64,000 nucleotides of DNA from Mycobacterium sp. (GTDB lineage Bacteria; Actinomycetota; Actinomycetes; Mycobacteriales; Mycobacteriaceae). Below, piece after piece: positions 1 to 64,000 of the stretch; position 1 is the stretch's first letter; each line of letters begins with the position of its first letter. The notes under the pieces are model-generated. The model was not told the DNA's origin and made no database searches. It was given only the letters and a program-made list of their open reading frames with translations. The stretch covers positions 18,807 to 82,806 of the forward strand of contig NZ_JAICZA010000001.1 of the NCBI RefSeq assembly GCF_025933915.1, in the 5' to 3' direction. The position numbers and the translations under genes were made by a program.

Positions 1-1495
1 CCGAATTGCCGTGCTCGACGCCGTGGGCGGTACCGGCTTCAGTTATGCGGACCTCGACGCCCAGGCTAACCGCGCCGCCGGTGGACTAAGGGCGGCGGGC
101 ATCGCGGCGGGCGACCGGGTGCTGCTGCAGCTGCCGAACCGCTGCCAGTTCGCGGTGGCGCTGTTCGGCCTGCTGCGGGCCGGCGCGATTCCGGTGATGT
201 GCCTGCCGGGCCATCGGGCCGCCGAACTCGGGCATTTCGCCGCGGTCAGCCAGGCCACCGGGCTGCTGATCGCCGATACGGCAGCGGGTTTCGACTACCG
301 GACGATGGCGCACCGGCTCGTCGAGGAACACGGGGCGCTCGAGCACGTCATCGTCGACGGCGACCCGGGGCCGTTCACCTCATGGGCGCACCTGTGCGAG
401 CAGGCGCCCGCAGACCCGCCGCCGGCGCCCGGCGACCCGGGATCGCCTGCGCTGCTTCTGGTTTCCGGCGGCACCACCGGCACGCCCAAGCTCATCCCCC
501 GCACCCACGCCGATTACGTATTCAACGCAACCGCCAGCGCCGAACTCTGCCGGCTCACCTCCGACGACGTCTACCTGGCGGTGCTGTCGGCGGGCCACAA
601 TTTTCCACTCGCCTGCCCCGGCCTGCTCGGCGCGATGACGGTCGGCGCCACCACCGTGTTCGGCACCGATCCCAGCCCCGAGGCGGCCTTTGCCGCCATC
701 GCACGCCACGGCGTCACGGTCACCGCCCTGGTGCCGGCCCTGGCCAAACTGTGGGCGCAGGCCTGCGAATGGGAACCGGTGACCCCAAAGACCTTGCGGC
801 TCCTGCAAGTCGGCGGAGCCAAGCTGGAGCCCGAGGACGCCCGGTTGGTGCGCACCGCCTTGACGCCGGGCCTGCAGCAAGTGTTCGGGATGGCCGAGGG
901 GCTGCTGAACTACACCAGGCTCGATGATCCACCGCACCTCACCGAGCACACGCAGGGGCGGCCGTTGTCCGCCGCCGATGAACTGCGCGTGGTCGATACG
1001 ACCGGTGAGCCGGTGCCGCCCGGCGACGAGGGCGAATTGCTGGTCCGCGGACCGTACACGTTCAACGGCTACTTCCGCGCCGAGCGCGACAATGAGCGCT
1101 GCTTTGACCCCGACGGCTTCTTTCGCAGCGGTGACCTGGTCCGGATCGGGGACGACGGCTACGTCGTGGTCACCGGCCGCGTCAAAGACGTGATCTGCCG
1201 TGGCGGCGAAACCATTTCCGCGGCAGACCTCGAGGAGCAGATGCACAGCCACCCGGCGATCTTCTCGGCCGCCGCGGTAGCACTGCCCGACCCATATCTT
1301 GGTGAGAAGATCTGTGCGGCAGTTGTTTTCAAAGACAAGGGGCTGTCGCTTGCGGAATTGAACGTCTATCTCGACGAGCGCGGCGTGGCCGCGCACGCCC
1401 GGCCCGATGTCCTGGTGACGATGACATCGCTACCCACCACGCCGATCGGCAAGATCGACAAAAAGGCGATCGCCGGCCAGGTTTCGGCGCGATAG
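1..1495 (+). CDS. mbtA: Aryl-acid adenylating enzyme, MbtA-like (5' end outside window)
   Basis: Adenylate-forming enzyme that would activate salicylate (or 2,3-dihydroxybenzoate) to the acyl-AMP and load it on a carrier protein for mycobactin-type siderophore synthesis in the cytosol. The reading frame is open at the window edge, so the N-terminus is missing; about 490 residues are visible and MbtA relatives are about 560. Visible motifs are the AMP-binding loop SGGTTGTPK, the aryl-acid family signature HNFPLACPG, the hinge SGDLVRIGDDGY and the C-terminal lysine motif PIGKIDKKAI. The HNFPL signature separates it from general acyl-CoA ligases. It converges on a DAHP synthase gene that could feed chorismate to salicylate, though that pairing is inference. 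It could be another aryl-AMP ligase of a different siderophore cluster. Confidence 0.8.
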   Translation, partial: RIAVLDAVGGTGFSYADLDAQANRAAGGLRAAGIAAGDRVLLQLPNRCQFAVALFGLLRAGAIPVMCLPGHRAAELGHFAAVSQATGLLIADTAAGFDYRTMAHRLVEEHGALEHVIVDGDPGPFTSWAHLCEQAPADPPPAPGDPGSPALLLVSGGTTGTPKLIPRTHADYVFNATASAELCRLTSDDVYLAVLSAGHNFPLACPGLLGAMTVGATTVFGTDPSPEAAFAAIARHGVTVTALVPALAKLWAQACEWEPVTPKTLRLLQVGGAKLEPEDARLVRTALTPGLQQVFGMAEGLLNYTRLDDPPHLTEHTQGRPLSAADELRVVDTTGEPVPPGDEGELLVRGPYTFNGYFRAERDNERCFDPDGFFRSGDLVRIGDDGYVVVTGRVKDVICRGGETISAADLEEQMHSHPAIFSAAAVALPDPYLGEKICAAVVFKDKGLSLAELNVYLDERGVAAHARPDVLVTMTSLPTTPIGKIDKKAIAGQVSAR

Positions 1496-1523
1496 CCGCG
1501 ACCCGGTGCGCGGGCTGCCCGGA

Positions 1524-2582
1524 TCAGCCCATCGCCGCATGGAGCTCCGCCAGCAAGCCGGCGGTGGTTCCGAAGTCCATGCATTCATCGGTGACGGATT
1601 GGCCGTATGTCAGCTCGCCGCTCAGCGATTGGGCGCCGGCCACCAGGAAGCTTTCCAGCATCAGGCCGGCGATACCGCGCTCGCCCGCCGCGATGCGTGC
1701 GGCCACCTCGGCCGCGACCTCGGCCTGTCGCCCGTGGTCTTTGCCGGAGTTGGCGTGTGAGCAGTCGATCATGACTCGTTCGGAAAGCCCTGCCCTGCCT
1801 AACCACTCGATGGCCGTGACCACCGAGGCGGCATCGTAATTCGGGCCGGCGGTACCGCCCCGGAGGATCACGTGGCAGTCGGGATTGCCCATGGTCTCGA
1901 CGACGGCCGCGCGGCCCACGTTGTCGGTTCCGAAGAAATGGTGAGGCGCCGCTGAGGCTTTGACACCGTCGATGGCGACTTGGATGTTGCCGTCGGTCCC
2001 GTTCTTGAATCCGATCGGCATCGACAGCCCGGATGCCAACTGGCGGTGCACCTGTGATTCGGTGGTCCGGGCGCCGATGGCGCCCCAGGCAACCGCGTCG
2101 GCGATGTACTGCGGGCTGGTGGGCTCCAAGAATTCGCACCCCACGGGCAGGCCGACGTCGATGATGTCGAGCAGTAACGCGCGCGCGGTGCGGATGCCAC
2201 GTTCGACGTCGAAGCTGCCATCCATGGCGGGGTCGTTGATGAGACCCTTCCACCCGATGGTGGTGCGCGGCTTTTCGAAGTAGACCCGCATCACGACCTT
2301 CAGCCGTTCCGCGTACTCGGCGGCAAGCGCGGCGAGCCGGCGGCCGTAATCGAGTGCGGCGACGGGATCGTGTACCGAGCAGGGGCCGACCACGAGGAGC
2401 AGCCGGTCGTCGTGGCCGGCCAGGATTGCCGAAACCTCATCGCGGTCGCGCTGGACGGCCTGGGCGCGTCGAGGCGTCAGCGGCAGTTCGGTTCGAATCA
2501 CGGCGGGAGCCGAGAGCTCTCGGAACGAGACGATCCGATGATCGGACGTGTCGACAGTTGTGGGGAAGTCGGTGAGGGACAT
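1524..2582 (-). CDS. aroF: 3-deoxy-7-phosphoheptulonate (DAHP) synthase, class I
   Basis: Condenses phosphoenolpyruvate and erythrose 4-phosphate, the first step of the shikimate pathway. At 352 residues it has the usual length of class I (AroF/G/H) enzymes. It shows LLVVGPCSVHD, the arginine/lysine substrate segment VYFEKPRTTIGWKG, the FKNGTDGN loop, and the metal-binding regions MIDCSHANSGK and GLMLESFL. M. tuberculosis, as I recall, uses only the unrelated class II AroG, so this is an additional or alternative enzyme. It is transcribed away from a leader region holding an aromatic leader peptide and a terminator-like hairpin, which suggests control by aromatic amino acid supply. The ATG start has only a weak upstream purine run. 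Confidence 0.9.
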   Translation of the reverse strand: MSLTDFPTTVDTSDHRIVSFRELSAPAVIRTELPLTPRRAQAVQRDRDEVSAILAGHDDRLLLVVGPCSVHDPVAALDYGRRLAALAAEYAERLKVVMRVYFEKPRTTIGWKGLINDPAMDGSFDVERGIRTARALLLDIIDVGLPVGCEFLEPTSPQYIADAVAWGAIGARTTESQVHRQLASGLSMPIGFKNGTDGNIQVAIDGVKASAAPHHFFGTDNVGRAAVVETMGNPDCHVILRGGTAGPNYDAASVVTAIEWLGRAGLSERVMIDCSHANSGKDHGRQAEVAAEVAARIAAGERGIAGLMLESFLVAGAQSLSGELTYGQSVTDECMDFGTTAGLLAELHAAMG

Positions 2583-2640
2583 GTGGGTGTGTCTTTCTGT
2601 GTTAGCTGCCAGGGCACGCCCGCTGGTTCCCGATGCCCTG

Positions 2641-2674
2641 AAAAGCGAAAAGCAGCGACCTTGCGGTCACTGCT
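2641..2674 (-). terminator. Attenuator hairpin in the aroF leader
   Basis: On the minus strand AGCAGTGACC is followed by a four-base GCAA loop and GGTCGCTGCT, a ten-pair stem with one G-T wobble, then a T-rich tail (TTTCGCTTTT). It lies between the aromatic leader peptide and the aroF start, where a transcription attenuator would be. An upstream GGCTCC (inside the leader ORF) can pair either with the nearby GGAGCC or with CCGGAGCC just before this hairpin, so alternative folds exist. The exact antiterminator was not resolved by eye. Confidence 0.6.
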
Positions 2675-2703
2675 GGGCTCCGGGTCTCAGTCGTGCGGGT
2701 GCG

Positions 2704-2778
2704 TCAACCAGACGCCCCATCGCCGGCTCCGCCCGGAGCCACGATAAAGCGCCAATACGCGCGCACGCCGATGTTCAC
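2704..2778 (-). CDS. Aromatic leader peptide of aroF (24 aa)
   Basis: Short reading frame on the aroF strand whose peptide contains the run AYWRF, so tyrosine, tryptophan and phenylalanine codons fall within five codons, as expected of a ribosome-mediated attenuation leader for aromatic synthesis. The GTG start sits 7 bases after an extended -10 hexamer (TGGTATGTT), the geometry of a leaderless mycobacterial transcript. An in-frame ATG 12 bases upstream (2790) would give 28 residues, but it overlaps the -10. The stop lies 30 bases before the attenuator hairpin. No Shine-Dalgarno sequence is visible, consistent with leaderless translation. The function is inferred from composition and position. 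Confidence 0.6.
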   Translation of the reverse strand: MNIGVRAYWRFIVAPGGAGDGASG

Positions 2779-2929
2779 GTCGGCGAACATACCACGCGGG
2801 GCAGGGGTCCGAACTTCTGGATCAGTGACGGGCGGGACGCCCTGTCTTGTCAGCGCCTGCGCGTGGCCGGCACTCTTCCCCGGTCAGCGGCATAGGTCCG
2901 CGTGCGCGACGTCTCCTGGCGGCCGGTGT

Positions 2930-4588
2930 TCACTGGCTCGCTGGGGCGGCGTATTTCGGAAGCCAACGCACCCCGGCGATGCGCTCGGCGAGTTCCGCGC
3001 CGCTGCGCGTCGGGGCGACGCCGTCCGCAACCGCCTGCACGGCGACGGCGTGCGCAATGCGGACCGCGACATCGGGCACGTCTGACCACGCGGGCAGCAA
3101 CGGCTGGTCGGGGTCGGCGAGGGCGGGCGACGCCTCACCCAAGGTCTCCGCGGCGATCCGCATCATCTCGTCGGTGACCCGGGTCGCCTGGGCCGCGGTC
3201 ACGGCCAGTCCCATCGCGGGAAAGATATAGACGTTATTACATTGGGCGACAGGGTGTTCCACGCCGTTTCGGTGCAGCGGGGCGAACGGCGATCCGGTGG
3301 CGATCAGGGCGCGTCCGTCGGTCCACCGATCCAACTCGGCGGGGTGCGCCTCGGCGCGACTGGTCGGGTTGGAGAGCGGGAAGATGATCGGTCGGTCGGC
3401 CTTGCCGGCGAGTTCACGCACGACGGGTTCGGTGAAGGCGCCCGCGGCGGTGGACAGGCCCAGCAGCACGCCGACGTCGACATGGTGGATGACGTCGGCG
3501 AGCCGGGCCGGACCGGACAGACCCCAGCCCGCAACACGGCCGGCGGGCTGGGCGAATCCCCGCTGCGCGTCGGATAGGTCGGTGCGGTCCTCCGTGAGAA
3601 GCCCTTCCACGTCGAGAACCCAGATCCGCTCCGAGGCAGCCTGTTCGGATAACCCCTCGTTCACCATTTGGCGACGGATCATGTCGAGCACTCCGATGCC
3701 GGCCGAGCCGGCGCCGAGCATGACGACCTGCTGCTGGGACAACGGGCGGCCCGCAACCTTGGCGGCACCGTGCAGCGCGCCGACGGCGACGGCGGCGGTG
3801 CCCTGGATGTCGTCGTTGAAGGTAAGGAGTTTGTCGCGGTAGCGGGCGAGGATCGGCAACGCATGTGTGCTGGCGAAGTCCTCCCACTGCAGCAACACGG
3901 TGGGTAGGTGCTTGCGCACCGTGGCGACGAACTTGTCGATGAACGCGTAGTAATCGTCGTCGTCGATACGTCGGTGCCGCCAGCCCAGATAGCGAGGGTC
4001 ATCGAGCAGTTCGCTGTTGTCGGTTCCCACATCGAGCACGATCGGAAGAGTCCGAGCGGGGTCGATGCCACCGATCAGGGTGTAGAGGGACAGCTTTCCG
4101 ATCGGGATGCCCATGCCCCCGATGCCCTGATCGCCCAGGCCGAGGATCCGCTGCCCATCGGTCACCACGATCACGTCGACCTCGCGTTGGGACCGATTGT
4201 TCAGCACCTCGTCCAGGCAGTCCCGCTCGGCGTAGGACACGAACAGTCCCCGCGGCCGACGGTAGATCTCGCTGAAACGCTGGCAGGCTTCTCCCACGGT
4301 GGGCGTGTAGACGATCGGCAGAGTCTCGGCGATGTGGTCGAGTAACACGCGGTAGAACAAGGTTTCGTTGCGGTCCTGCAACGCCCGCAGATAGATGTGC
4401 TTGTCGAGATCGCTGCGGCGAGTGGAGAATTCGTGCCAGCAATGCTCGGCTTGCTGTTCGAGGGTCTTCACCGTGGTCGGCAGCAGACCGGTCAGACCCA
4501 ACCGCCGGCGTTCGTCCTCGGTGAAGGCGGTGCCTTTGGTGGTCAAGGCATCGAACAGCCTGGCCGGCCCCCGGAGTTCATCAGGCAT
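2930..4588 (-). CDS. mez: NAD-dependent malic enzyme
   Basis: Oxidatively decarboxylates malate to pyruvate with NAD(P)+, linking the TCA cycle to pyruvate, gluconeogenesis and lipogenic reducing power. The 552 residues match the length of mycobacterial Mez. Visible features are VYTPTVGEACQRFS in the N-terminal domain, the metal-binding stretch around QWEDFAS and FNDDIQGTAAV, the nucleotide-binding VMLGAGSAGIGV, and the C-terminal FPLSNPTS and IFPAMGL segments. It stands alone on the minus strand, head-to-tail with aroF about 140 bases beyond the aroF leader and divergent from the lipid operon. No operator was recognised. Confidence 0.93.
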   Translation of the reverse strand: MPDELRGPARLFDALTTKGTAFTEDERRRLGLTGLLPTTVKTLEQQAEHCWHEFSTRRSDLDKHIYLRALQDRNETLFYRVLLDHIAETLPIVYTPTVGEACQRFSEIYRRPRGLFVSYAERDCLDEVLNNRSQREVDVIVVTDGQRILGLGDQGIGGMGIPIGKLSLYTLIGGIDPARTLPIVLDVGTDNSELLDDPRYLGWRHRRIDDDDYYAFIDKFVATVRKHLPTVLLQWEDFASTHALPILARYRDKLLTFNDDIQGTAAVAVGALHGAAKVAGRPLSQQQVVMLGAGSAGIGVLDMIRRQMVNEGLSEQAASERIWVLDVEGLLTEDRTDLSDAQRGFAQPAGRVAGWGLSGPARLADVIHHVDVGVLLGLSTAAGAFTEPVVRELAGKADRPIIFPLSNPTSRAEAHPAELDRWTDGRALIATGSPFAPLHRNGVEHPVAQCNNVYIFPAMGLAVTAAQATRVTDEMMRIAAETLGEASPALADPDQPLLPAWSDVPDVAVRIAHAVAVQAVADGVAPTRSGAELAERIAGVRWLPKYAAPASQ

Positions 4589-5388
4589 CGTCGACGTCCC
4601 TTCTGTACGAGGCCCGCGGTGTGGGGAACGATGTGATGTCCAGATCGTCGTCGGCCATCGCGGGCGCTGTGTCTGCGTAACCCGGTGTCAATGCGCTGTC
4701 AATGGCGAGCCCGATTCACGGTTGGTCGCAGTTTGCTGCCAGCGCCGGGGATCCGACCGAATTCGGTGCGCAGCTTCGTATTGTTAGGAGCGTGTGACGC
4801 AGTGCCGCCCCGCTTTTGGTGATGGTTTGGAAGTTTGCCCGAATCATCGGTGCAAGAAAGGTTCGGCTGACACTATTCCAATACGGGCGGAGATCACGAT
4901 ATGGTAACCGAGGCGCCGTTTCGGCAGGCCCGGCATGTCATGGCTGGCCTCGCCGAGACAGCGCCACTCTGTGGGTGGGAATCGACAGATTGGGTCATCG
5001 CGTCGAGATAAGTGCTTGTTCCAACTGTAGTTCTGTGTTGATCGCGCGCGATTTGACTGACTCCCCGTCGTCGACTACCTCACACAGGCACACGATGTGT
5101 TGTCAGAAGTTCCTGGGGATTGCTCAGCGCGAGAGGGGAATTCTATGATTCCGCCGCGCGCGCGCCGGCGAGTCATCTCCTTGCCCCCCGGGACAACATG
5201 CGGGCCGCCCATTCGAACCACGGTGAACTCAACCTCGCACGCGCATTCGCCGACACGTCCGGCGATAACACGCTCGCCAGGCCCGCGCGGCGGGACTCCG
5301 CGGGCACTCAACTCGGCCAGCAACTTATGCGCGGTGCCGTTAAGGTCATCCGGACTGGCGTCACGAGCTGACTGACGAAAGGTAGCGC
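4589..5388 (+). other. Long divergent intergenic region (about 800 bp) between malic enzyme and papA
   Basis: No convincing gene. Several short open frames exist but lack family features and ribosome sites. Roughly 4816-5130 is visibly poorer in GC than the flanking genes, which fits a promoter or control region for the divergent malic enzyme and lipid operon. The papA start is preceded by GAAAGG at a sensible distance. No clear palindrome was found. Confidence 0.5.
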
Positions 5389-6780
5389 ATGTTCTTGGGC
5401 ACGGTTGAGGACTGGACGGCCGAGGGCACCGTCGTATCCTGGTACCCCACCGCGACCACCTATCGGCGCGTAGCCGAAGCGCAATACCACCCGGCCCCGG
5501 TGAGTTATCAGCAGTCGCAGCATCTTCGGTATTACCAGCGCCAGGTCAGCCGTGGCCGCGACATCCCGCGGTTGTGCATCGGGGCCTGGGAAATCAGCGG
5601 CATCTGCGATATCGATGCGATGACGCACGCCGTGAATAGGCACCTGCGGCGACACGACACCTACCACGACCGGTTTGGCTTCGGCGACGACGACGAAATC
5701 CTTCGCTACGTCATTGCCGATCCGGAGGGCATCACGTTGGCGCCAACGGATCTCGGAAGGATGGCCCCGCCCCAGATTCGCAAACTCCTTCTCGACACGC
5801 CCGATCCGCTGCAATGGGACTGCTTCACCTTCGGAGTGATCCAGGCCGATGACCGGTTCACCGTCTACATCGCTGTTGACCACTTGCGCGCCGATGGTAT
5901 GTCGGCCGGGGTGATCTTCCTCGACATCCAGACGATGTATTTCGCCGCGCTGCAGCGCGAACAGAGCCCGTTGACACCCGCTGCCAGCCATCGCGAATAC
6001 AGCGCGAATCAGCATGCGTACACCAGGAGTCTGAGCGAAGAATCGCCCGAGATCCGTTCGTGGCGGGACTTTCTCGCAGCGAACAACGGCGTGCTGCCGA
6101 AATTTCCGCTGGAGCTGGGCGAGGCAGCCGCGGATACCCCGGGGGCCATCGACGTGTTCGACCTGATCGATGACGACCAGGGCCGACGGTTCGAAGCGGC
6201 TTGCCGCGCTGCGGGGGCACGTTTCAGCGGTGGTGTGTTCGCCTGTGCCGCCCTGGCCGAACATCGACTGACCGGCGCCCCAACATATTTCGGGCTTACA
6301 CCGTTCGACAACCGTCGCGACCCCGCCCACGCGACCGCGGTCGGATGGTTGGCCAGTTTCGTCCCGTTGGCGATTCCTACGGCCGGCGCGTCGTTCGACG
6401 AGGTGGTCAGTGCCGCCCAGGCATCGTTTGACGCGAACACCGCCCTCGGCGCCGTGCCGTACTACCACCTGCTCGAGTCGCCCGACCGTTGGTCGGGCCT
6501 CATCGAGGTTCCCGACCGTCCGGTCCCGATGCTGTCCTACATCGACATTCGCAAGCTGCCCTTCGGTGGCTATTTCGACGGTCTGCGCGCAGGTGTCTGG
6601 GGTGACAACCGGCTGTCGGAGACGGTGTGCATGTGGGTCAATCGCATGCACGACAAAACGCAGCTGGTGGTCGCCTACCCGGGCACCGACATCGCCCGCG
6701 GGTCCGTCCTGCGCTACGTCGAGACGATGCGCGCCGAGTTCACCCGGGTGTCCGACGCCGGGCCGCTCCTGGATGCCTGA
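5389..6780 (+). CDS. PapA-type polyketide-associated acyltransferase
   Basis: Condensation-fold acyltransferase of the PapA1/PapA2/PapA3 group, which in mycobacteria transfers fatty or polyketide acyl chains to trehalose-type glycolipids. The 463 residues fit the family. The catalytic HxxxDG motif is HLRADG near residue 163. Family-like segments include HLRRHDTY, WDCFTFGVIQ and LTPFDNRRD. The ATG follows GAAAGG. It is the first gene of a compact operon continuing with a permease, a second acyltransferase and a membrane protein, so synthesis and export of one acylated lipid is likely. No polyketide synthase is present in the window, so the acyl donor is unknown. Confidence 0.82.
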   Translation: MFLGTVEDWTAEGTVVSWYPTATTYRRVAEAQYHPAPVSYQQSQHLRYYQRQVSRGRDIPRLCIGAWEISGICDIDAMTHAVNRHLRRHDTYHDRFGFGDDDEILRYVIADPEGITLAPTDLGRMAPPQIRKLLLDTPDPLQWDCFTFGVIQADDRFTVYIAVDHLRADGMSAGVIFLDIQTMYFAALQREQSPLTPAASHREYSANQHAYTRSLSEESPEIRSWRDFLAANNGVLPKFPLELGEAAADTPGAIDVFDLIDDDQGRRFEAACRAAGARFSGGVFACAALAEHRLTGAPTYFGLTPFDNRRDPAHATAVGWLASFVPLAIPTAGASFDEVVSAAQASFDANTALGAVPYYHLLESPDRWSGLIEVPDRPVPMLSYIDIRKLPFGGYFDGLRAGVWGDNRLSETVCMWVNRMHDKTQLVVAYPGTDIARGSVLRYVETMRAEFTRVSDAGPLLDA

Positions 6781-6810
6781 CGAAGTTCCCGCCCCGCCGG
6801 GGGGCCGGAG

Positions 6811-8457
6811 ATGAGTGCCCTGGTGGCACTCACCCTTCGCACGATGTCAGGCTCCCGGCGCGATGCCGACCTCCTGTTCGCGGCGTTGGCGCCGGTGGGC
6901 TGCTTCCTGGGATTCACCGTGGTGTTGGGCAGCCTGATCCACACCGGCCCGATGACCTACCCGCAATATGTCCTTCCGGTGGTGATCGTGCAGGCGATGC
7001 TGTTCGGGGCGATGACCACCGCCGACCGCGCCGCACGAGACCGACTGTCCGGCTTCGGGTCTCGGCTCCGGACTCTGCCGGTTCCTGCGGCGGTACCGCT
7101 GGCCTCGCGGATGCTCTATTGCTTGATACGCTCGGTCATCGCGCTGGTCGCCGCTCTCGCCGTCGGGTGGTCCTTTGGCTTCCGGATGGCCGGCGGCCCG
7201 GCCGACACGGGCCTGTTCGTGATCATCGTCGTGGCGTTCGCGATGGCGGTGTGCCTTGGCGCCGACGCGTTGGGCTCCCGGGTCGGCTCCGTCGAATCGT
7301 CGAGCCAATTGCTGCTCCTCCCGCAGCTGGTCCTGGTCCTGGTGTCCACGGGCATCGCTCCAGCGGAATCATTTCCGGCATGGCTCGGCCCGTTCGTCCG
7401 CCACCAGCCGGTCTCACGGGTCACCGACACGTTGCGTGGACTCGCCGCCGGTCACGCCACCGGTAGGGAGCTGGTGGCGGCATCGGCGTGGTGCCTTGGA
7501 CTGTTGGCACTTTTCGGCGCTCTGGCGGTGCGGATGCAGCGACGCGTGGGCGGCGGAAGCTTCCGCGCACCTGGGATCGTCCGCAGTCCGCCTCACGACG
7601 GCCGGCAAGCTCGCGACGCGCCTGCGGAACAGCCCCGAGGGGCGGTGACTGCCCATGCAACACAGGGGATTCCGTATGATCCGTCGCTGACGGCGTTCGT
7701 CAGCCAGAGCGCTTCGGAAGCGGGGCGGCTGCTGCGCCGCTGGCGGCGCGACCCGATCGTCGCCGTGCAAGCGCTGTTGTTCCCGACGTTTCTGCTCGTC
7801 GTCTACAAATTGCTGATCGGCAAAGCCGTTCTGGCCGTCACGGGCCACGACAGCCTATACGGGCTGGTCCCGATGTGTGCGGTGGTCGGCGCCGTGTTCG
7901 GAACCCTCGGCGCCGGTTTGGCGTTGCCGGCGGAGCGGGAGTCGGGTGTGCTGACGAGGTTGTGGGTGCAGCCGGTTCATCGAGCCAGCACCGTGGCGGG
8001 CCGACTGGTCGCCGAGGCCGCCCGGACCACCACGTCCGCCATCGTGCTCACCATCTTCGGGATCGCATTGGGCCTGCGATTCAGCTACGGCTGGATCGCG
8101 GTGCCTGCCTTCGTGCTGGTGCCCGTGGCGATTTCGGCGGGAATGGCGTCGTTGGTCATCGCGATCGCCGCCCGCGCGGACGGCAAGGCGATGGTGACCT
8201 GGCTGGGCGCGGGATGCGTCCTGCTGCTGTTCCTCAACACCGGCGTCGCACCCGCCGAGGTGTTCCCGGGCTGGCTGCAACCGGTGGTGCGTTTTTCGCC
8301 CATATCGCCGACGATCGAGGCGATGCGCGGCCTCGCGGAGGGCGGCCCGGTGCTGTCGCCGCTGTGGCAGGCGGGCGTGTGGGCCGGCGTTCTCGTCGCG
8401 GTGTTCGCACCGGCGGCGGTGCGCGGGTATCGCGCCGCGGCCGAGGCGGGATGCTAG
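6811..8457 (+). CDS. Fused ABC-2 type permease (two DrrB/DrrC-like halves)
   Basis: Integral membrane protein of 548 residues made of two tandem ABC-2 permease units joined by a hydrophilic linker near residues 245-295. Each half has about six hydrophobic segments and ends with a similar block (GIAPAESFPAWL in the first, GVAPAEVFPGWLQP in the second), which shows internal duplication. Such permeases export lipids or drugs with a separate ATPase, as DrrA does for phthiocerol lipids. No ATPase gene adjoins, so the ATP-binding partner must be elsewhere. It begins 30 bases after papA, and its stop overlaps the next start by seven bases. Cargo is inferred from the acyltransferase neighbours. Confidence 0.8.
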   Translation: MSALVALTLRTMSGSRRDADLLFAALAPVGCFLGFTVVLGSLIHTGPMTYPQYVLPVVIVQAMLFGAMTTADRAARDRLSGFGSRLRTLPVPAAVPLASRMLYCLIRSVIALVAALAVGWSFGFRMAGGPADTGLFVIIVVAFAMAVCLGADALGSRVGSVESSSQLLLLPQLVLVLVSTGIAPAESFPAWLGPFVRHQPVSRVTDTLRGLAAGHATGRELVAASAWCLGLLALFGALAVRMQRRVGGGSFRAPGIVRSPPHDGRQARDAPAEQPRGAVTAHATQGIPYDPSLTAFVSQSASEAGRLLRRWRRDPIVAVQALLFPTFLLVVYKLLIGKAVLAVTGHDSLYGLVPMCAVVGAVFGTLGAGLALPAERESGVLTRLWVQPVHRASTVAGRLVAEAARTTTSAIVLTIFGIALGLRFSYGWIAVPAFVLVPVAISAGMASLVIAIAARADGKAMVTWLGAGCVLLLFLNTGVAPAEVFPGWLQPVVRFSPISPTIEAMRGLAEGGPVLSPLWQAGVWAGVLVAVFAPAAVRGYRAAAEAGC

Positions 8458-9800
8458 TGACGAGGCTGGCGCTTCTGGACCACGCCGCCTTCCTGCGGCT
8501 GCGCGCCACCGGTCAAGGCAGCACGGTGCAATGCACGTGGGTCTACGACCGCGACGTGAACAGCGACGAATTGCGGGCCTTCAAAGACAATCTCGGGGCA
8601 GGTCTCCTCGGACGCAGGATCGAGCGCTCGCCGCTGCCGTTCGGGCGTCATCGCTGGGTGGTCGACAGCCGCTCGCCGGACATCACCTGCGAACCGCGGC
8701 AACCGCGGCGGGAGATCGGCGCGTGGATCGAGAGACGCGCGCGGGTGCGTGTCGACCCCGAGCACGGCCCGACGTTTCATCTCGGCGTGCTGCCCTTGGA
8801 CGACGGCGGGGCGGCGGTCACCTTGGTGGCGTCACACTGCGTTGTCGATGGACTTGCGATGGCAACGGCCCTAGCCGAGGCGGTCAAGGGAGAACGACGC
8901 AACCTTGGCTATCCGCAGGCGAATTCGCGTGGCCGGTGGCGCACGGTAGGTGAGGACTTGGCCGACGCCGGTCGCGCCCTGCCGGCGGCGATCCGGGCGT
9001 TGCTCGCGACTCTGGCGATAGTGCTCACGGTCTCGTCGGATCGACAGCCACAGCCGCGCGGGCGGCCCCGGGCACCCGACCCAATGGACGATGGCCAGAA
9101 CGCATCGGAGTCCGTGACGTTACAAACCGACGCTGCGGCATGGGACGCGCGTGCGCGCAGCCTCAACGGGAGCAGCAACGCGCTATTCGTGGCGTTCGCG
9201 GCTCGCCTCGCGCACCGGATAGGCAGGGTGCTCCCCGACGGAAACTCCGTGACGGTGGTGCTTCCGGTCAGCGACCGCACCGCCGACGACGACCGCGCCA
9301 ACGCGCTGACCTCGATCACACTCACCGTCGACGGCCACGCGGTGGTTGATCACTTGGGCGGCGTGCGTGCGGAGGTCAAAAGACTGCTGACGTCCCTGGA
9401 GGAACAACCCAACGAGATGCTCGCCGGACTGCCCCTCATCCCGTTCACGCCGCGATGGCTGGTCCGGCGCGCCGAAGGCATCGCCATGTCGTCCGGCCGA
9501 CTGCCGGTGGGTTGCTCCAACCTCGGTAGCCTCGACACCGCCGTCGGCCGCATCGATGGTGCGGATGCGACGGAGGTCTCGATGCGGCTGGCCGAGCAGG
9601 GCATCACCCAGTCGCGCATCGAGCGAGCTCACGGCCAATTGTTCTGCGGCACAGGAACGGTAAACGGCAGCCGCTTTCTCACCATCGTCTCCTACCAGAG
9701 CGGCGCCGGCAACGCCACCGCAGCCACCGGTGAGCTCGCGTGTCGGGCGCTGGCCGACTTGCAGCTGTCCGCGACCACCGTCCACGAGGGCCGGATCTGA
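8451..9800 (+). CDS. Condensation-fold acyltransferase-like protein
   Basis: Protein of 449 residues with a single HxxxDG-type motif, SHCVVDG near residue 128, and the overall layout of condensation/WES acyltransferases: an N-terminal half with the motif and a C-terminal half with VVLPVSDRTADDD and GCSNLGSLD, the latter in the place of the family's DFGWG-like loop. It probably transfers a second acyl group to the product of the upstream PapA-type enzyme. The ATG at 8451 overlaps the end of the permease gene, and the stop shares one base with the next ATG, so translation is coupled. It is more divergent than the first acyltransferase. Confidence 0.65.
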   Translation: MLVTRLALLDHAAFLRLRATGQGSTVQCTWVYDRDVNSDELRAFKDNLGAGLLGRRIERSPLPFGRHRWVVDSRSPDITCEPRQPRREIGAWIERRARVRVDPEHGPTFHLGVLPLDDGGAAVTLVASHCVVDGLAMATALAEAVKGERRNLGYPQANSRGRWRTVGEDLADAGRALPAAIRALLATLAIVLTVSSDRQPQPRGRPRAPDPMDDGQNASESVTLQTDAAAWDARARSLNGSSNALFVAFAARLAHRIGRVLPDGNSVTVVLPVSDRTADDDRANALTSITLTVDGHAVVDHLGGVRAEVKRLLTSLEEQPNEMLAGLPLIPFTPRWLVRRAEGIAMSSGRLPVGCSNLGSLDTAVGRIDGADATEVSMRLAEQGITQSRIERAHGQLFCGTGTVNGSRFLTIVSYQSGAGNATAATGELACRALADLQLSATTVHEGRI

Positions 9801-11047
9801 TGGTGGATCTGGGCCTCGAGGCCAATCAACGCGCACGCCACCGCCACGTCGGAATCGCGGTCGCGATCGCGGCCTGGGCGACGGCCGTGCTGTGGTTCGC
9901 GATCAAGGTCGTTCCGCTCGACGTGTACTGGATGTCGTATTACACCGCCGACTACACCCACGGCTTCGTCCGCCGCGGGCTCGCCGGCGAGCTGGTTCGG
10001 TTGGCCCCGGGCCACTACTTCGCGGCCACGCTCGGTCTCCGGTGGCTGTCCACGGCGGTCTATTTGTGCGGTCTGGCAACGGTTGCCGGCGTGGTGGTCT
10101 TCACCGGCCGTCCGTCTGAACGCAGGCTGATGGTCGCGATGGTGATGCCGTTATTGCCGTTCGGTGTCCCGTTTGCGGCATTCTCGGCTCGGCCGGACCT
10201 GTTCGGCGGGGCGGCCCTGGCGGTGTTCAGCTCGGCGTTGGCGCTCACACGTTCCCGGGCCGTCGCGATCCGATGGTGCGCGGCCTTCGGCGCCGCGATC
10301 GCGGCGTTGACGCTGGTGCACGAGGCGATAGGGCTGCAGTTCGCATTGGGGGCGCTGCTGGCCATCATCGTCCTCGGGCGTGCGCTGGAAACCACCCGGC
10401 GCCGTGGCATGCTGCTGGCCGTGTCGCCGGGGGCCCTCGCCACGGCTGCCGTGGCGGCATACGGCCGCCACGACGTCGCCTCCCAATTGTGTGCGGCGGT
10501 GCCGCATCACCTGGTGCCCAACCCATTTGCCACGGTCACATCACCAGCGACGCTGATGCACTATGTGATCGAGGGACAACCCCGTCAAACCGATTATCAC
10601 GACTGGGTGTGCCGCAACGTGATGCCGAACTTCGACAACGGAATCGCGGACGCCATCCGAACCGTCGGCCACATCGGCATACTCGGCCTCACCGTGTCCT
10701 TGATCTTCGGGGCCGGTGCGGCCGTGGCGACGGTGTGGGGTCTCAGCGCGCTTTCGGGCGTACCGGTGCGCGCGTTCGTCGAGACGCTGCGCGGCGCAGT
10801 GGCCTGGGTCACCGCCGGGCTGCTGTTGGTCATTCCGGTCTTCCTGACCGGCTTCGACTGGACCCGGTGGCTGACGATCGTGACGTTCGATGTTGCCATC
10901 GTTTTCCTCCTATTCGCGGCGCGCCGGCAAGAGATCGAACAGGAACCCACACCAAAAACGTTGCGGTTGTTCATTATTCTGGTCATCGTGCTCGCGCTGA
11001 TCCCGGTAGGCGCCGTGCCGGGCTTCGGCGGACCGCGAATGCTCTGA
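9800..11047 (+). CDS. Polytopic membrane protein of the lipid operon, function unknown
   Basis: About 415 residues with roughly ten hydrophobic segments. An early loop carries YTADYTHGFVRRGLAGEL, a conserved-looking hydrophilic block after the first membrane span, and a large loop near residues 250-280 holds HDWVCRNVMPNFDNG. The layout (acidic and arginine residues in the first extracytoplasmic loop) recalls GT-C type glycosyltransferases, but no diagnostic motif was recognised. The ATG overlaps the preceding stop (TGATG), so it belongs to the acyltransferase operon and may modify or move the lipid. Confidence 0.6.
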   Translation: MVDLGLEANQRARHRHVGIAVAIAAWATAVLWFAIKVVPLDVYWMSYYTADYTHGFVRRGLAGELVRLAPGHYFAATLGLRWLSTAVYLCGLATVAGVVVFTGRPSERRLMVAMVMPLLPFGVPFAAFSARPDLFGGAALAVFSSALALTRSRAVAIRWCAAFGAAIAALTLVHEAIGLQFALGALLAIIVLGRALETTRRRGMLLAVSPGALATAAVAAYGRHDVASQLCAAVPHHLVPNPFATVTSPATLMHYVIEGQPRQTDYHDWVCRNVMPNFDNGIADAIRTVGHIGILGLTVSLIFGAGAAVATVWGLSALSGVPVRAFVETLRGAVAWVTAGLLLVIPVFLTGFDWTRWLTIVTFDVAIVFLLFAARRQEIEQEPTPKTLRLFIILVIVLALIPVGAVPGFGGPRML

Positions 11048-11153
11048 CGGCGCCGCCGGTTTTCCAGGTGGCAGATCATCCCGCCATCACCCATTGCGAA
11101 CCTGGTTTTGCTGGACGTGACGGGTTGGCTGGTGGCGTATCGCGGCTGGTAGA

Positions 11154-11612
11154 GTGCGTGGCACTGTGAATTTCGGAGTGGGAACGCTTTCCCGGTGGTC
11201 ACGACGACAATCCGTGTTGGCCATCGTTGCTGCGCTGGCCCTTGTCGCAGCTGTACTCGGCTGCGGGGCTTTGCGAGCTGAAATGGCCGCCAACGCCTTG
11301 CAACCCGAGCTAGTGGTCTCATCGGCCAGCCCGCTTTCCAACCCGATGCACCCGGACCACGAGTCGGTTCCGGTACGCCGCCTCAGCGTCGGCTCCACTG
11401 TGAACGATGACAAGGCGTTCAAGAGCGCCGGGTTAAAGCGTGATCGTGGAAGCACTTTGGCTCTTTCCACGCCGCGACAGTCCGACTCGTCGGTCCCGCC
11501 CACGGTCGGGATCATTTGGTCGCAGCGACGAATCGACACACCGGCTCGCGCGCCGGCGTCCAGCCCTGTCGGGCACAATATTCTGATTCACTTCTGCGTC
11601 GCCCGTTGCTGA
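11154..11612 (+). CDS. Small exported protein, possibly LpqS-like lipoprotein
   Basis: About 150 residues. An N-terminal twin-arginine-containing basic stretch (SRWSRRQSV) is followed by a hydrophobic segment ending LVAAVLGCGAL, which resembles a signal peptide with a weak lipobox. The C-terminus (NILIHFCVARC) resembles the tail of mycobacterial LpqS as I remember it, a copper-stress protein, but no search could be made. The GTG at 11166, just downstream of a TAGAGT -10-like hexamer, is an alternative start. The region is rich in serine and proline and has no catalytic motif. Confidence 0.5.
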   Translation: MRGTVNFGVGTLSRWSRRQSVLAIVAALALVAAVLGCGALRAEMAANALQPELVVSSASPLSNPMHPDHESVPVRRLSVGSTVNDDKAFKSAGLKRDRGSTLALSTPRQSDSSVPPTVGIIWSQRRIDTPARAPASSPVGHNILIHFCVARC

Positions 11613-11958
11613 TCAGGCACATCATCTCGTCGGCGCAACACCATCGCGCGGCGGATTAGACGCTAGCCGCTATTAGCTTCGGGGCCCTCGGCATCTGCTG
11701 ATCGGCTGGTCTCGCTGATTCGGGATGCGTTTTGGCGATCGAACCCGGCTGTGCCGGGAAGCCGGTGTGCCAGTTTCCGCGCAATTGCGAGGTCAAGCCA
11801 GAGGCCGCCGGGTGTGCAGGTTCACCAGGCACCTCGCGTGATGCGTTGGGGACTTGGATGTTTCATCACGTACTTCCACTGCTGACCAGATGTCGCGGGC
11901 GACCCGCCACGACATCGGCAAGCTCCGCCACAAGAGTCAACAAAGGACAGGGATAAGC
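11613..11958 (+). other. Intergenic region upstream of the PPE gene
   Basis: About 345 bases with no supported gene. A half-site resembling the DosR box (TTGGGGACTT) occurs near 11845 without a matching second half. Nothing else stands out. Confidence 0.4.
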
Positions 11959-13350
11959 ATGGATTTTGGCGCGTTACCACCAGAGATCAACTCTGGTCGA
12001 ATGTATTTGGGGCCCGGCCCCGCGACTTTGCTGGCCGCCGCCGCGGGGTGGGAGGCGCTGGCCACCGAGCTGACTGATGCCGCCGGCAGCTACCAAACAG
12101 TGATCGCCGGCCTCACCGACGAATCCTGGTCGGGGCCGGCGTCGATGTCGATGGCGGCCGCGGTCATGCCCTATATCGCCTGGATGACGGCGGCCGCCGA
12201 GCAGTGTCAGCAGGCTGCGGCGCAGGCCACGGCCGCCGCGGCAGCCTTCGAAACAGCGTATGCAATGACGGTCCCACCTCCGCTGGTGGCGGCCAACCGC
12301 GCTCGACTTCTGGCGTTGATCCAGTCCAACATCTTTGGGCAGAACACGCCGGCGATCATGGCCACCGAGGCCGAGTACAGCGAAATGTGGGCACAAGACG
12401 CGACCGCGATGTACAGCTACGCCGCGAGTTCAGCGTCAGCCTCGGCGCTTTCGCCCGTGCCGTCGCCGCCGCCACAATCGGCCAATCCGACCGCCGCCGC
12501 CGGCCACATCGGGGCCGTCACCCACGCGGTAGCCCAGTCCGGCAGCACCGCACACGCGACGGCGACGCAGTGGGCCTCCTCAGTGCCGCAAACCCTGCAG
12601 GGGCTGTCGACGCCCGGCTCGCCCCCGAGCACCGGTCTGTCGCAGGCGGCGATGGGCACGGGGGCCTCGCTGGGATCTTCAGGGGCTACCGCCCCGCTCA
12701 GCGCGCTGTCGGGTGTGACCAACGCCTCCGGCAAGGGTGCGACAAAGAGCGCGAGCACCGGTGCGGGCGCCGCGACGGGACTGGCCTCGACGCTCGCCGC
12801 CGCACCCGGTCTGGACACAGGTACAGGCGCCCTGGCCGGTGAGGCGGCCGGGTTCGGAGCCGACGGCGCCGGCCTGGTCGCCGACACCGGTGGAATCGGC
12901 ATAGACCTTTACGGCCTGGATTTGGACTATCAGGGACTCGGTTTGGATTACCAGGGATTGGCGCTGGACTACGCGGGCGCCGGTTCCATTTTGGGCGCCG
13001 AGGGCGCGAGCGGTGTCCAAGGCATCAGCGGCCTCGGCGCCGCGGCGGGTTTAGAGAACCTCTCGCCGCTAGCAGGGCTGGGCCACGGTGCCGCGGCGGG
13101 CATCGGCCAAGCCAGCTCGCTCAGTACCCTGTCGGTGCCCCCGAGTTGGGCGGCCACCGTTTCGTCGGTCACACCGCTGCATGCTCTCCACTCCGCCGCC
13201 ATGCCGGGCGGATGGGCGGCAGCGCCGACCCCCGGCCCCACCGTGTCCAAGCTGCCGCTGGGCGGCATGGTCGGGCGCGAGTCCGAAGGCGCGGTTCAGC
13301 GCGTCGGCTTGCGCGTCTCGCTCATTCCGCATTCGCCGGTAGCCGGATGA
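11959..13350 (+). CDS. PPE family protein, SVP subgroup
   Basis: Exported mycobacterial PPE protein of about 463 residues. It starts [16 protein letters not shown], the diagnostic PPE N-terminus, and the conserved ~180-residue PPE helical domain contains [11 protein letters not shown]. The C-terminal part is glycine/alanine rich and has the SVP motif (LSVPPSWA) near residue 392. Between them is a short repeat with three units of the LDYQG type near 12915-12975. PPE proteins normally pair with a PE partner and leave by a type VII system, but no PE gene adjoins here. The ATG was chosen because the PPE signature starts there; upstream in-frame codons do not fit the family. The next gene overlaps its stop. 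Confidence 0.93.
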
Positions 13351-13661
13351 CCCCGCCTGAGCCGCGTCGGTCCAGGCGCAGGCAGCTGGGTCGAAAGCCG
13401 CTGGCTTTCCTCGCGAAAACCGTGATATGCGCTGCCTTCATCGCGGTGGTCTGGGCTCCACCGCCGGCGCCGGCCGGCGCCGAGCCGAATCCGGGTGGCG
13501 GCGATCCTAATCCCTTCGGCGGCCTCAGCTGCAGCTGCGTACAGACCGCTCCCGGCAGCCCGGGCCAGAGGCAACAGATCAGCAAGGGAATACAGCGGGG
13601 GCTTTCCGTGGGGCGACGGGAACCGAACCTCGCCACGTCGCCCGCAAAGCCACCGCCCTGA
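13347..13661 (+). CDS. Small secreted protein downstream of PPE
   Basis: 104 residues. The start overlaps the PPE stop (ATGA). A basic N-terminus ([12 protein letters not shown]) is followed by a hydrophobic stretch and AGAEP, a credible signal peptide with cleavage after AGA. The mature part is short, proline/glycine rich, with a CSC pair and GIQRGLS. This looks like a small mycobacterial secreted protein with no assigned role. Translational coupling suggests co-production with the PPE protein. Confidence 0.6.
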
Positions 13662-13764
13662 CCTACTCGACAGGCGCCGCCGACCGTGTGCAGAGGTCGG
13701 TGTGAAGGCCGAAGCCAGCGAGACCGAACCTATCCCATCTGCAGACTTCGTAGAGGAGAACGTG

Positions 13765-14250
13765 ATGCCCGACCGGGTGTTATCCGCCGAACTGATGCGG
13801 CAACACCGCGAAATAGGCACTGCGATCGAATGTTTCATCGAGGCACTCGGTGGCGGCGAGCGGCAACCGGAGCTATTGAGGGCGACGATGGATGCGCTAC
13901 GTCGGCACATCTACCTGGAGGAGACCTTCCTGTTCCCGCCGATTCGGAAGGCCGGAATAATGATGCCTGTCTTCGTGATGATGCGTGAACACGGTGAGCT
14001 GTGGCGGACGATGGAAACGTTGACGCGGCTGCTTGCCGATGGAACAGGCGGCCCACGGCTCGAGGGCACGTGCGATCAGCTGCTGGACCAGCTTCACGAG
14101 CACAACTTCAAAGAGGAGCCGGTCGTATATCTGCACGCCGACTACGATTTGCCGGCACCGACCAGCGCGCAGCTGACCCGGTTCGTCGTCACTGGCCGCA
14201 TACCCGATGGATGGGTGTGTCAGCGGGCGGGAACGAAACACGCACGGTAA
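13765..14250 (+). CDS. Hemerythrin-like HHE protein 1
   Basis: 161-residue four-helix hemerythrin domain that would bind a diiron centre and O2 or NO. Iron-ligand pattern: H in MRQHREI, HxxxE in RRHIYLEE, H in MREHGELW, and HxxxxE in LHEHNFKEEP. The ATG follows GAGGAGAA. A close paralogue lies at 37192, with the same order of motifs and the same C-terminal GRxPDGWVCQ tail. The gene sits just before the NO reductase operon, which supports a role in NO or O2 handling. A few upstream in-frame codons exist but have poorer ribosome-site geometry. Confidence 0.85.
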   Translation: MPDRVLSAELMRQHREIGTAIECFIEALGGGERQPELLRATMDALRRHIYLEETFLFPPIRKAGIMMPVFVMMREHGELWRTMETLTRLLADGTGGPRLEGTCDQLLDQLHEHNFKEEPVVYLHADYDLPAPTSAQLTRFVVTGRIPDGWVCQRAGTKHAR

Positions 14251-14698
14251 TCAGTCATTTGAGGCTGGTCTATCGATTCCTCACGGCCCCAACATGTCTC
14301 GCGGCCATACCCTGGCAGCCGAGCTCGATCCTGCACCCGGCGAGCACGTCGTCCCTCCGTCAGGCGAGTTCGTTCAAAAGTAGACCACGGTATTTGTTAA
14401 GTAACTGAATGCCATTCATGGCGCACAATGTCCATGGGGTAAGTACCGTCGGCCAGGAAGTGGTCTTTCATTCCACCCGTGAGGTCGTCGTCACGTTCAT
14501 CGCTGTGATATACGCAACCGGGCAGGACACCCACGCGCCGACGTCGCGGGCCGGATCGCGATGGATGAATCCCCTGATGGCCGAGCATGATTGGCCATCC
14601 AGCCCTCCGCAGGAGCCTCGCGCGAGGAGTAATAACGCCAGCTCCCAGCCGGGTCATCAAGCGCCCCACCCCCACGGCGTGATGGAGTTCATAGTGAA
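14251..14698 (+). other. Intergenic region before the norB operator
   Basis: About 450 bases. A 152-residue open frame covers part of it and runs into norB in another frame; it has no recognisable features and is treated as non-coding. The last 25 bases lead into the palindromic operator of norB. No hairpin terminator was seen. Confidence 0.4.
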
Positions 14699-14722
14699 TT
14701 TCTACAATCGACATTGTGTAAT
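14699..14722 (+). promoter_or_regulatory. Operator A, norB promoter
   Basis: Palindrome TTTCTACAA-N6-TTGTGTAAT (core ACAAT-N4-ATTGT). The same arms occur at four other promoters in the window. It overlaps a -10-like TGTAAT, so binding would block transcription. It lies about 50 bases before the norB ATG. Confidence 0.75.
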
Positions 14723-14773
14723 TACCCGGACACGTATCCCGCCTTCATCCAGCCCCGAGGAGCGCACCGGCAC

Positions 14774-17098
14774 ATGGCAATCCGATCAGCACCGTCACGA
14801 CCCGCAACGCCGGGCACCTCCACGTCGCTGGTCGGCAAGGGTTGGGCTCAGGGCGTGGCCCTGGTGATGGTCTTTGGGTTCTTGGTGATGGGCATCCTTG
14901 CGTACCGGACCTACACCGCCTCAATGCCGTTGCCGGCCACGGTGGTTAGCGAGTCGGGTCAGGTGCTGTTCACCGGTGCTCAGATCACCCGCGGTCAAGA
15001 GCTTTATCAGTCACGTGGCCTGATGCAGTACGGGTCTGTGCTCGGGCACGGCGCCTACCTCGGACCCGATTACACCGCGGAATATCTGCGCATGTCCACC
15101 GATGACGTGGCCGCACAGTGGCGGGCCCAGGGGGTGGCCGATTCAAAAGAACGGGTGGTGACCGAATTTCGCGCCAACCGCTACAGCGCCGAAACCAAGA
15201 CGTTGGTCTTCACCGATAAGCAAGCGGCCGCGTTCGACCACATCCGGCAGCATTACGCGGTTTACTTCGGCGAGAACTCCACCAAGTACGGACTATTGCC
15301 GCGCATGATCACCAGCAACGCCGATATCCATGACCTCACTGCGTTTTTCGCTTGGACGGCGTGGGCGTCGGCAGCCGAGCGGCCAGGGCACAACTACAGC
15401 TACACCAACAACTGGCCCGCCGAGCCACGGGTCGACAATGGGCCGACGGCATCGATCGTGGTGTGGTCGGTGTTGTCGCTGGTCACGTTGCTGGGCGGGA
15501 CCGGAATCATGTTCGCCGTTTATGGGCGGTGGAGCCAAAAAATCGGCTGGCAGAGCGCCGAGGCGTCCACATTGTCATTCCGCCAGCCCGGCGAGGTGGG
15601 ACTGACCGCATCGCAGCGCGCCGCGATCTGGATCTTCGCGACCGTATCGGTGCTGTTCCTGGCGCAAACCATGATGGGTGGTGCCGTCGAGCACTACCGT
15701 GCAGACCTCTCGGCGTTTTACGGGCTGGATCTGGCCAAGCTCTTGCCTTTTAACCTTGCCCGCACCTGGCATGTGCAGCTGTCGCTGTTTTGGACGGCGG
15801 CCGCGTTTCTCGCGGGGGGGATCTTCCTGGTGCCCTTCATCAGCCGCCGGGAACCACGACGGCAGAGTTGGCTGGTGTACGGCCTGCTCGGCGCACTTGT
15901 CCTGGTGGTCGGCGGCTCACTGATCTGTGAGGCGCTCTCGATCTACGGGGTGATCCCCGCGGGTGGCTTGTTCTCCCAGCAGTGGGAATTTCTCGACCTG
16001 CCGCGGTTGTGGCAGATCCTGTTGACCGTCGGCCTGTTCTTGTGGATCGCGATCATCTGGCGCGGCCTCCGCGGGAAGCTCAAAGGCACGTCGAAGATGA
16101 ACCTGCCGTGGCTGTTTTTCTTCACCGGTCTGGCGATCCCCGCCTTCTACGCCGTCGGCCTGCTGGCCGGTCACGACACCCACTTCTCGGTCGCAGACTT
16201 CTGGCGGTTCTGGGTGGTCCACCTATGGGTGGAAGACTTCCTCGAGCTGTTCACCACCGTGATGGTGGCCTACATCTTCGTCCTGCTCGGGGTGGTGCGC
16301 GAACGGATCGCGCTCGGTGTGATTTTCCTCGACATCATCTTGTACTCCGCGGGCGGTGTGATCGGCACGATGCACCACCTGTATTTCTCCGGAACCCCGG
16401 TGGAGCACATGGCACTGGGCGCGTTCTTCTCTGCCGCCGAAGTCATCCCGCTGACCTTCCTGACGGTCGAGGCGTGGGCCTTCCTTCAGCTGGGGTCTCG
16501 TCAACAAAGCCACGAAACACCGTTCCCGCACCGCTGGGCGGTCATGTTCCTGGTGGCAGTCGGGTTCTGGAACTTCTTGGGGGCAGGCATCTTTGGATTT
16601 CTGATCAACCTTCCCATCGTCTCCTACTACGAGATCGGCACCGCGCTGACGGCCAACCATGCCCACGGGGCGATGATGGGTGTTTACGGCATGCTCGCCG
16701 TCGGGCTGGCGATGTTCGCGTTCCGTTACGCGATCCCCACCGCCAAGTGGCCGGAGAAGTGGGCCCGGGTGTCCTTCTGGTGCATGAACATCGGGCTGGC
16801 GTGGATGGTGTTCGCCACCCTTCTGCCGCTCGGGGTTTTGCAGCTGTATCACTCGGTGAGCACGGGGTATTTCGAGGCGCGTTCGCTGGGCTACATCACC
16901 CGCCCCGGGAACTCGCTGATCGAATGGCTGCGACTGCCCGGCGATTTCGTCTTCATCCTCGGCGGCGTCTTGCCATTCGTCTGGATCGCGTGGACGGCGA
17001 TACGCAACGTCCGCCACGCACCGGTCAGCGACGAACTGCGCGAACACCCGCTCTACACCGAACTCGACCCCATGCCCGCGGCATCGCAGAAAGGCTGA
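14774..17098 (+). CDS. norB: Quinol-type nitric oxide reductase large subunit (qNor)
   Basis: Membrane enzyme reducing NO to N2O with electrons from quinol. The 774 residues match qNor, which carries an N-terminal periplasmic extension fused to the NorB core. The extension shows GSVLGHGAYLGPDYTAEY. The core has about 12-14 membrane spans with metal ligands in TWHVQLSLF (near residue 331), HHLYFSGTPVEH (near 533) and NHAHGAMMG (near 628). The ATG is chosen because GAGGAG lies about ten bases upstream. It is the first gene of an operon with a zinc-ribbon membrane protein and a slipin, behind operator A. As I recall M. tuberculosis lacks norB, so this is accessory content. Confidence 0.95.
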   Translation: MAIRSAPSRPATPGTSTSLVGKGWAQGVALVMVFGFLVMGILAYRTYTASMPLPATVVSESGQVLFTGAQITRGQELYQSRGLMQYGSVLGHGAYLGPDYTAEYLRMSTDDVAAQWRAQGVADSKERVVTEFRANRYSAETKTLVFTDKQAAAFDHIRQHYAVYFGENSTKYGLLPRMITSNADIHDLTAFFAWTAWASAAERPGHNYSYTNNWPAEPRVDNGPTASIVVWSVLSLVTLLGGTGIMFAVYGRWSQKIGWQSAEASTLSFRQPGEVGLTASQRAAIWIFATVSVLFLAQTMMGGAVEHYRADLSAFYGLDLAKLLPFNLARTWHVQLSLFWTAAAFLAGGIFLVPFISRREPRRQSWLVYGLLGALVLVVGGSLICEALSIYGVIPAGGLFSQQWEFLDLPRLWQILLTVGLFLWIAIIWRGLRGKLKGTSKMNLPWLFFFTGLAIPAFYAVGLLAGHDTHFSVADFWRFWVVHLWVEDFLELFTTVMVAYIFVLLGVVRERIALGVIFLDIILYSAGGVIGTMHHLYFSGTPVEHMALGAFFSAAEVIPLTFLTVEAWAFLQLGSRQQSHETPFPHRWAVMFLVAVGFWNFLGAGIFGFLINLPIVSYYEIGTALTANHAHGAMMGVYGMLAVGLAMFAFRYAIPTAKWPEKWARVSFWCMNIGLAWMVFATLLPLGVLQLYHSVSTGYFEARSLGYITRPGNSLIEWLRLPGDFVFILGGVLPFVWIAWTAIRNVRHAPVSDELREHPLYTELDPMPAASQKG

Positions 17099-17100
17099 CG

Positions 17101-17727
17101 GTGACATCCCCGACCGCCGCGGCATGGCTGGTTGCCGGCTATGCACTGGCACTGGTGGCCACCGCCTGGGGCGTCGACGTGATGGCGCGGCGCGTATCGC
17201 AGCGCGCCGCGCAGTGGCGTAGCGGCCAATTCCGTTACCACGCCGACCATGACGCGTGGGTGTGTCCCCAGGACCAATGGCTCTGGCCGAGTTCTTTCGA
17301 TCCGAAGCACCGCGTGATGCGGTATCGGGCAAAGCCCAGCGTGTGCAACAGCTGCCCGGTCAAATCGACCTGTACGACCTCGGAGCACGGGCGCGAGATC
17401 AGCCGTGAGATCGACCCGTGGCCGCATTCTGAAGCCGGACGCTTTCACCGCGGTATCGCCTGCTGCGTGGCCGCTTTGGGGGTGGTGATGCCGCTGGTGA
17501 TGCTCGCCAGGCTGCACTCCCCCGCCGACCTGTTGGTATTGATCGGCGTCATCACCGTCGTGCTGGCGGCGTCGCTGCCGCTGGCCGGTCATTTGTGGCG
17601 TACCCCGTCCAACGCTCCCGAGCACCTGCCGCACCGCACGGGTATGGAAGACCAGGTGGCCCTAGCGGTCGATCGCTATTCGACCCGTTGGGGCGCAAGC
17701 CGACCGGGGAAGGACGCAGCATCGTGA
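17101..17727 (+). CDS. Membrane protein with a transposase-type cysteine cluster
   Basis: 208 residues. One N-terminal and two C-terminal hydrophobic segments flank a soluble domain (about residues 35-115) with WVCPQDQ, then CNSCPVKSTC and a following GREISRE. This cysteine layout (C...C-x2-C-x5-C) with the flanking sequence resembles the C-terminal zinc-ribbon part of IS1182-type transposases, here without the DDE nuclease and embedded in a membrane protein. It could bind zinc or an Fe-S cluster. It begins two bases after norB and overlaps the slipin start (GTGA), so a role in NO reductase function or assembly is inferred. No known family name was recalled. Confidence 0.65.
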   Translation: MTSPTAAAWLVAGYALALVATAWGVDVMARRVSQRAAQWRSGQFRYHADHDAWVCPQDQWLWPSSFDPKHRVMRYRAKPSVCNSCPVKSTCTTSEHGREISREIDPWPHSEAGRFHRGIACCVAALGVVMPLVMLARLHSPADLLVLIGVITVVLAASLPLAGHLWRTPSNAPEHLPHRTGMEDQVALAVDRYSTRWGASRPGKDAAS

Positions 17728-18530
17728 GCGCGATGCTGGTTGTCGTCGGGGTGACGATAGCGGTGCTGCTGGTAGTGCTGGCACTAGCTTCGCTGGCCGT
17801 GGTGCGCGAGTACGAGCGTGGTGTGGTGTTCCGGATGGGGCGTGCCCGCCCGTTGTACCAGCCCGGGCTGCGGTGGTTGGTTCCGCTGGCAGACAAGATG
17901 ATCCGGGTTGATCAGCGGGTGGTGACGTTGACCATCCCGCCCCAAGAGGTGATCACACGTGACAACGTGCCCGCCCGGGTCAACGCCGTGGTGATGTTCC
18001 AGGTGGTCGAGCCCCTCAAAGCGATTCTCGCCGTGGAAAACTACGCGGTGGCCACCTCACAGATCGCACAGACCACATTGCGCTCGCTGCTGGGCCGCGC
18101 CGACCTGGATACCCTGCTGGCCCAACGCGAGGACCTCAACAGCGACCTTCGGACCATCATCGAGGAGCAGACCCGGCCCTGGGGCATCGAAGTCCGAGTC
18201 GTGGAAATCAAGGACGTCGAGATCCCCGAATCCATGCAGCGGGCGATGGCCCGCGAAGCCGAGGCCGAACGCGAACGTCGTGCCAAAGTCATCAACGCCC
18301 GCGGCGAATTACAGGCATCGGACGAGCTACGCCAGGCCGCCGAGACGCTGTCGAAGAATCCGGCATCGCTTCAACTACGCTACCTGCAAACACTTTTGGA
18401 GCTGGGCGCCGACCAAAACTCGACCGTGGTGTTCCCGCTGCCCGTCGACATACTCACACCGTTCCTGGAGCGCGCGCTCACGACCCGAACGTCACGGCGA
18501 ACTCGACCTGTGTCCGAGCCACCGTCGTGA
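17724..18530 (+). CDS. Slipin/stomatin-like SPFH protein
   Basis: 268-residue membrane-anchored SPFH (prohibitin homology) scaffold. It has one N-terminal span, then VREYERGVVFRMGR, the typical stomatin entry, the core with TTLRSLLGRADLD, and a C-terminal coiled region (AREAEAERERRAKVINARGELQ). Slipins form ring scaffolds in membranes and stabilise membrane enzymes. The GTG start overlaps the preceding stop by four bases. As the third gene of the norB operon it may organise the NO reductase in the membrane, which is inference. Confidence 0.9.
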   Translation: MSAMLVVVGVTIAVLLVVLALASLAVVREYERGVVFRMGRARPLYQPGLRWLVPLADKMIRVDQRVVTLTIPPQEVITRDNVPARVNAVVMFQVVEPLKAILAVENYAVATSQIAQTTLRSLLGRADLDTLLAQREDLNSDLRTIIEEQTRPWGIEVRVVEIKDVEIPESMQRAMAREAEAERERRAKVINARGELQASDELRQAAETLSKNPASLQLRYLQTLLELGADQNSTVVFPLPVDILTPFLERALTTRTSRRTRPVSEPPS

Positions 18531-18584
18531 CCGGCGCCTTGACACACTTTTAACGGTCGGGCATCGTCCGGCGGTGAGGTGTTG

Positions 18585-19682
18585 TCACAACTCGACTCGG
18601 ATCGCCCGTTCCGGGCAGCTCGCCGCACCCTCGAGGGCCTTCTCCAACAGGCTGGCGTCGACGTGGGGCTTGATGACGACGCAGTAGCCCTCGGCATCGG
18701 GTTGGTATATCTCCGGCGCATGCGAGTAGCAGACGCCCCATCCCATACAGCGATTCCGGTTGACGACAACCCTTACCATCTCGCTTTCGTCCGCAACGGC
18801 CGCGGCGAAGCGGGCGCGCACGTCATCCTGGGTGGCGGGGGCGAGCTCCCGCTTGGTGATGAGGTTGACCGCGCGATCCACCGCTTGGGCGTTGGTGGCA
18901 GTCCGGAACAGCATTGGGCAATCGCCGATACCCACCCGGATACCGAGCCCACGATTCAGCGCGTGCTCCCAAAGCTCTTGACGCCGTTCGGCGGAGCTCA
19001 TCGCATACGGCACGACGACGATCTCGTGGTCGATCCACTTCGGGATGCGCGAGACAAGGAAGTCGAGGACCTCGGGGTCGGGATCGTTATAAGACACGCA
19101 ACGATCGGAAAAGTACAACTTGATGTTCAATGGTTGCCGCAAGATCCCGATGCGGGCGGCCAGAATCACCCAGCGCAAGTCGACGGCATTGAACACAGCG
19201 ATGCTTGGGACCAGGCCCAGCTCGGGGAACCGATCGAGTTCGGGTGGGTAAGACGGATGTGAGCCGTTCGAATCGTCCAAATCGACTGCCTTGAACTGGT
19301 TCTCGTCCTCCAGCCACAGCACGCGTTTGACGTGTTGAGCCGGGTCGAACGGTGCGAACAGCAGCCCGGTGCCGGCCGGCGGACGCTCGGCCAGCGCCCA
19401 GATGTGTTCGAGGCTATCGGCGTAGCCGGGATAGGCCAGCGGGTCGACCTCACGGGCCGCAGCCGCCAAGATGGTGCGAGAGACCTCGTCATCGGCCCAG
19501 GCTTGCCGGCCGTCGTCGTAGCGGGCACGGAATTGGACGGCGGTGGCTCCGTGCTGAATGCACTCCACCACGTCGCGGGCCGTCTCTTCGGCGCCGTAGG
19601 GCACATTCGGGTTTTCGTCCTTACTGACGTCCTCGTTGACCCCGACTTCGAGGTACACCTTGCCGTCGTCGCGAAAACTCAT
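18585..19682 (-). CDS. BKACE-like (DUF849) protein fused to a ferredoxin
   Basis: Residues 1 to about 300 have the beta-keto acid cleavage enzyme (DUF849) TIM-barrel layout (KVYLEVGVNED, HALNRGLGIRVGIGD). About residues 305-365 form a small ferredoxin with CMGWGVC and a distal CPERAI, as in [3Fe-4S] or P450-type ferredoxins. Ordinary BKACE enzymes bind zinc through an HxH on strand 2; here the matching site reads VQFRARYDDGR, so both histidines are replaced. The reaction is therefore uncertain. The ATG at 19682 follows AGAAAGG; an in-frame ATG at 19751 lies six bases after a CATAGT -10 and could be a leaderless start with 23 more residues. Operator B lies at the promoter. Confidence 0.75.
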   Translation of the reverse strand: MSFRDDGKVYLEVGVNEDVSKDENPNVPYGAEETARDVVECIQHGATAVQFRARYDDGRQAWADDEVSRTILAAAAREVDPLAYPGYADSLEHIWALAERPPAGTGLLFAPFDPAQHVKRVLWLEDENQFKAVDLDDSNGSHPSYPPELDRFPELGLVPSIAVFNAVDLRWVILAARIGILRQPLNIKLYFSDRCVSYNDPDPEVLDFLVSRIPKWIDHEIVVVPYAMSSAERRQELWEHALNRGLGIRVGIGDCPMLFRTATNAQAVDRAVNLITKRELAPATQDDVRARFAAAVADESEMVRVVVNRNRCMGWGVCYSHAPEIYQPDAEGYCVVIKPHVDASLLEKALEGAASCPERAIRVEL

Positions 19683-19763
19683 TGCGCCGCTGCCCTTTCT
19701 TCGCACATGTCCGCGGCCGGCCGTTGGCCGAACGCGGCTTGCGTGGTCCATGCCCGCACTATG

Positions 19764-19787
19764 TTTTTACAATCGATATTGTGAAAA
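19764..19787 (-). promoter_or_regulatory. Operator B, BKACE-ferredoxin promoter
   Basis: TTTTTACAA-N6-TTGTGAAAA, the same palindrome family as operator A. On the minus strand it covers the spacer between a TTCACA -35 and a CATAGT -10, so a bound protein would repress. The divergent PucR gene begins about 260 bases away. Confidence 0.7.
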
Positions 19788-20048
19788 GTCTAGACGCCGT
19801 CGCGCGCGTTGACCAGAACAGGTGCAAAGGCGATCCCTGACGCGCACGTAATGGCTTGCGCCCGTGTGGCTGACCACTAGCGCGGCCGGACCGAAAACCT
19901 CGGTCGGCGACACCGGCCGCAGGTCGGGCTTGATTGGCGGCGCGTGGCGGATTCCCACTCCGCAGCCAAATCACGTCGTTGCTGGTGATCTGGGGGCAGG
20001 ATACAAAGACATCAACCTCTCGTTTCTGAGCATCGTTGGAGCCGACGC

Positions 20049-21572
20049 ATGATCACATTGGACCGCCTGATGAACGTCCTGGGCGGGTATGGCGTCCGAT
20101 TGCGTTGGTCGTCGGTGCCGCGGTCGACCGAGCTGCGCAGCGTGGTCGTCCACGAGCCGCCCACCGAACGCGCGGTGGTGGGCGATGTATTGCTGGCCAT
20201 CGGCGCCGGCTCGCTCGACGAAGCGGTGCGCTGGGCCGCGTCGGCGCGCGCGGTCGTGGTGGTGCTGCGCGGCGATGAGACGCCGGTGACGTTTGACAGC
20301 AACACCGACGTCGGCGCGGTGATGGTCATCGATGAGACCGTGTCGTGGAGCGCGGTGGCAGCGGTGGTCTACGGCCTGGTGCTGGAGGGCCGCGAGACTG
20401 AATCCGGGCGCGGCCCAACCGATCTGTTCGCGCTCGCCGATAGTTTGGCGGACGGGATCGGCAGCGCAGTCATCATCCACGATCGGCTGCTGCGGGTGCT
20501 GGCGTACTCGAGACTGCAGGAGCACGCAGACGCGGCGCGGGTCGAGACGATCCTTGGACGGCAGACACCGGAACCGCTACGCGCGTTGTTTGATGCGCGG
20601 GGAGTACTCGCACACCTGGCGGTCTCCGATGAGCCACTGTTTGTCGCCGAGGCCCCCGAACAGGGCCTGAGCGGGCGGATGGTGGTCGCGGTGCGATCCG
20701 GCGCGGAACTGATCGGGTCGGTGTGGGTGGCCTGCCCGGCGCCACTGAACGAGGCGGCGCGCAGCGCCTTGGCCGATGGCGCGCACACGGTGGCCCTGCA
20801 TCTGCTGCGGTCGCGCGCCAGCGCGGACCTGGAGCGCCAGGTCGAATCCGAACTGGTGATCCGATTGCTGGAGGGCGCCCCCGACGCGTCCACGGTGGCG
20901 AGCAGGCTGGGCCTGGCGCACAACGGTTTGCGCGTGATCGCGGTGCAGGCGTTCGTCGGAGACGACCGCGATGCCGCGTTGTTGTTGGCATTCGAACGCG
21001 CCACCACGGGATTCGGCTGGTCACGGCCGGGGCGCAGCGCATTGGCGGGCAACATCGTGTATACCGTGCTTCCGGGCGAGGACGCGCTGACGGCGCGGCG
21101 CTGGGTGGCCGCTTTGCGGGCGGCCCTGCCCGAACGGGTGACGGTGATCGCCGGAGTCAGTGGTGTGGCCGAGGTGGCAGATCTCGCCGCCGCACGCCAG
21201 GAGGCCGACGAATGCCTGGCGCTGCACGAGATGTCACCCACCGCCGCGCCTCCGGCCTACGACGAGTCGTGGGACGACATCCTGCTGCAGCGGCTGCGTG
21301 CCGCGGCGCGGTCGGGGCGCGCGCCGACCCGCGGGCCGGTGGCCGAACTGCGCCGCCACGACCACGCCAACGGCACCGACTACGTGCCCACGCTACGGGC
21401 ATGGCTGGAGGCCCAGGGCGACCCGGCCGAGGCCGGCGAACGTCTGGGAGTGCACGAAAACACCGTGCGTTACCGGCTGCGCAAAATGGCCGAGATCACC
21501 AACCTGTCATTGGACGACGCCGCAAAGCGACTGGCCATGATGATCGAGCTCGCGGCCACCGACACCGATTGA
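20049..21572 (+). CDS. PucR/CdaR-family transcriptional regulator
   Basis: 507 residues. The C-terminal 60 residues contain the PucR helix-turn-helix (AGERLGVHENTVRYRLRK, then LSLDDAAKRLAM). The N-terminal part resembles the PucR purine-catabolism domain and the middle the GGDEF-like/CdaR region (DLERQVESELVIRLLEG). Such regulators respond to metabolites of purine, sugar acid or amino acid catabolism. It is divergent from the BKACE-ferredoxin gene, about 300 bases away, and could control it or the downstream FAD oxidoreductase. No effector can be assigned. Confidence 0.85.
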   Translation: MITLDRLMNVLGGYGVRLRWSSVPRSTELRSVVVHEPPTERAVVGDVLLAIGAGSLDEAVRWAASARAVVVVLRGDETPVTFDSNTDVGAVMVIDETVSWSAVAAVVYGLVLEGRETESGRGPTDLFALADSLADGIGSAVIIHDRLLRVLAYSRLQEHADAARVETILGRQTPEPLRALFDARGVLAHLAVSDEPLFVAEAPEQGLSGRMVVAVRSGAELIGSVWVACPAPLNEAARSALADGAHTVALHLLRSRASADLERQVESELVIRLLEGAPDASTVASRLGLAHNGLRVIAVQAFVGDDRDAALLLAFERATTGFGWSRPGRSALAGNIVYTVLPGEDALTARRWVAALRAALPERVTVIAGVSGVAEVADLAAARQEADECLALHEMSPTAAPPAYDESWDDILLQRLRAAARSGRAPTRGPVAELRRHDHANGTDYVPTLRAWLEAQGDPAEAGERLGVHENTVRYRLRKMAEITNLSLDDAAKRLAMMIELAATDTD

Positions 21573-21688
21573 CCGACGACGCTGTCGAAATCCGACAACG
21601 CGACGCGGCACCATTGTCTTGCCTCGGCAAACCTTGCGGCGACCATCGGCGACATCATGAGGTTGTCCATCTATGGCCAGGTTCGAGT

Positions 21689-21710
21689 GGCGGCCGGGCT
21701 TCCGGCCGCC
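21689..21710 (+). repeat. Perfect inverted repeat upstream of the Rv1733c-like gene
   Basis: GGCGGCCGG, a four-base loop, then CCGGCCGCC: a nine-pair GC stem with no T tract. It lies about 50 bases before the next start. It could be a terminator of the pucR transcript, a 5' UTR hairpin or an operator. Confidence 0.5.
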
Positions 21711-21757
21711 ATGTGCGACTGCAAACCCCGTGTCGACCCGTCGATAGGAAACATCCG

Positions 21758-22390
21758 ATGAGCACCAGACGTCCCGATCATCTGCAGCCCGCCGACGATC
21801 CGGACGATGACGCCACCATGGAAAACATGGAAAGCTTCACCGTGCCACTGCCGCGGAGAGTGTCCCCGCGGCTTTTCGGCCGCAACCCGCTGATCCGCGC
21901 CAGCGACCGGGTGGAGGCGCTGGTTTTGGTGTTGGCCATCGCGATCTCGCTGGTCGCGGTGCCTATCGGTGCCGCCGTGGGCACCGCCGTCCACGAATCC
22001 CGAACTCGGGTTCACGCCGAGCAAGCGCAGGTTCGCCGGCAGGTGACCGCGACGTCCATCGGGGACAGCAACCGCAGGGATGTCGAGGGCCCAACGGTGA
22101 CGGTGCCTGCCCGGTGGCTCGTCGACGGGACCGAACACACCGGCGACGTCGCCGCGCCGCCGAACGTGAAGACCGGTGACGAGATCGAGATCTGGGTCGA
22201 CGCCTTGGGTTCCCCGGTGCGCCCTCCGGTATGGACCGCCGCCGAGGAAGGGGTGGCGTTCGCCGTGGCGACGTGGTCCACCATGAGTTTGTTGGCAGCA
22301 GGCCTATTCGGCGTCGCCCGTGTCGCCCTTGACCGATCCCGCTATGCCAGGTGGCAACGGGACTTCGACAGCCTTGTGGGGCATCGGTGA
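21758..22390 (+). CDS. Rv1733c-like membrane protein
   Basis: 210 residues, the same length as I recall for M. tuberculosis Rv1733c, a dormancy-regulon antigen. Two membrane spans flank an external domain. Shared features from memory: FGRNPLIRASDRVEALVLVL before span 1, GTAVHESRTRVHAEQAQ after it, TVPARWLVDG and GDEIEIWVD in the loop, and a C-terminal WQRDFDSL. Function is unknown even in M. tuberculosis. The ATG is preceded by GATAGGAAAC. No convincing DosR box was found upstream, unlike the relative. A strong intrinsic terminator follows. Confidence 0.85.
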   Translation: MSTRRPDHLQPADDPDDDATMENMESFTVPLPRRVSPRLFGRNPLIRASDRVEALVLVLAIAISLVAVPIGAAVGTAVHESRTRVHAEQAQVRRQVTATSIGDSNRRDVEGPTVTVPARWLVDGTEHTGDVAAPPNVKTGDEIEIWVDALGSPVRPPVWTAAEEGVAFAVATWSTMSLLAAGLFGVARVALDRSRYARWQRDFDSLVGHR

Positions 22391-22422
22391 CATCACCGCA
22401 GCCGCAGTCAAATTGCCGACCG

Positions 22423-22458
22423 ATCCCCGCAGTCGACGCCTGCGGGGATTTGTCTTTC
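22423..22458 (+). terminator. Intrinsic terminator after the Rv1733c-like gene
   Basis: ATCCCCGCAG, a seven-base loop, CTGCGGGGAT: a perfect ten-pair stem followed by TTGTCTTT. One of the few classic terminators in the window. It separates the membrane protein gene from the FAD oxidoreductase. Confidence 0.8.
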
Positions 22459-22636
22459 CCGGCGCGGATGCTCTCCCCCGTCCCGAGCTGACGTCCGGTC
22501 AGACAACCGCGGCAACGGCGTTGTCGGTTCGGCACAACGCCCTACGCCCCGGTTGTCGGTTTCCGGCAAACACCGCGGCACCCGCGCACACCACCATGGA
22601 GATCACCAATCAGAGGTTCAGCTGCGGAGGTGCGCG

Positions 22637-23914
22637 ATGGATGGCGACGAACGTCTTGACGGCGGCCCCAGGTCGGTGATCGTCGTCGGCGCCGGCATCG
22701 TGGGACTGTCCACGGCCTGGTTCCTCCAGGAGCGGGGAGTCGACGTCACGGTGGTCGATCGCACGGGCGTTGCCGCGGGCGCGTCATGGGGCAACGCGGG
22801 ATGGATCGCTCCGGGATTGACCCTTCCGCACCACTACTCCGGGGTGCTGCGCGATGAACCGCAGGCCCTTCGCGATCCGGTCACGCCGACGCACCTACCC
22901 TCGACCGTAGGCGCGCACCTGGGCGCCTTTTTCATGCAACTGTCACCCTCTCATCGGCGTTCGTCGTCGCAGCGGACCCTGCGGGCCAGCGTGGCGCTCA
23001 ACGAGGACTGCATCGAAGCCTTCGATGTGCTCATCGCCAACGGGGTCGATGCCCCGGTAACCGACGCGCCGATCACCGCGCTGTTTCGCGGCACCAGGGA
23101 AGCGGAACGCATGCTGGAAATGCTGCGCCAGCTCGAAAATGCAGGCCAGCCAATGTATGTCACCGCGCTATCCGGCGAGGCGTTGCGCGAGCAGGTGCCC
23201 CTGGCCTCGCCGGCAGTCACCGCCGCACTGAACATCAACGGCCAGCGCTTCGTCGATCCCCGGCGTTTCGTAGAAGCCCTGGGCCGCTCGGTGATGGCCC
23301 GCGGGGCCGCGATGCACAGACTTGAAATCGACGACGTTCACAGCTCCGGCGGCGGCGCCGCGGTGCAGCCGCGCCGCGGCGACCCCCTGACCGCCGACGC
23401 CGCGGTCATCGCCACCGGTGACCGGTTGTCACGGCTCGCCGGCCGCTGGCTGCGGGTCCCCGTCCAGGCCCAGAGCGGCTACTCGTTCACCGTGCCGGTT
23501 GACCGCCCGATACTGGCGCCCATCTACCTGCCGGACGTTCGGGTGGCGTGCACGCCCTACAAGGGCGCGCTGCGTGTTTCAGGCACCCTGGAAGTCCGCC
23601 ACCGCCACCAACCGCACCCACGCGAACGGATGGAGTCCATCGCCGCCGCAGCCAGTTCCCTGCTGGACGGGGTGGATTGGACCGCACGCAACAATCTGTG
23701 GGCCGGTGCGTGCACGGTCACGCCCGACGGCCGCGCCCTGATCGGTGAGCTGGCACGGGGCGTCTACGTGGCCGGCGGGCACGGCATGTGGGGCTTGGCA
23801 CACGGCCCGGTAACCGGTCGGCTGTTGGCCGAACAGATCACTACCGGCAAGCAGCCGCAGGCTCTGGCCGAGTTCGATCCGCAGCACAGAACCCTGCGCA
23901 ACGCCGCCCGATAA
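22637..23914 (+). CDS. FAD-dependent amino acid dehydrogenase, DadA-like
   Basis: 425-residue FAD oxidoreductase of the DAO family (D-amino acid dehydrogenase group). The Rossmann motif is VVGAGIVGLSTAW at residues 14-26, the substrate-side segment ASWGNAGWIAP is typical of DadA, and a C-terminal GHGMWGLAHGPVTGR closes the FAD site. It would oxidise an amino acid or sarcosine-like amine, passing electrons to quinone. The ATG follows GGAGG. It follows the PucR and Rv1733c-like genes on the same strand but behind a terminator, so it is probably its own unit. The substrate is not deducible. Confidence 0.85.
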   Translation: MDGDERLDGGPRSVIVVGAGIVGLSTAWFLQERGVDVTVVDRTGVAAGASWGNAGWIAPGLTLPHHYSGVLRDEPQALRDPVTPTHLPSTVGAHLGAFFMQLSPSHRRSSSQRTLRASVALNEDCIEAFDVLIANGVDAPVTDAPITALFRGTREAERMLEMLRQLENAGQPMYVTALSGEALREQVPLASPAVTAALNINGQRFVDPRRFVEALGRSVMARGAAMHRLEIDDVHSSGGGAAVQPRRGDPLTADAAVIATGDRLSRLAGRWLRVPVQAQSGYSFTVPVDRPILAPIYLPDVRVACTPYKGALRVSGTLEVRHRHQPHPRERMESIAAAASSLLDGVDWTARNNLWAGACTVTPDGRALIGELARGVYVAGGHGMWGLAHGPVTGRLLAEQITTGKQPQALAEFDPQHRTLRNAAR

Positions 23915-24046
23915 CTCCGAAACCAGACCGCGGCGGGGGCTGGCCCCTCACGGGCTCCCGTCGTCGAAAACGGTCACCCAGTAATAGCCCTGTGAAACCG
24001 CACTTCTCGCGTGTACTCGAACGCTGTCAAACGAAAGGGAACAGAT

Positions 24047-24514
24047 ATGACTAGCACACAACCTGCGTGGATTTCGCCGCAAGGCTACGAGCGGCTGCAG
24101 CGGGAACTGGCCACGCTGCGGGAGTTGTGTGACACCAACGGTGTTGGCAGCGCCACTGACGAAAACTCGGTCGCCGTCCAGCGCGCTTGGCAGGTCCGCA
24201 TTCGACGGATCCATGAGTTGTTGGTGGATGCCGTCGTCGGCGAGGACCCGCCCGATGACGGGATCGCCGAACCGGGCATGGTTTTGACCATCCGCTACGA
24301 CGACACCGGCGAAGTCGAAACATTCCTGTTCGGCGTGCGCGGTGCCGAATACGGTGGCATGGAGGTCTATTCGATGCGATCGCCGCTGGGTGCCGCCATC
24401 GCCGGTGCACATCCCGGCGAGCAGCGCACCTACACCCTGCCCAGCGGTATTGCGCTCACCGTCACACTCGTGAAGGCCGTACCCTACGGTGTGCATCTGG
24501 CCAGCCTCAGCTGA
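24047..24514 (+). CDS. GreA/GreB-like transcription factor
   Basis: 155 residues. The start follows AAAGGGA. It has an N-terminal helical part (GYERLQRELATLRELC, then QRAWQVRIRRIHELL) and a C-terminal FKBP-like Gre domain (SPLGAAIAGAHPGEQRTY). It belongs to the GreA-like group that includes M. tuberculosis Rv3788, proteins that bind RNA polymerase near the secondary channel, often without cleavage activity. The region between the helices, RIHELLVDAVVGEDPPDDG, is where GreA would have its acidic tip. It lies between the DadA-like gene and a tiny membrane peptide, convergent with regulator 1. Confidence 0.8.
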   Translation: MTSTQPAWISPQGYERLQRELATLRELCDTNGVGSATDENSVAVQRAWQVRIRRIHELLVDAVVGEDPPDDGIAEPGMVLTIRYDDTGEVETFLFGVRGAEYGGMEVYSMRSPLGAAIAGAHPGEQRTYTLPSGIALTVTLVKAVPYGVHLASLS

Positions 24515-24524
24515 TGGTGATCTC

Positions 24525-24617
24525 ATGATGTTCGACCTGATCGACCCGTTGGCGACGATGCTTCTTTTGATCGCCGCGATTTTCCTGCTGATGGCCGTCG
24601 CGTACGGGCGAATGTGA
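24525..24617 (+). CDS. Putative 30-aa single-span membrane peptide
   Basis: Thirty codons starting ATGATG ten bases after the GreA-like stop. The peptide has an acidic head (FDLIDP), one hydrophobic helix rich in Leu, Ile and Ala (TMLLLIAAIFLL) and a basic tail (YGRM). Composition and topology are those of a genuine small membrane protein, and the position suggests translational coupling with the gene before it. The ribosome site is weak (GGTGAT). No family was recognised. Confidence 0.45.
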   Translation: MMFDLIDPLATMLLLIAAIFLLMAVAYGRM

Positions 24618-24647
24618 TCTCCGCTGCCACCCGCGCGTGTGAGGCCG

Positions 24648-25340
24648 TCACAACCGCACGCCGAGAATAGGATTCGAGGTTGTCGCCGAGGCACCTTGTA
24701 GCTTCAGGTGGGCCAGGCATAGATCGGGTTGAACGAACGCCTCCAGCCGGTCGACGGCGACGGGCACGGCTTCGTTGTCGAGAACTCCCTGCATCAGGCC
24801 CAGATGAATCGGGCACACGATCTTGGGATGGCTCTCGGCTAGTTCCAGGAATGGGCAATGCCGCAAGCCGATTTGCTGCTCTCCCCCGGATTTGCGACGC
24901 TCGGGTGCAAACCCGAACTCATCGAGCACGCCCTCGAGGTGGTCGATCGAGTCCTTCGCGGTGGTCTTCTTGCGCGGTGGCGCAGTCCTTCTGAACTGTC
25001 GTCCCCACGCACGACCCGCGGCCTGTGCCTCGGCGCTCGGATCACGACCGGAGGCAATCGTCGCCGCCAGGATCTCGGCGAGCAGCCGGTAATGACGCGG
25101 TCCGCTCCGGTCCATCCGCGGGACCGCGCGAAACATCAGCGGTGGCCGCCCCGGTCGTTTGCGGCCCGGCCCGACCTGCTCGACCCGGCCGTCGTTGACC
25201 AACGTGTCCAGGTGGAAGCGGACCGTATTAGGGTGCACATCAAGCGCTTTGGCGATCGCGGCAATGCTCATCGGGGCGGACCCCGCCTGCAACACCCGCA
25301 GCACATCACGACGGCGGCCGGACGACTCCTCGCGTGACAT
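24648..25340 (-). CDS. Regulator 1: SufR-like winged-helix, putative Fe-S sensor
   Basis: 230 residues. The N-terminal winged helix (IAKALDVHPNTVRFHLD, then the wing RPGRPPLMFR) resembles ArsR/SufR regulators. The C-terminal domain has HCPFLELA, CPIH and DLCLAHL, giving C-x13-C-x31-C, the arrangement I associate with cluster-binding SufR-type repressors. Two paralogues in the window share it (30372 and 38912). It lies ten bases after fdxA on the same strand, so both are expressed from the promoter with operator C, and autoregulation is likely. Binding of NO or O2 to a cluster is inference. It is the best candidate to bind operators A-E. Confidence 0.82.
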   Translation of the reverse strand: MSREESSGRRRDVLRVLQAGSAPMSIAAIAKALDVHPNTVRFHLDTLVNDGRVEQVGPGRKRPGRPPLMFRAVPRMDRSGPRHYRLLAEILAATIASGRDPSAEAQAAGRAWGRQFRRTAPPRKKTTAKDSIDHLEGVLDEFGFAPERRKSGGEQQIGLRHCPFLELAESHPKIVCPIHLGLMQGVLDNEAVPVAVDRLEAFVQPDLCLAHLKLQGASATTSNPILGVRL

Positions 25341-25350
25341 GGCGATCGCG

Positions 25351-25704
25351 CTACGCGTGCTGAGGGTCCTGCTTGGGCAGGTTGGCCACCAACGGTGTGT
25401 CGACGCCGAGGGGACCGAGCTTGGCGGCCCCACCCGGTGACCCCAGGGGCTCATCACGGCCCGGCAGGGTTTCGGAAAAGAACGCCGCGTTGTCCGCTTG
25501 GTAGGGCTGCAACTCGTCGGGCAGGTCATCCTCGTAGTAGATCGCCTCGACGGGGCAAACGGGCTCGCATGCGCCGCAATCCACGCACTCGTCGGGATGA
25601 ATGTAGAGCGCCCTGCCACCCTCGTAGATGCAGTCGACGGGACACTCCTCGACGCAGGCCCGGTCCATCACATCAACGCATGGCTTTCCGATCACATATG
25701 CCAT
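25351..25704 (-). CDS. fdxA: Ferredoxin FdxA (7Fe type)
   Basis: 117-residue ferredoxin carrying one [3Fe-4S] and one [4Fe-4S] cluster. Motifs are KPCVDVMDRACVEECPVD and ECVDCGACEPVCPVEAIY. The C-terminal extension NAAFFSETLPGR, PLGSPGGAA and GVDTPLVA matches, as remembered, the FdxA of M. tuberculosis (Rv2007c), a hypoxia/NO-induced ferredoxin. The ATG sits ten bases from operator C. It forms a two-gene unit with regulator 1 and is divergent from the b561-molybdopterin oxidoreductase, a likely electron partner. Confidence 0.93.
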   Translation of the reverse strand: MAYVIGKPCVDVMDRACVEECPVDCIYEGGRALYIHPDECVDCGACEPVCPVEAIYYEDDLPDELQPYQADNAAFFSETLPGRDEPLGSPGGAAKLGPLGVDTPLVANLPKQDPQHA

Positions 25705-25713
25705 GCCGTAGAG

Positions 25714-25737
25714 TTTACACAAGCCAGGTTGTATAAA
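25714..25737 (+). promoter_or_regulatory. Operator C, shared by fdxA-regulator 1 and the oxidoreductase
   Basis: TTTACACAA-N6-TTGTATAAA, the best copy of the palindrome: nine-base arms with one mismatch. It sits between divergent starts and covers TATAAA, the likely -10 of the rightward gene. One bound dimer could control both directions and the regulator itself. Confidence 0.8.
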
Positions 25738-25756
25738 CCAGATGGAGCGGCCAACC

Positions 25757-27625
25757 ATGACCGACGAAATGACTTCTGCTCGGCGCTCGCAGGGTGCTGA
25801 CAAAGCCGGCAGGAGGCTGGAGCCGTCGGGGAGCATCCCCGCGGCCACCGGGCGCAACGGTCGCAGGCTCGCCCGCCACGACGACGCCGGTCACGAGAAC
25901 CCGGGCGTGGGCTACCGCACGGAGTTGCTGGCGCCCGGGGACGTCGTCGACCCGGAGACCTGGGCCGGCGGGCTGGAAGACAAGCGGGCGATCGCGCCAC
26001 GGCTACGCATCGGTCGCGACCGATGGCTAAATCTCTTGTGGCTCATTCCTATTGGATTTGTCGTTCTGCTCGCGGCGGTGGCAGTGGGCAAGGGCCTGTA
26101 CAACATGCCGGCGGTGCAGACATTCATCCAGCGGCATCCGGGCACCCAAGTGCCTTCCGGGACCGGCCCGGGAATCCCCGCCTGGGTGGGCTGGACGCAC
26201 TTCTTCAACCTGTTCATGATGACGTTCATCATCCGGTCCGGAATTCAGATCCTGTGCGACCATCCACGGCTTTACTTCAACCGCAACTCCACCCCGGGCA
26301 AGGACGAGTGGCTGCGGGTGGCAAAGCCGGTACCCGCTGACCCCCTGTGGACGGCCAAGGACGATTCGGTCGCGCTGCCAGACCAGCTGGGGTTACCGGG
26401 AATTCGTCACTCGATCGGACTGGCACGATGGTGGCACCTTGGCATCGACGTCTTGTGGCTACTCAACGGCGCGGTCTTCTACGTGCTGCTATTCGCCACC
26501 GGCCAATGGCGACGTATCGTCCCGACCAGCTGGGACGTGTTCCCCAACGCGGCATCGGTTGCGATCCAATACCTTTCGCTGAGCTGGCCGCACGACAACA
26601 CCTGGGTGGCCTATAACGCGTTACAACTGTTGGCGTACTTCACCACCGTGTTCATCGCCGCACCACTGGCCGTCATCACCGGCCTTGGGATGTCGCCGGC
26701 CCTGTCGATGCGTTTCACCGTGATCAGCAAGCGGTTGAGCATCCAGACCGCCCGCTCGCTGCATTTCCTGGTGCTGATGTATTTCGTGTTGTTCATCGTC
26801 GTCCACGTCACGTTCGTCTTCACCACCGAGGCGTTGCGCAACCTCAACCACATGTTCGCCGCCCGCGACGACGACGGCTGGATCGGGTGCGCGGTCTTCG
26901 CCGTCGCCATGACGGTCGTCGCCGTCGGCTGGGTGGCCGCCACGCCGTTCACCTATCGCCACCCCCGCGTGGTGCAGCGGGTCGGCTACGCGCTCGTCGG
27001 GCCGCTGCAGCGGCTGTTCGAGCGCACCAACCCCAGGCCCGGCGCGTTCACCGACGAGGACATCTCGCCGTACCTGTGGCACAACGGCACCTACCCGGAA
27101 ACCGTTGAATACAAGGAGTTGGAGAAAAACGACTTCGTGGATTGGCGGCTGCGCGTCTACGGCCTCGTTGAGCATCCGGTCGAGTTGTCGCTGGCCGCCG
27201 TGCATGACCTGCCGTACCACGAACAGATCACCCAACACTTCTGCATCCAGGGCTGGTCGGGTGTCGCCAAGTGGGGTGGCGTGTCGATGCAGACGATCAT
27301 GGACATCGTCAAACCCCTGCCCGAGGCCAAATGGGTGGTGTTCTACTCGCTGGGACCCGGCGCCGATGGCGGTGTCTACTACGTCGCACACCCGATCGAC
27401 CAGATGAGCCACCACCTCACCATGCTGGCCTACGACATGAACGGCGAGGCCCTGACCTACGGCCACGGGGCGCCGCTGCGGTTGCGCAACGAACTACAAC
27501 ACGGCTTCCGCCATGTCAAGTGGCTCAAGGGCATTGAGTTCGTCGAACACTACTCCGAGCTGGGCGGCGGGTACGGCGGATACAACGAAGATCACGAGTA
27601 CTTCGGGCGTCACCAAACCATTTGA
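25757..27625 (+). CDS. Cytochrome b561 fused to a molybdopterin (SUOX-fold) oxidoreductase
   Basis: About 622 residues. After a soluble N-terminus (about 90 residues) come membrane helices with b-heme histidine candidates (WTHFFNLF, ARWWHLGI, ARSLHFLVL, FIVVHVTF), as in cytochrome b561/hydrogenase b subunits. Residues from about 420 form a sulfite-oxidase-type molybdopterin domain with the Mo-binding cysteine in HFCIQGWSGV near residue 495. It would move electrons between quinone and a substrate reduced or oxidised at Mo. The ATG at 25757 has GGAG upstream; an ATG at 25742 is too close to the -10. The fused form and NO-type operator are unusual; the substrate is unknown (sulfite, nitrate and methionine sulfoxide are possible). 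Confidence 0.82.
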   Translation: MTDEMTSARRSQGADKAGRRLEPSGSIPAATGRNGRRLARHDDAGHENPGVGYRTELLAPGDVVDPETWAGGLEDKRAIAPRLRIGRDRWLNLLWLIPIGFVVLLAAVAVGKGLYNMPAVQTFIQRHPGTQVPSGTGPGIPAWVGWTHFFNLFMMTFIIRSGIQILCDHPRLYFNRNSTPGKDEWLRVAKPVPADPLWTAKDDSVALPDQLGLPGIRHSIGLARWWHLGIDVLWLLNGAVFYVLLFATGQWRRIVPTSWDVFPNAASVAIQYLSLSWPHDNTWVAYNALQLLAYFTTVFIAAPLAVITGLGMSPALSMRFTVISKRLSIQTARSLHFLVLMYFVLFIVVHVTFVFTTEALRNLNHMFAARDDDGWIGCAVFAVAMTVVAVGWVAATPFTYRHPRVVQRVGYALVGPLQRLFERTNPRPGAFTDEDISPYLWHNGTYPETVEYKELEKNDFVDWRLRVYGLVEHPVELSLAAVHDLPYHEQITQHFCIQGWSGVAKWGGVSMQTIMDIVKPLPEAKWVVFYSLGPGADGGVYYVAHPIDQMSHHLTMLAYDMNGEALTYGHGAPLRLRNELQHGFRHVKWLKGIEFVEHYSELGGGYGGYNEDHEYFGRHQTI

Positions 27626-27684
27626 TCGGTATTTGACGAGAGGACGCCCGGCAGGCTTCCCTATCGCACGCCCATGTCGTAGTG

Positions 27685-27708
27685 TTTATACAATCGCACT
27701 TGTACAAA
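27685..27708 (+). promoter_or_regulatory. Operator D, cupin-ctaD promoter
   Basis: TTTATACAA-N6-TTGTACAAA. The arms match operators A-C. It lies 22 bases before the cupin ATG and covers the only promoter-like TACAAT. Confidence 0.75.
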
Positions 27709-27730
27709 TTCCGGAAGGGGGTGGAACCCC

Positions 27731-28123
27731 ATGGCCGACAACCAACTCGGCGTGCGGCGGCTGCCCACACCCGACAACCGACCGACCGCCTGGGCCGCCC
27801 CCGCCAAGCTGCCGGTAGCGGGATTGTCGGATAGCGCCCGGGTGGCCAGGAAGTCCGGCGTCCGGGAAAAACGCGACCTGGACTGGAATGTCATCACGTT
27901 GCCGCCCGACGGCGAAGTCGACACCGCCACCGGAGCCGACGTCGACGTCTTGATCCATGTGTTGTTCGGGAGCGGTCGGATCACCACCGAAGAGGGCACG
28001 ATCAAGCTGGCCCCCGGCGTGTTGTTATGGCTGCCAAGCAGGTCGCGGCCGCAACTCACCGCGGGCCCGGCCGGACTTCGCTACCTGACCGTAAACCAAA
28101 AGTGGGGGATGCTGCCCCCGTAG
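27731..28123 (+). CDS. Small cupin-like protein
   Basis: 130 residues; beta-rich C-terminal half with [35 protein letters not shown] and [11 protein letters not shown], the pattern of a small cupin barrel (glycine turns, PxxxxH-like site occupied by SRSRPQ). Classical metal histidines are mostly absent. ATG preceded by GGAAGGGGG. Eleven bases separate it from ctaD, so the two are co-transcribed behind operator D. It may sense or protect the oxidase subunit. A second cupin protein lies beside Tgs1 at 43322. Confidence 0.65.
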
Positions 28124-28134
28124 TAGAGGACGCG

Positions 28135-29859
28135 ATGACAACTGAAGTCGTACCGCGAAAATTCTTGGCTCACCGACCCTTTCCCGCGCGGCAGGGGCCG
28201 ACCGGCAACCTGGTCTACAGACTGATCACCACGACCGATCACAAAGTGATCGGCATCATGTACTGCGTCGCCTGCTTCGTCTTTTTCTTTATCGGCGGCC
28301 TGTTGGCGCTGTTGATGCGGGCTGAATTGTCGGCGCCGGGTCTGCAATTCCTGTCGAATGAGCAGTACAACCAGTTGTTCACCATGCACGGCACGATCAT
28401 GCTGCTGTTCTACGCCACGCCGGTCGTGTTCGGGTTCGCCAATCTGGTTCTGCCGCTGCAGATCGGCGCGCCCGACGTGGCGTTCCCGCGGCTCAACGCC
28501 CTGTCCTTTTGGCTGTTCGTGTTCGGTGCGCTGATCGCGCTGGCGGGGTTCATCACCCCGGGCGGGGCCGCCGACTTCGGCTGGACCGCCTACACGCCGC
28601 TGTCGGACGCCGTGCACAGTCCGGGCGCGGGCGCCGATTTGTGGATCGTGGGCTTGGCGGTCGGTGGTTTGGGCACCATCTTGGGCGCGGTCAACATGAT
28701 CACCACGGTGGTGTGCCTGCGCGCGCCGGGGATGACGATGTTTCGGCTGCCGATCTTCACCTGGAACATCCTGGTGACCTCGATCATGGTGCTGATCATC
28801 TTTCCGCTCCTGACCGCGGCGCTGTTGGGGCTGGCTGCCGACCGACACCTGGGTGCTCACATCTACGACGCGGCGAACGGAGGGGTAATGCTGTGGCAGC
28901 ACCTCTTCTGGTTCTTCGGCCACCCCGAGGTCTACGTCATCGCACTGCCCTTCTTCGGCATCATCAGCGAGGTGGTGCCGGTATTCGCACGCAAACCGAT
29001 CTTTGGTTACAGCACGCTGATCTACGCGACGATGAGTATCGCCGGACTATCGACGGCGGTGTGGGCGCATCACATGTTCGCCACCGGAGCGGTGCTGCTG
29101 CCGTTCTTCTCGTTCATGAGCTATCTCATCGCGGTGCCTACCGGGATCAAGTTCGTCAATTGGATCGGCACCATCTGGAAGGGGCAACTGACATTCGAAA
29201 CTCCGATGTTGTTCGCCGTGGGCTTCATGGTGACATTTCTGCTGGGCGGGTTGTCCGGGGTGATGCTGGCCAGCCCTCCGATCGACTTCCACGTCACCGA
29301 CTCCTATTTCGTGGTTGCGCATTTCCACTACGTGCTGTTCGGCACCATCGTGTTCTCCACCTTCGCCGGCATCTACTTCTGGTTCCCGAAGATGATCGGC
29401 CGGCTGCTCGACGAGCGGTTGGGCAAGCTGCACTTCTGGTTGACCCTGATCGGCTTTCACACCACATTTTTGGTGCAGCACTGGCTGGGCAACATGGGCA
29501 TGCCCCGCCGCTACGCGGACTACTTGCCCACCGACGGTTTCACCGGGTTGAATGTCATCTCCACCATCGGGGCGTTGATCCTGGGCGCGTCGATGCTGCC
29601 GTTCGTCTGGAATGTGTTCAGGAGCTGGCGCTACGGAGAACCGGTCACCGTGGATGACCCTTGGGGACATGGCAATTCGCTGGAGTGGGCCACCAGTTGC
29701 CCGCCGCCGCGGCACAACTTCACGGAGTTGCCCCGCATCCGCTCCGAACGACCCGCCTTCGAGCTGCACTACCCGCACATGACCGAACGGATGCGCAGCG
29801 AGCGGCACGTCGGGCGCATAACCCACATCGACGCCGGTGTCGAGCGCGAAAGGGTCTGA
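28135..29859 (+). CDS. ctaD: Cytochrome c oxidase subunit I (accessory CtaD copy)
   Basis: 574 residues, the length of mycobacterial CtaD. Twelve membrane spans with all key ligands: MHGTIMLL (heme a low-spin), [10 protein letters not shown] (CuB His and cross-linked Tyr), WAHHMF (CuB) and [10 protein letters not shown] (heme ligands). It would be catalytic subunit I of the aa3 oxidase. No subunit II, III or heme assembly gene is nearby, so it must pair with subunits encoded elsewhere. Location behind operator D among NO genes suggests an alternative subunit made under NO or hypoxic stress. Most mycobacteria keep a housekeeping ctaD, so this is probably a paralogue. Confidence 0.93.
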
Positions 29860-29876
29860 CGAGAGGTAGGGATTCG

Positions 29877-29921
29877 ATGACCTACGACGGGATCATCCGC
29901 GTCAAGCTCTTCCGCAGGTAG
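29877..29921 (+). CDS. Possible 14-aa peptide downstream of ctaD
   Basis: ATG to TAG frame of 14 codons (MTYDGIIRVKLFRR), preceded by a strong purine site GAGAGGTAGGG at good spacing and 17 bases after the ctaD stop. The ribosome site is better than those of many real genes here. No function is known; it could also be a chance frame. Confidence 0.3.
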   Translation: MTYDGIIRVKLFRR

Positions 29922-29937
29922 TACGCTCCGTCAGCCT

Positions 29938-30375
29938 TCAGCGCGCGACCAGGTTGTCGAGTTCCGGTGTGTCCGAGCCCGTCAGCCGTCGGTGCATGGC
30001 CCACGCGATCCGGGCGCCCTGAATCTTCGCGCGCTCGGCGATGGGTCCCCGGAACATCTGATCGACGGTGTCGTTCCACGTGGTCAGCCAGCGGACAAAG
30101 TGTCGGCCGTTCAAGGGGATTCGTTGATGGACGTGCCGGTGGGCCTGCAAGGCGCTGCCCCGGTAGAGGCCGGCCCGGAACAGCGCGGTCTCCCAGAAGT
30201 CGGCCATCACCGGGATGTGCGACTCCAGGCCCTTGGTCCGCAGCTCCGCGAAAGGTTCGGCGAGGACGTCGTCGGCCATCACCCGGCCGTAAAACCGGCG
30301 CAGGAGCGCCTCGACGTCCGCGCGGGCGGCGAGATCCGCGAGCCCTTGGTCAACCGGGGCACACAACTCAGTCAT
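29938..30375 (-). CDS. glbP: Group III truncated hemoglobin
   Basis: 145-residue globin of group III, a class I recall as scarce in M. tuberculosis, which has groups I and II. Family features are LRRFYGRVMADDVLAEPF, FWETALFRAGLYRG, HRHVHQRIPL (proximal-region histidines) and the conserved tail RIAWAMHRRL. It would bind O2 or NO; group III members such as Campylobacter Ctb are linked to NO stress. The ATG overlaps the stop of regulator 2 (ATGA), so the two are co-translated. This is direct contextual support for regulator 2 acting in NO or O2 stress. Confidence 0.87.
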   Translation of the reverse strand: MTELCAPVDQGLADLAARADVEALLRRFYGRVMADDVLAEPFAELRTKGLESHIPVMADFWETALFRAGLYRGSALQAHRHVHQRIPLNGRHFVRWLTTWNDTVDQMFRGPIAERAKIQGARIAWAMHRRLTGSDTPELDNLVAR

Positions 30376-31100
30376 GCGCGCACCCTGGCAAGACACAACT
30401 CGGGTTCGACGAACGGCTCCAGCTCGGCCTGCATCCCCGGCGCGGAACCAACCGACTTCTCCGGCCCCGCCAGGCCCCGCAGCAGCCCCCGGTGCAAGGC
30501 GCACGCCACCTCCGGGTGATCACGGGCCAGGTCGCGGACCGGGCAGCTGTGCAGGCGAATGGTCCACCGGTTGCCGCGGGTCGATTTTGCGGCCGGCACC
30601 AGCTCGGGGCCGAATCCCATCCGGTCGAACACCGCCGTGATCATCGCCGATCTCTGTTCAGCGGCCTTCCTCGGTGCAGCACCGCCCGGAACGGGTTGCC
30701 CCGCAACATCTTCGTGTGAGTCCGCATTGGTGATCCGCTCAGCCCATCGCCGACCCGCGGCTTCGGCACGGCGGCGCCGCTTGTCGGCGGTCTCGCCGAG
30801 TTCCAGTGCCAATATCTCGGCGAGGATTCGATAGTCCATCCGGTCGCGCACCGCGCGATAGCCGGTACGGGGACGACCCACACCGGTTCGTGTGATCCGG
30901 GTGCGCTCGACGAGCCCCTCGCCGCACAACGCGTCAAGGTGGAAGCGCACCGTCGTCGTGTGCAGCCCAAGGCGAGCGGCGAGTTCGTCCGCGTCGACCG
31001 GTTCGTCGCGTTCACGCACCAGTTCCAGAACTCGTTGGCGCTGCCGGTTGTGGCCCGCGCGGTGCGGTCGTCCGGCCTCGTCCTCGTCTTGCTCGCCCAC
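30372..31100 (-). CDS. Regulator 2: SufR-like winged-helix, putative Fe-S sensor
   Basis: 242 residues from a GTG. The winged helix (AARLGLHTTTVRFHLD, wing GVGRPRTGYRA) is followed by a C-terminal cysteine domain: HSCPVRDLA, CALHRGL, ELCLARV, spacing C-x13-C-x35-C. Same architecture as regulators 1 and 3. It is translationally coupled to the group III globin and is divergent from an Acg-type nitroreductase whose promoter carries the GATATTATT palindrome, its likely binding site. An extended acidic N-terminus precedes the helix-turn-helix. Metal content is inferred. Confidence 0.8.
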   Translation of the reverse strand: MGEQDEDEAGRPHRAGHNRQRQRVLELVRERDEPVDADELAARLGLHTTTVRFHLDALCGEGLVERTRITRTGVGRPRTGYRAVRDRMDYRILAEILALELGETADKRRRRAEAAGRRWAERITNADSHEDVAGQPVPGGAAPRKAAEQRSAMITAVFDRMGFGPELVPAAKSTRGNRWTIRLHSCPVRDLARDHPEVACALHRGLLRGLAGPEKSVGSAPGMQAELEPFVEPELCLARVRA

Positions 31101-31142
31101 CCGATCCGTCCTCTCGTCCGGTTGCCTTTCAGCTATTTAGAG

Positions 31143-31164
31143 GATATTATTCATTAATAATAGC
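31143..31164 (+). promoter_or_regulatory. Operator of the first Acg-type nitroreductase
   Basis: GATATTATT-N4-AATAATAGC, arms with one mismatch, preceded by CTATTTAGAG. The same 21-base block CTATTTAGAG plus GATATTATTCA recurs before the second Acg-type gene at 45377. It lies between divergent regulator 2 and the nitroreductase, so it is the probable regulator 2 site. Confidence 0.75.
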
Positions 31165-31230
31165 ACTGCACGCCCGAATCGTCTCCGGTAACGAATGACG
31201 TTGGGGCAGCAGGGAAGCGGGAGGTGCGCC

Positions 31231-32223
31231 GTGTTGGACACCATCGTGGAAGCCAAGCCGGAAAACAAGGTCATCGAGAATGCGGTCCGGTTGGCCTGCC
31301 GCGCCCCGTCGCTGTACAACACCCAGCCGTGGCTGTGGGTGGCCGACGGCGCCGGGCTGGACCTGTTTCTCGACGCGAGCCGTGTCATGCACACGGATCG
31401 ATCGATGCGGGAGGCCCACATCAGCTGTGGCGGAGCGCTCGAGCATCTCCGGGTTGCGATGGCGGCCGCGGGCTGGATCGCCGATGTCGAGCGATTTCCC
31501 GAGTCGGGCAATCCTGCGCACCTGGCGAGGGTGAAATTCGTCCCCGCAGACGGCGTGGCCGACCACCAGCGTCGCCGCGCCGACGCGATCCTCAAACGTC
31601 GAACCGATCGGCTCCCGTTCCTGGCGCCGATCGATTGGGAATCGGTTGAGACCGTGCTGCGCGGCACAATCGGCACCGACGCGGTGCGATTGGACGTATT
31701 GCCGGAAACGATGCGTCCGCGCCTTGCCGAAGCCGCCGAATTCACCGAGTCGCTGCGCCTGTACGACTCCTCGTATCATCTCGAACTCGATTGGTGGACA
31801 GCACCGTTCGAAATGTCGGAGGGCATCCCCTATAGCTCCTTGATTTCGGCGACCGAGTCGGGTCGGGTGGGAGTCAATCGCCACTTTCCCTTCACCCACA
31901 ATCCAGACAGGCGCACCGGCGTCACGCGGGATTTCTCGAAGATCTTGATGCTGTCCACCGAAGATGACAGTCACGCCAACGCGTTTGCGTGCGGCGAGGT
32001 GCTGTCGAGTGTCTTGCTGGAATGCACGATGGCAGGCTTGGCCACCTGCCCGGTGTCGCAACTGACGGAACTGTCGGTCAGCCGTGAACTGCTCGCGGCA
32101 CTCACGGATCACACCGACCTACCCCAGGTCCTCATCCGGGTGGGTGTCGCACCCGCACTCGGCGCAGCACCACCGCCCACGCCCCGGCGTGCGCTGGCCG
32201 ATGTGTTGCGACCGGCGAGTTGA
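31231..32223 (+). CDS. Acg/Rv3131-type nitroreductase 1
   Basis: About 330 residues, close to the size of M. tuberculosis Acg (Rv2032) and Rv3131. Family features: RLACRAPSLYNTQPWLW near the N-terminus, CGGALEHLRVA, RRTDRLPF, the middle YSSLISATES and the C-terminal ECTMAGLATCPVSQ and PQVLIRVG. Acg proteins bind flavin in a degenerate way and are dormancy-induced; reductase activity is unproven. The GTG at 31231 has GGGAGG seven bases upstream and gives the family length; an ATG 12 codons upstream lacks such a site. Divergent from regulator 2 and the globin. Confidence 0.88.
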   Translation: MLDTIVEAKPENKVIENAVRLACRAPSLYNTQPWLWVADGAGLDLFLDASRVMHTDRSMREAHISCGGALEHLRVAMAAAGWIADVERFPESGNPAHLARVKFVPADGVADHQRRRADAILKRRTDRLPFLAPIDWESVETVLRGTIGTDAVRLDVLPETMRPRLAEAAEFTESLRLYDSSYHLELDWWTAPFEMSEGIPYSSLISATESGRVGVNRHFPFTHNPDRRTGVTRDFSKILMLSTEDDSHANAFACGEVLSSVLLECTMAGLATCPVSQLTELSVSRELLAALTDHTDLPQVLIRVGVAPALGAAPPPTPRRALADVLRPAS

Positions 32224-32311
32224 GCCTCGGCCGTTGCAGCGGCCCCTGCCCTTCATCCGCCGCTTTGACTACGGTGGTGAGAGTAAGCCAACAACCGGTT
32301 AGGTGAATGCG

Positions 32312-35110
<2,799 letters not shown>

Positions 35111-35154
35111 CCCAAACCGCGCGCCGGACAACATAATACGAGAAGGAGCTGCTC

Positions 35155-35481
35155 ATGGCAGACGGCATGTACCCGCAGGCCACCCAGGAGATCTACAACC
35201 GTCGCAAGGAACTCGCGCCGCACACCCACGAGGCGTTCGAGGCGTTTTCCCGCGCGGTGTTCGCCGAGGGCGCGCTGCCGGAGAAGACCAAGCAGCTCAT
35301 TGCCGTCGCGGTGGCACACACCACCCAGTGCCCCTACTGCATTCAGGGCCACACCAAGCTCGCCCACCGCAAAGGCGCCACCGACGAGGAGATCATGGAG
35401 GCCATCTGGGTGGCCGCCGAAATGCGCGCCGGCGGCGCCTACGCCCACTCCACCCTGGCCCTCGAGGCACTCGCCAAATAG
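35155..35481 (+). CDS. AhpD/carboxymuconolactone decarboxylase-like protein
   Basis: 108 residues. The peroxidase-type motif CPYCIQGHTKLAHRKG near residue 58 carries the CxxC and distal histidine of AhpD-like proteins, which reduce peroxides or act in disulfide relay. It is shorter than AhpD proper (about 175 residues) and belongs to the single-domain CMD group. AGAAGGAG lies just before the ATG. It follows acn by 45 bases and precedes a racemase/enolase-type gene by four bases. The redox role is inferred from the motif. Confidence 0.87.
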   Translation: MADGMYPQATQEIYNRRKELAPHTHEAFEAFSRAVFAEGALPEKTKQLIAVAVAHTTQCPYCIQGHTKLAHRKGATDEEIMEAIWVAAEMRAGGAYAHSTLALEALAK

Positions 35482-35485
35482 CCCT

Positions 35486-36607
35486 ATGCCTGACCGCCCC
35501 GCAGTCGTCGCCACGATCGAGACGATTCCACTGCGTATCCCGCTCAAGGTGGACAGCACGCCCGGGGCCTCCCTGTGGGGCGACCCGCTGACCGCGGCAG
35601 ACTCGCTGCTCGTCAAGGTGACGACCCGCGACGGAGTGGAGGGTTGGGGGGAAGCCTTCGGTTTTCGCGCCGTCGATTCGGCCAAACTTGCTGTCGACCA
35701 ACTGATCACCCCGCTGTGCATCGGCCAGGACGCCACCCGGATCGGTCCGCTGATGCTGGAGGTCCAAAAGAAGCTGCACGTTTTCGGGCGCGGCGGTGCG
35801 TTGACCTACGGGCTCTCGGCGGTGGACATCGCCTTGTGGGACATCGCCGGCAAGCTCGCCGACGCTCCCGTCTATCAGCTCCTCGGCGGCGGAGTGGCCA
35901 GCATGCCCTGCTACGCGAGCCTGGCCTGCTATTCCGATCCAACGCTGGTCCGCGTCGCGGTGCGCAACGCAATCGACGCCGGCTTTCACGTGATCAAGCT
36001 GCACGAGGCGGGCATGCCGGCAATGCGCGCGGCCCGCGAGGAAGCCGGCCCCGACGTCGAGCTCATCGTGGACGCCGGCTGTCCCTGGACCTTGACCGAA
36101 GCCGGCGCCGTCGCTGAAGAACTCGGGGCGCTTCGGCTCAAATTTCTCGAGGAGCCCCTGTGGCCGCCGGAGAATTTCGACGGTCTGGCCGAACTGCGAC
36201 GAACCACCGGAATTCCGGTCTCGTCCGGCGAAAACGCTTCCACCCTACTGGAATTCGAGCGAATGCTCGCCGCGGGGGCGGTGGACTTCGTTCAGCCGAG
36301 CCCGGCCAAGATGGGGGGCATCAGCGAGTTGTGCAAGGTTTTTCCTCTTGCGGCCGTCCACAACATCCCGGTGATGACACATTCCTTCTACGACGGTCCC
36401 GGGTTGCTCGCGGCGCTTCATGCGACGGCCGCGCTGGGCAGCGCCGACTCCATGATCGAATGGCGCCGGTTCGACCTGGAGGCGTCCGTCTACGGCGATG
36501 CCCTCACTCCGAAGGCAGGCCGGATCTGCGTCCCGCAGGGGCCGGGCCTGGGTATCGACCCCGATCCCGACGTTGTCCGCGCTTACCGCCGGCAACCGAC
36601 ACCATGA
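35486..36607 (+). CDS. Mandelate racemase/muconate-lactonizing enzyme family protein
   Basis: 373-residue enolase-superfamily enzyme. An N-terminal capping domain (VEGWGEAFGFRAVDS) and a barrel with candidate catalytic residues: HVIKLHEAG (lysine after strand 2), VDAGCPWTLTEA (first metal ligand Asp), FLEEPLWPPEN (Glu) and SSGENASTLLE (Glu). It would abstract a proton alpha to a carboxylate, as in acid sugar dehydratases or cycloisomerases. Four bases separate it from the AhpD-like gene, so they form a unit. A muconate-type role would fit the carboxymuconolactone family name, but the substrate cannot be read from sequence. Confidence 0.85.
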   Translation: MPDRPAVVATIETIPLRIPLKVDSTPGASLWGDPLTAADSLLVKVTTRDGVEGWGEAFGFRAVDSAKLAVDQLITPLCIGQDATRIGPLMLEVQKKLHVFGRGGALTYGLSAVDIALWDIAGKLADAPVYQLLGGGVASMPCYASLACYSDPTLVRVAVRNAIDAGFHVIKLHEAGMPAMRAAREEAGPDVELIVDAGCPWTLTEAGAVAEELGALRLKFLEEPLWPPENFDGLAELRRTTGIPVSSGENASTLLEFERMLAAGAVDFVQPSPAKMGGISELCKVFPLAAVHNIPVMTHSFYDGPGLLAALHATAALGSADSMIEWRRFDLEASVYGDALTPKAGRICVPQGPGLGIDPDPDVVRAYRRQPTP

Positions 36608-36662
36608 CGATGGTCGATCACGAGGGATCGCTCTGGCCAACGGGCGCGATGACGGTCTAGAG

Positions 36663-36687
36663 TTTACACAACTAGCACTTGTATAAA
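36663..36687 (+). promoter_or_regulatory. Operator E, osmC-hemerythrin-ferredoxin promoter
   Basis: TTTACACAA-N7-TTGTATAAA. The arms are identical to operator C, but the spacer is one base longer. It lies 32 bases before the osmC ATG. Confidence 0.7.
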
Positions 36688-36719
36688 TGCCACGCAGCCA
36701 GAGAGAGGGATCGACCAAT

Positions 36720-37175
36720 ATGAGCATCGCGGAACGGGCAACGCAGACCACATGGGAAGGCCCGCTGGCGTCGGGCGAAGGCACGTTGTCGCAGGGCAGC
36801 AGCGGAGCACTGGACGGCCTGCCGCTGACCTGGGCCTCCCGCACCGAGCAACCTGGCGGCAAAACCAGTCCGGAAGAACTGGCCGCGGCGGCGCACTCGT
36901 CGTGCTTCTCAATGGCGCTGGCCCTGAAATTGGGCGAGAACCAGACCCCGCCACAGCGACTCGAGGTCACCGCCACCGTGACCCTGGATGCGGTCGATGG
37001 AGTTCCGACGATCACCACGTCGCGATTGAAGGTGAGCGCCAGCGTTGCCGGGCTGGATGCCGAATCCTTTGCCGCCGTGGTCGATCAGGCCGCCGCCCTG
37101 TGCCCGGTATCGCGATTGTTCGCCGGCGCGACGATCAGCGTCGACGCCGAGCTCAATGAAACGGAACCTGCCTGA
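36720..37175 (+). CDS. osmC: OsmC-family peroxiredoxin-like protein
   Basis: 151 residues; reduces organic hydroperoxides in the OsmC/Ohr fold. The two reactive cysteines are in SSCFSMAL (near residue 62) and ALCPVSRLF (near 127), in the family positions. TWEGPLASGEG and SPEELAAAAHSS are typical. The ATG follows GAGAGAGGGA; an upstream ATG at 36687 lies inside the operator and is rejected. First gene of a unit with hemerythrin 2 and probably the small ferredoxin, behind operator E. Confidence 0.9.
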   Translation: MSIAERATQTTWEGPLASGEGTLSQGSSGALDGLPLTWASRTEQPGGKTSPEELAAAAHSSCFSMALALKLGENQTPPQRLEVTATVTLDAVDGVPTITTSRLKVSASVAGLDAESFAAVVDQAAALCPVSRLFAGATISVDAELNETEPA

Positions 37176-37191
37176 CGTAGAGGAGGCACAA

Positions 37192-37665
37192 ATGGCCAGC
37201 CTGTCGCTATCTTCCGAGCTGACGCGAGAACACCACGAAATCGATGATGCGATAGAGACTTTCATCGAAAAGCTGGACTGTGGCAGCCTGCAGCGCGAAC
37301 TATTGACCGACACGCTGGAGGCGCTGCGCCGGCACATCTACCTTGAGGAGGTCTTTCTGTTCCCGCCGCTTCGGGAGGGCGGGATCGTGATGCCGATCTT
37401 CGTGATGATGCGCGAGCACGGTGAACTGTGGCACACCATGGGCGCGCTGGCGGATCTACTCGCCGACGGGACCGACAGCCAGCGGCTGAGGGATACGTGC
37501 ACGCAGCTGCTCGCTCAACTTCACCAGCACAACTCCAAAGAGGAGCCGGTCATCTATCCGAGCGCCGACACAGGCCTACCGCCGCAAACGAGCGCGGAAC
37601 TGAGCCGGTTCATCGAGACTGGGCGTATGCCCGACGGATGGGTGTGCCAGCAGGCGAACGCGTGA
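37192..37665 (+). CDS. Hemerythrin-like HHE protein 2
   Basis: 157-residue hemerythrin domain, a paralogue of the protein at 13765. The ligand pattern is TREHHEID, RRHIYLEE, MREHGELW and LHQHNSKEEP. The core blocks IYLEE...LFPPLRE and FVMMREHGELW are almost the same as in the paralogue, so duplication is recent or conserved. AGGAGG precedes the ATG. It is 17 bases after osmC, so co-transcribed from the operator E promoter. Likely diiron O2/NO binding in the cytosol. Confidence 0.87.
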   Translation: MASLSLSSELTREHHEIDDAIETFIEKLDCGSLQRELLTDTLEALRRHIYLEEVFLFPPLREGGIVMPIFVMMREHGELWHTMGALADLLADGTDSQRLRDTCTQLLAQLHQHNSKEEPVIYPSADTGLPPQTSAELSRFIETGRMPDGWVCQQANA

Positions 37666-37723
37666 GGCTTTCGCTCTGCTGGCGTACAGGACGACCTGCT
37701 GAACTACCGAAGGAGGATTCTCG

Positions 37724-37915
37724 ATGCGCGTGGTAGTGGACCGTGATCGCTGTGAGGGCAATGCGTTCTGTGTGAACATCGCGCCCGAGGTGTTCGAGCT
37801 CGATGACGACGAGTACTCCGTGGTCCTCACCGACCCCGTCCCCGCCGACCAGGAAGCGCTTGCCGAGCAGGCCATCGCCGCGTGCCCGCGCGCGGCGATA
37901 TCCCGCGTCGATTAA
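37724..37915 (+). CDS. Small [3Fe-4S] ferredoxin
   Basis: 63 residues with DRDRCEGNAFCVNIAPEVF and a distal AACPRAAI, so three cysteines as in P450-type [3Fe-4S] ferredoxins. It is very similar in layout to the ferredoxin domain fused to the BKACE-like protein (CMGWGVC...CPERAI). AGGAGG precedes the ATG. It follows hemerythrin 2 by about 60 bases and ends before a strong hairpin. It probably supplies electrons to an oxidoreductase in the stress group. Confidence 0.87.
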   Translation: MRVVVDRDRCEGNAFCVNIAPEVFELDDDEYSVVLTDPVPADQEALAEQAIAACPRAAISRVD

Positions 37916-37956
37916 AAGACCAAACGCGCGGCGCGACTCGTCAAGCCTCGGGTTGA

Positions 37957-38000
37957 GAATTCGAATGGAGCCGCGGGCTAGCGCGGCTCCATTCGAATTC
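37957..38000 (+). terminator. Nineteen-pair perfect hairpin between convergent genes
   Basis: A perfect inverted repeat: 19-base arms beginning GAATTCGAATGGAGCC, with a six-base loop. No T tract follows. It lies between the ferredoxin gene and the convergent hemerythrin-DUF2249 gene, so it is probably a bidirectional terminator or mRNA stabiliser. Confidence 0.7.
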
Positions 38001-38047
38001 CCCTGGTGACAAACCTATTTCGGGCTGGCCCGTAAGCACAGCGGTGC

Positions 38048-38815
38048 TCACCGCCTGATCAGTCGCAGCCGCCACGCATCGGGGCCGCGCTGCTCGTATT
38101 CGACCTCGAGCCGACCCGAGGCGCGGTCGTTGAGTTGGTGCAGCAGCGGGACCGGGTCGTGGGGAGCCACCAGCACCAGGGCTCCACCGGGCGGAACGGC
38201 ATCGAACGCACCGAACACGGTGGCGTGCCGGATCGAGTGGGGCACCTCGCGCACGTCGAGCACGGGATCGTCGACATCGGTCTCGCCGCAACCGCAGTTG
38301 TGTGAATGCTCGTCGCCGTCGGCGGAGGGGGCATAGCCGAGGAGTTCGTTTATGCCCTCGGCCACCTCCATCAGGGAGATGTCCGGGTCGGCGGCGACGA
38401 TCGGCAGGATCCGCTCGTTCTCGTCAACCAAATGCGCGTCGAACAGCACCCGCAGGGCGTGGGCGGAACCGGCCGCGCGCACCGGCGGTTCCGTACGGAT
38501 GCCGTCGACGAGGGAGCCGATGATGCGGTGCGCCGCGATCATCGATTCGATCAGGGGCCGCGCACGTTGGGTGTGGGTGGCGGCCGAGTACAGCCGGTCC
38601 TCTTTGGCGGCGGCGATGGGCAGCAGCTGACCGGCCAGGAATGCCAGGGCCGTGGATCGTGCCGACTCGAAGTCCGCACCGCGCTCGAGCGCCGACACCA
38701 TCGCATCGGTCAGCACCGCGAGCTGCCCCGCGAGCTGAGCGTTGTGGTTGGTGATGGCTTCGACCGCCGCGGCGTCGGCAGCTGTGGACGCCACGATCAC
38801 ATCGTTGGCTGGCAT
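38048..38815 (-). CDS. Hemerythrin domain fused to DUF2249
   Basis: 255 residues. The N-terminal helical HHE-like domain contains ITNHNAQLAGQ, KEDRLYSAA, AHRIIGSLV and FDAHLVDENERILP (ligand-type His, Glu). After a hinge with SHNCGCGE, the C-terminal domain (LDVREVPHSIRHATVFGAF, LVLVAPHDPVPLLHQL) is DUF2249, a TusA-like fold often found next to denitrification genes. The ATG follows GGAAAGGAACC. It is divergent from regulator 3 and the nitrite reductase operon, with a palindrome between. It may bind NO or act in nitrite reductase maturation; that is inference. Confidence 0.82.
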   Translation of the reverse strand: MPANDVIVASTAADAAAVEAITNHNAQLAGQLAVLTDAMVSALERGADFESARSTALAFLAGQLLPIAAAKEDRLYSAATHTQRARPLIESMIAAHRIIGSLVDGIRTEPPVRAAGSAHALRVLFDAHLVDENERILPIVAADPDISLMEVAEGINELLGYAPSADGDEHSHNCGCGETDVDDPVLDVREVPHSIRHATVFGAFDAVPPGGALVLVAPHDPVPLLHQLNDRASGRLEVEYEQRGPDAWRLRLIRR

Positions 38816-38891
38816 GTTTTGGTTCCTTTCCGCTGAGCCCGGTCGCTCCGCTGAGCGAATGTGACTCATTGCCCTATGTGCATCGTCCAAT

Positions 38892-38909
38892 AATTTACTA
38901 CAGTAAATT
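38892..38909 (+). promoter_or_regulatory. Operator and leaderless promoter of regulator 3
   Basis: Perfect palindrome AATTTACT-AC-AGTAAATT. Inside it, TACAGT is a -10 hexamer placed seven bases before the GTG of regulator 3, the spacing of a leaderless transcript. A protein bound here would cover the -10, so autorepression is likely, and it would also affect the divergent hemerythrin-DUF2249 gene. Confidence 0.75.
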
Positions 38910-38911
38910 CC

Positions 38912-39622
38912 GTGAAAAAAGAGCCTATCGTCCTGGGCCCCCGACCCACGCCGGTGCTGGAGGCGCCGGTGGCGCTGTCCGGGCAGCGGCTACGGGTGCT
39001 CGAGTACGTGCGCGCCCACTCCCCCGTCCGGGTCGCGGAGGCAGCCGCGGCGCTTGACCTGCACGCCAACACCGTTCGCGAACATCTCGACGCGGTCGTC
39101 GAACTCGGGCTCGTCGAACGCTCCACCGCCAGGACTTCCGGGCGCGGGCGTCCGGCCACGTTGTATCGGGCGTCGGCCGCCGACCCCGCGGTGGCGATAC
39201 GTGACTACGCGGGCTTGGCGACCGCGCTGGCCGGACAGCTGGCTCGCACCAGCGCCCACCCGGAGCGCGACGCGCGCGCCGCCGGCGTCGAGTGGGGCCG
39301 CGAACTCATCGACGAGTACAGCCAGACCGGCGGCGATGCGCGGCAGTCCGTGCTCGAGGCGCTGGCACGCCTCGGCTTCGCGCCGGATGACGACCCAGAC
39401 GCGCTGGGTGCGCACCGAGGCGTCGCGCTGCGCCGCTGTCCTCTGCTGAACGCGGCCCGTCGCTACCCGACGATCGTCTGTCAGGTCCACCTCGGCATCG
39501 TCGAGGGAATGCTGGAGCGACTCGGCGCCACCGACACACCGGGGCTTGCTCTCATTCCGTTCGCCGAACCCGGCGCCTGCCGGCTATTCTTACCCGACCC
39601 CGTTGTGCGGCATGATGACTGA
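38912..39622 (+). CDS. Regulator 3: SufR-like winged-helix, putative Fe-S sensor
   Basis: 236 residues from a GTG. Winged helix AAAALDLHANTVREHLD with wing SGRGRPATLYRA. The C-terminal domain has RRCPLLNAA, CQVHLGI and GACRLFL, spacing C-x13-C-x32-C, matching regulators 1 and 2. Shortened N-terminus, no SD site, consistent with leaderless start. Its stop overlaps the start of the next membrane protein, which overlaps the nitrite reductase gene, so the regulator heads the nirK operon and probably controls it through its own palindrome. Confidence 0.82.
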   Translation: MKKEPIVLGPRPTPVLEAPVALSGQRLRVLEYVRAHSPVRVAEAAAALDLHANTVREHLDAVVELGLVERSTARTSGRGRPATLYRASAADPAVAIRDYAGLATALAGQLARTSAHPERDARAAGVEWGRELIDEYSQTGGDARQSVLEALARLGFAPDDDPDALGAHRGVALRRCPLLNAARRYPTIVCQVHLGIVEGMLERLGATDTPGLALIPFAEPGACRLFLPDPVVRHDD

Positions 39623-40703
39623 CCGAGCCCTCCCGCCCCGCGCGCTGCTGCTGGTGCCCGGCGGGTTCGCGCTGTTGGCAGGGCTTGACGCGGCGCTGAT
39701 GCTGCTCGGCCTCCCCGCACCGGTCGAAACCACCCGGCTGACCGAGGTGCACGGCATCCTGCTGGTGCTCGGGTTCGTCGGCACGGTGATTGCGCTGGAG
39801 CGCGCCGTGGCCGCGCAGCACTGGTGGGCCTACCTGAGCCCGCTGTTCCTCGGCGCCGGCGCGGTGTTGCTGGTCACCCGGGCACCCCGAAACCTCGGGG
39901 GCGTCCTGTTGCTCGCCGGATCCGCGATGTTGGTCGCGGTGTACGTGCCGCTGTGGCGACGGGCCGCCGACGTGTCGGTTCTGGTCCAGGTCGGCGGTGC
40001 CGTTTTGGCGACCGGAGCGGCACTGCTGTGGCTGGGCGGCGTGCCGATCCCCGATCTGTTGCCCTGGCTGTCGGGATTTTTGATCCTCACGATCGTCGGG
40101 GAGCGCCTCGAACTCGCCCGTGTCGCCATGCTCGGCACCCGGGCCGACGCGCTGCTCACGGCGATCGTCGTGGCGATGGTCGCGGCCACCGTCGCCGCGC
40201 TGTTGTGGCCGATGTTCGGCTATCCGCTGCTCGGGGCGACGCTGTTGGCGACGGTGGCGTGGCTGGGTCGGTTCGATGTCGCCCGCCGCACCGTGCGCGC
40301 GACGGGGCTGCCCCGCTACATGGCGGTGTGCCTGCTCGCCGGCTACGGATGGCTGCTGGTACCGGCGTCGACGTGGCTGCTGATCGGCCAAACACCCGCC
40401 GGCGCAAGCTATGACGCGGTGGTGCACGCGGTGATGCTGGGCTTTGTGCTGTCGATGATCATGGCGCACGCACCCGTGATCCTGCCGGCCGTGCTGCGCC
40501 GCCCACTGCCCTACACCCCCCTGATGTACGGCCCGGCCGTGGTGTTGCATGTGTCGCTGCTGCTGCGACTGGCGGTCGGCGACGCACGCGGCGTCCACTG
40601 GGCGCTGCAGGCGGGCGGCGTGCTGAACATCGTCGCCGTCCTCGCATTCGTTGCCGTCGCCCTCAATTCGGCCCTGCGCGCGGCCCGTCGGGTGCCGGCA
40701 TGA
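39612..40703 (+). CDS. Polytopic membrane protein of the nirK operon
   Basis: About 363 residues and 11 hydrophobic segments. Notable conserved-looking motifs are TEVHGILLVLGF in the second span, IVGERLELARVAML in a loop and YDAVVHAVMLGFVLSMIMAHAPVILPAVLR in the C-terminal third (histidines spaced as in heme or copper sites). The sequence suggests an NnrS-like or heme-copper-like membrane protein serving nitrite/NO metabolism, but no family was identified with certainty. Overlaps regulator 3 upstream and nirK downstream (ATGA). Confidence 0.7.
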   Translation: MMTDRALPPRALLLVPGGFALLAGLDAALMLLGLPAPVETTRLTEVHGILLVLGFVGTVIALERAVAAQHWWAYLSPLFLGAGAVLLVTRAPRNLGGVLLLAGSAMLVAVYVPLWRRAADVSVLVQVGGAVLATGAALLWLGGVPIPDLLPWLSGFLILTIVGERLELARVAMLGTRADALLTAIVVAMVAATVAALLWPMFGYPLLGATLLATVAWLGRFDVARRTVRATGLPRYMAVCLLAGYGWLLVPASTWLLIGQTPAGASYDAVVHAVMLGFVLSMIMAHAPVILPAVLRRPLPYTPLMYGPAVVLHVSLLLRLAVGDARGVHWALQAGGVLNIVAVLAFVAVALNSALRAARRVPA

Positions 40704-43294
40704 ATCGTTCCGGATGGCACCTGCGTGCCGGTGCGGTCGTGTTCGCCTGGCTCGCCGCGCTCGTCGTGGTGGCGGCCGCGCATCGGTTCATTCCGCTGTC
40801 CGGCTGGCTGTTGGTCCATCTGCTGGCCCTGGGCGCCGCCGGCAACGCGATCCTGATCTGGAGCCGCCATTTCGCCGATGCGCTGCTGCGCCGGCCGCCG
40901 GATCCGGCGCGGACGGCGGAAGTGTTGCGTATCACGGCCTTTAACGCCGGTGCCGTCACGGTGGTCGCAGGCATGCTGGGACGGTGGTGGCCGGTGGTGC
41001 TGGCGGGCGGTGTAGTGGTCGCCGTCGCCGCCCTGGCGCACGGCGCGACACTGCTGCAGCAGATGCGCACCGCGCTACCCGCCCGCTTCGGCGTCACCGT
41101 GCGCTACTACGTCGCCGCGACGGTGTGTCTGGCCCTCGGCGCGGGCCTTGGTGTGGCGATGGCGAATTCGGCGCTCCCCGGCCGCATCCACGAGCGATTC
41201 GTCATCGCGCATGCGGCGGTGAATTTGTTCGGCTGGGTGGGGCTCACGGTGCTGGGCACGCTGGTCACGCTGTGGCCGACGATGCTGCGCACCCGGATGG
41301 CCACCGGGGTCGAGGTGGCCGCTCGCCACGGCCTGCCGGCCTTGCTGACCGCACTGGCCGTGACCGCCGGCGGTGCGGTGGTGGGATCACCGCCGATCAC
41401 CGGACTGGGCGCCCTCGGGTATCTCGGTGCCGCCGGGATCGTGCTGCGGCCGCACCTCGACGAGATCCGCCGCAAGCGGCCCAACGACTTTGCCACTCTC
41501 TCGGTATTGGCCGGCGTGGCCTGGCTGATCGGGTCGCTGGCCTTCGCCGCCGTCGCACTGGCGATCGCGCCGAGCTGGCCGGCGGCGGTCGCGGCGGCCG
41601 GCGAACTCACCGCGCCGGTGCTGGCCGGCTTCCTGGTGCAGGTGCTGCTCGGCTCGCTGACCTACCTGGCGCCGGTCGTGATGGGCGGGCGCGCATCGAC
41701 GCTGGCCGCCGGCGCAGAGCTCGAGCGGGGGGCCCCGTGGCGGCTCACCGTCGCCAACGCCGGGCTGCTGCTCTGCGTTCTTCCGGCTCCGAGCCTGGTG
41801 CGGGTCGCGGCATCGATTCTGGTGCTGGTCTCCTACGCGGCCTTCCTGCCGCTGCTGGTTCGGGCGGCGTGGCGGGCCCACCGGGACCGCGACAAGCCCA
41901 CGACCCCGGGCCAGCCGGAGGGCGCGCCCCCGCGCCGGCGCCTCGGCGTCGCCGCCGCCGGACTCGGGGTCGTCGTGCTGGCGACCGCGGCCGGCGTGGC
42001 GGCCGACCCGGCGTCGTCGCTCGGTATCGGCACCGCACCCCGGGTGGCCGTGGCCGCCACCGGTCACACCACCACAGCGTCGCTCCGAATCGAGGGGATG
42101 CGCTTCGTGCCGGACACGGTCGAGGTTCCCGCCGGTGACCGGCTGCAGATCACTCTGGCCAATACCGGCACCGACCAACACGATCTGGTGCTGTCCAACG
42201 GCACTCGCACCGGACGGATCGCACCGGGCGAGTCGACCGTCCTGGATGCCGGGGTGATCGGCTCCAACCTCGACGGCTGGTGCGCCGTGGCCGGACACCG
42301 ACAGATGGGCATGGTCTTTTCGGTCCGGGTGACCGGTGCGCCAATGCCCACAACGCCTTCGGTGCATCCCGGTCACCACGGGCCGGCCCCCGGCGCGACG
42401 ATCCCTCCCGGCGACCTCGCCCGCAGCCTCGGGGCCGACCGCGGGCCGGGCTTCACCCCGCGTGACGCGACGCTGCCCCCGGCAACGGCCGAGCATCGCC
42501 TGACGTTGCCGGTGACCGAGATCCAACGGGAGGTGTCACCCGGGATCACCCAGCGGCTCTGGACATTCGGTGGCACCGCCCCCGGACCCACGTTGCGCGG
42601 CAAGATCGGTGACGTCTTCGAAATCACCCTCGTCAACGACGGCAGCACCGGGCATTCGATCGACTTCCACGCCGGGGCGCTCGCCCCCGACCGACCGATG
42701 CGCACCATCCAACCCGGCCAGCGCCTGGTGTATCGGTTCACCGCCACGCGGGCGGGAATCTGGCTGTATCACTGCTCGACGATGCCGATGTCACTGCACA
42801 TCGCCAACGGCATGTTCGGGGCGGTGATCATCGACCCGCCGGACCTGCCGCGGGTGGATCGCGAATACCTGATCGAGCAATCGGAGATGTACCTCGGCCC
42901 GCCCGGAGGCGAGGCCGACGCCGACAAGGTCGCCAAGGACACGCCCGACCTGGTGGTGTTCAACGGCTACGCCCGCCAATACGACCACGCGCCGCTGACT
43001 GCTCGGGTAGGCGAGCGCGTTCGCATCTGGGTGCTCGCCGCGGGACCGAACCGGGGCACGTCGTTCCACGTCGTCGGGGGGCAGTTCGACACCGTGTGGT
43101 CCGAGGGCGACTACCGGCTGGGCGGTAAGGGAGGCCCGGGCGCGGGCGGTGCCCAGACACTCGGATTGTTCGCGGCTCAAGGCGGATTCGTCGAATTGAC
43201 CTTCGGCGAACCGGGTCGGTACCCGTTCGTGTCACACGCGATGGTCGACGCCGAACGTGGCGCCCACGGCATCATCGAGGTGGCCGGACCGTAG
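40700..43294 (+). CDS. nirK: Membrane-anchored copper nitrite reductase (NirK) with extra cupredoxin
   Basis: 864 residues in three parts. Residues 1-430: about ten hydrophobic segments, with RFVIAHAAVNLFGWVGLTVLG recalling the H/G motifs of heme-copper and NorB-like proteins. Residues 456-550: a cupredoxin domain (QHDLVLSNG, GWCAVAGHRQMGM) with a possible type 1 copper set. Residues 590-864: NirK core. Copper ligands and catalytic residues are all present: HSIDFHAG (type 1 His, catalytic Asp, type 2 His), YHCSTMPMSLHIANGM (type 2 His, type 1 Cys, His, Met), TSFHVVGG (catalytic His) and VSHAMVDAE (type 2 His). It would reduce nitrite to NO outside the membrane, perhaps using quinol through its own membrane and cupredoxin domains. 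Fused NirK is unusual, and unexpected in a mycobacterium. Confidence 0.88.
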   Translation: MNRSGWHLRAGAVVFAWLAALVVVAAAHRFIPLSGWLLVHLLALGAAGNAILIWSRHFADALLRRPPDPARTAEVLRITAFNAGAVTVVAGMLGRWWPVVLAGGVVVAVAALAHGATLLQQMRTALPARFGVTVRYYVAATVCLALGAGLGVAMANSALPGRIHERFVIAHAAVNLFGWVGLTVLGTLVTLWPTMLRTRMATGVEVAARHGLPALLTALAVTAGGAVVGSPPITGLGALGYLGAAGIVLRPHLDEIRRKRPNDFATLSVLAGVAWLIGSLAFAAVALAIAPSWPAAVAAAGELTAPVLAGFLVQVLLGSLTYLAPVVMGGRASTLAAGAELERGAPWRLTVANAGLLLCVLPAPSLVRVAASILVLVSYAAFLPLLVRAAWRAHRDRDKPTTPGQPEGAPPRRRLGVAAAGLGVVVLATAAGVAADPASSLGIGTAPRVAVAATGHTTTASLRIEGMRFVPDTVEVPAGDRLQITLANTGTDQHDLVLSNGTRTGRIAPGESTVLDAGVIGSNLDGWCAVAGHRQMGMVFSVRVTGAPMPTTPSVHPGHHGPAPGATIPPGDLARSLGADRGPGFTPRDATLPPATAEHRLTLPVTEIQREVSPGITQRLWTFGGTAPGPTLRGKIGDVFEITLVNDGSTGHSIDFHAGALAPDRPMRTIQPGQRLVYRFTATRAGIWLYHCSTMPMSLHIANGMFGAVIIDPPDLPRVDREYLIEQSEMYLGPPGGEADADKVAKDTPDLVVFNGYARQYDHAPLTARVGERVRIWVLAAGPNRGTSFHVVGGQFDTVWSEGDYRLGGKGGPGAGGAQTLGLFAAQGGFVELTFGEPGRYPFVSHAMVDAERGAHGIIEVAGP

Positions 43295-43321
43295 TCCCAG
43301 CCCGGACCAACTCCGGCTTGG

Positions 43322-43654
43322 CTAAACGCTTTTGGAAACGGTCAACAAGACGACGCAGTCTTCGACGGCCTGCAGGCCATGGCGGGTCGGCGGAATCACC
43401 AGGTGGTCACCCGGGGCGCCGTCCCAACTGGTCTCGGGCGACGTCAGCCGGACACGCCCGTGCAAGACCTGCAACGTGGCCTCACCGGGGCTGTCATGGT
43501 CGGCGAGCGCCGATCCGGCCGTCAGCGCGACCATGGTTTGCCGGAGTGAGTGTTGATGACCGCCGTACACCGTATGTGCGCTACGGCCGCTGGCGGCCCG
43601 GTGCGCGGCCGCCAACTGCTCGCGCGCCAGAGCTGTGAGCGAGATCTTGTCCAT
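43322..43654 (-). CDS. Cupin-domain protein
   Basis: 110 residues. One cupin domain: GGHQHSLRQTMVAL and ADHDSPGEATLQVLHGRVRL with histidine and glutamate ligands, then PGDHLVIPPTRHGLQA with the C-terminal histidine. It could bind a metal as sensor or small dioxygenase-like protein. AAAAGGAG precedes the ATG. It is downstream of the Tgs1 gene on the same strand (62 bases), with a possible own promoter. No specific substrate. Confidence 0.85.
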   Translation of the reverse strand: MDKISLTALAREQLAAAHRAASGRSAHTVYGGHQHSLRQTMVALTAGSALADHDSPGEATLQVLHGRVRLTSPETSWDGAPGDHLVIPPTRHGLQAVEDCVVLLTVSKSV

Positions 43655-43716
43655 TGGGCAGGCTCCTTTTCTCGTCACACAGCATAGGCGCACGGTGCGG
43701 GTGCGCACCGATGTGG

Positions 43717-45135
43717 TTAGACGTTGGCGACCAGTGATAGCCCCCGACGGCCATGTATTCGTTTGCGTTGCTTGCTGATCGATACGAGGCGCGCCACCGC
43801 CAGCTCGATTCCACGGGCCAACGCGTCGATGTCGGCCACGGCTTCGTAGTCGGCGAGAACGCCGAAGAACAGGTCGTCGGCATAGCTCAGCATTGCCACC
43901 CCGGTTCGCAATTGCATCGCGATCGGCGGGACGGGGAACACGCTGAGCACTCGTTGGCCCATGAGTCGTAGTGGCTGACGCGGGCCGGGAACGTTGGTGG
44001 CGAGGGTGGTCACGCCGCGCTGCGGTAGCTGGGTCAACAACCGGACCGCCCATGCGGTCAGGGGAAAGGGAATGCGGTTGGCCATCGACACGAATGCGTG
44101 ACCCGCCTGGCGCTGGCCGTGGGACTTCGTGCGGTCCAAGCGGGCGTGGACGGTCCGCAGCCGCTCAATCGGGTGCTCCTCGTCGACCGGTAGGTACGGC
44201 AGCATCACCGACACGCGGTTATCCGTCTTGTTCAACGCGTCGACAGACCGCATCGACACCGGCACCAGCGCGCGAAGCGCATCCGGCAGCGGCGTTTCGC
44301 CCCGCTGAACCAGGGTGTTGCGGTAGCTCTCCGTGATTGCGGCCAGCGCAACGTCATTGATGGTGACGTCGAAGGTTTGGCACACCTGCGCGATGTCGGC
44401 GAGGGGCACCCGCGCGACGCCGTAGCGGCGCAACGTGGTTATCGGCCCGTTCAGAGATGTCGTTGTGGGGCGCAGCAAACCGGCGGCGATTTCCGCGGCA
44501 CCCAGGGCCGTGCGGGCGGCGGCGGACGTGATGGCCGCCGACGTATTCCACAATCCGCCCAGGATGTGCACCGGATTCAAACTCTGTATGCCCCGTGAGA
44601 TCCGTTGCGCTTCAGGTTCTTCGGTGGCACGGATATGGCTGGCGAAGCTCTCGAAGGTGCCGCTGGCATCGGGGTCGCAGAGGCCGGCGAGCATGTGGGT
44701 GGCGGCAATTCCGTCGGCCATGCAGTGGTGGATCTTGGTGAGCATCGCCCACCGGTTGTCACTGAGGCCTTCGATGATCCAGATTTCCCACAGCGGACGA
44801 TCCCGGTCCAGGCGCCGGGAAATCACGTCGGCGGCCAGCTGGAGCAGCTCTCGGTCGCCTCCGGGCTGCGGTAGCGCGATGTGCCGAAGGTGACGACCGA
44901 GATCAAACCCTGGATCGTCCACCCACTCGGGTGCTCCGAGGTCGAACCGGCGCGTTCGCAGGCGTTGCCCGAATCGGGGGCAGTGGCTGATCCGCTGAGC
45001 AAAAGTCGCCATCAGCGCGTCGCGGTCCGGGATCGGTCCCTCGATGACCGCCAGACCGCCGATCGCCAAACTCACGTGCCGGTCGGCGTCTTCCGCCTTC
45101 AGGAAGCCGGCGTCCAAGGTTGTCAGTTGATCCAC
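43717..45135 (-). CDS. tgs1: Triacylglycerol/wax ester synthase, Tgs1-like (WS/DGAT)
   Basis: 472 residues; transfers acyl-CoA to diacylglycerol, making storage triacylglycerol under hypoxia or NO. The catalytic HHxxxDG motif is HHCMADG. NDVALAAITESYR and TNVPGPRQPL are family blocks. The start GTG at 45135 has GGGAGG at proper spacing and gives the N-terminus VDQLTTLDAGFLKAED, matching Tgs1 (Rv3130c) as I recall; the GTG nine bases upstream would sit inside the ribosome site. Divergent from an Acg-type nitroreductase, as Rv3130c-Rv3131 are in M. tuberculosis. A DosR-like box lies upstream. Confidence 0.92.
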   Translation of the reverse strand: MDQLTTLDAGFLKAEDADRHVSLAIGGLAVIEGPIPDRDALMATFAQRISHCPRFGQRLRTRRFDLGAPEWVDDPGFDLGRHLRHIALPQPGGDRELLQLAADVISRRLDRDRPLWEIWIIEGLSDNRWAMLTKIHHCMADGIAATHMLAGLCDPDASGTFESFASHIRATEEPEAQRISRGIQSLNPVHILGGLWNTSAAITSAAARTALGAAEIAAGLLRPTTTSLNGPITTLRRYGVARVPLADIAQVCQTFDVTINDVALAAITESYRNTLVQRGETPLPDALRALVPVSMRSVDALNKTDNRVSVMLPYLPVDEEHPIERLRTVHARLDRTKSHGQRQAGHAFVSMANRIPFPLTAWAVRLLTQLPQRGVTTLATNVPGPRQPLRLMGQRVLSVFPVPPIAMQLRTGVAMLSYADDLFFGVLADYEAVADIDALARGIELAVARLVSISKQRKRIHGRRGLSLVANV

Positions 45136-45203
45136 GATCGTCACCTCCCAACTTTATATGCAACTAGTGGTAACACCATTTTCCGTCGCGCACGGCCCTG
45201 GCG

Positions 45204-45223
45204 GCAGGGCCAAAAGTCCCCGA
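45204..45223 (-). promoter_or_regulatory. Possible DosR box upstream of tgs1
   Basis: On the minus strand TCGGGGACTTTTGGCCCTGC matches 14 of 20 positions of the DosR consensus TTSGGGACTWWAGTCCCSAA; the first half is nearly complete and the second half weak. It lies about 70 bases before tgs1. Position matches the known control of tgs1 in M. tuberculosis. Confidence 0.45.
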
Positions 45224-45376
45224 GTCGAGCCGGTCGTGCACCCGAATGGGCAGTGGCAACGGCATGCTCCGGCGACGCGCGGGCGACCGATTGACGTTGG
45301 GCGCCGCGCCCTTTGACCGCGCGGAAGCCATGGTGGCCATCCGCCCCCAAGCACCCTCTCGCCAGTTGCCCGTCGC

Positions 45377-45398
45377 CTATTTAGAGGATATTATTCAG
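45377..45398 (+). promoter_or_regulatory. Operator of the second Acg-type nitroreductase
   Basis: GATATTATT-N4-TATAATAGC, with a -10 hexamer TATAAT inside the right arm. It shares 21 bases (CTATTTAGAG plus GATATTATTCA) with the promoter at 31143, 14 kb away. Regulator 2 is the likely common ligand. Confidence 0.75.
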
Positions 45399-45438
45399 TT
45401 ATAATAGCTTTGACGCAAGCGCGACAGGAGGCGGTCGT

Positions 45439-46452
45439 GTGGATATGGCGAAAAGGCAACCCGTTGCTGTAAATGGCCGGCATTTCCCGGACGACGAGGT
45501 CGTCGATGCGGTTCTCACGCTGGCGACCCGAGCCCCTTCCATCGACAACACCCAGCCGTGGCGGTGGCGGGTGGATCGCACGAGTCTGCACCTCTACGGC
45601 GATACAGGCATGCGGTTGCCCAACACCGACCCGGGCGGCCGGGACCTGATCTTGAGTTGCGGTGCAGCGCTTCACCATTGCGTCGTCGCTCTGGCGGCGA
45701 TGGGTTGGCGCGCCGACGTGCATCGCCTACCTGATCCGGCCGACCCCAGCCACCTCGCCGCCATCGAGGTGTCCCCATACAGCCCCGACCGCACCGACAT
45801 CCTCTGGGCCGAGGCGATCCCGCAGCGCCGATCCGATCGGCGGACGTACAGCGCTCGCCCGGTGACGGCGAGTGAAATCGCCTCGATGGCTGCCGTGGCC
45901 GCTCGGATGGGAGTGACGCTGCGCGTGGTTGATGCCCGGGAAAGGCTGCATGAGATCGTCAAGCGAGCCGCACAGGCGCATGCGACCAACCGCGACTACC
46001 TTGTCGAGCTCGCCAGGTGGAGCGGTCGATACGGTTCGCGGGCCGGCGTGCCGGCCCGCAACATCCCCAAACACGATTGTGGCGCACCGATACCCGGTCG
46101 CATCTTCGCCGGGCCAGGCCTGGCGCAGCCGCCGGGTACCTCACCCGCCGACGACAATGCCGTCATCCTGGTGCTCGGCAGCGAAGCCGACGACCGTCTG
46201 GCTCAGCTGCGAGTCGGCGAGGCGACCAGCGCACTGCTGCTGACGGCGACGGCGATGGGACTGGCGACCTGCCCGATCACCGAACCCCTGGAAATCCCCG
46301 AAACGCGCGACGCCCTCCGCGACGAGGTGTGGGGCGCGCAAGGGTATCCCCAGATGCTGCTACGGGTGGGCTGGGCCGCGGACAGCGCGGCGCCCTTGCC
46401 GCCCACGCCGCGGCGGGATCTCTCCGACGTCGTGCAACGGTCAAGCCCGTAG
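45439..46452 (+). CDS. Acg/Rv3131-type nitroreductase 2
   Basis: 337 residues. LATRAPSIDNTQPWRWR, CGAALHHCVVAL, RRSDRRTYSAR, the EATSALLLTATAMGLATCPITEP block and PQMLLRVGWA all match the Acg group. Divergent from tgs1, an arrangement shared with Rv3131 in M. tuberculosis. The GTG has AGGAGG seven bases upstream. It shares its palindromic promoter with the first Acg-type gene, so both should respond to the same regulator. Flavin binding is probably partial, as in Acg. Confidence 0.9.
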   Translation: MDMAKRQPVAVNGRHFPDDEVVDAVLTLATRAPSIDNTQPWRWRVDRTSLHLYGDTGMRLPNTDPGGRDLILSCGAALHHCVVALAAMGWRADVHRLPDPADPSHLAAIEVSPYSPDRTDILWAEAIPQRRSDRRTYSARPVTASEIASMAAVAARMGVTLRVVDARERLHEIVKRAAQAHATNRDYLVELARWSGRYGSRAGVPARNIPKHDCGAPIPGRIFAGPGLAQPPGTSPADDNAVILVLGSEADDRLAQLRVGEATSALLLTATAMGLATCPITEPLEIPETRDALRDEVWGAQGYPQMLLRVGWAADSAAPLPPTPRRDLSDVVQRSSP

Positions 46453-46477
46453 CCGACGTTCGGTGTGCGCGGTGACG

Positions 46478-47674
46478 TCAGGAACGGGACACCAACGTCG
46501 GCATCGCAGCCCAGCCCCGCACCGCGGCGGTCTCCGACGGTACCGCGTTGGACCAGTCGACCTCCCAGGACGGGAAGCGCTTGAGGATCTCCTCCAGCGC
46601 GATCCGGCCCTCCAGGCGGGCCAGCGCGTTGCCCATGCAGAAATGCGTGCCCGCGCCAAAGGTCATGTGCGAGCGCTGTTCCCGGTGGATGTCAAAGACG
46701 TCACCGTCCGGTGCGAACCTGCGATGATCGCGGTTGGCCGCGCCGACGAGCATGAGCATCGCCGAACCCTCCGGCACGGTCTGGCCGTAGTACTCCACAT
46801 CGCGGGTGACGTAGCGGGCCATCTGCAGCGCCGGCGGCTCCCAGCGCAGGATCTCCTCGATCGCCTGGGGTATCAGTCCCGGGTTCTCCACCAGATCACG
46901 GCGCTGATCCGGGTAGTCGGCCAGCGTCTTACCGGCCCAGCCGATCAGGCGGGTGGTGGTTTCGGAGCCGGCGGTGGCGATGACGGTCAGGTACAGCAAC
47001 AGCTCGTCGCGGCGCAACTTGCGTACGGTGCCGGTCTCGTCCTCGAACTCCGCGTTGAGGAGGTCGGTCATGATGTCGTCGGACGGGTGTTCGGCGCGCC
47101 AGTCGACGAACTCCGCGAATACCTCACCGGTGGCCAGCGCGTCGACCGTCTTCCCTTGCAGGGTCTCCTCGCCGTGGTCGGTGATCTGCCGCTGCCGGTC
47201 TTCGGGGAGACCGAGCAGCATGCCGATGACGCGCATCGGCATCTGCTCGCCGAGGTCGTTGACGAAGTCGAACCGATCCGACCCGATCAGCGGATCCAGG
47301 CACCGCGCGGTGAACTCGCGGATCTGCGGCTCGAGGGCAAGCACTTTGCGCGGTGTGAACACCCGCGACAGCAGGTTGCGGTGAATGTTGTGGATCGGTG
47401 GATCCTCGAAAATCAGTGTGCCGGGCGGTATTTCCATGCCGGACTTGATGATCTCGAGCAGCGCTCCGCGCCCGGAGATGAACGTCTCGTGGTCGATGAC
47501 ACCCTTGTTGACGTCGTCGTAGCGGCTCAGCGCGTAGAAGTCGTGCTGCTCGTTGTAGTACAGCGGGGCTTCTTCGCGAATCCTGGCGAACACCGGATAG
47601 GGGTTCATGTTGAGGTCGACGCTGTACGGGTCGTAGTACAGATCAGATGCGGCGGGGGCGGTCGGAACGGTCAT
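46478..47674 (-). CDS. Cytochrome P450
   Basis: 398 residues, a bacterial class I P450 hydroxylating a lipophilic substrate with electrons from a ferredoxin. Heme motif FGAGTHFCMGNALAR in the last third, I-helix ATAGSETTTRL and the ExxR in EEILRWEPP are present. The N-terminus begins in the usual place (DLYYDPYSVDLNMNPYPVF). It is the first gene of the catabolic region, near a limonene-epoxide-hydrolase-like gene, so they may act in turn. CYP family number cannot be assigned. Confidence 0.93.
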   Translation of the reverse strand: MTVPTAPAASDLYYDPYSVDLNMNPYPVFARIREEAPLYYNEQHDFYALSRYDDVNKGVIDHETFISGRGALLEIIKSGMEIPPGTLIFEDPPIHNIHRNLLSRVFTPRKVLALEPQIREFTARCLDPLIGSDRFDFVNDLGEQMPMRVIGMLLGLPEDRQRQITDHGEETLQGKTVDALATGEVFAEFVDWRAEHPSDDIMTDLLNAEFEDETGTVRKLRRDELLLYLTVIATAGSETTTRLIGWAGKTLADYPDQRRDLVENPGLIPQAIEEILRWEPPALQMARYVTRDVEYYGQTVPEGSAMLMLVGAANRDHRRFAPDGDVFDIHREQRSHMTFGAGTHFCMGNALARLEGRIALEEILKRFPSWEVDWSNAVPSETAAVRGWAAMPTLVSRS

Positions 47675-47748
47675 CAGAACTCCATCGGGGCTGCGGGGCT
47701 GTTCAACTGGACGGGAAGCACGAAAGCGTCCTTGGGGGCGCGAGGCAT

Positions 47749-48105
47749 CTAGGTCTCATTGGGCGGGTAGAAGTATTCGCGCCAGGCTTTGATCTTTTCG
47801 CCGTGCACCTGATACGCGCCCATGACCGGCCAGCTCATCTGCTTTCCCTCGATGAGCCAATGATCGCGGCGCTCCATCAGCACCACATCGCCGTCGACGG
47901 CGAGATGCAGGATTTCGAGGTCGACGCACGTCCCGCGGGCGAAGAAGGCCTTCATCATCTCGTGGATCGCGTCGCGACCTGATAGCCGTGGCCAGGAAGG
48001 GCCGATGTCGAATGTGGCGTCCTTGGCGAAGTGGCTCATGACTTCATCGACATCGTTGCGGCTCCATGCGGCGATCTCCGCACGCACGACTTCCTCAGCG
48101 GTCAT
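47749..48105 (-). CDS. SnoaL/limonene-1,2-epoxide hydrolase-like protein
   Basis: 118 residues of the NTF2-like fold (SnoaL/LEH). MERRDHWLIEG carries the arginine/aspartate pair and DIGPSWPRLSGRDAI and HGEKIKAWREYFYP are typical. It could open an epoxide made by the P450 beside it, or be a non-enzymatic ligand-binding protein. GGGAAAG precedes the ATG. Same strand as the P450, about 75 bases upstream. Confidence 0.8.
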   Translation of the reverse strand: MTAEEVVRAEIAAWSRNDVDEVMSHFAKDATFDIGPSWPRLSGRDAIHEMMKAFFARGTCVDLEILHLAVDGDVVLMERRDHWLIEGKQMSWPVMGAYQVHGEKIKAWREYFYPPNET

Positions 48106-48470
48106 CACTTTCCCGTCGGCCCGTTGCGACAACGCAGTTACACTAGCACACAGAAATGTAACGCCAGCTTGCTTGCTCACCCGGCGCGAGTGATAGGTGA
48201 CGCCACGGCGCGCATCGATCTCGACGGTCGGCCGCGGTGTCGCCCCGGAGACGGATAATGCTCCCTCCCAAGAGCTTTCGACGGCGGGCAATGAATCGAG
48301 TGTCTAACTGGGAGTTTGTCGAGCGAAAGCGCGACAGGAGCTGCTCAACTCGGGTCACTATTTGACATCCGTATGGACGAGCGGCCGGCGCCGTTAGACA
48401 CGAGGTCTGCGCGTTAGGGTGCTCTGGTCGGCCTCAGTCGAACAAGCCGATAGGAGAGTTGGGCACATTC
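48106..48470 (+). other. Divergent intergenic region before the dehydratase-like gene
   Basis: About 365 bases with no supported gene. It holds a loose inverted repeat GTTACA-N14-TGTAAC at 48137-48162 and a TTGACA at 48363. No gene-sized frame is convincing. Confidence 0.4.
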
Positions 48471-49502
48471 ATGACCACAGCGGCAGAAGTCTCGACAACC
48501 GAATCGCGGGTCGGCCACTACTACCAGATGGACGACACCTACCGGGTCGGCCGCGAGAAGGTACGCGAGTTCGCGCGTGCGGTGCAGGACTATCAGCCCG
48601 CGCACTGGGATGTCGCAGCAGCCGCGGAGCTCGGATACTCGGGCCTGGTGGCGCCGCTGACCTTCACATCGGCCCCGGCGATGGCGGCCAATCGGCACCT
48701 GTTCGAATCGGTGGTCATCGGTTATGACATGTACCTGCAGACCGAAGAGGTCTTCGAGCAGCACCGACCGATCGTGGCCGGCGACGAGCTGCAGACTGAT
48801 GTCGAACTGTCGTCGGTGCGCCGGATCGCCGGCAGAGACCTGATCACCGTGACCAACACCTTCACCGACACTGCAGGCGAGCGGGTGCACACCCTGCACA
48901 CCACGGTCGTCGGCATCACCGCCGAGGATGTCGATCCGGCCATCAGGGCGGCCGTGCAAAAGGTGGTGATGCACGACGTGAACCTCCTCGGAACCGACGA
49001 ACCCGATGTGGCATACCAGAAGACCGTGCGCCCCGTGGGCGAGGTCCGGATCGCCCAAGGAGGTACGACCCGCACCCCGGGAACGCAGTCCTTCGATGAC
49101 GTGAACGTCGGCGACGAGCTACCGGTGCGGCACGTCCGACTGTCCCGCGGCGACCTGGTGAACTACGCCGGCGTGGCCGGCGACGCCAACCCGTTGCACT
49201 GGGACGAGAACATCGCCAAGCTGGCGCGACAGCCCGATGTGATCGCCCACGGGATGCTGACCATGGGTTTGGGTGCCGCATACGCCTCAGCATGGACGGG
49301 CGACCCCGGCGCGATCACCCGCTACGCTGTGCGGCTGTCCCAGCCCGTCATCGTGTCTGCTGCCGAGGGCGCAGACATCGAGTTCAGCGGCCGGATCAAG
49401 GCGCTGGACCCGGCGACCCGCACCGGCGTCGTGATTGTCGGCGCGAAGTCCAACGGCCGAAAGATCTTTGGGCTGGCGACGTTGACCGTCCGCTTCTGCT
49501 GA
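48471..49502 (+). CDS. Fused HadA/HadB-like (3R)-hydroxyacyl dehydratase
   Basis: 343 residues: two hot-dog domains in tandem. The first (VGREKVREFARAVQDYQPAHWD, LVAPLTFTSAP) resembles the MaoC-like N-terminal HadA type; the second has YAGVAGDANPLHWDENIA and AHGMLTMGLG, the hydratase 2 catalytic motif. It would dehydrate 3-hydroxyacyl thioesters in fatty or polyketide chain elongation. The ATG at 48471 is preferred over TTG at 48459, which sits too close to AGGAG. It stands alone, divergent from the LEH gene. Confidence 0.85.
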   Translation: MTTAAEVSTTESRVGHYYQMDDTYRVGREKVREFARAVQDYQPAHWDVAAAAELGYSGLVAPLTFTSAPAMAANRHLFESVVIGYDMYLQTEEVFEQHRPIVAGDELQTDVELSSVRRIAGRDLITVTNTFTDTAGERVHTLHTTVVGITAEDVDPAIRAAVQKVVMHDVNLLGTDEPDVAYQKTVRPVGEVRIAQGGTTRTPGTQSFDDVNVGDELPVRHVRLSRGDLVNYAGVAGDANPLHWDENIAKLARQPDVIAHGMLTMGLGAAYASAWTGDPGAITRYAVRLSQPVIVSAAEGADIEFSGRIKALDPATRTGVVIVGAKSNGRKIFGLATLTVRFC

Positions 49503-49602
49503 CTCGGTGCCCCTGGTGACGGCGGCAGTCGACGAGCCGAGCGGCTTCGGTCCGCACTGTTGCCGTCGAACTCCTCATCACGAGCTGAACGACCCACTGC
49601 GG

Positions 49603-49901
49603 ATGCCGATTGCCCGTTCGAGTATCAGCGCAAGTGAAGCCCGGCAGCGCCTCTTTCCCGCTGCTCGAACAGGTCACACCGACCATGAGCCCGTGCGCAT
49701 TACCTCGAGGGCCGGAGACGCGGTGCTCATGTCGGCCGCCGACTACGGCTCGTGGCAAGAACGGTCTACCTACTGCGTTCACCTGAAAATGCGCGGCGAC
49801 TCATGGGTGCCGTCGCGCGGGACAAGGCCAGCCGCCCCCGCCCGACCACTTAGACCAACTCGATCGACGAACTTCAGGAGATGGCCGGCCGGCAGGAGTG
49901 A
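49603..49901 (+). pseudogene. Decayed RelJ/YefM antitoxin
   Basis: Remnant of a YefM/RelJ antitoxin (Rv3357-like). Recognisable pieces: SISASEARQRLFP, DHEPVRITSRAGDAVLMSA and DYGSWQE, then, in another frame, [22 protein letters not shown] and ELQEMAG. Indels are visible: an extra C in the LFP region and a lost A a few codons later (mutually compensating), a lost A at WQE[T]VYL, and another shift near the DKAS region with an in-frame TAG. The final codon overlaps the toxin start (GTGA), the normal organisation of the intact pair. It cannot make a full antitoxin. Confidence 0.85.
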
Positions 49902-50154
49902 GGAGTATCAGCTTCGATGCTGACGTCTGGGCGGACTTCCTGTTTTGGTTACCCTCCGACCGCAAGATGGCCCGTCGGATCACCCGACTCATCGGTAAAT
50001 CCAACGCGACCCATTCGGAGGGATCGGAAAACCAGAACCACTCACAGGGGAACTGTCCGGGTATTGGTCCCGGCGGATCGACGACGAACATCGGCTCGTG
50101 TACCGAGCACACGACAGCGAAGTCAAGATCCTGAAAGCCCGGTACCAATACTGA
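49898..50154 (+). pseudogene. Decayed RelK/YoeB toxin
   Basis: Remnant of a YoeB/RelK mRNA interferase (Rv3358-like). The start reads [17 protein letters not shown] and [13 protein letters not shown]; one A is missing near 49998, after which the rest continues in another frame as [32 protein letters not shown] and [11 protein letters not shown], including the catalytic-region residues. A single-base loss truncates it. The frameshifted copy therefore lacks its active site. Confidence 0.85.
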
Positions 50155-50464
50155 TAAGCGCCGCCACCCGCCGGCCGTGGTTGGCCCAGATTCGTTGAGA
50201 ACGAACACCAATCCTGCAGGCGCTCTTCAAAGCCCGGATACCCGACTCGGGCGGATTGTTCACGGAAAGGCCCAGAGTCGCAGGATCGGCAGCCTCTCTG
50301 AAAAGAGAACAATTGTTTTCGGCGAGGCATAATCGTAGTTGTCAGGTCAAATAGCAGCAGCCCGCGACTTCCACGGCCCCCGCCGATGCGAGCGTGGCGC
50401 AATCATGTTGCGGCCGTCCATCGGTAAAGATCCGCAGGTACAACGAGATCCGGGTTGCGCACTG
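50155..50464 (+). other. Spacer after the toxin remnant
   Basis: About 310 bases with no gene, RNA or repeat that I can support. It may contain decayed sequence from the same insertion as the toxin-antitoxin pair. Confidence 0.35.
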
Positions 50465-51124
50465 TCACTCCCTTGTCGCACTCCAAGGCCGGTCCCAACT
50501 ATCGATCGCCGCCACCTCATTAAGCGGTTTGCGGCGCACCGGGTGGTGCCCGCCCTTGGGCCAGCCCACCGTAAGCAGCGTCGCGGTGAGCCAGTCGTCC
50601 GGAATTCCGACCATGGACCGCAACTGATCCTCGCAAGAACCCTGCCACAGGGTGATCGCCGCCCCAAGGCCTTGCGCCCGGGCAGCCAACAGGAAGTTCT
50701 GGACGGCGGGAAAGATCGACCCCCCCTGCTGTAGTTCGGTGGTTCCTCGCTGCGGCTGGACGCAGAACAGCACCAGCACAGGGGCCGCGCCACCAACGCT
50801 CATGTGCTCAGCCATCGTTCGCAAAACACGTGATTTGGGGTCGTCAGCCTCGTTTCCGGGCATCGAAAGCCGATAGAACTCAGTCATGACGTCCCATGTC
50901 TTGTGGGCCGCGGCTGTGACCACATCGCGCACGCTACTCGATCTCAGAACGACGAACTTCCACGGCTGCTGATTGCCTCCGGACGGAGCCCAACTCGCCG
51001 CGCGCAGACACGCATCGATGGCCTCGTCCGAGACCGGTTCGTCGCGATAGCGTCGCACCGTCGACGCTGTGCGCATGACCTCCCACAGGTCCGTCGACGT
51101 CAGCGGGACCGCTGGCTCGCTCAC
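50465..51124 (-). CDS. Nitroreductase-family flavoprotein
   Basis: 219 residues. FMN-binding nitroreductase (NfsB/BluB-like) with TASTVRRYRDEPVSD at the N-terminus, ASWAPSGGNQQPWKFVV near residue 45, and the C-terminal AARAQGLGAAITLW. It would reduce nitro or ene groups with NAD(P)H. It overlaps the upstream dihydrodipicolinate-reductase-like gene by four bases (GTGA), so the two form an operon. Not of the Acg group. Confidence 0.88.
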   Translation of the reverse strand: MSEPAVPLTSTDLWEVMRTASTVRRYRDEPVSDEAIDACLRAASWAPSGGNQQPWKFVVLRSSSVRDVVTAAAHKTWDVMTEFYRLSMPGNEADDPKSRVLRTMAEHMSVGGAAPVLVLFCVQPQRGTTELQQGGSIFPAVQNFLLAARAQGLGAAITLWQGSCEDQLRSMVGIPDDWLTATLLTVGWPKGGHHPVRRKPLNEVAAIDSWDRPWSATRE

Positions 51125-52233
51125 GACTTTGCCATCGCGGGCAACACGCCTTGCCATGTTCCGCCGCGCACTGGACCGGTCACCAGAGGCAGATCGAGGG
51201 TGGAGAGCAAACCAGGTGGCGCGGCCATTACGGCGGGGATGGCATTGAGTTCGCGCATGACAGTCGCGTAGGTCAGGCCGCGCATGTTGTTCCCGCGCCC
51301 ATGCATCTCGATGTCGACGGTATAGGTGGGCAGGCCGTCGACGATGACCCGGTAGCCACCGTGTGGTGATGGATGCCGCGGCCAATCCGGTGCGGAACCG
51401 GTGCCCATGCGAGTGACGTGTTCGAGCACAACACGCTCCTCGCCGCCCACCATGCCGGCGAGCTTGAAGCGCATACCTCCCATGGTCCCCGGCTCGATCC
51501 AGCCCGACGCAACCTCGTATCGCTCTGTGGCCAACCATTTTTCGATGGATACCTCGACGCGGTCGAGCGGGAGTCCGACGCCGTCGGCGACCAGGTGGAC
51601 GGTGGGTGCCCACAACGCGGCAAGACGCTCGGGATCGAATAGCGGCGCCGGATGTTCCGGGGTGTGGCCGAATCCCATGAAGTCGAACATGATGTCGGGT
51701 TGATTGATGGGGCCGTAGTCGAGGATCTCGAGCATGGTGATGCCCTCGACTCGACTGCTGAAGCCTGTCATCGTCAGCGCGATCACATCGTTCGCCCAGC
51801 CGGGGTCGACGCCACTGTTGAAGAAGCTGGTGCCACCCTCCGCGCACGCCGCCTCCAGCAGTTCCACGGTTTCCTTGTCGGCTGCGGGCGGATAGCACAT
51901 GGGAACCAGTGAGGTGGAGACGACGTGCTTACCCGCGCGCAGGCAGCGCGCGATGTCCTGCGCCGCCTCGTAGTAGCGATAGTCGCCCGATGCGAAGTAG
52001 GCCACCACGTCGGCGTCCACCGACAGTGCGGCACCGATGTTCCGCGTGGCGATGACGCCGGTCTCGGGCATTCCGCACAGGTCGCCGGCGTCCTTGCCGT
52101 CCTTGGCTTCCGCATGTACCACCACGCCGGCTAGCTCTAGGCCTGGGTGCGCGATGAGGGCACGCAATGCACCGATGCCGACCTGACCCGGACCCCACAG
52201 AATTACTCGCGGCTTCCGTTGACCGTCCACCAT
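51121..52233 (-). CDS. Dihydrodipicolinate reductase-like dehydrogenase
   Basis: About 370 residues. Rossmann motif VILWGPGQVGIGALRAL and a downstream DYRYYEAAQDIARCL; the middle SGVDPGWANDVIAL and the large C-terminal substrate domain match the DapB/diaminopentanoate dehydrogenase-like group common in mycobacteria. It oxidises or reduces an amino- or oxo-acid intermediate. The ATG at 52233 has GGAAGGGG six bases upstream; the GTG at 52239 is too close to that site. First gene of a unit with the nitroreductase. Confidence 0.8.
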   Translation of the reverse strand: MVDGQRKPRVILWGPGQVGIGALRALIAHPGLELAGVVVHAEAKDGKDAGDLCGMPETGVIATRNIGAALSVDADVVAYFASGDYRYYEAAQDIARCLRAGKHVVSTSLVPMCYPPAADKETVELLEAACAEGGTSFFNSGVDPGWANDVIALTMTGFSSRVEGITMLEILDYGPINQPDIMFDFMGFGHTPEHPAPLFDPERLAALWAPTVHLVADGVGLPLDRVEVSIEKWLATERYEVASGWIEPGTMGGMRFKLAGMVGGEERVVLEHVTRMGTGSAPDWPRHPSPHGGYRVIVDGLPTYTVDIEMHGRGNNMRGLTYATVMRELNAIPAVMAAPPGLLSTLDLPLVTGPVRGGTWQGVLPAMAKS

Positions 52234-52267
52234 CTGCACCCCTTCCGGTCACGACCCGCCCGATCCG

Positions 52268-52285
52268 TGAGAACATAACTTCTCA
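52268..52285 (+). promoter_or_regulatory. Palindrome between divergent dehydrogenase and hydratase genes
   Basis: TGAGAA-CATAAC-TTCTCA, a perfect six-base inverted repeat with six-base spacer. It lies between divergent starts at 52233 and 52334, the usual place for a repressor site. The TetR gene at 55968 is a candidate regulator. Confidence 0.55.
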
Positions 52286-52333
52286 TATATTGATAACACC
52301 ATTACCGGATACGGATGACAGAAGGGGCGAACG

Positions 52334-53242
52334 GTGAACGATTACGAATTCTTGAAGCGGGAGACCTTCGACGACGGCATGATCGTTCGGATTTCGCTGA
52401 ACCGCCCTGACCAGCGCAACGCCCAGAATCGGGGCATGCTGGTCGAACTCGACGAGGCGTTCGCCCGCGCCGAGGCCGATGACACCGTCCGCGTCGTCAT
52501 CCTCGCCGGCGAGGGCCCGATGTTCTCGTCGGGCCACGATATCGGCTCCAAGCAGGCGCGCGCCGAGTTCAGCCCGGGGCCGGGCCAGCACCCCACCGTC
52601 ACTATCAACGGCGGTACCCGCGACGGCGCCGAGCGGACCATGCTCCAGGAGTGGCACTACTTCTTTCAGAACAACCTGCGATGGCGCAACCTGCGCAAGA
52701 TCACTATCGCCCAGGTGCATGGCGACGTGTTCTCGGCAGGGCTCATGTTGATCTGGGCGTGTGATCTGATCGTGGGAAGCGACGAGGTGCGCTTCGCCGA
52801 TGTGGTGGGAACGCGGCTGGGAATGTGCGGCATGGAATACTTCGGCCATCCCTGGGAATTCGGACCGCGACGCACGAAGGAGCTCATGCTCACCGGTGAC
52901 GCGATCGGTATCGAAGAGGCCTACCGGCTCGGCATGGTCAGCAAGATCTTCAAGCGCGACGAACTCGCCGAGCGCACGCTCGAGATGGCGCGGCGCATCA
53001 CGAAGGTGCCCACGATGGCGGCCCTGCTCATCAAGGAGTCGGTAAACCAATCGGTCGACAATATGGGCTTCTACAACTCGCTGCAATCGTGTTTCGCGTT
53101 GCACCAATTGAATCACTCCCACTGGGCGCAGATCCGCCAGGACAAGCTCCCCACTGCGGGCGAGGAGCAAGGGGTACCGAACTGGCGGAACGCTCGCCCG
53201 GTTGTCCTGGCTGTCAAAGATCAGGTCCGGTCCGACGTCTAA
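52334..53242 (+). CDS. Enoyl-CoA hydratase/isomerase family protein 1
   Basis: 302 residues of the crotonase superfamily. ISLNRPDQRNAQNRGM, the oxyanion-type loop AGEGPMFSSGHDIG and AQVHGDVFSAGLMLIWACDLIVG are seen. GMCGMEYFGHPWEFG replaces the usual catalytic glutamate region, so it may be a hydrolase or isomerase rather than a hydratase. The GTG starts about 50 bases after the palindrome at 52268. Same strand as the thioesterase-like gene, ten bases apart. Confidence 0.85.
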   Translation: MNDYEFLKRETFDDGMIVRISLNRPDQRNAQNRGMLVELDEAFARAEADDTVRVVILAGEGPMFSSGHDIGSKQARAEFSPGPGQHPTVTINGGTRDGAERTMLQEWHYFFQNNLRWRNLRKITIAQVHGDVFSAGLMLIWACDLIVGSDEVRFADVVGTRLGMCGMEYFGHPWEFGPRRTKELMLTGDAIGIEEAYRLGMVSKIFKRDELAERTLEMARRITKVPTMAALLIKESVNQSVDNMGFYNSLQSCFALHQLNHSHWAQIRQDKLPTAGEEQGVPNWRNARPVVLAVKDQVRSDV

Positions 53243-53252
53243 CGTTGCGCCG

Positions 53253-53702
53253 ATGACCACCAACTCACCCGCGCCGACACGCCCAATGGACGTCACCATT
53301 CCGGGGCATCTTTTCGCCAAGCTGCCGTTCTTCGACGTCGTCGATACCGATGACTCAGTCGTCGTTGACCTGCACAACCGACCGGACCTGATGAACCTTC
53401 GCGGGGCGTTGCAGGGTGGACTCGTAGCCACGCTCATCGATGTCGCCGCGGGGCGCCTTGCGGTCAAATATGCCGGCGACGGCGGAGGCGCGGGAACCGC
53501 GGACATGTCCATCCATTTTCTGGCGCCGATCGTCGATGGCCCCGCGCGTGCGACCGCCACGTTGGTGCGCGCAGGAAAACACATGGTAGTTGTCGGCGTC
53601 GACGTCTCCGACGTCGGCCGAAACCGGCTCGCGGCACGAGCGACGCTGAGCTTTGCGATCTTGGCGTCTCGCAATCCTGGTCAGCCCTCGCCGTCCCCGT
53701 AG
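53253..53702 (+). CDS. Hot-dog thioesterase, PaaI-like
   Basis: 149 residues; single hot-dog domain with RPDLMNLRGALQGGLVATLIDVAAG (PaaI-type helix) and ADMSIHFLAPIVDGPARATATLVRAGKHM. It would hydrolyse acyl-CoA thioesters. It is ten bases after the hydratase gene. Its end overlaps the convergent acyl-CoA dehydrogenase gene by about 22 bases. Confidence 0.85.
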   Translation: MTTNSPAPTRPMDVTIPGHLFAKLPFFDVVDTDDSVVVDLHNRPDLMNLRGALQGGLVATLIDVAAGRLAVKYAGDGGGAGTADMSIHFLAPIVDGPARATATLVRAGKHMVVVGVDVSDVGRNRLAARATLSFAILASRNPGQPSPSP

Positions 53703-54715
53703 CGCGCATCGGCCACGCGGTCCAACGCGACGGCGGGCTCGCCGAAAACCATTGCCCAGCCCCGCACTCGGCGGTAGTAGAGCTGAATGTCGCCCTCCAT
53801 GCCGAACCCGTATCCGCCGTGGATGTGCAAGCTGCGTCGCGTGGCGTCGCGCGCCGTCTCGTAGGCGAATGCGAAAGCCATCGCAGCCAGTTCGCGAACG
53901 CGATCGGGCTCATCGGTAAATGCGCACGCCGCCTCAAGCCCGAGCAGCCGCGCGCCGTCGGCGGCGGTAGCGCTGTCGGCCAGCGGGTGCGACACCGCTT
54001 GGAAGGTGCCGATCGCGGTTCCGAAGGCGTGACGTTGCTTGGCGTAGTCGACGCCGATTTCCACGGCCTTCCTGGCCGCACCCGCCAACGCGGCAGCGGT
54101 CAGCGTGAGCCATAAATCGAGAGCGCCATCGAACCGATCGCGCGCCCGTTTTCCGTCGGCGAGCACGATGTACTCATTTTCAATCATGATGTCCGCCAGC
54201 GGCATTGATGCAAGGTTTCCCACCGCCTTGCGGTTCTTCCCGATCGGCACCAGCAGCAGGCGTCCCTCAGCCAGGGCAATCACATGGTCTGCCACGGCCC
54301 CGCCGGGCACCAACCCCAGCTGCCTACCGCGTCCGACGCGCGGCGCGAAGGTGACCAGTTGGTCACCCGCGAGGGCCGCGCTTAGCAGCCCTGCGCACGC
54401 CTCGCCGGACTGGGCCAGCAATCGCGCGGCAACCTGTGCTTCGATGACCGGCGCCGACGCAACTGCGCGGCCGAACTGTTCGGCAATCAGCGCGAGTTCC
54501 AGTTCGGAGGCGCCCCATCCGCCGGCCGCCTCACCGACCGCCATCTGCACTGTCCCGGTCTCCTGCAGCGCTTTCCACAGCTTGAGATCGAAGCCCGACG
54601 GCTCAGCCGCCCGGACTCGCTCGGAGGTCGACTCGCGGGCAAACAGCGCGGCGAACGAATCCACCAACTGCCGCTGTTCGCCCGTTACGCTCAGATCCAC
54701 AACAATCGTCCCCAT
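53681..54715 (-). CDS. Acyl-CoA dehydrogenase (FadE) 1
   Basis: About 344 residues, slightly shorter than usual FadE (380). N-terminal MAVGEAAGGWGASELELALIAEQFG, a middle region with QRHAFGTAIGTFQAVSHPLAD and the C-terminal HIHGGYGFGMEGDIQLYYRR are in place, but the catalytic glutamate segment is not evident. It is divergent (about 65 bases) from FadE 2, and such pairs often form heterotetramers in steroid or branched-chain oxidation. The GTG at 54718 is an alternative start. Confidence 0.87.
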   Translation of the reverse strand: MGTIVVDLSVTGEQRQLVDSFAALFARESTSERVRAAEPSGFDLKLWKALQETGTVQMAVGEAAGGWGASELELALIAEQFGRAVASAPVIEAQVAARLLAQSGEACAGLLSAALAGDQLVTFAPRVGRGRQLGLVPGGAVADHVIALAEGRLLLVPIGKNRKAVGNLASMPLADIMIENEYIVLADGKRARDRFDGALDLWLTLTAAALAGAARKAVEIGVDYAKQRHAFGTAIGTFQAVSHPLADSATAADGARLLGLEAACAFTDEPDRVRELAAMAFAFAYETARDATRRSLHIHGGYGFGMEGDIQLYYRRVRGWAMVFGEPAVALDRVADARYGDGEG

Positions 54716-54782
54716 CACATGCGGATATGGTTACTCTCAAAAGCGAGATTAGCATTACCGACCCCGCCGCCCGGGGCCGTGT

Positions 54783-55979
54783 GTGACGACAGATTGGCGT
54801 GCATACATGCATTTTCAGCTCGATGCAGATACTGCGACCTACCGCGACGGGATCCGCGCCCACCTTCAGGACGTGTTGACTCCCGAATTCGAGGAACGCA
54901 TCTCCCGTAGCGGCGTCGCACACGACGACGAGTTCGCCAAAAGCCTAGTTGACAAGGGCTATTTCGCCCCGGCCTGGCCCGTCGAGTTCGGCGGACAAAA
55001 CCGTAACGCGTGGCAGGACCAGGTCGTCAAAGAGGAACTGATGCGTTTTGACGCGCCGGTGTACCTCTCCGAGACGACCAGGATGGTGGCGTCGATCATC
55101 CGCGACGTCGGCACCCCGGCGTTGAAGGATCGCATTCTGGCCGGTGCGATCAGCGGTGACATCACCATCGCTCTCGGCTTCACCGAACCGGAATGTGGAT
55201 CGGATGTAGCGGCGGCTGCCACCAAGGCCGTGCGCGACGGCTCGGGGAAAGACGCGCCATGGGTGATCAACGGCTCCAAGATGTTCACCACCAACGGTCA
55301 CATCGCCGATTTTGTGTTCCTGCTTGCGCGAACGAGCCCGGATAAGCCGAAACACAAGGGGCTGACGATGTTTTTGGTGCCGTGTGACTCCGATGGGTTT
55401 GAGGCACAGGCCGTGTGGACCCTTTCCGGAGAACGCACCAACATCACCTTCTACAGCGATGTCCGCATCGGTGACGAGTGGCGCATTGGCGAGGTCGATG
55501 GGGGCTGGCAAGTGCTCGGGCTTTCCCTGCAGGACGAGCACGCCTCGGGTTGGGGTCCGCATCTGATTCGGCTGTTGGAGCATGCCGAGCATTGGGCCAC
55601 CACCAGTCTGTCCGACGATGGCTCACGACCGATCGCGAATAGCGACGTGCGGCGTCGGCTCGCCCGCGTCGCGATGGAGACGGAGGTGTCGATGCTGTTG
55701 CAGCGGCGGTGCGTGTGGATGCTGGAACAGGGCGACACACCGGTGGCCGAGGGCCCGATGTCCAAGGTGTTCAGTACCGAGGCGCTCGAACGTGCCAGCC
55801 AGGACGTGGTCGAACTCGTCGGTGCCGACGGCTTACGCAGTTACCTCGAGCCGACCGCTCCCGAACGCGGGCGGTTTGACCACTCACTGCGATTTTCGTT
55901 GGGCACCACGATCTATGCGGGCACCAGCGAGGTCCAGCGCACCATCATCGCGCAGCGTGGGCTCGGCCTACCCCGTTAG
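54783..55979 (+). CDS. Acyl-CoA dehydrogenase (FadE) 2
   Basis: 398 residues. ITIALGFTEPECGSDVAAA (FAD/substrate loop), WVINGSKMFTTNGHIAD, and the C-terminal FSLGTTIYAGTSEVQRTIIAQRGLGLPR with the FAD-binding arginine/glutamine region are typical of FadE. It oxidises an acyl-CoA to the 2-enoyl-CoA. Possible heteromer partner of the divergent FadE 1. The GTG is used since no better start lies near; the 3' end overlaps the TetR gene by 12 bases. Confidence 0.9.
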   Translation: MTTDWRAYMHFQLDADTATYRDGIRAHLQDVLTPEFEERISRSGVAHDDEFAKSLVDKGYFAPAWPVEFGGQNRNAWQDQVVKEELMRFDAPVYLSETTRMVASIIRDVGTPALKDRILAGAISGDITIALGFTEPECGSDVAAAATKAVRDGSGKDAPWVINGSKMFTTNGHIADFVFLLARTSPDKPKHKGLTMFLVPCDSDGFEAQAVWTLSGERTNITFYSDVRIGDEWRIGEVDGGWQVLGLSLQDEHASGWGPHLIRLLEHAEHWATTSLSDDGSRPIANSDVRRRLARVAMETEVSMLLQRRCVWMLEQGDTPVAEGPMSKVFSTEALERASQDVVELVGADGLRSYLEPTAPERGRFDHSLRFSLGTTIYAGTSEVQRTIIAQRGLGLPR

Positions 55980-56765
55980 TTTCTTTGGCCGTCCGGCCCG
56001 GCTGGCGGACGTCGCACGCGGTGCTGCCTTGCGAGCGGGCCTGGCCTTGACATCGGCGGTAGGCGGTGTGACGGCTTGTTTGCACCACGCCCACAACTGG
56101 TCCTCGGTCAGCTTCGAACTCTTGCCGCCCAGATGGAAAACGCCGATTTGGGCGAGTGCGGTGAGCGTGGTGTTCAGCAACGTGGTCAGCTGCGTGGGGG
56201 TCAGGTCGGTGCGTACCAGTCCGGCCCGCGCACACGACGTGATGATCTTCGTCAGCAGTTTCAGATGAGGTTCCCACACCTTTGCGAAGTCGTCCGGCCG
56301 CTCGATCTCCAGGCTCAAGTTGTAGATCGTCATGACCCGGCCGCCCACGGCTTCCGACGACTCAGCGCGGGACAGCACGCCGCGGCAGAAGGCCTCGAGT
56401 TGCTCCATCGGACCGTCGGCCGCAGCGACCTCCTGGCGGATGTTCTCGGTGAACTGACTTGTGACGTTTTCGTAGAGCGCCAACATGAGTTCTTCTTTGC
56501 CTGCGAAGTGTTGGTAGAACGCCCGGAGGCTCAGATTCGACCTGTCAATGAGCGTCTGAATCGTGAAGTCGGCCTTACCCGACTCCTCTACCAGTTCGAG
56601 CGCGGTAGCCAAAAACCGCGAACTACGCGCGAGGGCACGCGCTCTGGCGGTGCTCAGCCGCCGCTCGATCGTGCGTTGCTGCCACACGCCGGGCAGTTCG
56701 ACGTCCGTATCGACCAATTCCAAGCCGGGTTCGAACTCGGGACCGGCGCGCTTCTTCGTAGGCAT
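55968..56765 (-). CDS. TetR-family transcriptional regulator
   Basis: 265 residues. Helix-turn-helix FTIQTLIDRSNLSLRAFYQHFAGKEELMLAL in the N-terminal third, then a ligand-binding domain, and a lysine/arginine-rich C-terminal tail (KARPARKAAPRATSASRAGRPKKL) that could add nonspecific DNA binding. The N-terminal extension before the HTH (about 50 residues) is longer than usual. Convergent with FadE 2; likely controls the surrounding catabolic genes. Confidence 0.9.
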   Translation of the reverse strand: MPTKKRAGPEFEPGLELVDTDVELPGVWQQRTIERRLSTARARALARSSRFLATALELVEESGKADFTIQTLIDRSNLSLRAFYQHFAGKEELMLALYENVTSQFTENIRQEVAAADGPMEQLEAFCRGVLSRAESSEAVGGRVMTIYNLSLEIERPDDFAKVWEPHLKLLTKIITSCARAGLVRTDLTPTQLTTLLNTTLTALAQIGVFHLGGKSSKLTEDQLWAWCKQAVTPPTADVKARPARKAAPRATSASRAGRPKKLTG

Positions 56766-57043
56766 AATGCAGCAAGAATACGCGTTCGGCGCGGAAAATG
56801 TGCGATCTACCTACACGCGTATGTTGATTCTCACTGCCGTTAACTGGCCATTGCCAGCCTTGGCCCCCGCTCTCAACGGCCTGCCAGTGGGCCGCTATGG
56901 CAACAGTCTCGGGGCGGTGACGGTGTGGAGGTGCCCGGGAGTGCCGTGTCGACGTCATGCGGTACCGTGGAAACGGTCATTCTCATTTCCGAATCAGCGC
57001 GCCGCCAATTGAAGCCGCAGACCGTTGTCAAAGGAGTGCAGCC

Positions 57044-58231
57044 TTGAGCGCAGATATCCTAATCGTCTCGCCGGACGACCATCTGGTGGAACCGGCCGAC
57101 TTGTGGACCAGCCGGCTGCCCGAGCGCTATCGCGACATCGGCCCGCGGATCGTTCGCACCCGGGGCCGCATGGATCCGACCGTCACCTCCGATGTCGCGT
57201 TCATCGAGGACGACGAGGGCCGCGACGCCGACATCTGGCATTACGAGGATGCGGTCATCCCGATTCCGCTCATCAGCGCGGCGGCCGGGTACGAACTCGA
57301 CGAACTCACCACCGACCCGATCACCTATGACGAGATGCGCCCCGGCTGCTTCCGTCCTGCGGATCGGCTCGCGGACATGGACATTGCCGGCATCGAGGCC
57401 TCCGCCTGCTTCCCGAATACGCTCGTCCGCTTTTGCGGTCAACGCTTCCTCTACGGCAAGGACAAGGAACTCGCCAAGCTCTGCGTCGAGGCCTACAACG
57501 ACTTCCAGATCGACGAGTGGGCCGCCAATTCGAACGGTCGGCTGATCCCGCTTGGCATCATCCCGCTCTGGGACGTCGAGCTCGCTGCGAAAGAGGTCGA
57601 AAGGGTCGCCGCCAAGGGAATGCACGCCGTGTGTTTCTCCGAGCTGCCCTCCCGTCTCGACCTGCCGTCCATTCATAGCGATTATTGGGACCCGTTCTTC
57701 GCCGCGTGCGAGCGAAACCGGGTGGGGATCATGCTGCACATCGGGTCGAGTTCTTCGCTCACCAAGTCCTCCCCCGACTCTCCGCACGTCGTGACGAGCG
57801 CGTTGATGGCGGTCAACTGCACCATCGCCATGGTCGACTGGTTGTTCTCCGGCAAGCTCATGCAGTTCCCCGACCTCAAGCTTGCGTTCGCCGAGGCGCA
57901 AGCGGGCTGGATCCCCTACTACCTGCAGCGTGTCGACGAGGTCTGGGAGGACCGACGCGCATGGGGCGGCATTCACCCGCTGCTGACCGAACCACCGAGC
58001 AGCCAGGTACCCGGTCGAGTGTGGTTCTCCACCTTCGGTGATCCGGTCGCGTTCCGCATCCTGGATCTGGTCGGGCCGGACCAGCTCATGTTCGAGACCG
58101 ATTACCCACACAACGACACCAACTGGCCGCGGAGTCTCGAGGTCGCCAACAAGGCGACCGAGGGTCTGGACGAGGAGACCAAGCGAAAGGTGCTGTCCAC
58201 CAACGCGAAGAACTTCTTCGGGATGGCGTAG
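57044..58231 (+). CDS. Metal-dependent amidohydrolase (TIM-barrel, LigW/ACMSD-like)
   Basis: 395 residues. VSPDDHLVEPADLW at the N-terminus, GIEASACFPNT, HIGSSSSLTKSSPDS and FETDYPHNDTNWPRS at the C-terminus mark the amidohydrolase-2 family, whose members decarboxylate aromatic or hydrolyse cyclic compounds. A TTG start was chosen since AAGGAG lies eight bases upstream and it begins where the family begins. It stands downstream of the TetR gene and upstream of a hydratase gene on the other strand. Confidence 0.88.
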   Translation: MSADILIVSPDDHLVEPADLWTSRLPERYRDIGPRIVRTRGRMDPTVTSDVAFIEDDEGRDADIWHYEDAVIPIPLISAAAGYELDELTTDPITYDEMRPGCFRPADRLADMDIAGIEASACFPNTLVRFCGQRFLYGKDKELAKLCVEAYNDFQIDEWAANSNGRLIPLGIIPLWDVELAAKEVERVAAKGMHAVCFSELPSRLDLPSIHSDYWDPFFAACERNRVGIMLHIGSSSSLTKSSPDSPHVVTSALMAVNCTIAMVDWLFSGKLMQFPDLKLAFAEAQAGWIPYYLQRVDEVWEDRRAWGGIHPLLTEPPSSQVPGRVWFSTFGDPVAFRILDLVGPDQLMFETDYPHNDTNWPRSLEVANKATEGLDEETKRKVLSTNAKNFFGMA

Positions 58232-58256
58232 CGCGCTGGCCCAGGCGCTACAGTGC

Positions 58257-59081
58257 CTACAGGCCTTTCCAGTCCGGCTTGCGCTTCTCGAGGAAGGCGC
58301 GCGGCCCCTCGATGGCATCCTTCGTCAGCGCCACCTTCATCCGGTAATTCTCGGCGAGCAGCTCCGCCTCGTAGATGGGCATCGTCAGCCCCTTGCGCAC
58401 GGCCATCCGTGAACCCCGCACCGCCAGCGGCGCATTCGAGTTCACTACGTCGGCGATCCCCCAGGCGCGTGCCATGAGCGCATCGTGCGTGACCACCTCG
58501 GTGAAGACACCCAAATCATAAGCGCGCTGTGCGTCAAGCTTTTCGTGTTTACCCATCAAGATCAGCCGCATCGCCACAGGCAACGGGAGAATGCGGGCGA
58601 GCCTGACCCCTTCACGCCCGGACGTCACGCCAATGCTGACGTGCGGGTCCATCAACGTCGCGCGCTCGGACGCTATGGTGATGTCCGCCGTGGTCACGAG
58701 GTCCATTCCCGCACCACAGGCGATGCCGTTCACCGCGCAGATAATCGGCTTGGTCATCTGAAGCCACGGCGGCGTCGCCTCCTGCGGCGCGTCCCACTGC
58801 CGCATCGAGCTGAGGATGGGCTCGCCCTGGTTATCGATCCCCGCCGCGTTCTCCATGTCGTGATCGGCAGCCTTGTTGACATCCGCTCCGACGCACAGGG
58901 CACGGCCGGCACCCGTGATGATCACTGTCCAGATATCCTGTGAGCGTTCGATTTCCGCATACGCCACGGCCAATTCGGCGATCATCTCGTCGTTGATCGC
59001 GTTGAGCACCTCGGGACGGTTGAGGGTCACACAGGCGGTATGACCCCTGACCTCGACGTCGATCGTGTGGTATTGAGTCAC
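58257..59081 (-). CDS. Enoyl-CoA hydratase/isomerase family protein 2
   Basis: 274 residues of the crotonase superfamily: VTLNRPEVLNAINDEM, the oxyanion loop AGRALCVGADVNK and AVNGIACGAGMDLVTTADI, with SERATLMDPHVSIGVTSGREG where the catalytic region lies. It would hydrate a 2-enoyl-CoA. It is followed on the same strand by a 2-hydroxyacid dehydrogenase, dioxygenase and aldolase, which read as one catabolic cluster. Confidence 0.9.
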   Translation of the reverse strand: MTQYHTIDVEVRGHTACVTLNRPEVLNAINDEMIAELAVAYAEIERSQDIWTVIITGAGRALCVGADVNKAADHDMENAAGIDNQGEPILSSMRQWDAPQEATPPWLQMTKPIICAVNGIACGAGMDLVTTADITIASERATLMDPHVSIGVTSGREGVRLARILPLPVAMRLILMGKHEKLDAQRAYDLGVFTEVVTHDALMARAWGIADVVNSNAPLAVRGSRMAVRKGLTMPIYEAELLAENYRMKVALTKDAIEGPRAFLEKRKPDWKGL

Positions 59082-59125
59082 CTATCGTGGGCCCTTCTCT
59101 TAAACTCGTTGTGGAGTAGTCGTTT

Positions 59126-60205
59126 TCACTGGGCGGCCGCGGTGACGCCGGCACTCGGGTGAATACCGAGGACGTCGTGGAATCTTTCGCAGTAGCGAGG
59201 CCAGACCTCCGGGTTCAGCAAACGCGGCGGCATGCAGCCTTCGAAGATCGCGCGCCACTGGGTGGCGGTCGCGACCGCGATGTCCCGCGCGGCCTCCACG
59301 GTGATGCCGGCGGTGTGCGGCGTTGCAACGACGTTGTCGAGCCCAAGCAGCGGATTGTCCTGCCGGGGCGGCTCCTGGTGGAACACATCGAGGCCCGCCC
59401 CGGCGATACCGCCGCTGACCAGCGCGTCGAGCAGCGCTTCCTCGTCATGGACGGGCCCGCGCGCGGTGGTGATGAAGAAGGCGGTCGGTTTCATCGCGGC
59501 GAACTGTGTTCTGCCGATGAGCCCGCGCGTCTCGCTGGTCAGAGGGCAGGTCACCTGCACGAAGTCTGAACGCTCAACGAGCTCGCCCAGCGTCACCAGC
59601 TGCACCCCGCGGGACCGTGCGGCCGCCTCGTCGAGATACGGATCGAAGACCAGCACCTCCATGCCGAACGGCGCGCACAACTCGACGAGCCTGCCCCCGA
59701 TGGCACCAAGCCCGACGACGCCGAGGGTCTTGCCAAGCAGCTGACTTCCACGCAAGGCAAGCCGATCGCCGAGGGGACCGCCGCGCAATGCCCGGTCGGA
59801 GACGGTGATCTTCTTGGCGAGGTCGAGCATGAATCCGAGGGCGTGCTCGGCCACCGCCTCGGCTCCCGGCCCGGAGTTGTTGCACACCACCACCCCCGCG
59901 CGGGTGCACGCATCGACATCGATGACGTCGTATCCGGCTCCAGCCGAACAGACGGCGAGCAGGGACGGGCAGCGCGCGATCAATGCCTCCCCGGCCAGCC
60001 ACTGCGCGCCGTCGGCGACGGAGGCAACATCGGTTCGCGTTGCGACCTGATACCCATGCGCGGACTCCAGTGCTGCCCAACCTGATTCGGCGGGTGCGGT
60101 CAGATCGAGTTTGACGATGTCGATGCCGGAAGGTTCCAGGACCTCCCCCGCGGCGGGGTCGGTCCACCGCTCGACGACCAACCGTGGTCGTGGCGCGTCG
60201 GTCAT
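59126..60205 (-). CDS. D-2-hydroxyacid dehydrogenase (phosphoglycerate dehydrogenase-like)
   Basis: 359 residues. NAD-binding VVGLGAIGGRLVELC near residue 160, catalytic arginine region ITTARGPVHDEEALLDAL, glutamate in LDVFHQEPP and histidine in ATPHTAGITVEAA. It reduces a 2-oxoacid to the D-hydroxyacid or the reverse. In context it may act on the oxoacid released by the neighbouring aldolase. The next gene upstream lies 28 bases away. Confidence 0.88.
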   Translation of the reverse strand: MTDAPRPRLVVERWTDPAAGEVLEPSGIDIVKLDLTAPAESGWAALESAHGYQVATRTDVASVADGAQWLAGEALIARCPSLLAVCSAGAGYDVIDVDACTRAGVVVCNNSGPGAEAVAEHALGFMLDLAKKITVSDRALRGGPLGDRLALRGSQLLGKTLGVVGLGAIGGRLVELCAPFGMEVLVFDPYLDEAAARSRGVQLVTLGELVERSDFVQVTCPLTSETRGLIGRTQFAAMKPTAFFITTARGPVHDEEALLDALVSGGIAGAGLDVFHQEPPRQDNPLLGLDNVVATPHTAGITVEAARDIAVATATQWRAIFEGCMPPRLLNPEVWPRYCERFHDVLGIHPSAGVTAAAQ

Positions 60206-60233
60206 CTCCCTGGTGCGCCTTTCGCACCCGTGG

Positions 60234-61349
60234 TCACGGCCGCGCCTTGGGTTTGGCCTGCGCCGCCTTGAACATGTCGGCCAGCGCGGTGTCGACGTTG
60301 CGGTAGTCGTTGCGCGCGATCGCGCCGTCGCGGCCGGGCACCACGTCGTATCCGAGCCGCAGATCCTTGTTTTCCATGTGGAAGTACTCGCGACCGATCG
60401 GCAGCCGACGATCTTCCCGCGGGACCTCCATCCACGCGCGGAGGAAGCAGCGGGCCTTCTTGGGATCGTTGCTGCTGACGAAGTCCGACCGGGAGTGGCA
60501 CATCGCGAAGTTGTTGGCCACGGCCGCTTCCCCGGATTCCAAACGGAATTCGACCTGCTGCTCGACGAGTATGTTGCGGAGCAGCTCGACGGCCTCTTGT
60601 TGCTTCGGGGTGAATTCGCGGCCCAGGGTCTTCATCGCCGGCAAGATGCTGCTATAGGTGAAGTTGATGCAGATTCGCCCGTTGATCTGGGAAAAGACCG
60701 GCACGTCGTAGGGGGTGATATCGGGCTGGTCATCGGGCTGTTCGCTGCGTCGGTGGTGCGGAAAGCCTTGATAGAGCACGTCGAGTAGGTCGGGCCGTTC
60801 GGCCACGATTCGGTTGTGCGCGGCAGGGCCGCTGGCGAACTGGCTTTCGCCGCCATGCGCCGCCGGGTAGACGCACAGCAGCGACAGGATGTCGGCGGCG
60901 TCATTGTGCATCGCCAGTTCAGCGCGAGACTTCGTGCCGCGGGCGGGTTGCACCCCGCCGGGCAGGATCTCTTCCTGGACGCGCACCATGCGGTGCCCAA
61001 AGGAGTTGTTCGACACCAGATAGCCGAGATGCGTGCAGAACGCCCAGTAGATGCGTTCGAGGTCTTCGATCGAATGCTGCTCGACCGGAAAGCCGCGCAC
61101 GCACGCGAGTCCCTTCCCGAACATCAGATCCCGATAGAGCCGTGCCAGGTCGTCGTCGAGGTCTGGGTGGCGAGCGTCCTCGGGCGTGATGTCGTCCCGG
61201 TCCTTGTTCGCGGTCTTGGTCAGGATCGATTCCAGCGCAGCCACATTGCGGGCGGACAGATCGAAGGCGAAGTCTTCCTTACTCGCGAAGTCCCCGCCCG
61301 TCCACGCCATTGGGTCGGTGACACGTTCGGTGTAGATGGCTGTCGGCAT
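60234..61349 (-). CDS. TauD/TfdA-type Fe(II)/2-oxoglutarate dioxygenase
   Basis: 371 residues. Iron ligands HND in AMHNDAADILSLLC and a distal CHSRSDF, with the 2-oxoglutarate-binding arginine region RCFLRAWMEVPRED. CSLLCVYPAAHGGESQF resembles the TauD core. It would oxidatively hydroxylate or cleave a small acid. Same strand and same cluster as the hydroxyacid dehydrogenase and aldolase. The substrate is not deducible. Confidence 0.87.
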   Translation of the reverse strand: MPTAIYTERVTDPMAWTGGDFASKEDFAFDLSARNVAALESILTKTANKDRDDITPEDARHPDLDDDLARLYRDLMFGKGLACVRGFPVEQHSIEDLERIYWAFCTHLGYLVSNNSFGHRMVRVQEEILPGGVQPARGTKSRAELAMHNDAADILSLLCVYPAAHGGESQFASGPAAHNRIVAERPDLLDVLYQGFPHHRRSEQPDDQPDITPYDVPVFSQINGRICINFTYSSILPAMKTLGREFTPKQQEAVELLRNILVEQQVEFRLESGEAAVANNFAMCHSRSDFVSSNDPKKARCFLRAWMEVPREDRRLPIGREYFHMENKDLRLGYDVVPGRDGAIARNDYRNVDTALADMFKAAQAKPKARP

Positions 61350-61391
61350 CCGGTCCTCCTGTTGGGTTGGCGTCGCTTCGGCTACTCGGTG

Positions 61392-62192
61392 TCATTCGTC
61401 ACGCTGGTCATCGCGGCGGCTCTGCAGTCCGCGAAGCACTTGCGCGCGCGTTGTGGCCGCCTCGGTCATCATCCCGATGTCAGTGCCGGCCGAGATGAAT
61501 CGCAATCCCAGTCCCACGAATCGATTCAGCAGGTCAACTGACTTTATTCCGGCGATACCGAGCGCCACACCGTGACTACGACAAGCCGCCGCGACCGATT
61601 CTACTGCACCGTGGAAATGGCTATTCTCATACTGTCCGTGGATGCCCATTTCGGCGGTCAGATCGCTCGGTCCGATGAGGATCATGTCGATGCCGTCTAC
61701 CGAGGCGATGGAGTCGGATGCCTCGACCGCCTCCGGGGTCTCGATCATCACGGCCACCACCGTGCGGCGTTCGAGCAGCTCCGCCAATTGCGCCGCCTCT
61801 CGGGGCGCGTATCCACTGACCGCATTGGGACCCGAAATGGACCGGTTGCCGATCGGCGGAAAACGCGCGGCTTGGACCACTCGTTCCGCCTCTTCCTTCG
61901 AATTAATATGCGGCACAATGATTCCTACTGCGCCACCATCCAGCACCCTCGCGATGACACTGGGATCGTGCGACGGCACCCGCACCAGGCCGGAAATCCC
62001 CGCGCCGAGTGCGCTCGTGCATAGCATCTGCGCAGTATCCAGAGACGTCGAGGTGTGCTCGAGATCGACGTACACGGCGTCGTACCCGCATGCGGCCGCG
62101 ACCGCGGGAATGTCAGGAGTGCGTGAGTTGAGCAGCGCCAGGCACAGCACCAGAGCCTCGCCCCGCAACGCGTCCCGCAGCGCCGTCGTCAT
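61392..62192 (-). CDS. HpcH/HpaI aldolase family protein
   Basis: 266 residues. YDAVYVDLEHTSTSLD, LVRVPSHDP, VPHINSKEEAERVV and VAVMIETPEAVEASDSIA mark the class II HpaI/2,4-dihydroxyhept-2-ene-1,7-dioate aldolase fold with the metal-binding Glu. It cleaves a 4-hydroxy-2-oxoacid to pyruvate and an aldehyde. It lies beside the dioxygenase and hydroxyacid dehydrogenase on the same strand, divergent from the thiolase-like gene. Confidence 0.9.
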   Translation of the reverse strand: MTTALRDALRGEALVLCLALLNSRTPDIPAVAAACGYDAVYVDLEHTSTSLDTAQMLCTSALGAGISGLVRVPSHDPSVIARVLDGGAVGIIVPHINSKEEAERVVQAARFPPIGNRSISGPNAVSGYAPREAAQLAELLERRTVVAVMIETPEAVEASDSIASVDGIDMILIGPSDLTAEMGIHGQYENSHFHGAVESVAAACRSHGVALGIAGIKSVDLLNRFVGLGLRFISAGTDIGMMTEAATTRAQVLRGLQSRRDDQRDE

Positions 62193-62280
62193 AGGCTCAC
62201 GGTAGCGGACCGAGAATCACGTTTCCATAATATCGTCAATGGCCATTATCAGCCGCGACCTCGATGTGATAACCATAGCT

Positions 62281-63426
62281 ATGCCATCGAACCGCGTCGC
62301 CATCGTGGGCGCAGCCCTGTCCGACTGCGGCCGGGTACCCGACAAGACCGCCATGGCGCTGATGGCCCAGTCGTCGCGGCGGGCGGTCGCAGATGCCGGG
62401 CTCGCGAAGGAGGACATCGACGGTTTCGGCGGGCACGGAACGCTGCTTCCCCCCGTGGAAGTCAGCGAGTACCTCGGTCTGCGACCTACCTGGGTGGATG
62501 CGACCAACGTCGGCGGATCCTCGTGGGAAGTGATGGCCGGGCACGCCGCCGCCGCAATCGCGGCCGGCGAAATCGAGGTCGCTCTGTTGACCTACGCATC
62601 GACCGCGCGCTCCGACGTCAAGCGACGGGTGCGCGCGTCGGCTGCCGCGATGGGCACCGGTGGCGCGCTGCAGTACGAGGCGCCCTACGGCGCGACCCTC
62701 ATTGCCAAGTACGCCATGGCAGCTAGGCGCCACATGATCGAGTTCGGCACAACCGTCGACCAATTGGCAGAAGTCGCCGTCGCGGCCCACGAGTGGGCGG
62801 TTATGAACGACAACGCGTTTGAGCGTGACCGCATCACCGTGGCCGACGTCGCGGCCGCGCCGATGTTGGCCGAACCGTTCACCTCCAAGCATGTGTGCCT
62901 GCGCACCGACGGCGGCGGCGCCGTCGTGCTTGCCAGCGAGCGCGTGGCCAGAGATTGCGCGAAGGAGCCGGTGTGGATTCTCGGTGCGGCCGATGCGACG
63001 TCGCACGTAAGCATGAGCCAATGGCCCGATTTCACGACATCGGCGGCGGCCCGCTCGGGCCCGCCGGCGTTCGCGCGCGCGGGCGTCAGCCCGGCCGACA
63101 TCGATGTGTGCCAGCTCTACGACTCCTTTACCTCCACCGTCCTGCTGACCGTGGAGGACCTCGGTTTCTGCGCCAAGGGCGAAGGGGGGCCCTTCATCGA
63201 GTCCGGAGCGCTTCGCCCGGGCGGGGCGCTCCCGACCAACACCGATGGGGGCGGCCTGGCCTCGTGTCACCCCGGTATGCGCGGAATGTTCCTCATGGTG
63301 GAGGCGGTGAGGCAGCTGCGGGGGGAATGCGGACAGCGCCAGGTCAGCGACGCCGGGTTGGCATGCGTCCACGCGATGGGTGGTTTCTTCACCCATAGCG
63401 CCACAATGATTCTCGGGAGGCAGTGA
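62281..63426 (+). CDS. Thiolase-fold lipid-transfer protein (Ltp-like)
   Basis: 381 residues. It has the thiolase fold layout with GFGGHGTLLPP, TNVGGSSWEVMAGHAAAAIAAG and the C-terminal CVHAMGGFFTHSATMIL. The nucleophile cysteine of real thiolases (LCGSG) is replaced by GGSSW, as in SCP2/Ltp2-type proteins, where the fold acts as an aldolase or needs a DUF35 partner. The stop overlaps the ATG of a DUF35 gene, typical of such pairs. Probably a retro-aldol or thiolytic step of side-chain catabolism. Confidence 0.87.
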   Translation: MPSNRVAIVGAALSDCGRVPDKTAMALMAQSSRRAVADAGLAKEDIDGFGGHGTLLPPVEVSEYLGLRPTWVDATNVGGSSWEVMAGHAAAAIAAGEIEVALLTYASTARSDVKRRVRASAAAMGTGGALQYEAPYGATLIAKYAMAARRHMIEFGTTVDQLAEVAVAAHEWAVMNDNAFERDRITVADVAAAPMLAEPFTSKHVCLRTDGGGAVVLASERVARDCAKEPVWILGAADATSHVSMSQWPDFTTSAAARSGPPAFARAGVSPADIDVCQLYDSFTSTVLLTVEDLGFCAKGEGGPFIESGALRPGGALPTNTDGGGLASCHPGMRGMFLMVEAVRQLRGECGQRQVSDAGLACVHAMGGFFTHSATMILGRQ

Positions 63427-63830
63427 TGACGGCTCCTGATCGGCCCACGATCGACGCAGACGGCCAAGCGTGGTGGTCGGCCGCGCAGGGCCGCCGGCTG
63501 ATGGTGAACGCCTGCCGGTCCTGCGGACAGACCTCGTTGTACGCCCGGCCGTTCTGTCCGCACTGTTGGGGTGAGGACGTCGTTCTGACACCGTCCGCCG
63601 GGCGCGCGCGGCTCTACACGTGGAGTGTCATCCACCAGAATGCCGCCCCTTTTGACGTACGCACGCCCTACGTGCTGGCGATGGTGGACCTCGAGGAGGG
63701 GCCGCGGCTGATGACGGTCGTGGAGAATTGCCGCGTCGAAGATCTGTGTGCTGACATGGAATTGGTGATCGCCTTTCGTGACGACGAGGACGGATTCGTC
63801 GTGCCGGTTTTCCATCCCGCCAACGGCTAG
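63426..63830 (+). CDS. DUF35 OB-fold zinc-ribbon protein
   Basis: 134 residues. An N-terminal zinc ribbon (ACRSCGQTSLYARPFCPHCW) and a C-terminal OB-fold (LYTWSVIHQNAAPF, VPVFHPANG). DUF35 proteins pair with thiolase-like partners as a stabilising or acyl-CoA-binding subunit, as ChsH2/DUF35 do with Ltp2 in steroid catabolism. The ATG overlaps the thiolase stop (TGATG), strongly suggesting the complex. Confidence 0.9.
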   Translation: MTAPDRPTIDADGQAWWSAAQGRRLMVNACRSCGQTSLYARPFCPHCWGEDVVLTPSAGRARLYTWSVIHQNAAPFDVRTPYVLAMVDLEEGPRLMTVVENCRVEDLCADMELVIAFRDDEDGFVVPVFHPANG

Positions 63831-63847
63831 GCCCCGCGGCAGACCTC

Positions 63848-64000
63848 TCACCCGGTGGTGGCGAGACGGTCGGCGAGCATCCGCTGGCGCCCAACGGACA
63901 GCGCATCGAGTTTGGTGCGGTCGACCTTGCCGTTGGCGTTGACGGGAAGCGGCTCGTCCCAGAACACAAGCTCTTCGGGCAGCTTGTATTTCGGCAGTCC
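63848..64000 (-). CDS. Acyl-CoA synthetase C-terminus (5' part outside window)
   Basis: Fifty codons on the minus strand, continuing beyond the window edge, end the reading frame. KYKLPEELVFWDEPLPVNANGKVDRTKL is the typical C-terminal domain of acyl-CoA synthetases, with the catalytic lysine in NANGKVDR. It would activate the substrate of the adjacent thiolase/aldolase cluster. Only the tail is visible, so the enzyme type (fatty, aromatic or steroid side chain) is unknown. Confidence 0.85.
   Translation of the reverse strand, partial: GLPKYKLPEELVFWDEPLPVNANGKVDRTKLDALSVGRQRMLADRLATTG

Follow-up and report, generated by a model that had tools for sequence, protein, structure and literature searches.

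Mycobacteria export their surface lipids through dedicated machinery. The DrrABC transporter of the PDIM/PGL locus in the M. tuberculosis complex is a type V exporter that operates together with acyl-lipid enzymes, among them a PapA. M. bovis BCG no longer exports PDIM once drrA is lost, so the other ATPases of that strain did not take its place, and mutagenesis has established the importance for transport of coupling residues R121 and P126 of DrrB and R113, W115 (probed in BCG) and P118 of DrrC (PMC11539658). A second, complete three-gene transporter lies beside NRPS and MmpL genes in the GPL locus of M. avium-complex species (NRPS-MmpS-MmpL-MmpL-drrABC). PKS-PapA-AT-AT-FAAL-MP-MmpL clusters (AT, acyltransferase; MP, membrane protein) occur in other mycobacteria (L110, L112-L114 and, with DrrABC, L116-L117), and resemble acyltrehalose-type clusters in their Pks2-type PKS, FadD21/28-type FAAL and MmpL. 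That one ATPase can serve several permeases has a precedent in mycobacteria: MceG is encoded away from the Mce transporter permeases that it serves, which have no ATPase in their operons (PMC9947336).

We analysed a 64,000-nucleotide stretch of a Mycobacterium sp. genome (the window), in which positions 5389-11047 hold four co-directional ORFs encoding a PapA, a fused permease, an AT and an MP (Table 1), as a first-pass annotation had proposed. The PapA and permease genes are separated by 30 nt, the permease TAG and the AT GTG start share the G at 8457, and AT and MP overlap by 1 nt at 9800 (TGA/ATG); the 7-base overlap annotated previously is absent when the most likely starts are used. The first protein combines the condensation-domain family (PF00668) with the HxxxDG motif and thus qualifies as a PapA acyltransferase, and its HLRADG is kept in 32/32 close orthologues scored. 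The sole profile match of AT is a weak one to the WS/DGAT model (E 9e-5), and the HCxxDG motif was seen in the 32 AT orthologues scored. No PapA5 match (PF16911) was obtained in the window's own genome, with other genomes serving as positive controls.

Table 1. Features of the PapA-permease-AT-MP operon, in window coordinates.
Feature	Position	Strand	Characteristics
PapA-type acyltransferase, 463 aa	5389..6780	+	PF00668 E 7e-18; HxxxDG motif = HLRADG
Fused DrrB::DrrC ABC-2 permease, 548 aa, without its ATPase	6811..8457	+	TIGR00025, TIGR01248, PF01061
DrrB half, aa 1-245	6811..7545	+	79-80% identity to separate DrrB of four drrA genomes
DrrB-half coupling helix TTADRAARDRLSGFGSRLRTLP, aa 69-90	7015..7080	+	R85, P90 conservation
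Linker between halves, aa 246-300	7546..7710	+	Poorly conserved
DrrC half, aa 301-548	7711..8454	+	81-82% identity to separate DrrC of four drrA genomes
DrrC-half coupling helix ALPAERESGVLTRLWVQPVHRAS, aa 371-393	7921..7989	+	R383, W385, P388 conservation
AT, second acyltransferase, distant WS/DGAT/PapA relative	8457..9800	+	TIGR02946; GTG start; motif HCVVDG
MP, multi-pass membrane protein, 415 aa	9800..11047	+	No Pfam or NCBIfam family; GT-C-like predicted fold

No PKS, FAAL or MmpL gene was found inside or adjoining the operon. A mycobactin NRPS/PKS cluster sits upstream, and the PKS genes nearest to the operon therefore belong to mycobactin synthesis, while the Pks2/Pks5-type PKS of this genome are unlinked (at C304 and C82). 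The contig contains no DrrA-type ATPase, hence none is operon-encoded, and no full transporter cluster is linked; the operon accordingly stands, as annotated, with neither an ATPase nor a lipid synthase alongside. The same PapA, AT and MP families lie adjacent, at 36-46% identity, in the PKS-PapA-AT-AT-FAAL-MP-MmpL clusters, from which the window operon differs in its lack of PKS, FAAL and MmpL, and DrrABC also occurs near MP homologues in other clusters. These related clusters suggest an acyltrehalose-type lipid as the putative substrate, so that the trehalose-type product envisaged at first remains plausible. A literature search returned no work on this operon, and nothing on it for the MAC drrC/gtfB region.

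The MP structure predicted by AlphaFold2 (pLDDT 90.2) gave Foldseek matches of highest probability (up to 0.97, but with E>=0.02 and TM<=0.43) to the GT-C enzymes AglB, STT3, Pmt4, PglB and ArnT. The conserved acidic residue expected of a GT-C glycosyltransferase in the first extracytoplasmic loop is missing: in MP this loop (38-72) contains no Asp or Glu that is invariant across 27 sequences; the positions conserved there are Y43, S46-Y48, Y52, G55, F56, R58-L61 and G63.

The permease ORF holds two ABC-2/DrrB-DrrC stretches, each matched by TIGR00025 (E 1.5e-60) and TIGR01248 (E 8.6e-63) with scores above the curated cut-offs, and PF01061 likewise matches in two stretches. A single ORF hence supplies both the DrrB- and the DrrC-type membrane subunits of a type V exporter, in line with the proposed fusion of two DrrB/C-like halves. 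Relative to the PDIM/PGL system, the halves are fused, only ~34% identical to PDIM-type DrrB and DrrC, and unaccompanied by drrA, MmpL7 or PKS, but the residues aligned with DrrB R121 and P126 and with DrrC R113, W115 and P118 are retained, W385 being the counterpart of W115. Among 14 fused orthologues, R85 is kept in 13 and P90 in all, and R383, W385 and P388 are unchanged throughout. The GPL-locus transporter is a close paralogue (45-53% identity of its DrrB and DrrC to the fused halves); the DrrB-half coupling helix is 75% identical to that of GPL-locus DrrB, as against 51% for the whole half, and the DrrC coupling helix shows no unusual similarity (0.52 versus 0.47 overall). The structure predicted for the fused permease (pLDDT 42.7) was too poor for use. 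Since 13 other records show the same state in the same place, with an intact fused ORF, sequencing error or frameshift was ruled out as the source of the fusion and of the missing ATPase.

Comparison with related genomes revealed a complete drrA-drrB-drrC set in exactly this slot in four mycobacteria, an intact fused permease without drrA in 14 records (the window's included), a fifteenth fused permease that is frameshifted (the M. arosiense record) and no permease in the slot of 13 related records. On the PapA+AT+MP tree, genomes with full DrrABC are basal, those with the fused permease are paraphyletic and those without permease are nested within the latter; a constraint joining permease-bearing genomes in one clade to the exclusion of permease-less ones was rejected (AU p=0.0045). 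The M. nebraskense spacer is a deletion scar that preserves ~65 nt of the permease start (0/200 shuffles as good) and matches the permease end in 21/22 nt. The tree and this scar together point to an order running from full DrrABC through a fused permease without ATPase to loss of the permease; on these comparisons, the ATPase-less state is derived from complete DrrABC by loss of drrA, and the AU test and the scar rule out late insertion of a permease into a PapA-AT-MP operon. No significant drrA remnant was detected between PapA and the fused permease in the window. A plasmid search yielded distant matches only, and the match in Nocardia farcinica consists of two separate genes, not a fusion.

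Estimates of dN/dS were generally lower for the permease (0.11-0.24) than for AT (0.19-0.43) and MP (0.22-0.30), with 0.08-0.22 in the DrrB half, 0.04-0.17 in the DrrC half and 0.27-0.74 in the linker, and the N/S ratio on the permease's own branch (0.26) was not raised. Low dN/dS together with nearly invariant coupling-helix residues argues that the permease is not decaying, and purifying selection and coupling-helix conservation speak for continued use of an ATPase encoded elsewhere. As selection has preserved the parts that would grip an ATPase, the permease probably borrows one from another locus.

A free DrrA with 67-72% identity to the lost protein is present in 12/12 of the other fused genomes searched. 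Its presence is not diagnostic, because genomes without the permease likewise retain one. GPL-locus DrrA shares 66-72% identity with the lost DrrA, and the window's genome is without the GPL MmpL-DrrABC segment. In that draft assembly (319 contigs, 99.99% complete by tool estimate), the best match to the lost DrrA has 38% identity, no DrrA exceeds 39% and none reaches E<=1e-50. The genome-wide search for an orphan DrrA-type ATPase thus came back empty: all six DrrA-like ATPases examined (C102, C13, C124, C185, C85 and C237) adjoin permeases of their own, including the C237 protein beside an NRPS start, which has a 543-aa permease, and were rejected as orphan partners. A shared ATPase, as first suggested, is plausible for the permease family and agrees with its coupling helices and selection; no partner for it was found in the window's genome.

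We consider about evenly poised an account in which the operon, as a reduced module, makes and exports an acyl-lipid, its fused permease drawing energy in trans from a DrrA that another locus encodes. PapA and AT would acylate a lipid or glycolipid on the cytoplasmic side, MP, as a GT-C-like protein, may modify it at the membrane, and the single-chain DrrB::DrrC would serve as the transmembrane component of a type V ABC exporter, presumably carrying the product, or an intermediate of it, to the outside; ATP-driven lipid export is its predicted activity. An ancestor lost drrA by deletion and drrB became fused with drrC, after which DrrA from elsewhere would dock on the permease. DrrA in trans most likely still energises the permease, with the GPL-locus DrrA the probable source in most species. 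The specific arrangement in which one GPL-locus DrrA drives both the GPL-locus transporter and the fused permease, the latter for a second acyl-lipid, and has been lost from the window's species, is a tentative proposal. Counting against the account as a whole are the lack of a close DrrA in the window's own assembly, the failure of other ATPases to replace DrrA in BCG, the retention of a free DrrA in permease-less genomes and the ordinary similarity of the DrrC coupling helix to that of GPL DrrC. In addition, at least one lineage has done without the permease, and the M. arosiense record carries a frameshift in it.

Those same losses could mean that the transporter is in decay, its ABC export no longer needed, for example because its task has passed to an MmpL or because the product remains in the inner membrane, with the ATPase lost first and the permease a slowly vanishing leftover. 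The inferred order from full to fused to none, the M. nebraskense scar with the permease already gone from 13 related records, and a window genome without DrrA all fit. We nevertheless regard decay as unlikely: the 14 fused ORFs are intact, although a gene without use should have lost its reading frame across a divergence of this size (74% identity between the window's permease and that of E1214), and relaxation is confined to the linker while both halves and the coupling residues stay constrained. Powering of the permease in the window's species by one of the six more distant ABC-2 ATPases would explain why own-branch selection is intact where no close DrrA remains, and such ATPases are present, but their low identity to the lost DrrA (at most 39%) and their position beside permeases of their own make it improbable. 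An ATPase-independent scaffold or passive flippase keeping the acyltransferases at the membrane, akin to the stand-alone flippase considered earlier, would suit a permease that persists without a linked ATPase in a genome without a recognisable DrrA partner, but is slightly more improbable still, because the retained ATPase-contact residues (13-14/14) would be needless for a scaffold and PDIM export in BCG requires drrA, drrB and drrC each (PMC11539658).

Compared with the proposed arrangement, Mce transporters are lipid importers of another ABC class, and sharing has experimental support in their case where we infer it for the window permease. Together, these results describe an uncharacterised PapA-AT-MP module common to scrofulaceum-, colombiense- and triplex-type mycobacteria, in which a lipid exporter can be traced through the loss of its engine while its membrane part became a single chain that selection has maintained. 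Should the permease borrow DrrA, a single ATPase would link the export of two different lipids, in the way that MceG links Mce1 and Mce4, and the window's species, if it did lose the partner DrrA, would constitute a natural test of ATPase promiscuity.

The operon lies on contig C179 of a 5.0-Mb mycobacterial draft genome, with a mycobactin cluster ending in mbtA upstream, followed by DAHP synthase and malic enzyme genes on the minus strand, and a PPE gene downstream. Its permease comprises two DrrB/DrrC-type units separated by a variable linker, and no DrrA-type ATPase was found on the contig. The first-pass annotation described the operon correctly except for its spacing: both overlaps are 1 nt, and a 30-nt gap follows papA.

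Genes of the operon, in order
Product	Length	Position
PapA		5389-6780
Permease	548 aa	6811-8457
AT, WS/DGAT-like acyltransferase		8457-9800
MP, membrane protein	415 aa	9800-11047

The survey of MP covered 199 sampled genomes of the genus, 54 of which carry it, and a profile search yielded 43 named loci. Three states of the window-type operon were seen among relatives. The full order, PapA-DrrA-DrrB-DrrC-AT-MP, occurs in OAS707, M. moriokaense GAS496 and two MAGs. The fused order, PapA-DrrB::DrrC-AT-MP without drrA, occurs in 13 intact loci and the window, its carriers including M. colombiense strains, M. vulneris, WUMAC-067, M. rhizamassiliense, M. numidiamassiliense and E1214. The permease-less order, PapA-AT-MP, occurs in 13 loci, including those of M. 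scrofulaceum, M. nebraskense, M. europaeum, M. triplex and M. sherrisii. The full and fused states represent the same transporter, since the DrrB half of the fusion shares 79-80% identity, and the DrrC half 81-82%, with the separate proteins of full-operon genomes; identity is 45-60% with other DrrB/C and 34% with the PDIM type. In the M. arosiense record (L190, 7010-8658) a frameshift, reflecting decay or assembly error, splits the fused permease, and stop codons interrupt the MP homologs of two genus members with reduced genomes of 3.3 Mb (G115:C1:2069971-2071119 and G075:C1:989145-990224).

On a tree built from PapA, AT and MP and rooted on distant clusters, full operons are basal, fused ones paraphyletic and permease-less ones nested within the fused, the exact root being less certain than the nesting because the outgroup branch is long. 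Constraint trees were rejected for permease-bearing genomes as a single clade without permease-less ones (AU p = 0.0045), for permease-less genomes as one clade (p = 0.0031) and for fused ones as one clade (p = 0.028). In M. nebraskense, the 109-nt spacer between PapA and AT retains ~65 nt of the permease start (score 80; shuffle maximum 39; 0/200 as good) and matches its end at 21/22 nt (1/200 shuffles as good), and the permease was therefore deleted in this species. This evidence, read from the spacer sequence, is independent of the tree. A few further PapA-AT spacers beat all 200 shuffles in matching the permease start. Nothing comparable was found for DrrA in the window's PapA-permease spacer, so that drrA loss rests on the tree, the homologous DrrB/C and the presence of drrA in the operon of 4/4 full genomes.

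Pairwise dN/dS among fused-operon genomes was 0.06-0.18 for PapA, 0.11-0.24 for the permease (halves 0.04-0.22, linker 0.27-0.74), 0.19-0.43 for AT and 0.22-0.30 for MP. Along the branch leading to the window, 42 of the codon changes in the permease are silent and 11 replace an amino acid, showing no relaxation relative to its sisters.

The first-pass annotation had proposed a shared ATPase or a stand-alone flippase. Relatives of the DrrA of a full-operon genome (P0008, from G163) at 65-70% identity lie downstream of two MmpL genes, in what we take from its NRPS-MmpS-MmpL-MmpL context to be the glycopeptidolipid (GPL) locus of the M. avium complex; a second class (~55-57%) adjoins papA5 (PDIM) where checked. 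All 12 named fused-operon genomes searched hold a free DrrA of 67-72% identity. Searches of the window's genome returned no close DrrA match (best 38-39%), no PapA5 match and no ortholog of the GPL MmpL-DrrABC segment (best MmpL 60%, versus 90-97% between relatives), and each of six DrrA-like ATPases examined there adjoins a permease of its own. The case for DrrA absence is strong yet unproven, the assembly being a draft in 319 contigs. Elsewhere in this genome (C237, L028, 2-4762), an NRPS gene start 51% identical to that of the GPL-locus synthetase adjoins a 303-aa ABC ATPase and a 543-aa two-unit permease, the GPL MmpL-DrrABC orthologs being missing; this is possibly a different lipopeptide export module. 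In Nocardia farcinica (NZ_LN868939.1, L249, 3872-5584), a drrB-like and a drrC-like gene adjoin each other and nothing drrA-like lies within ~4 kb; they are possibly an independent ATPase-less pair.

In M. bovis BCG, PDIM export requires each of drrA, drrB and drrC, and the proposed coupling to the ATPase was supported by mutating R121 in the coupling helix of DrrB and W115 in that of DrrC (PMC11539658). By alignment, their equivalents in the fused permease, R85 and W385, are kept in 13/14 and 14/14 sequences, and P90, R383 and P388 are invariant. Identity with GPL-locus DrrB is 75% in the coupling helix and 51% over the whole DrrB half, which places the helix third from the top among 234 windows; the coupling helix of the DrrC half does not stand out in this way.

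The predicted structure of MP is confident (pLDDT 90.2) and its modeled fold weakly resembles GT-C enzymes; no invariant acidic residue was found in its first loop. Distant clusters sharing the PapA, AT and MP families hold a Pks2-type PKS, a FadD21/28-type FAAL and MmpL, and two such clusters from two genomes (L116, L117) contain DrrABC, FAAL and MmpL. Complete DrrABC operons also lie near MP homologs in other gene clusters (L182, 10001-16072; L189, 421-5507), neighborhoods which suggest that the MP-DrrABC partnership recurs. By analogy, the window operon may be a reduced acyl-lipid module of the acyltrehalose type, although this lipid assignment is unproven; acyl donors would need to come from unlinked synthases, and two Pks2/Pks5-type PKS genes occur elsewhere in the genome (C304, C82). 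Contig C162 (L035, 6705-8668) carries a paralogous acylation pair, a second PapA (42%) directly followed by an AT relative (50%) running off the contig end.

Compared with the history of the transporter and the selection on its permease, which are the solid parts of the case, the ATPase partner remains an unproven proposal. Most likely, the fused permease is a DrrBC exporter using a borrowed DrrA in most carriers, its partner being missing or unrecognized in the window's genome. It is a new variant of an already known transporter type, DrrABC.
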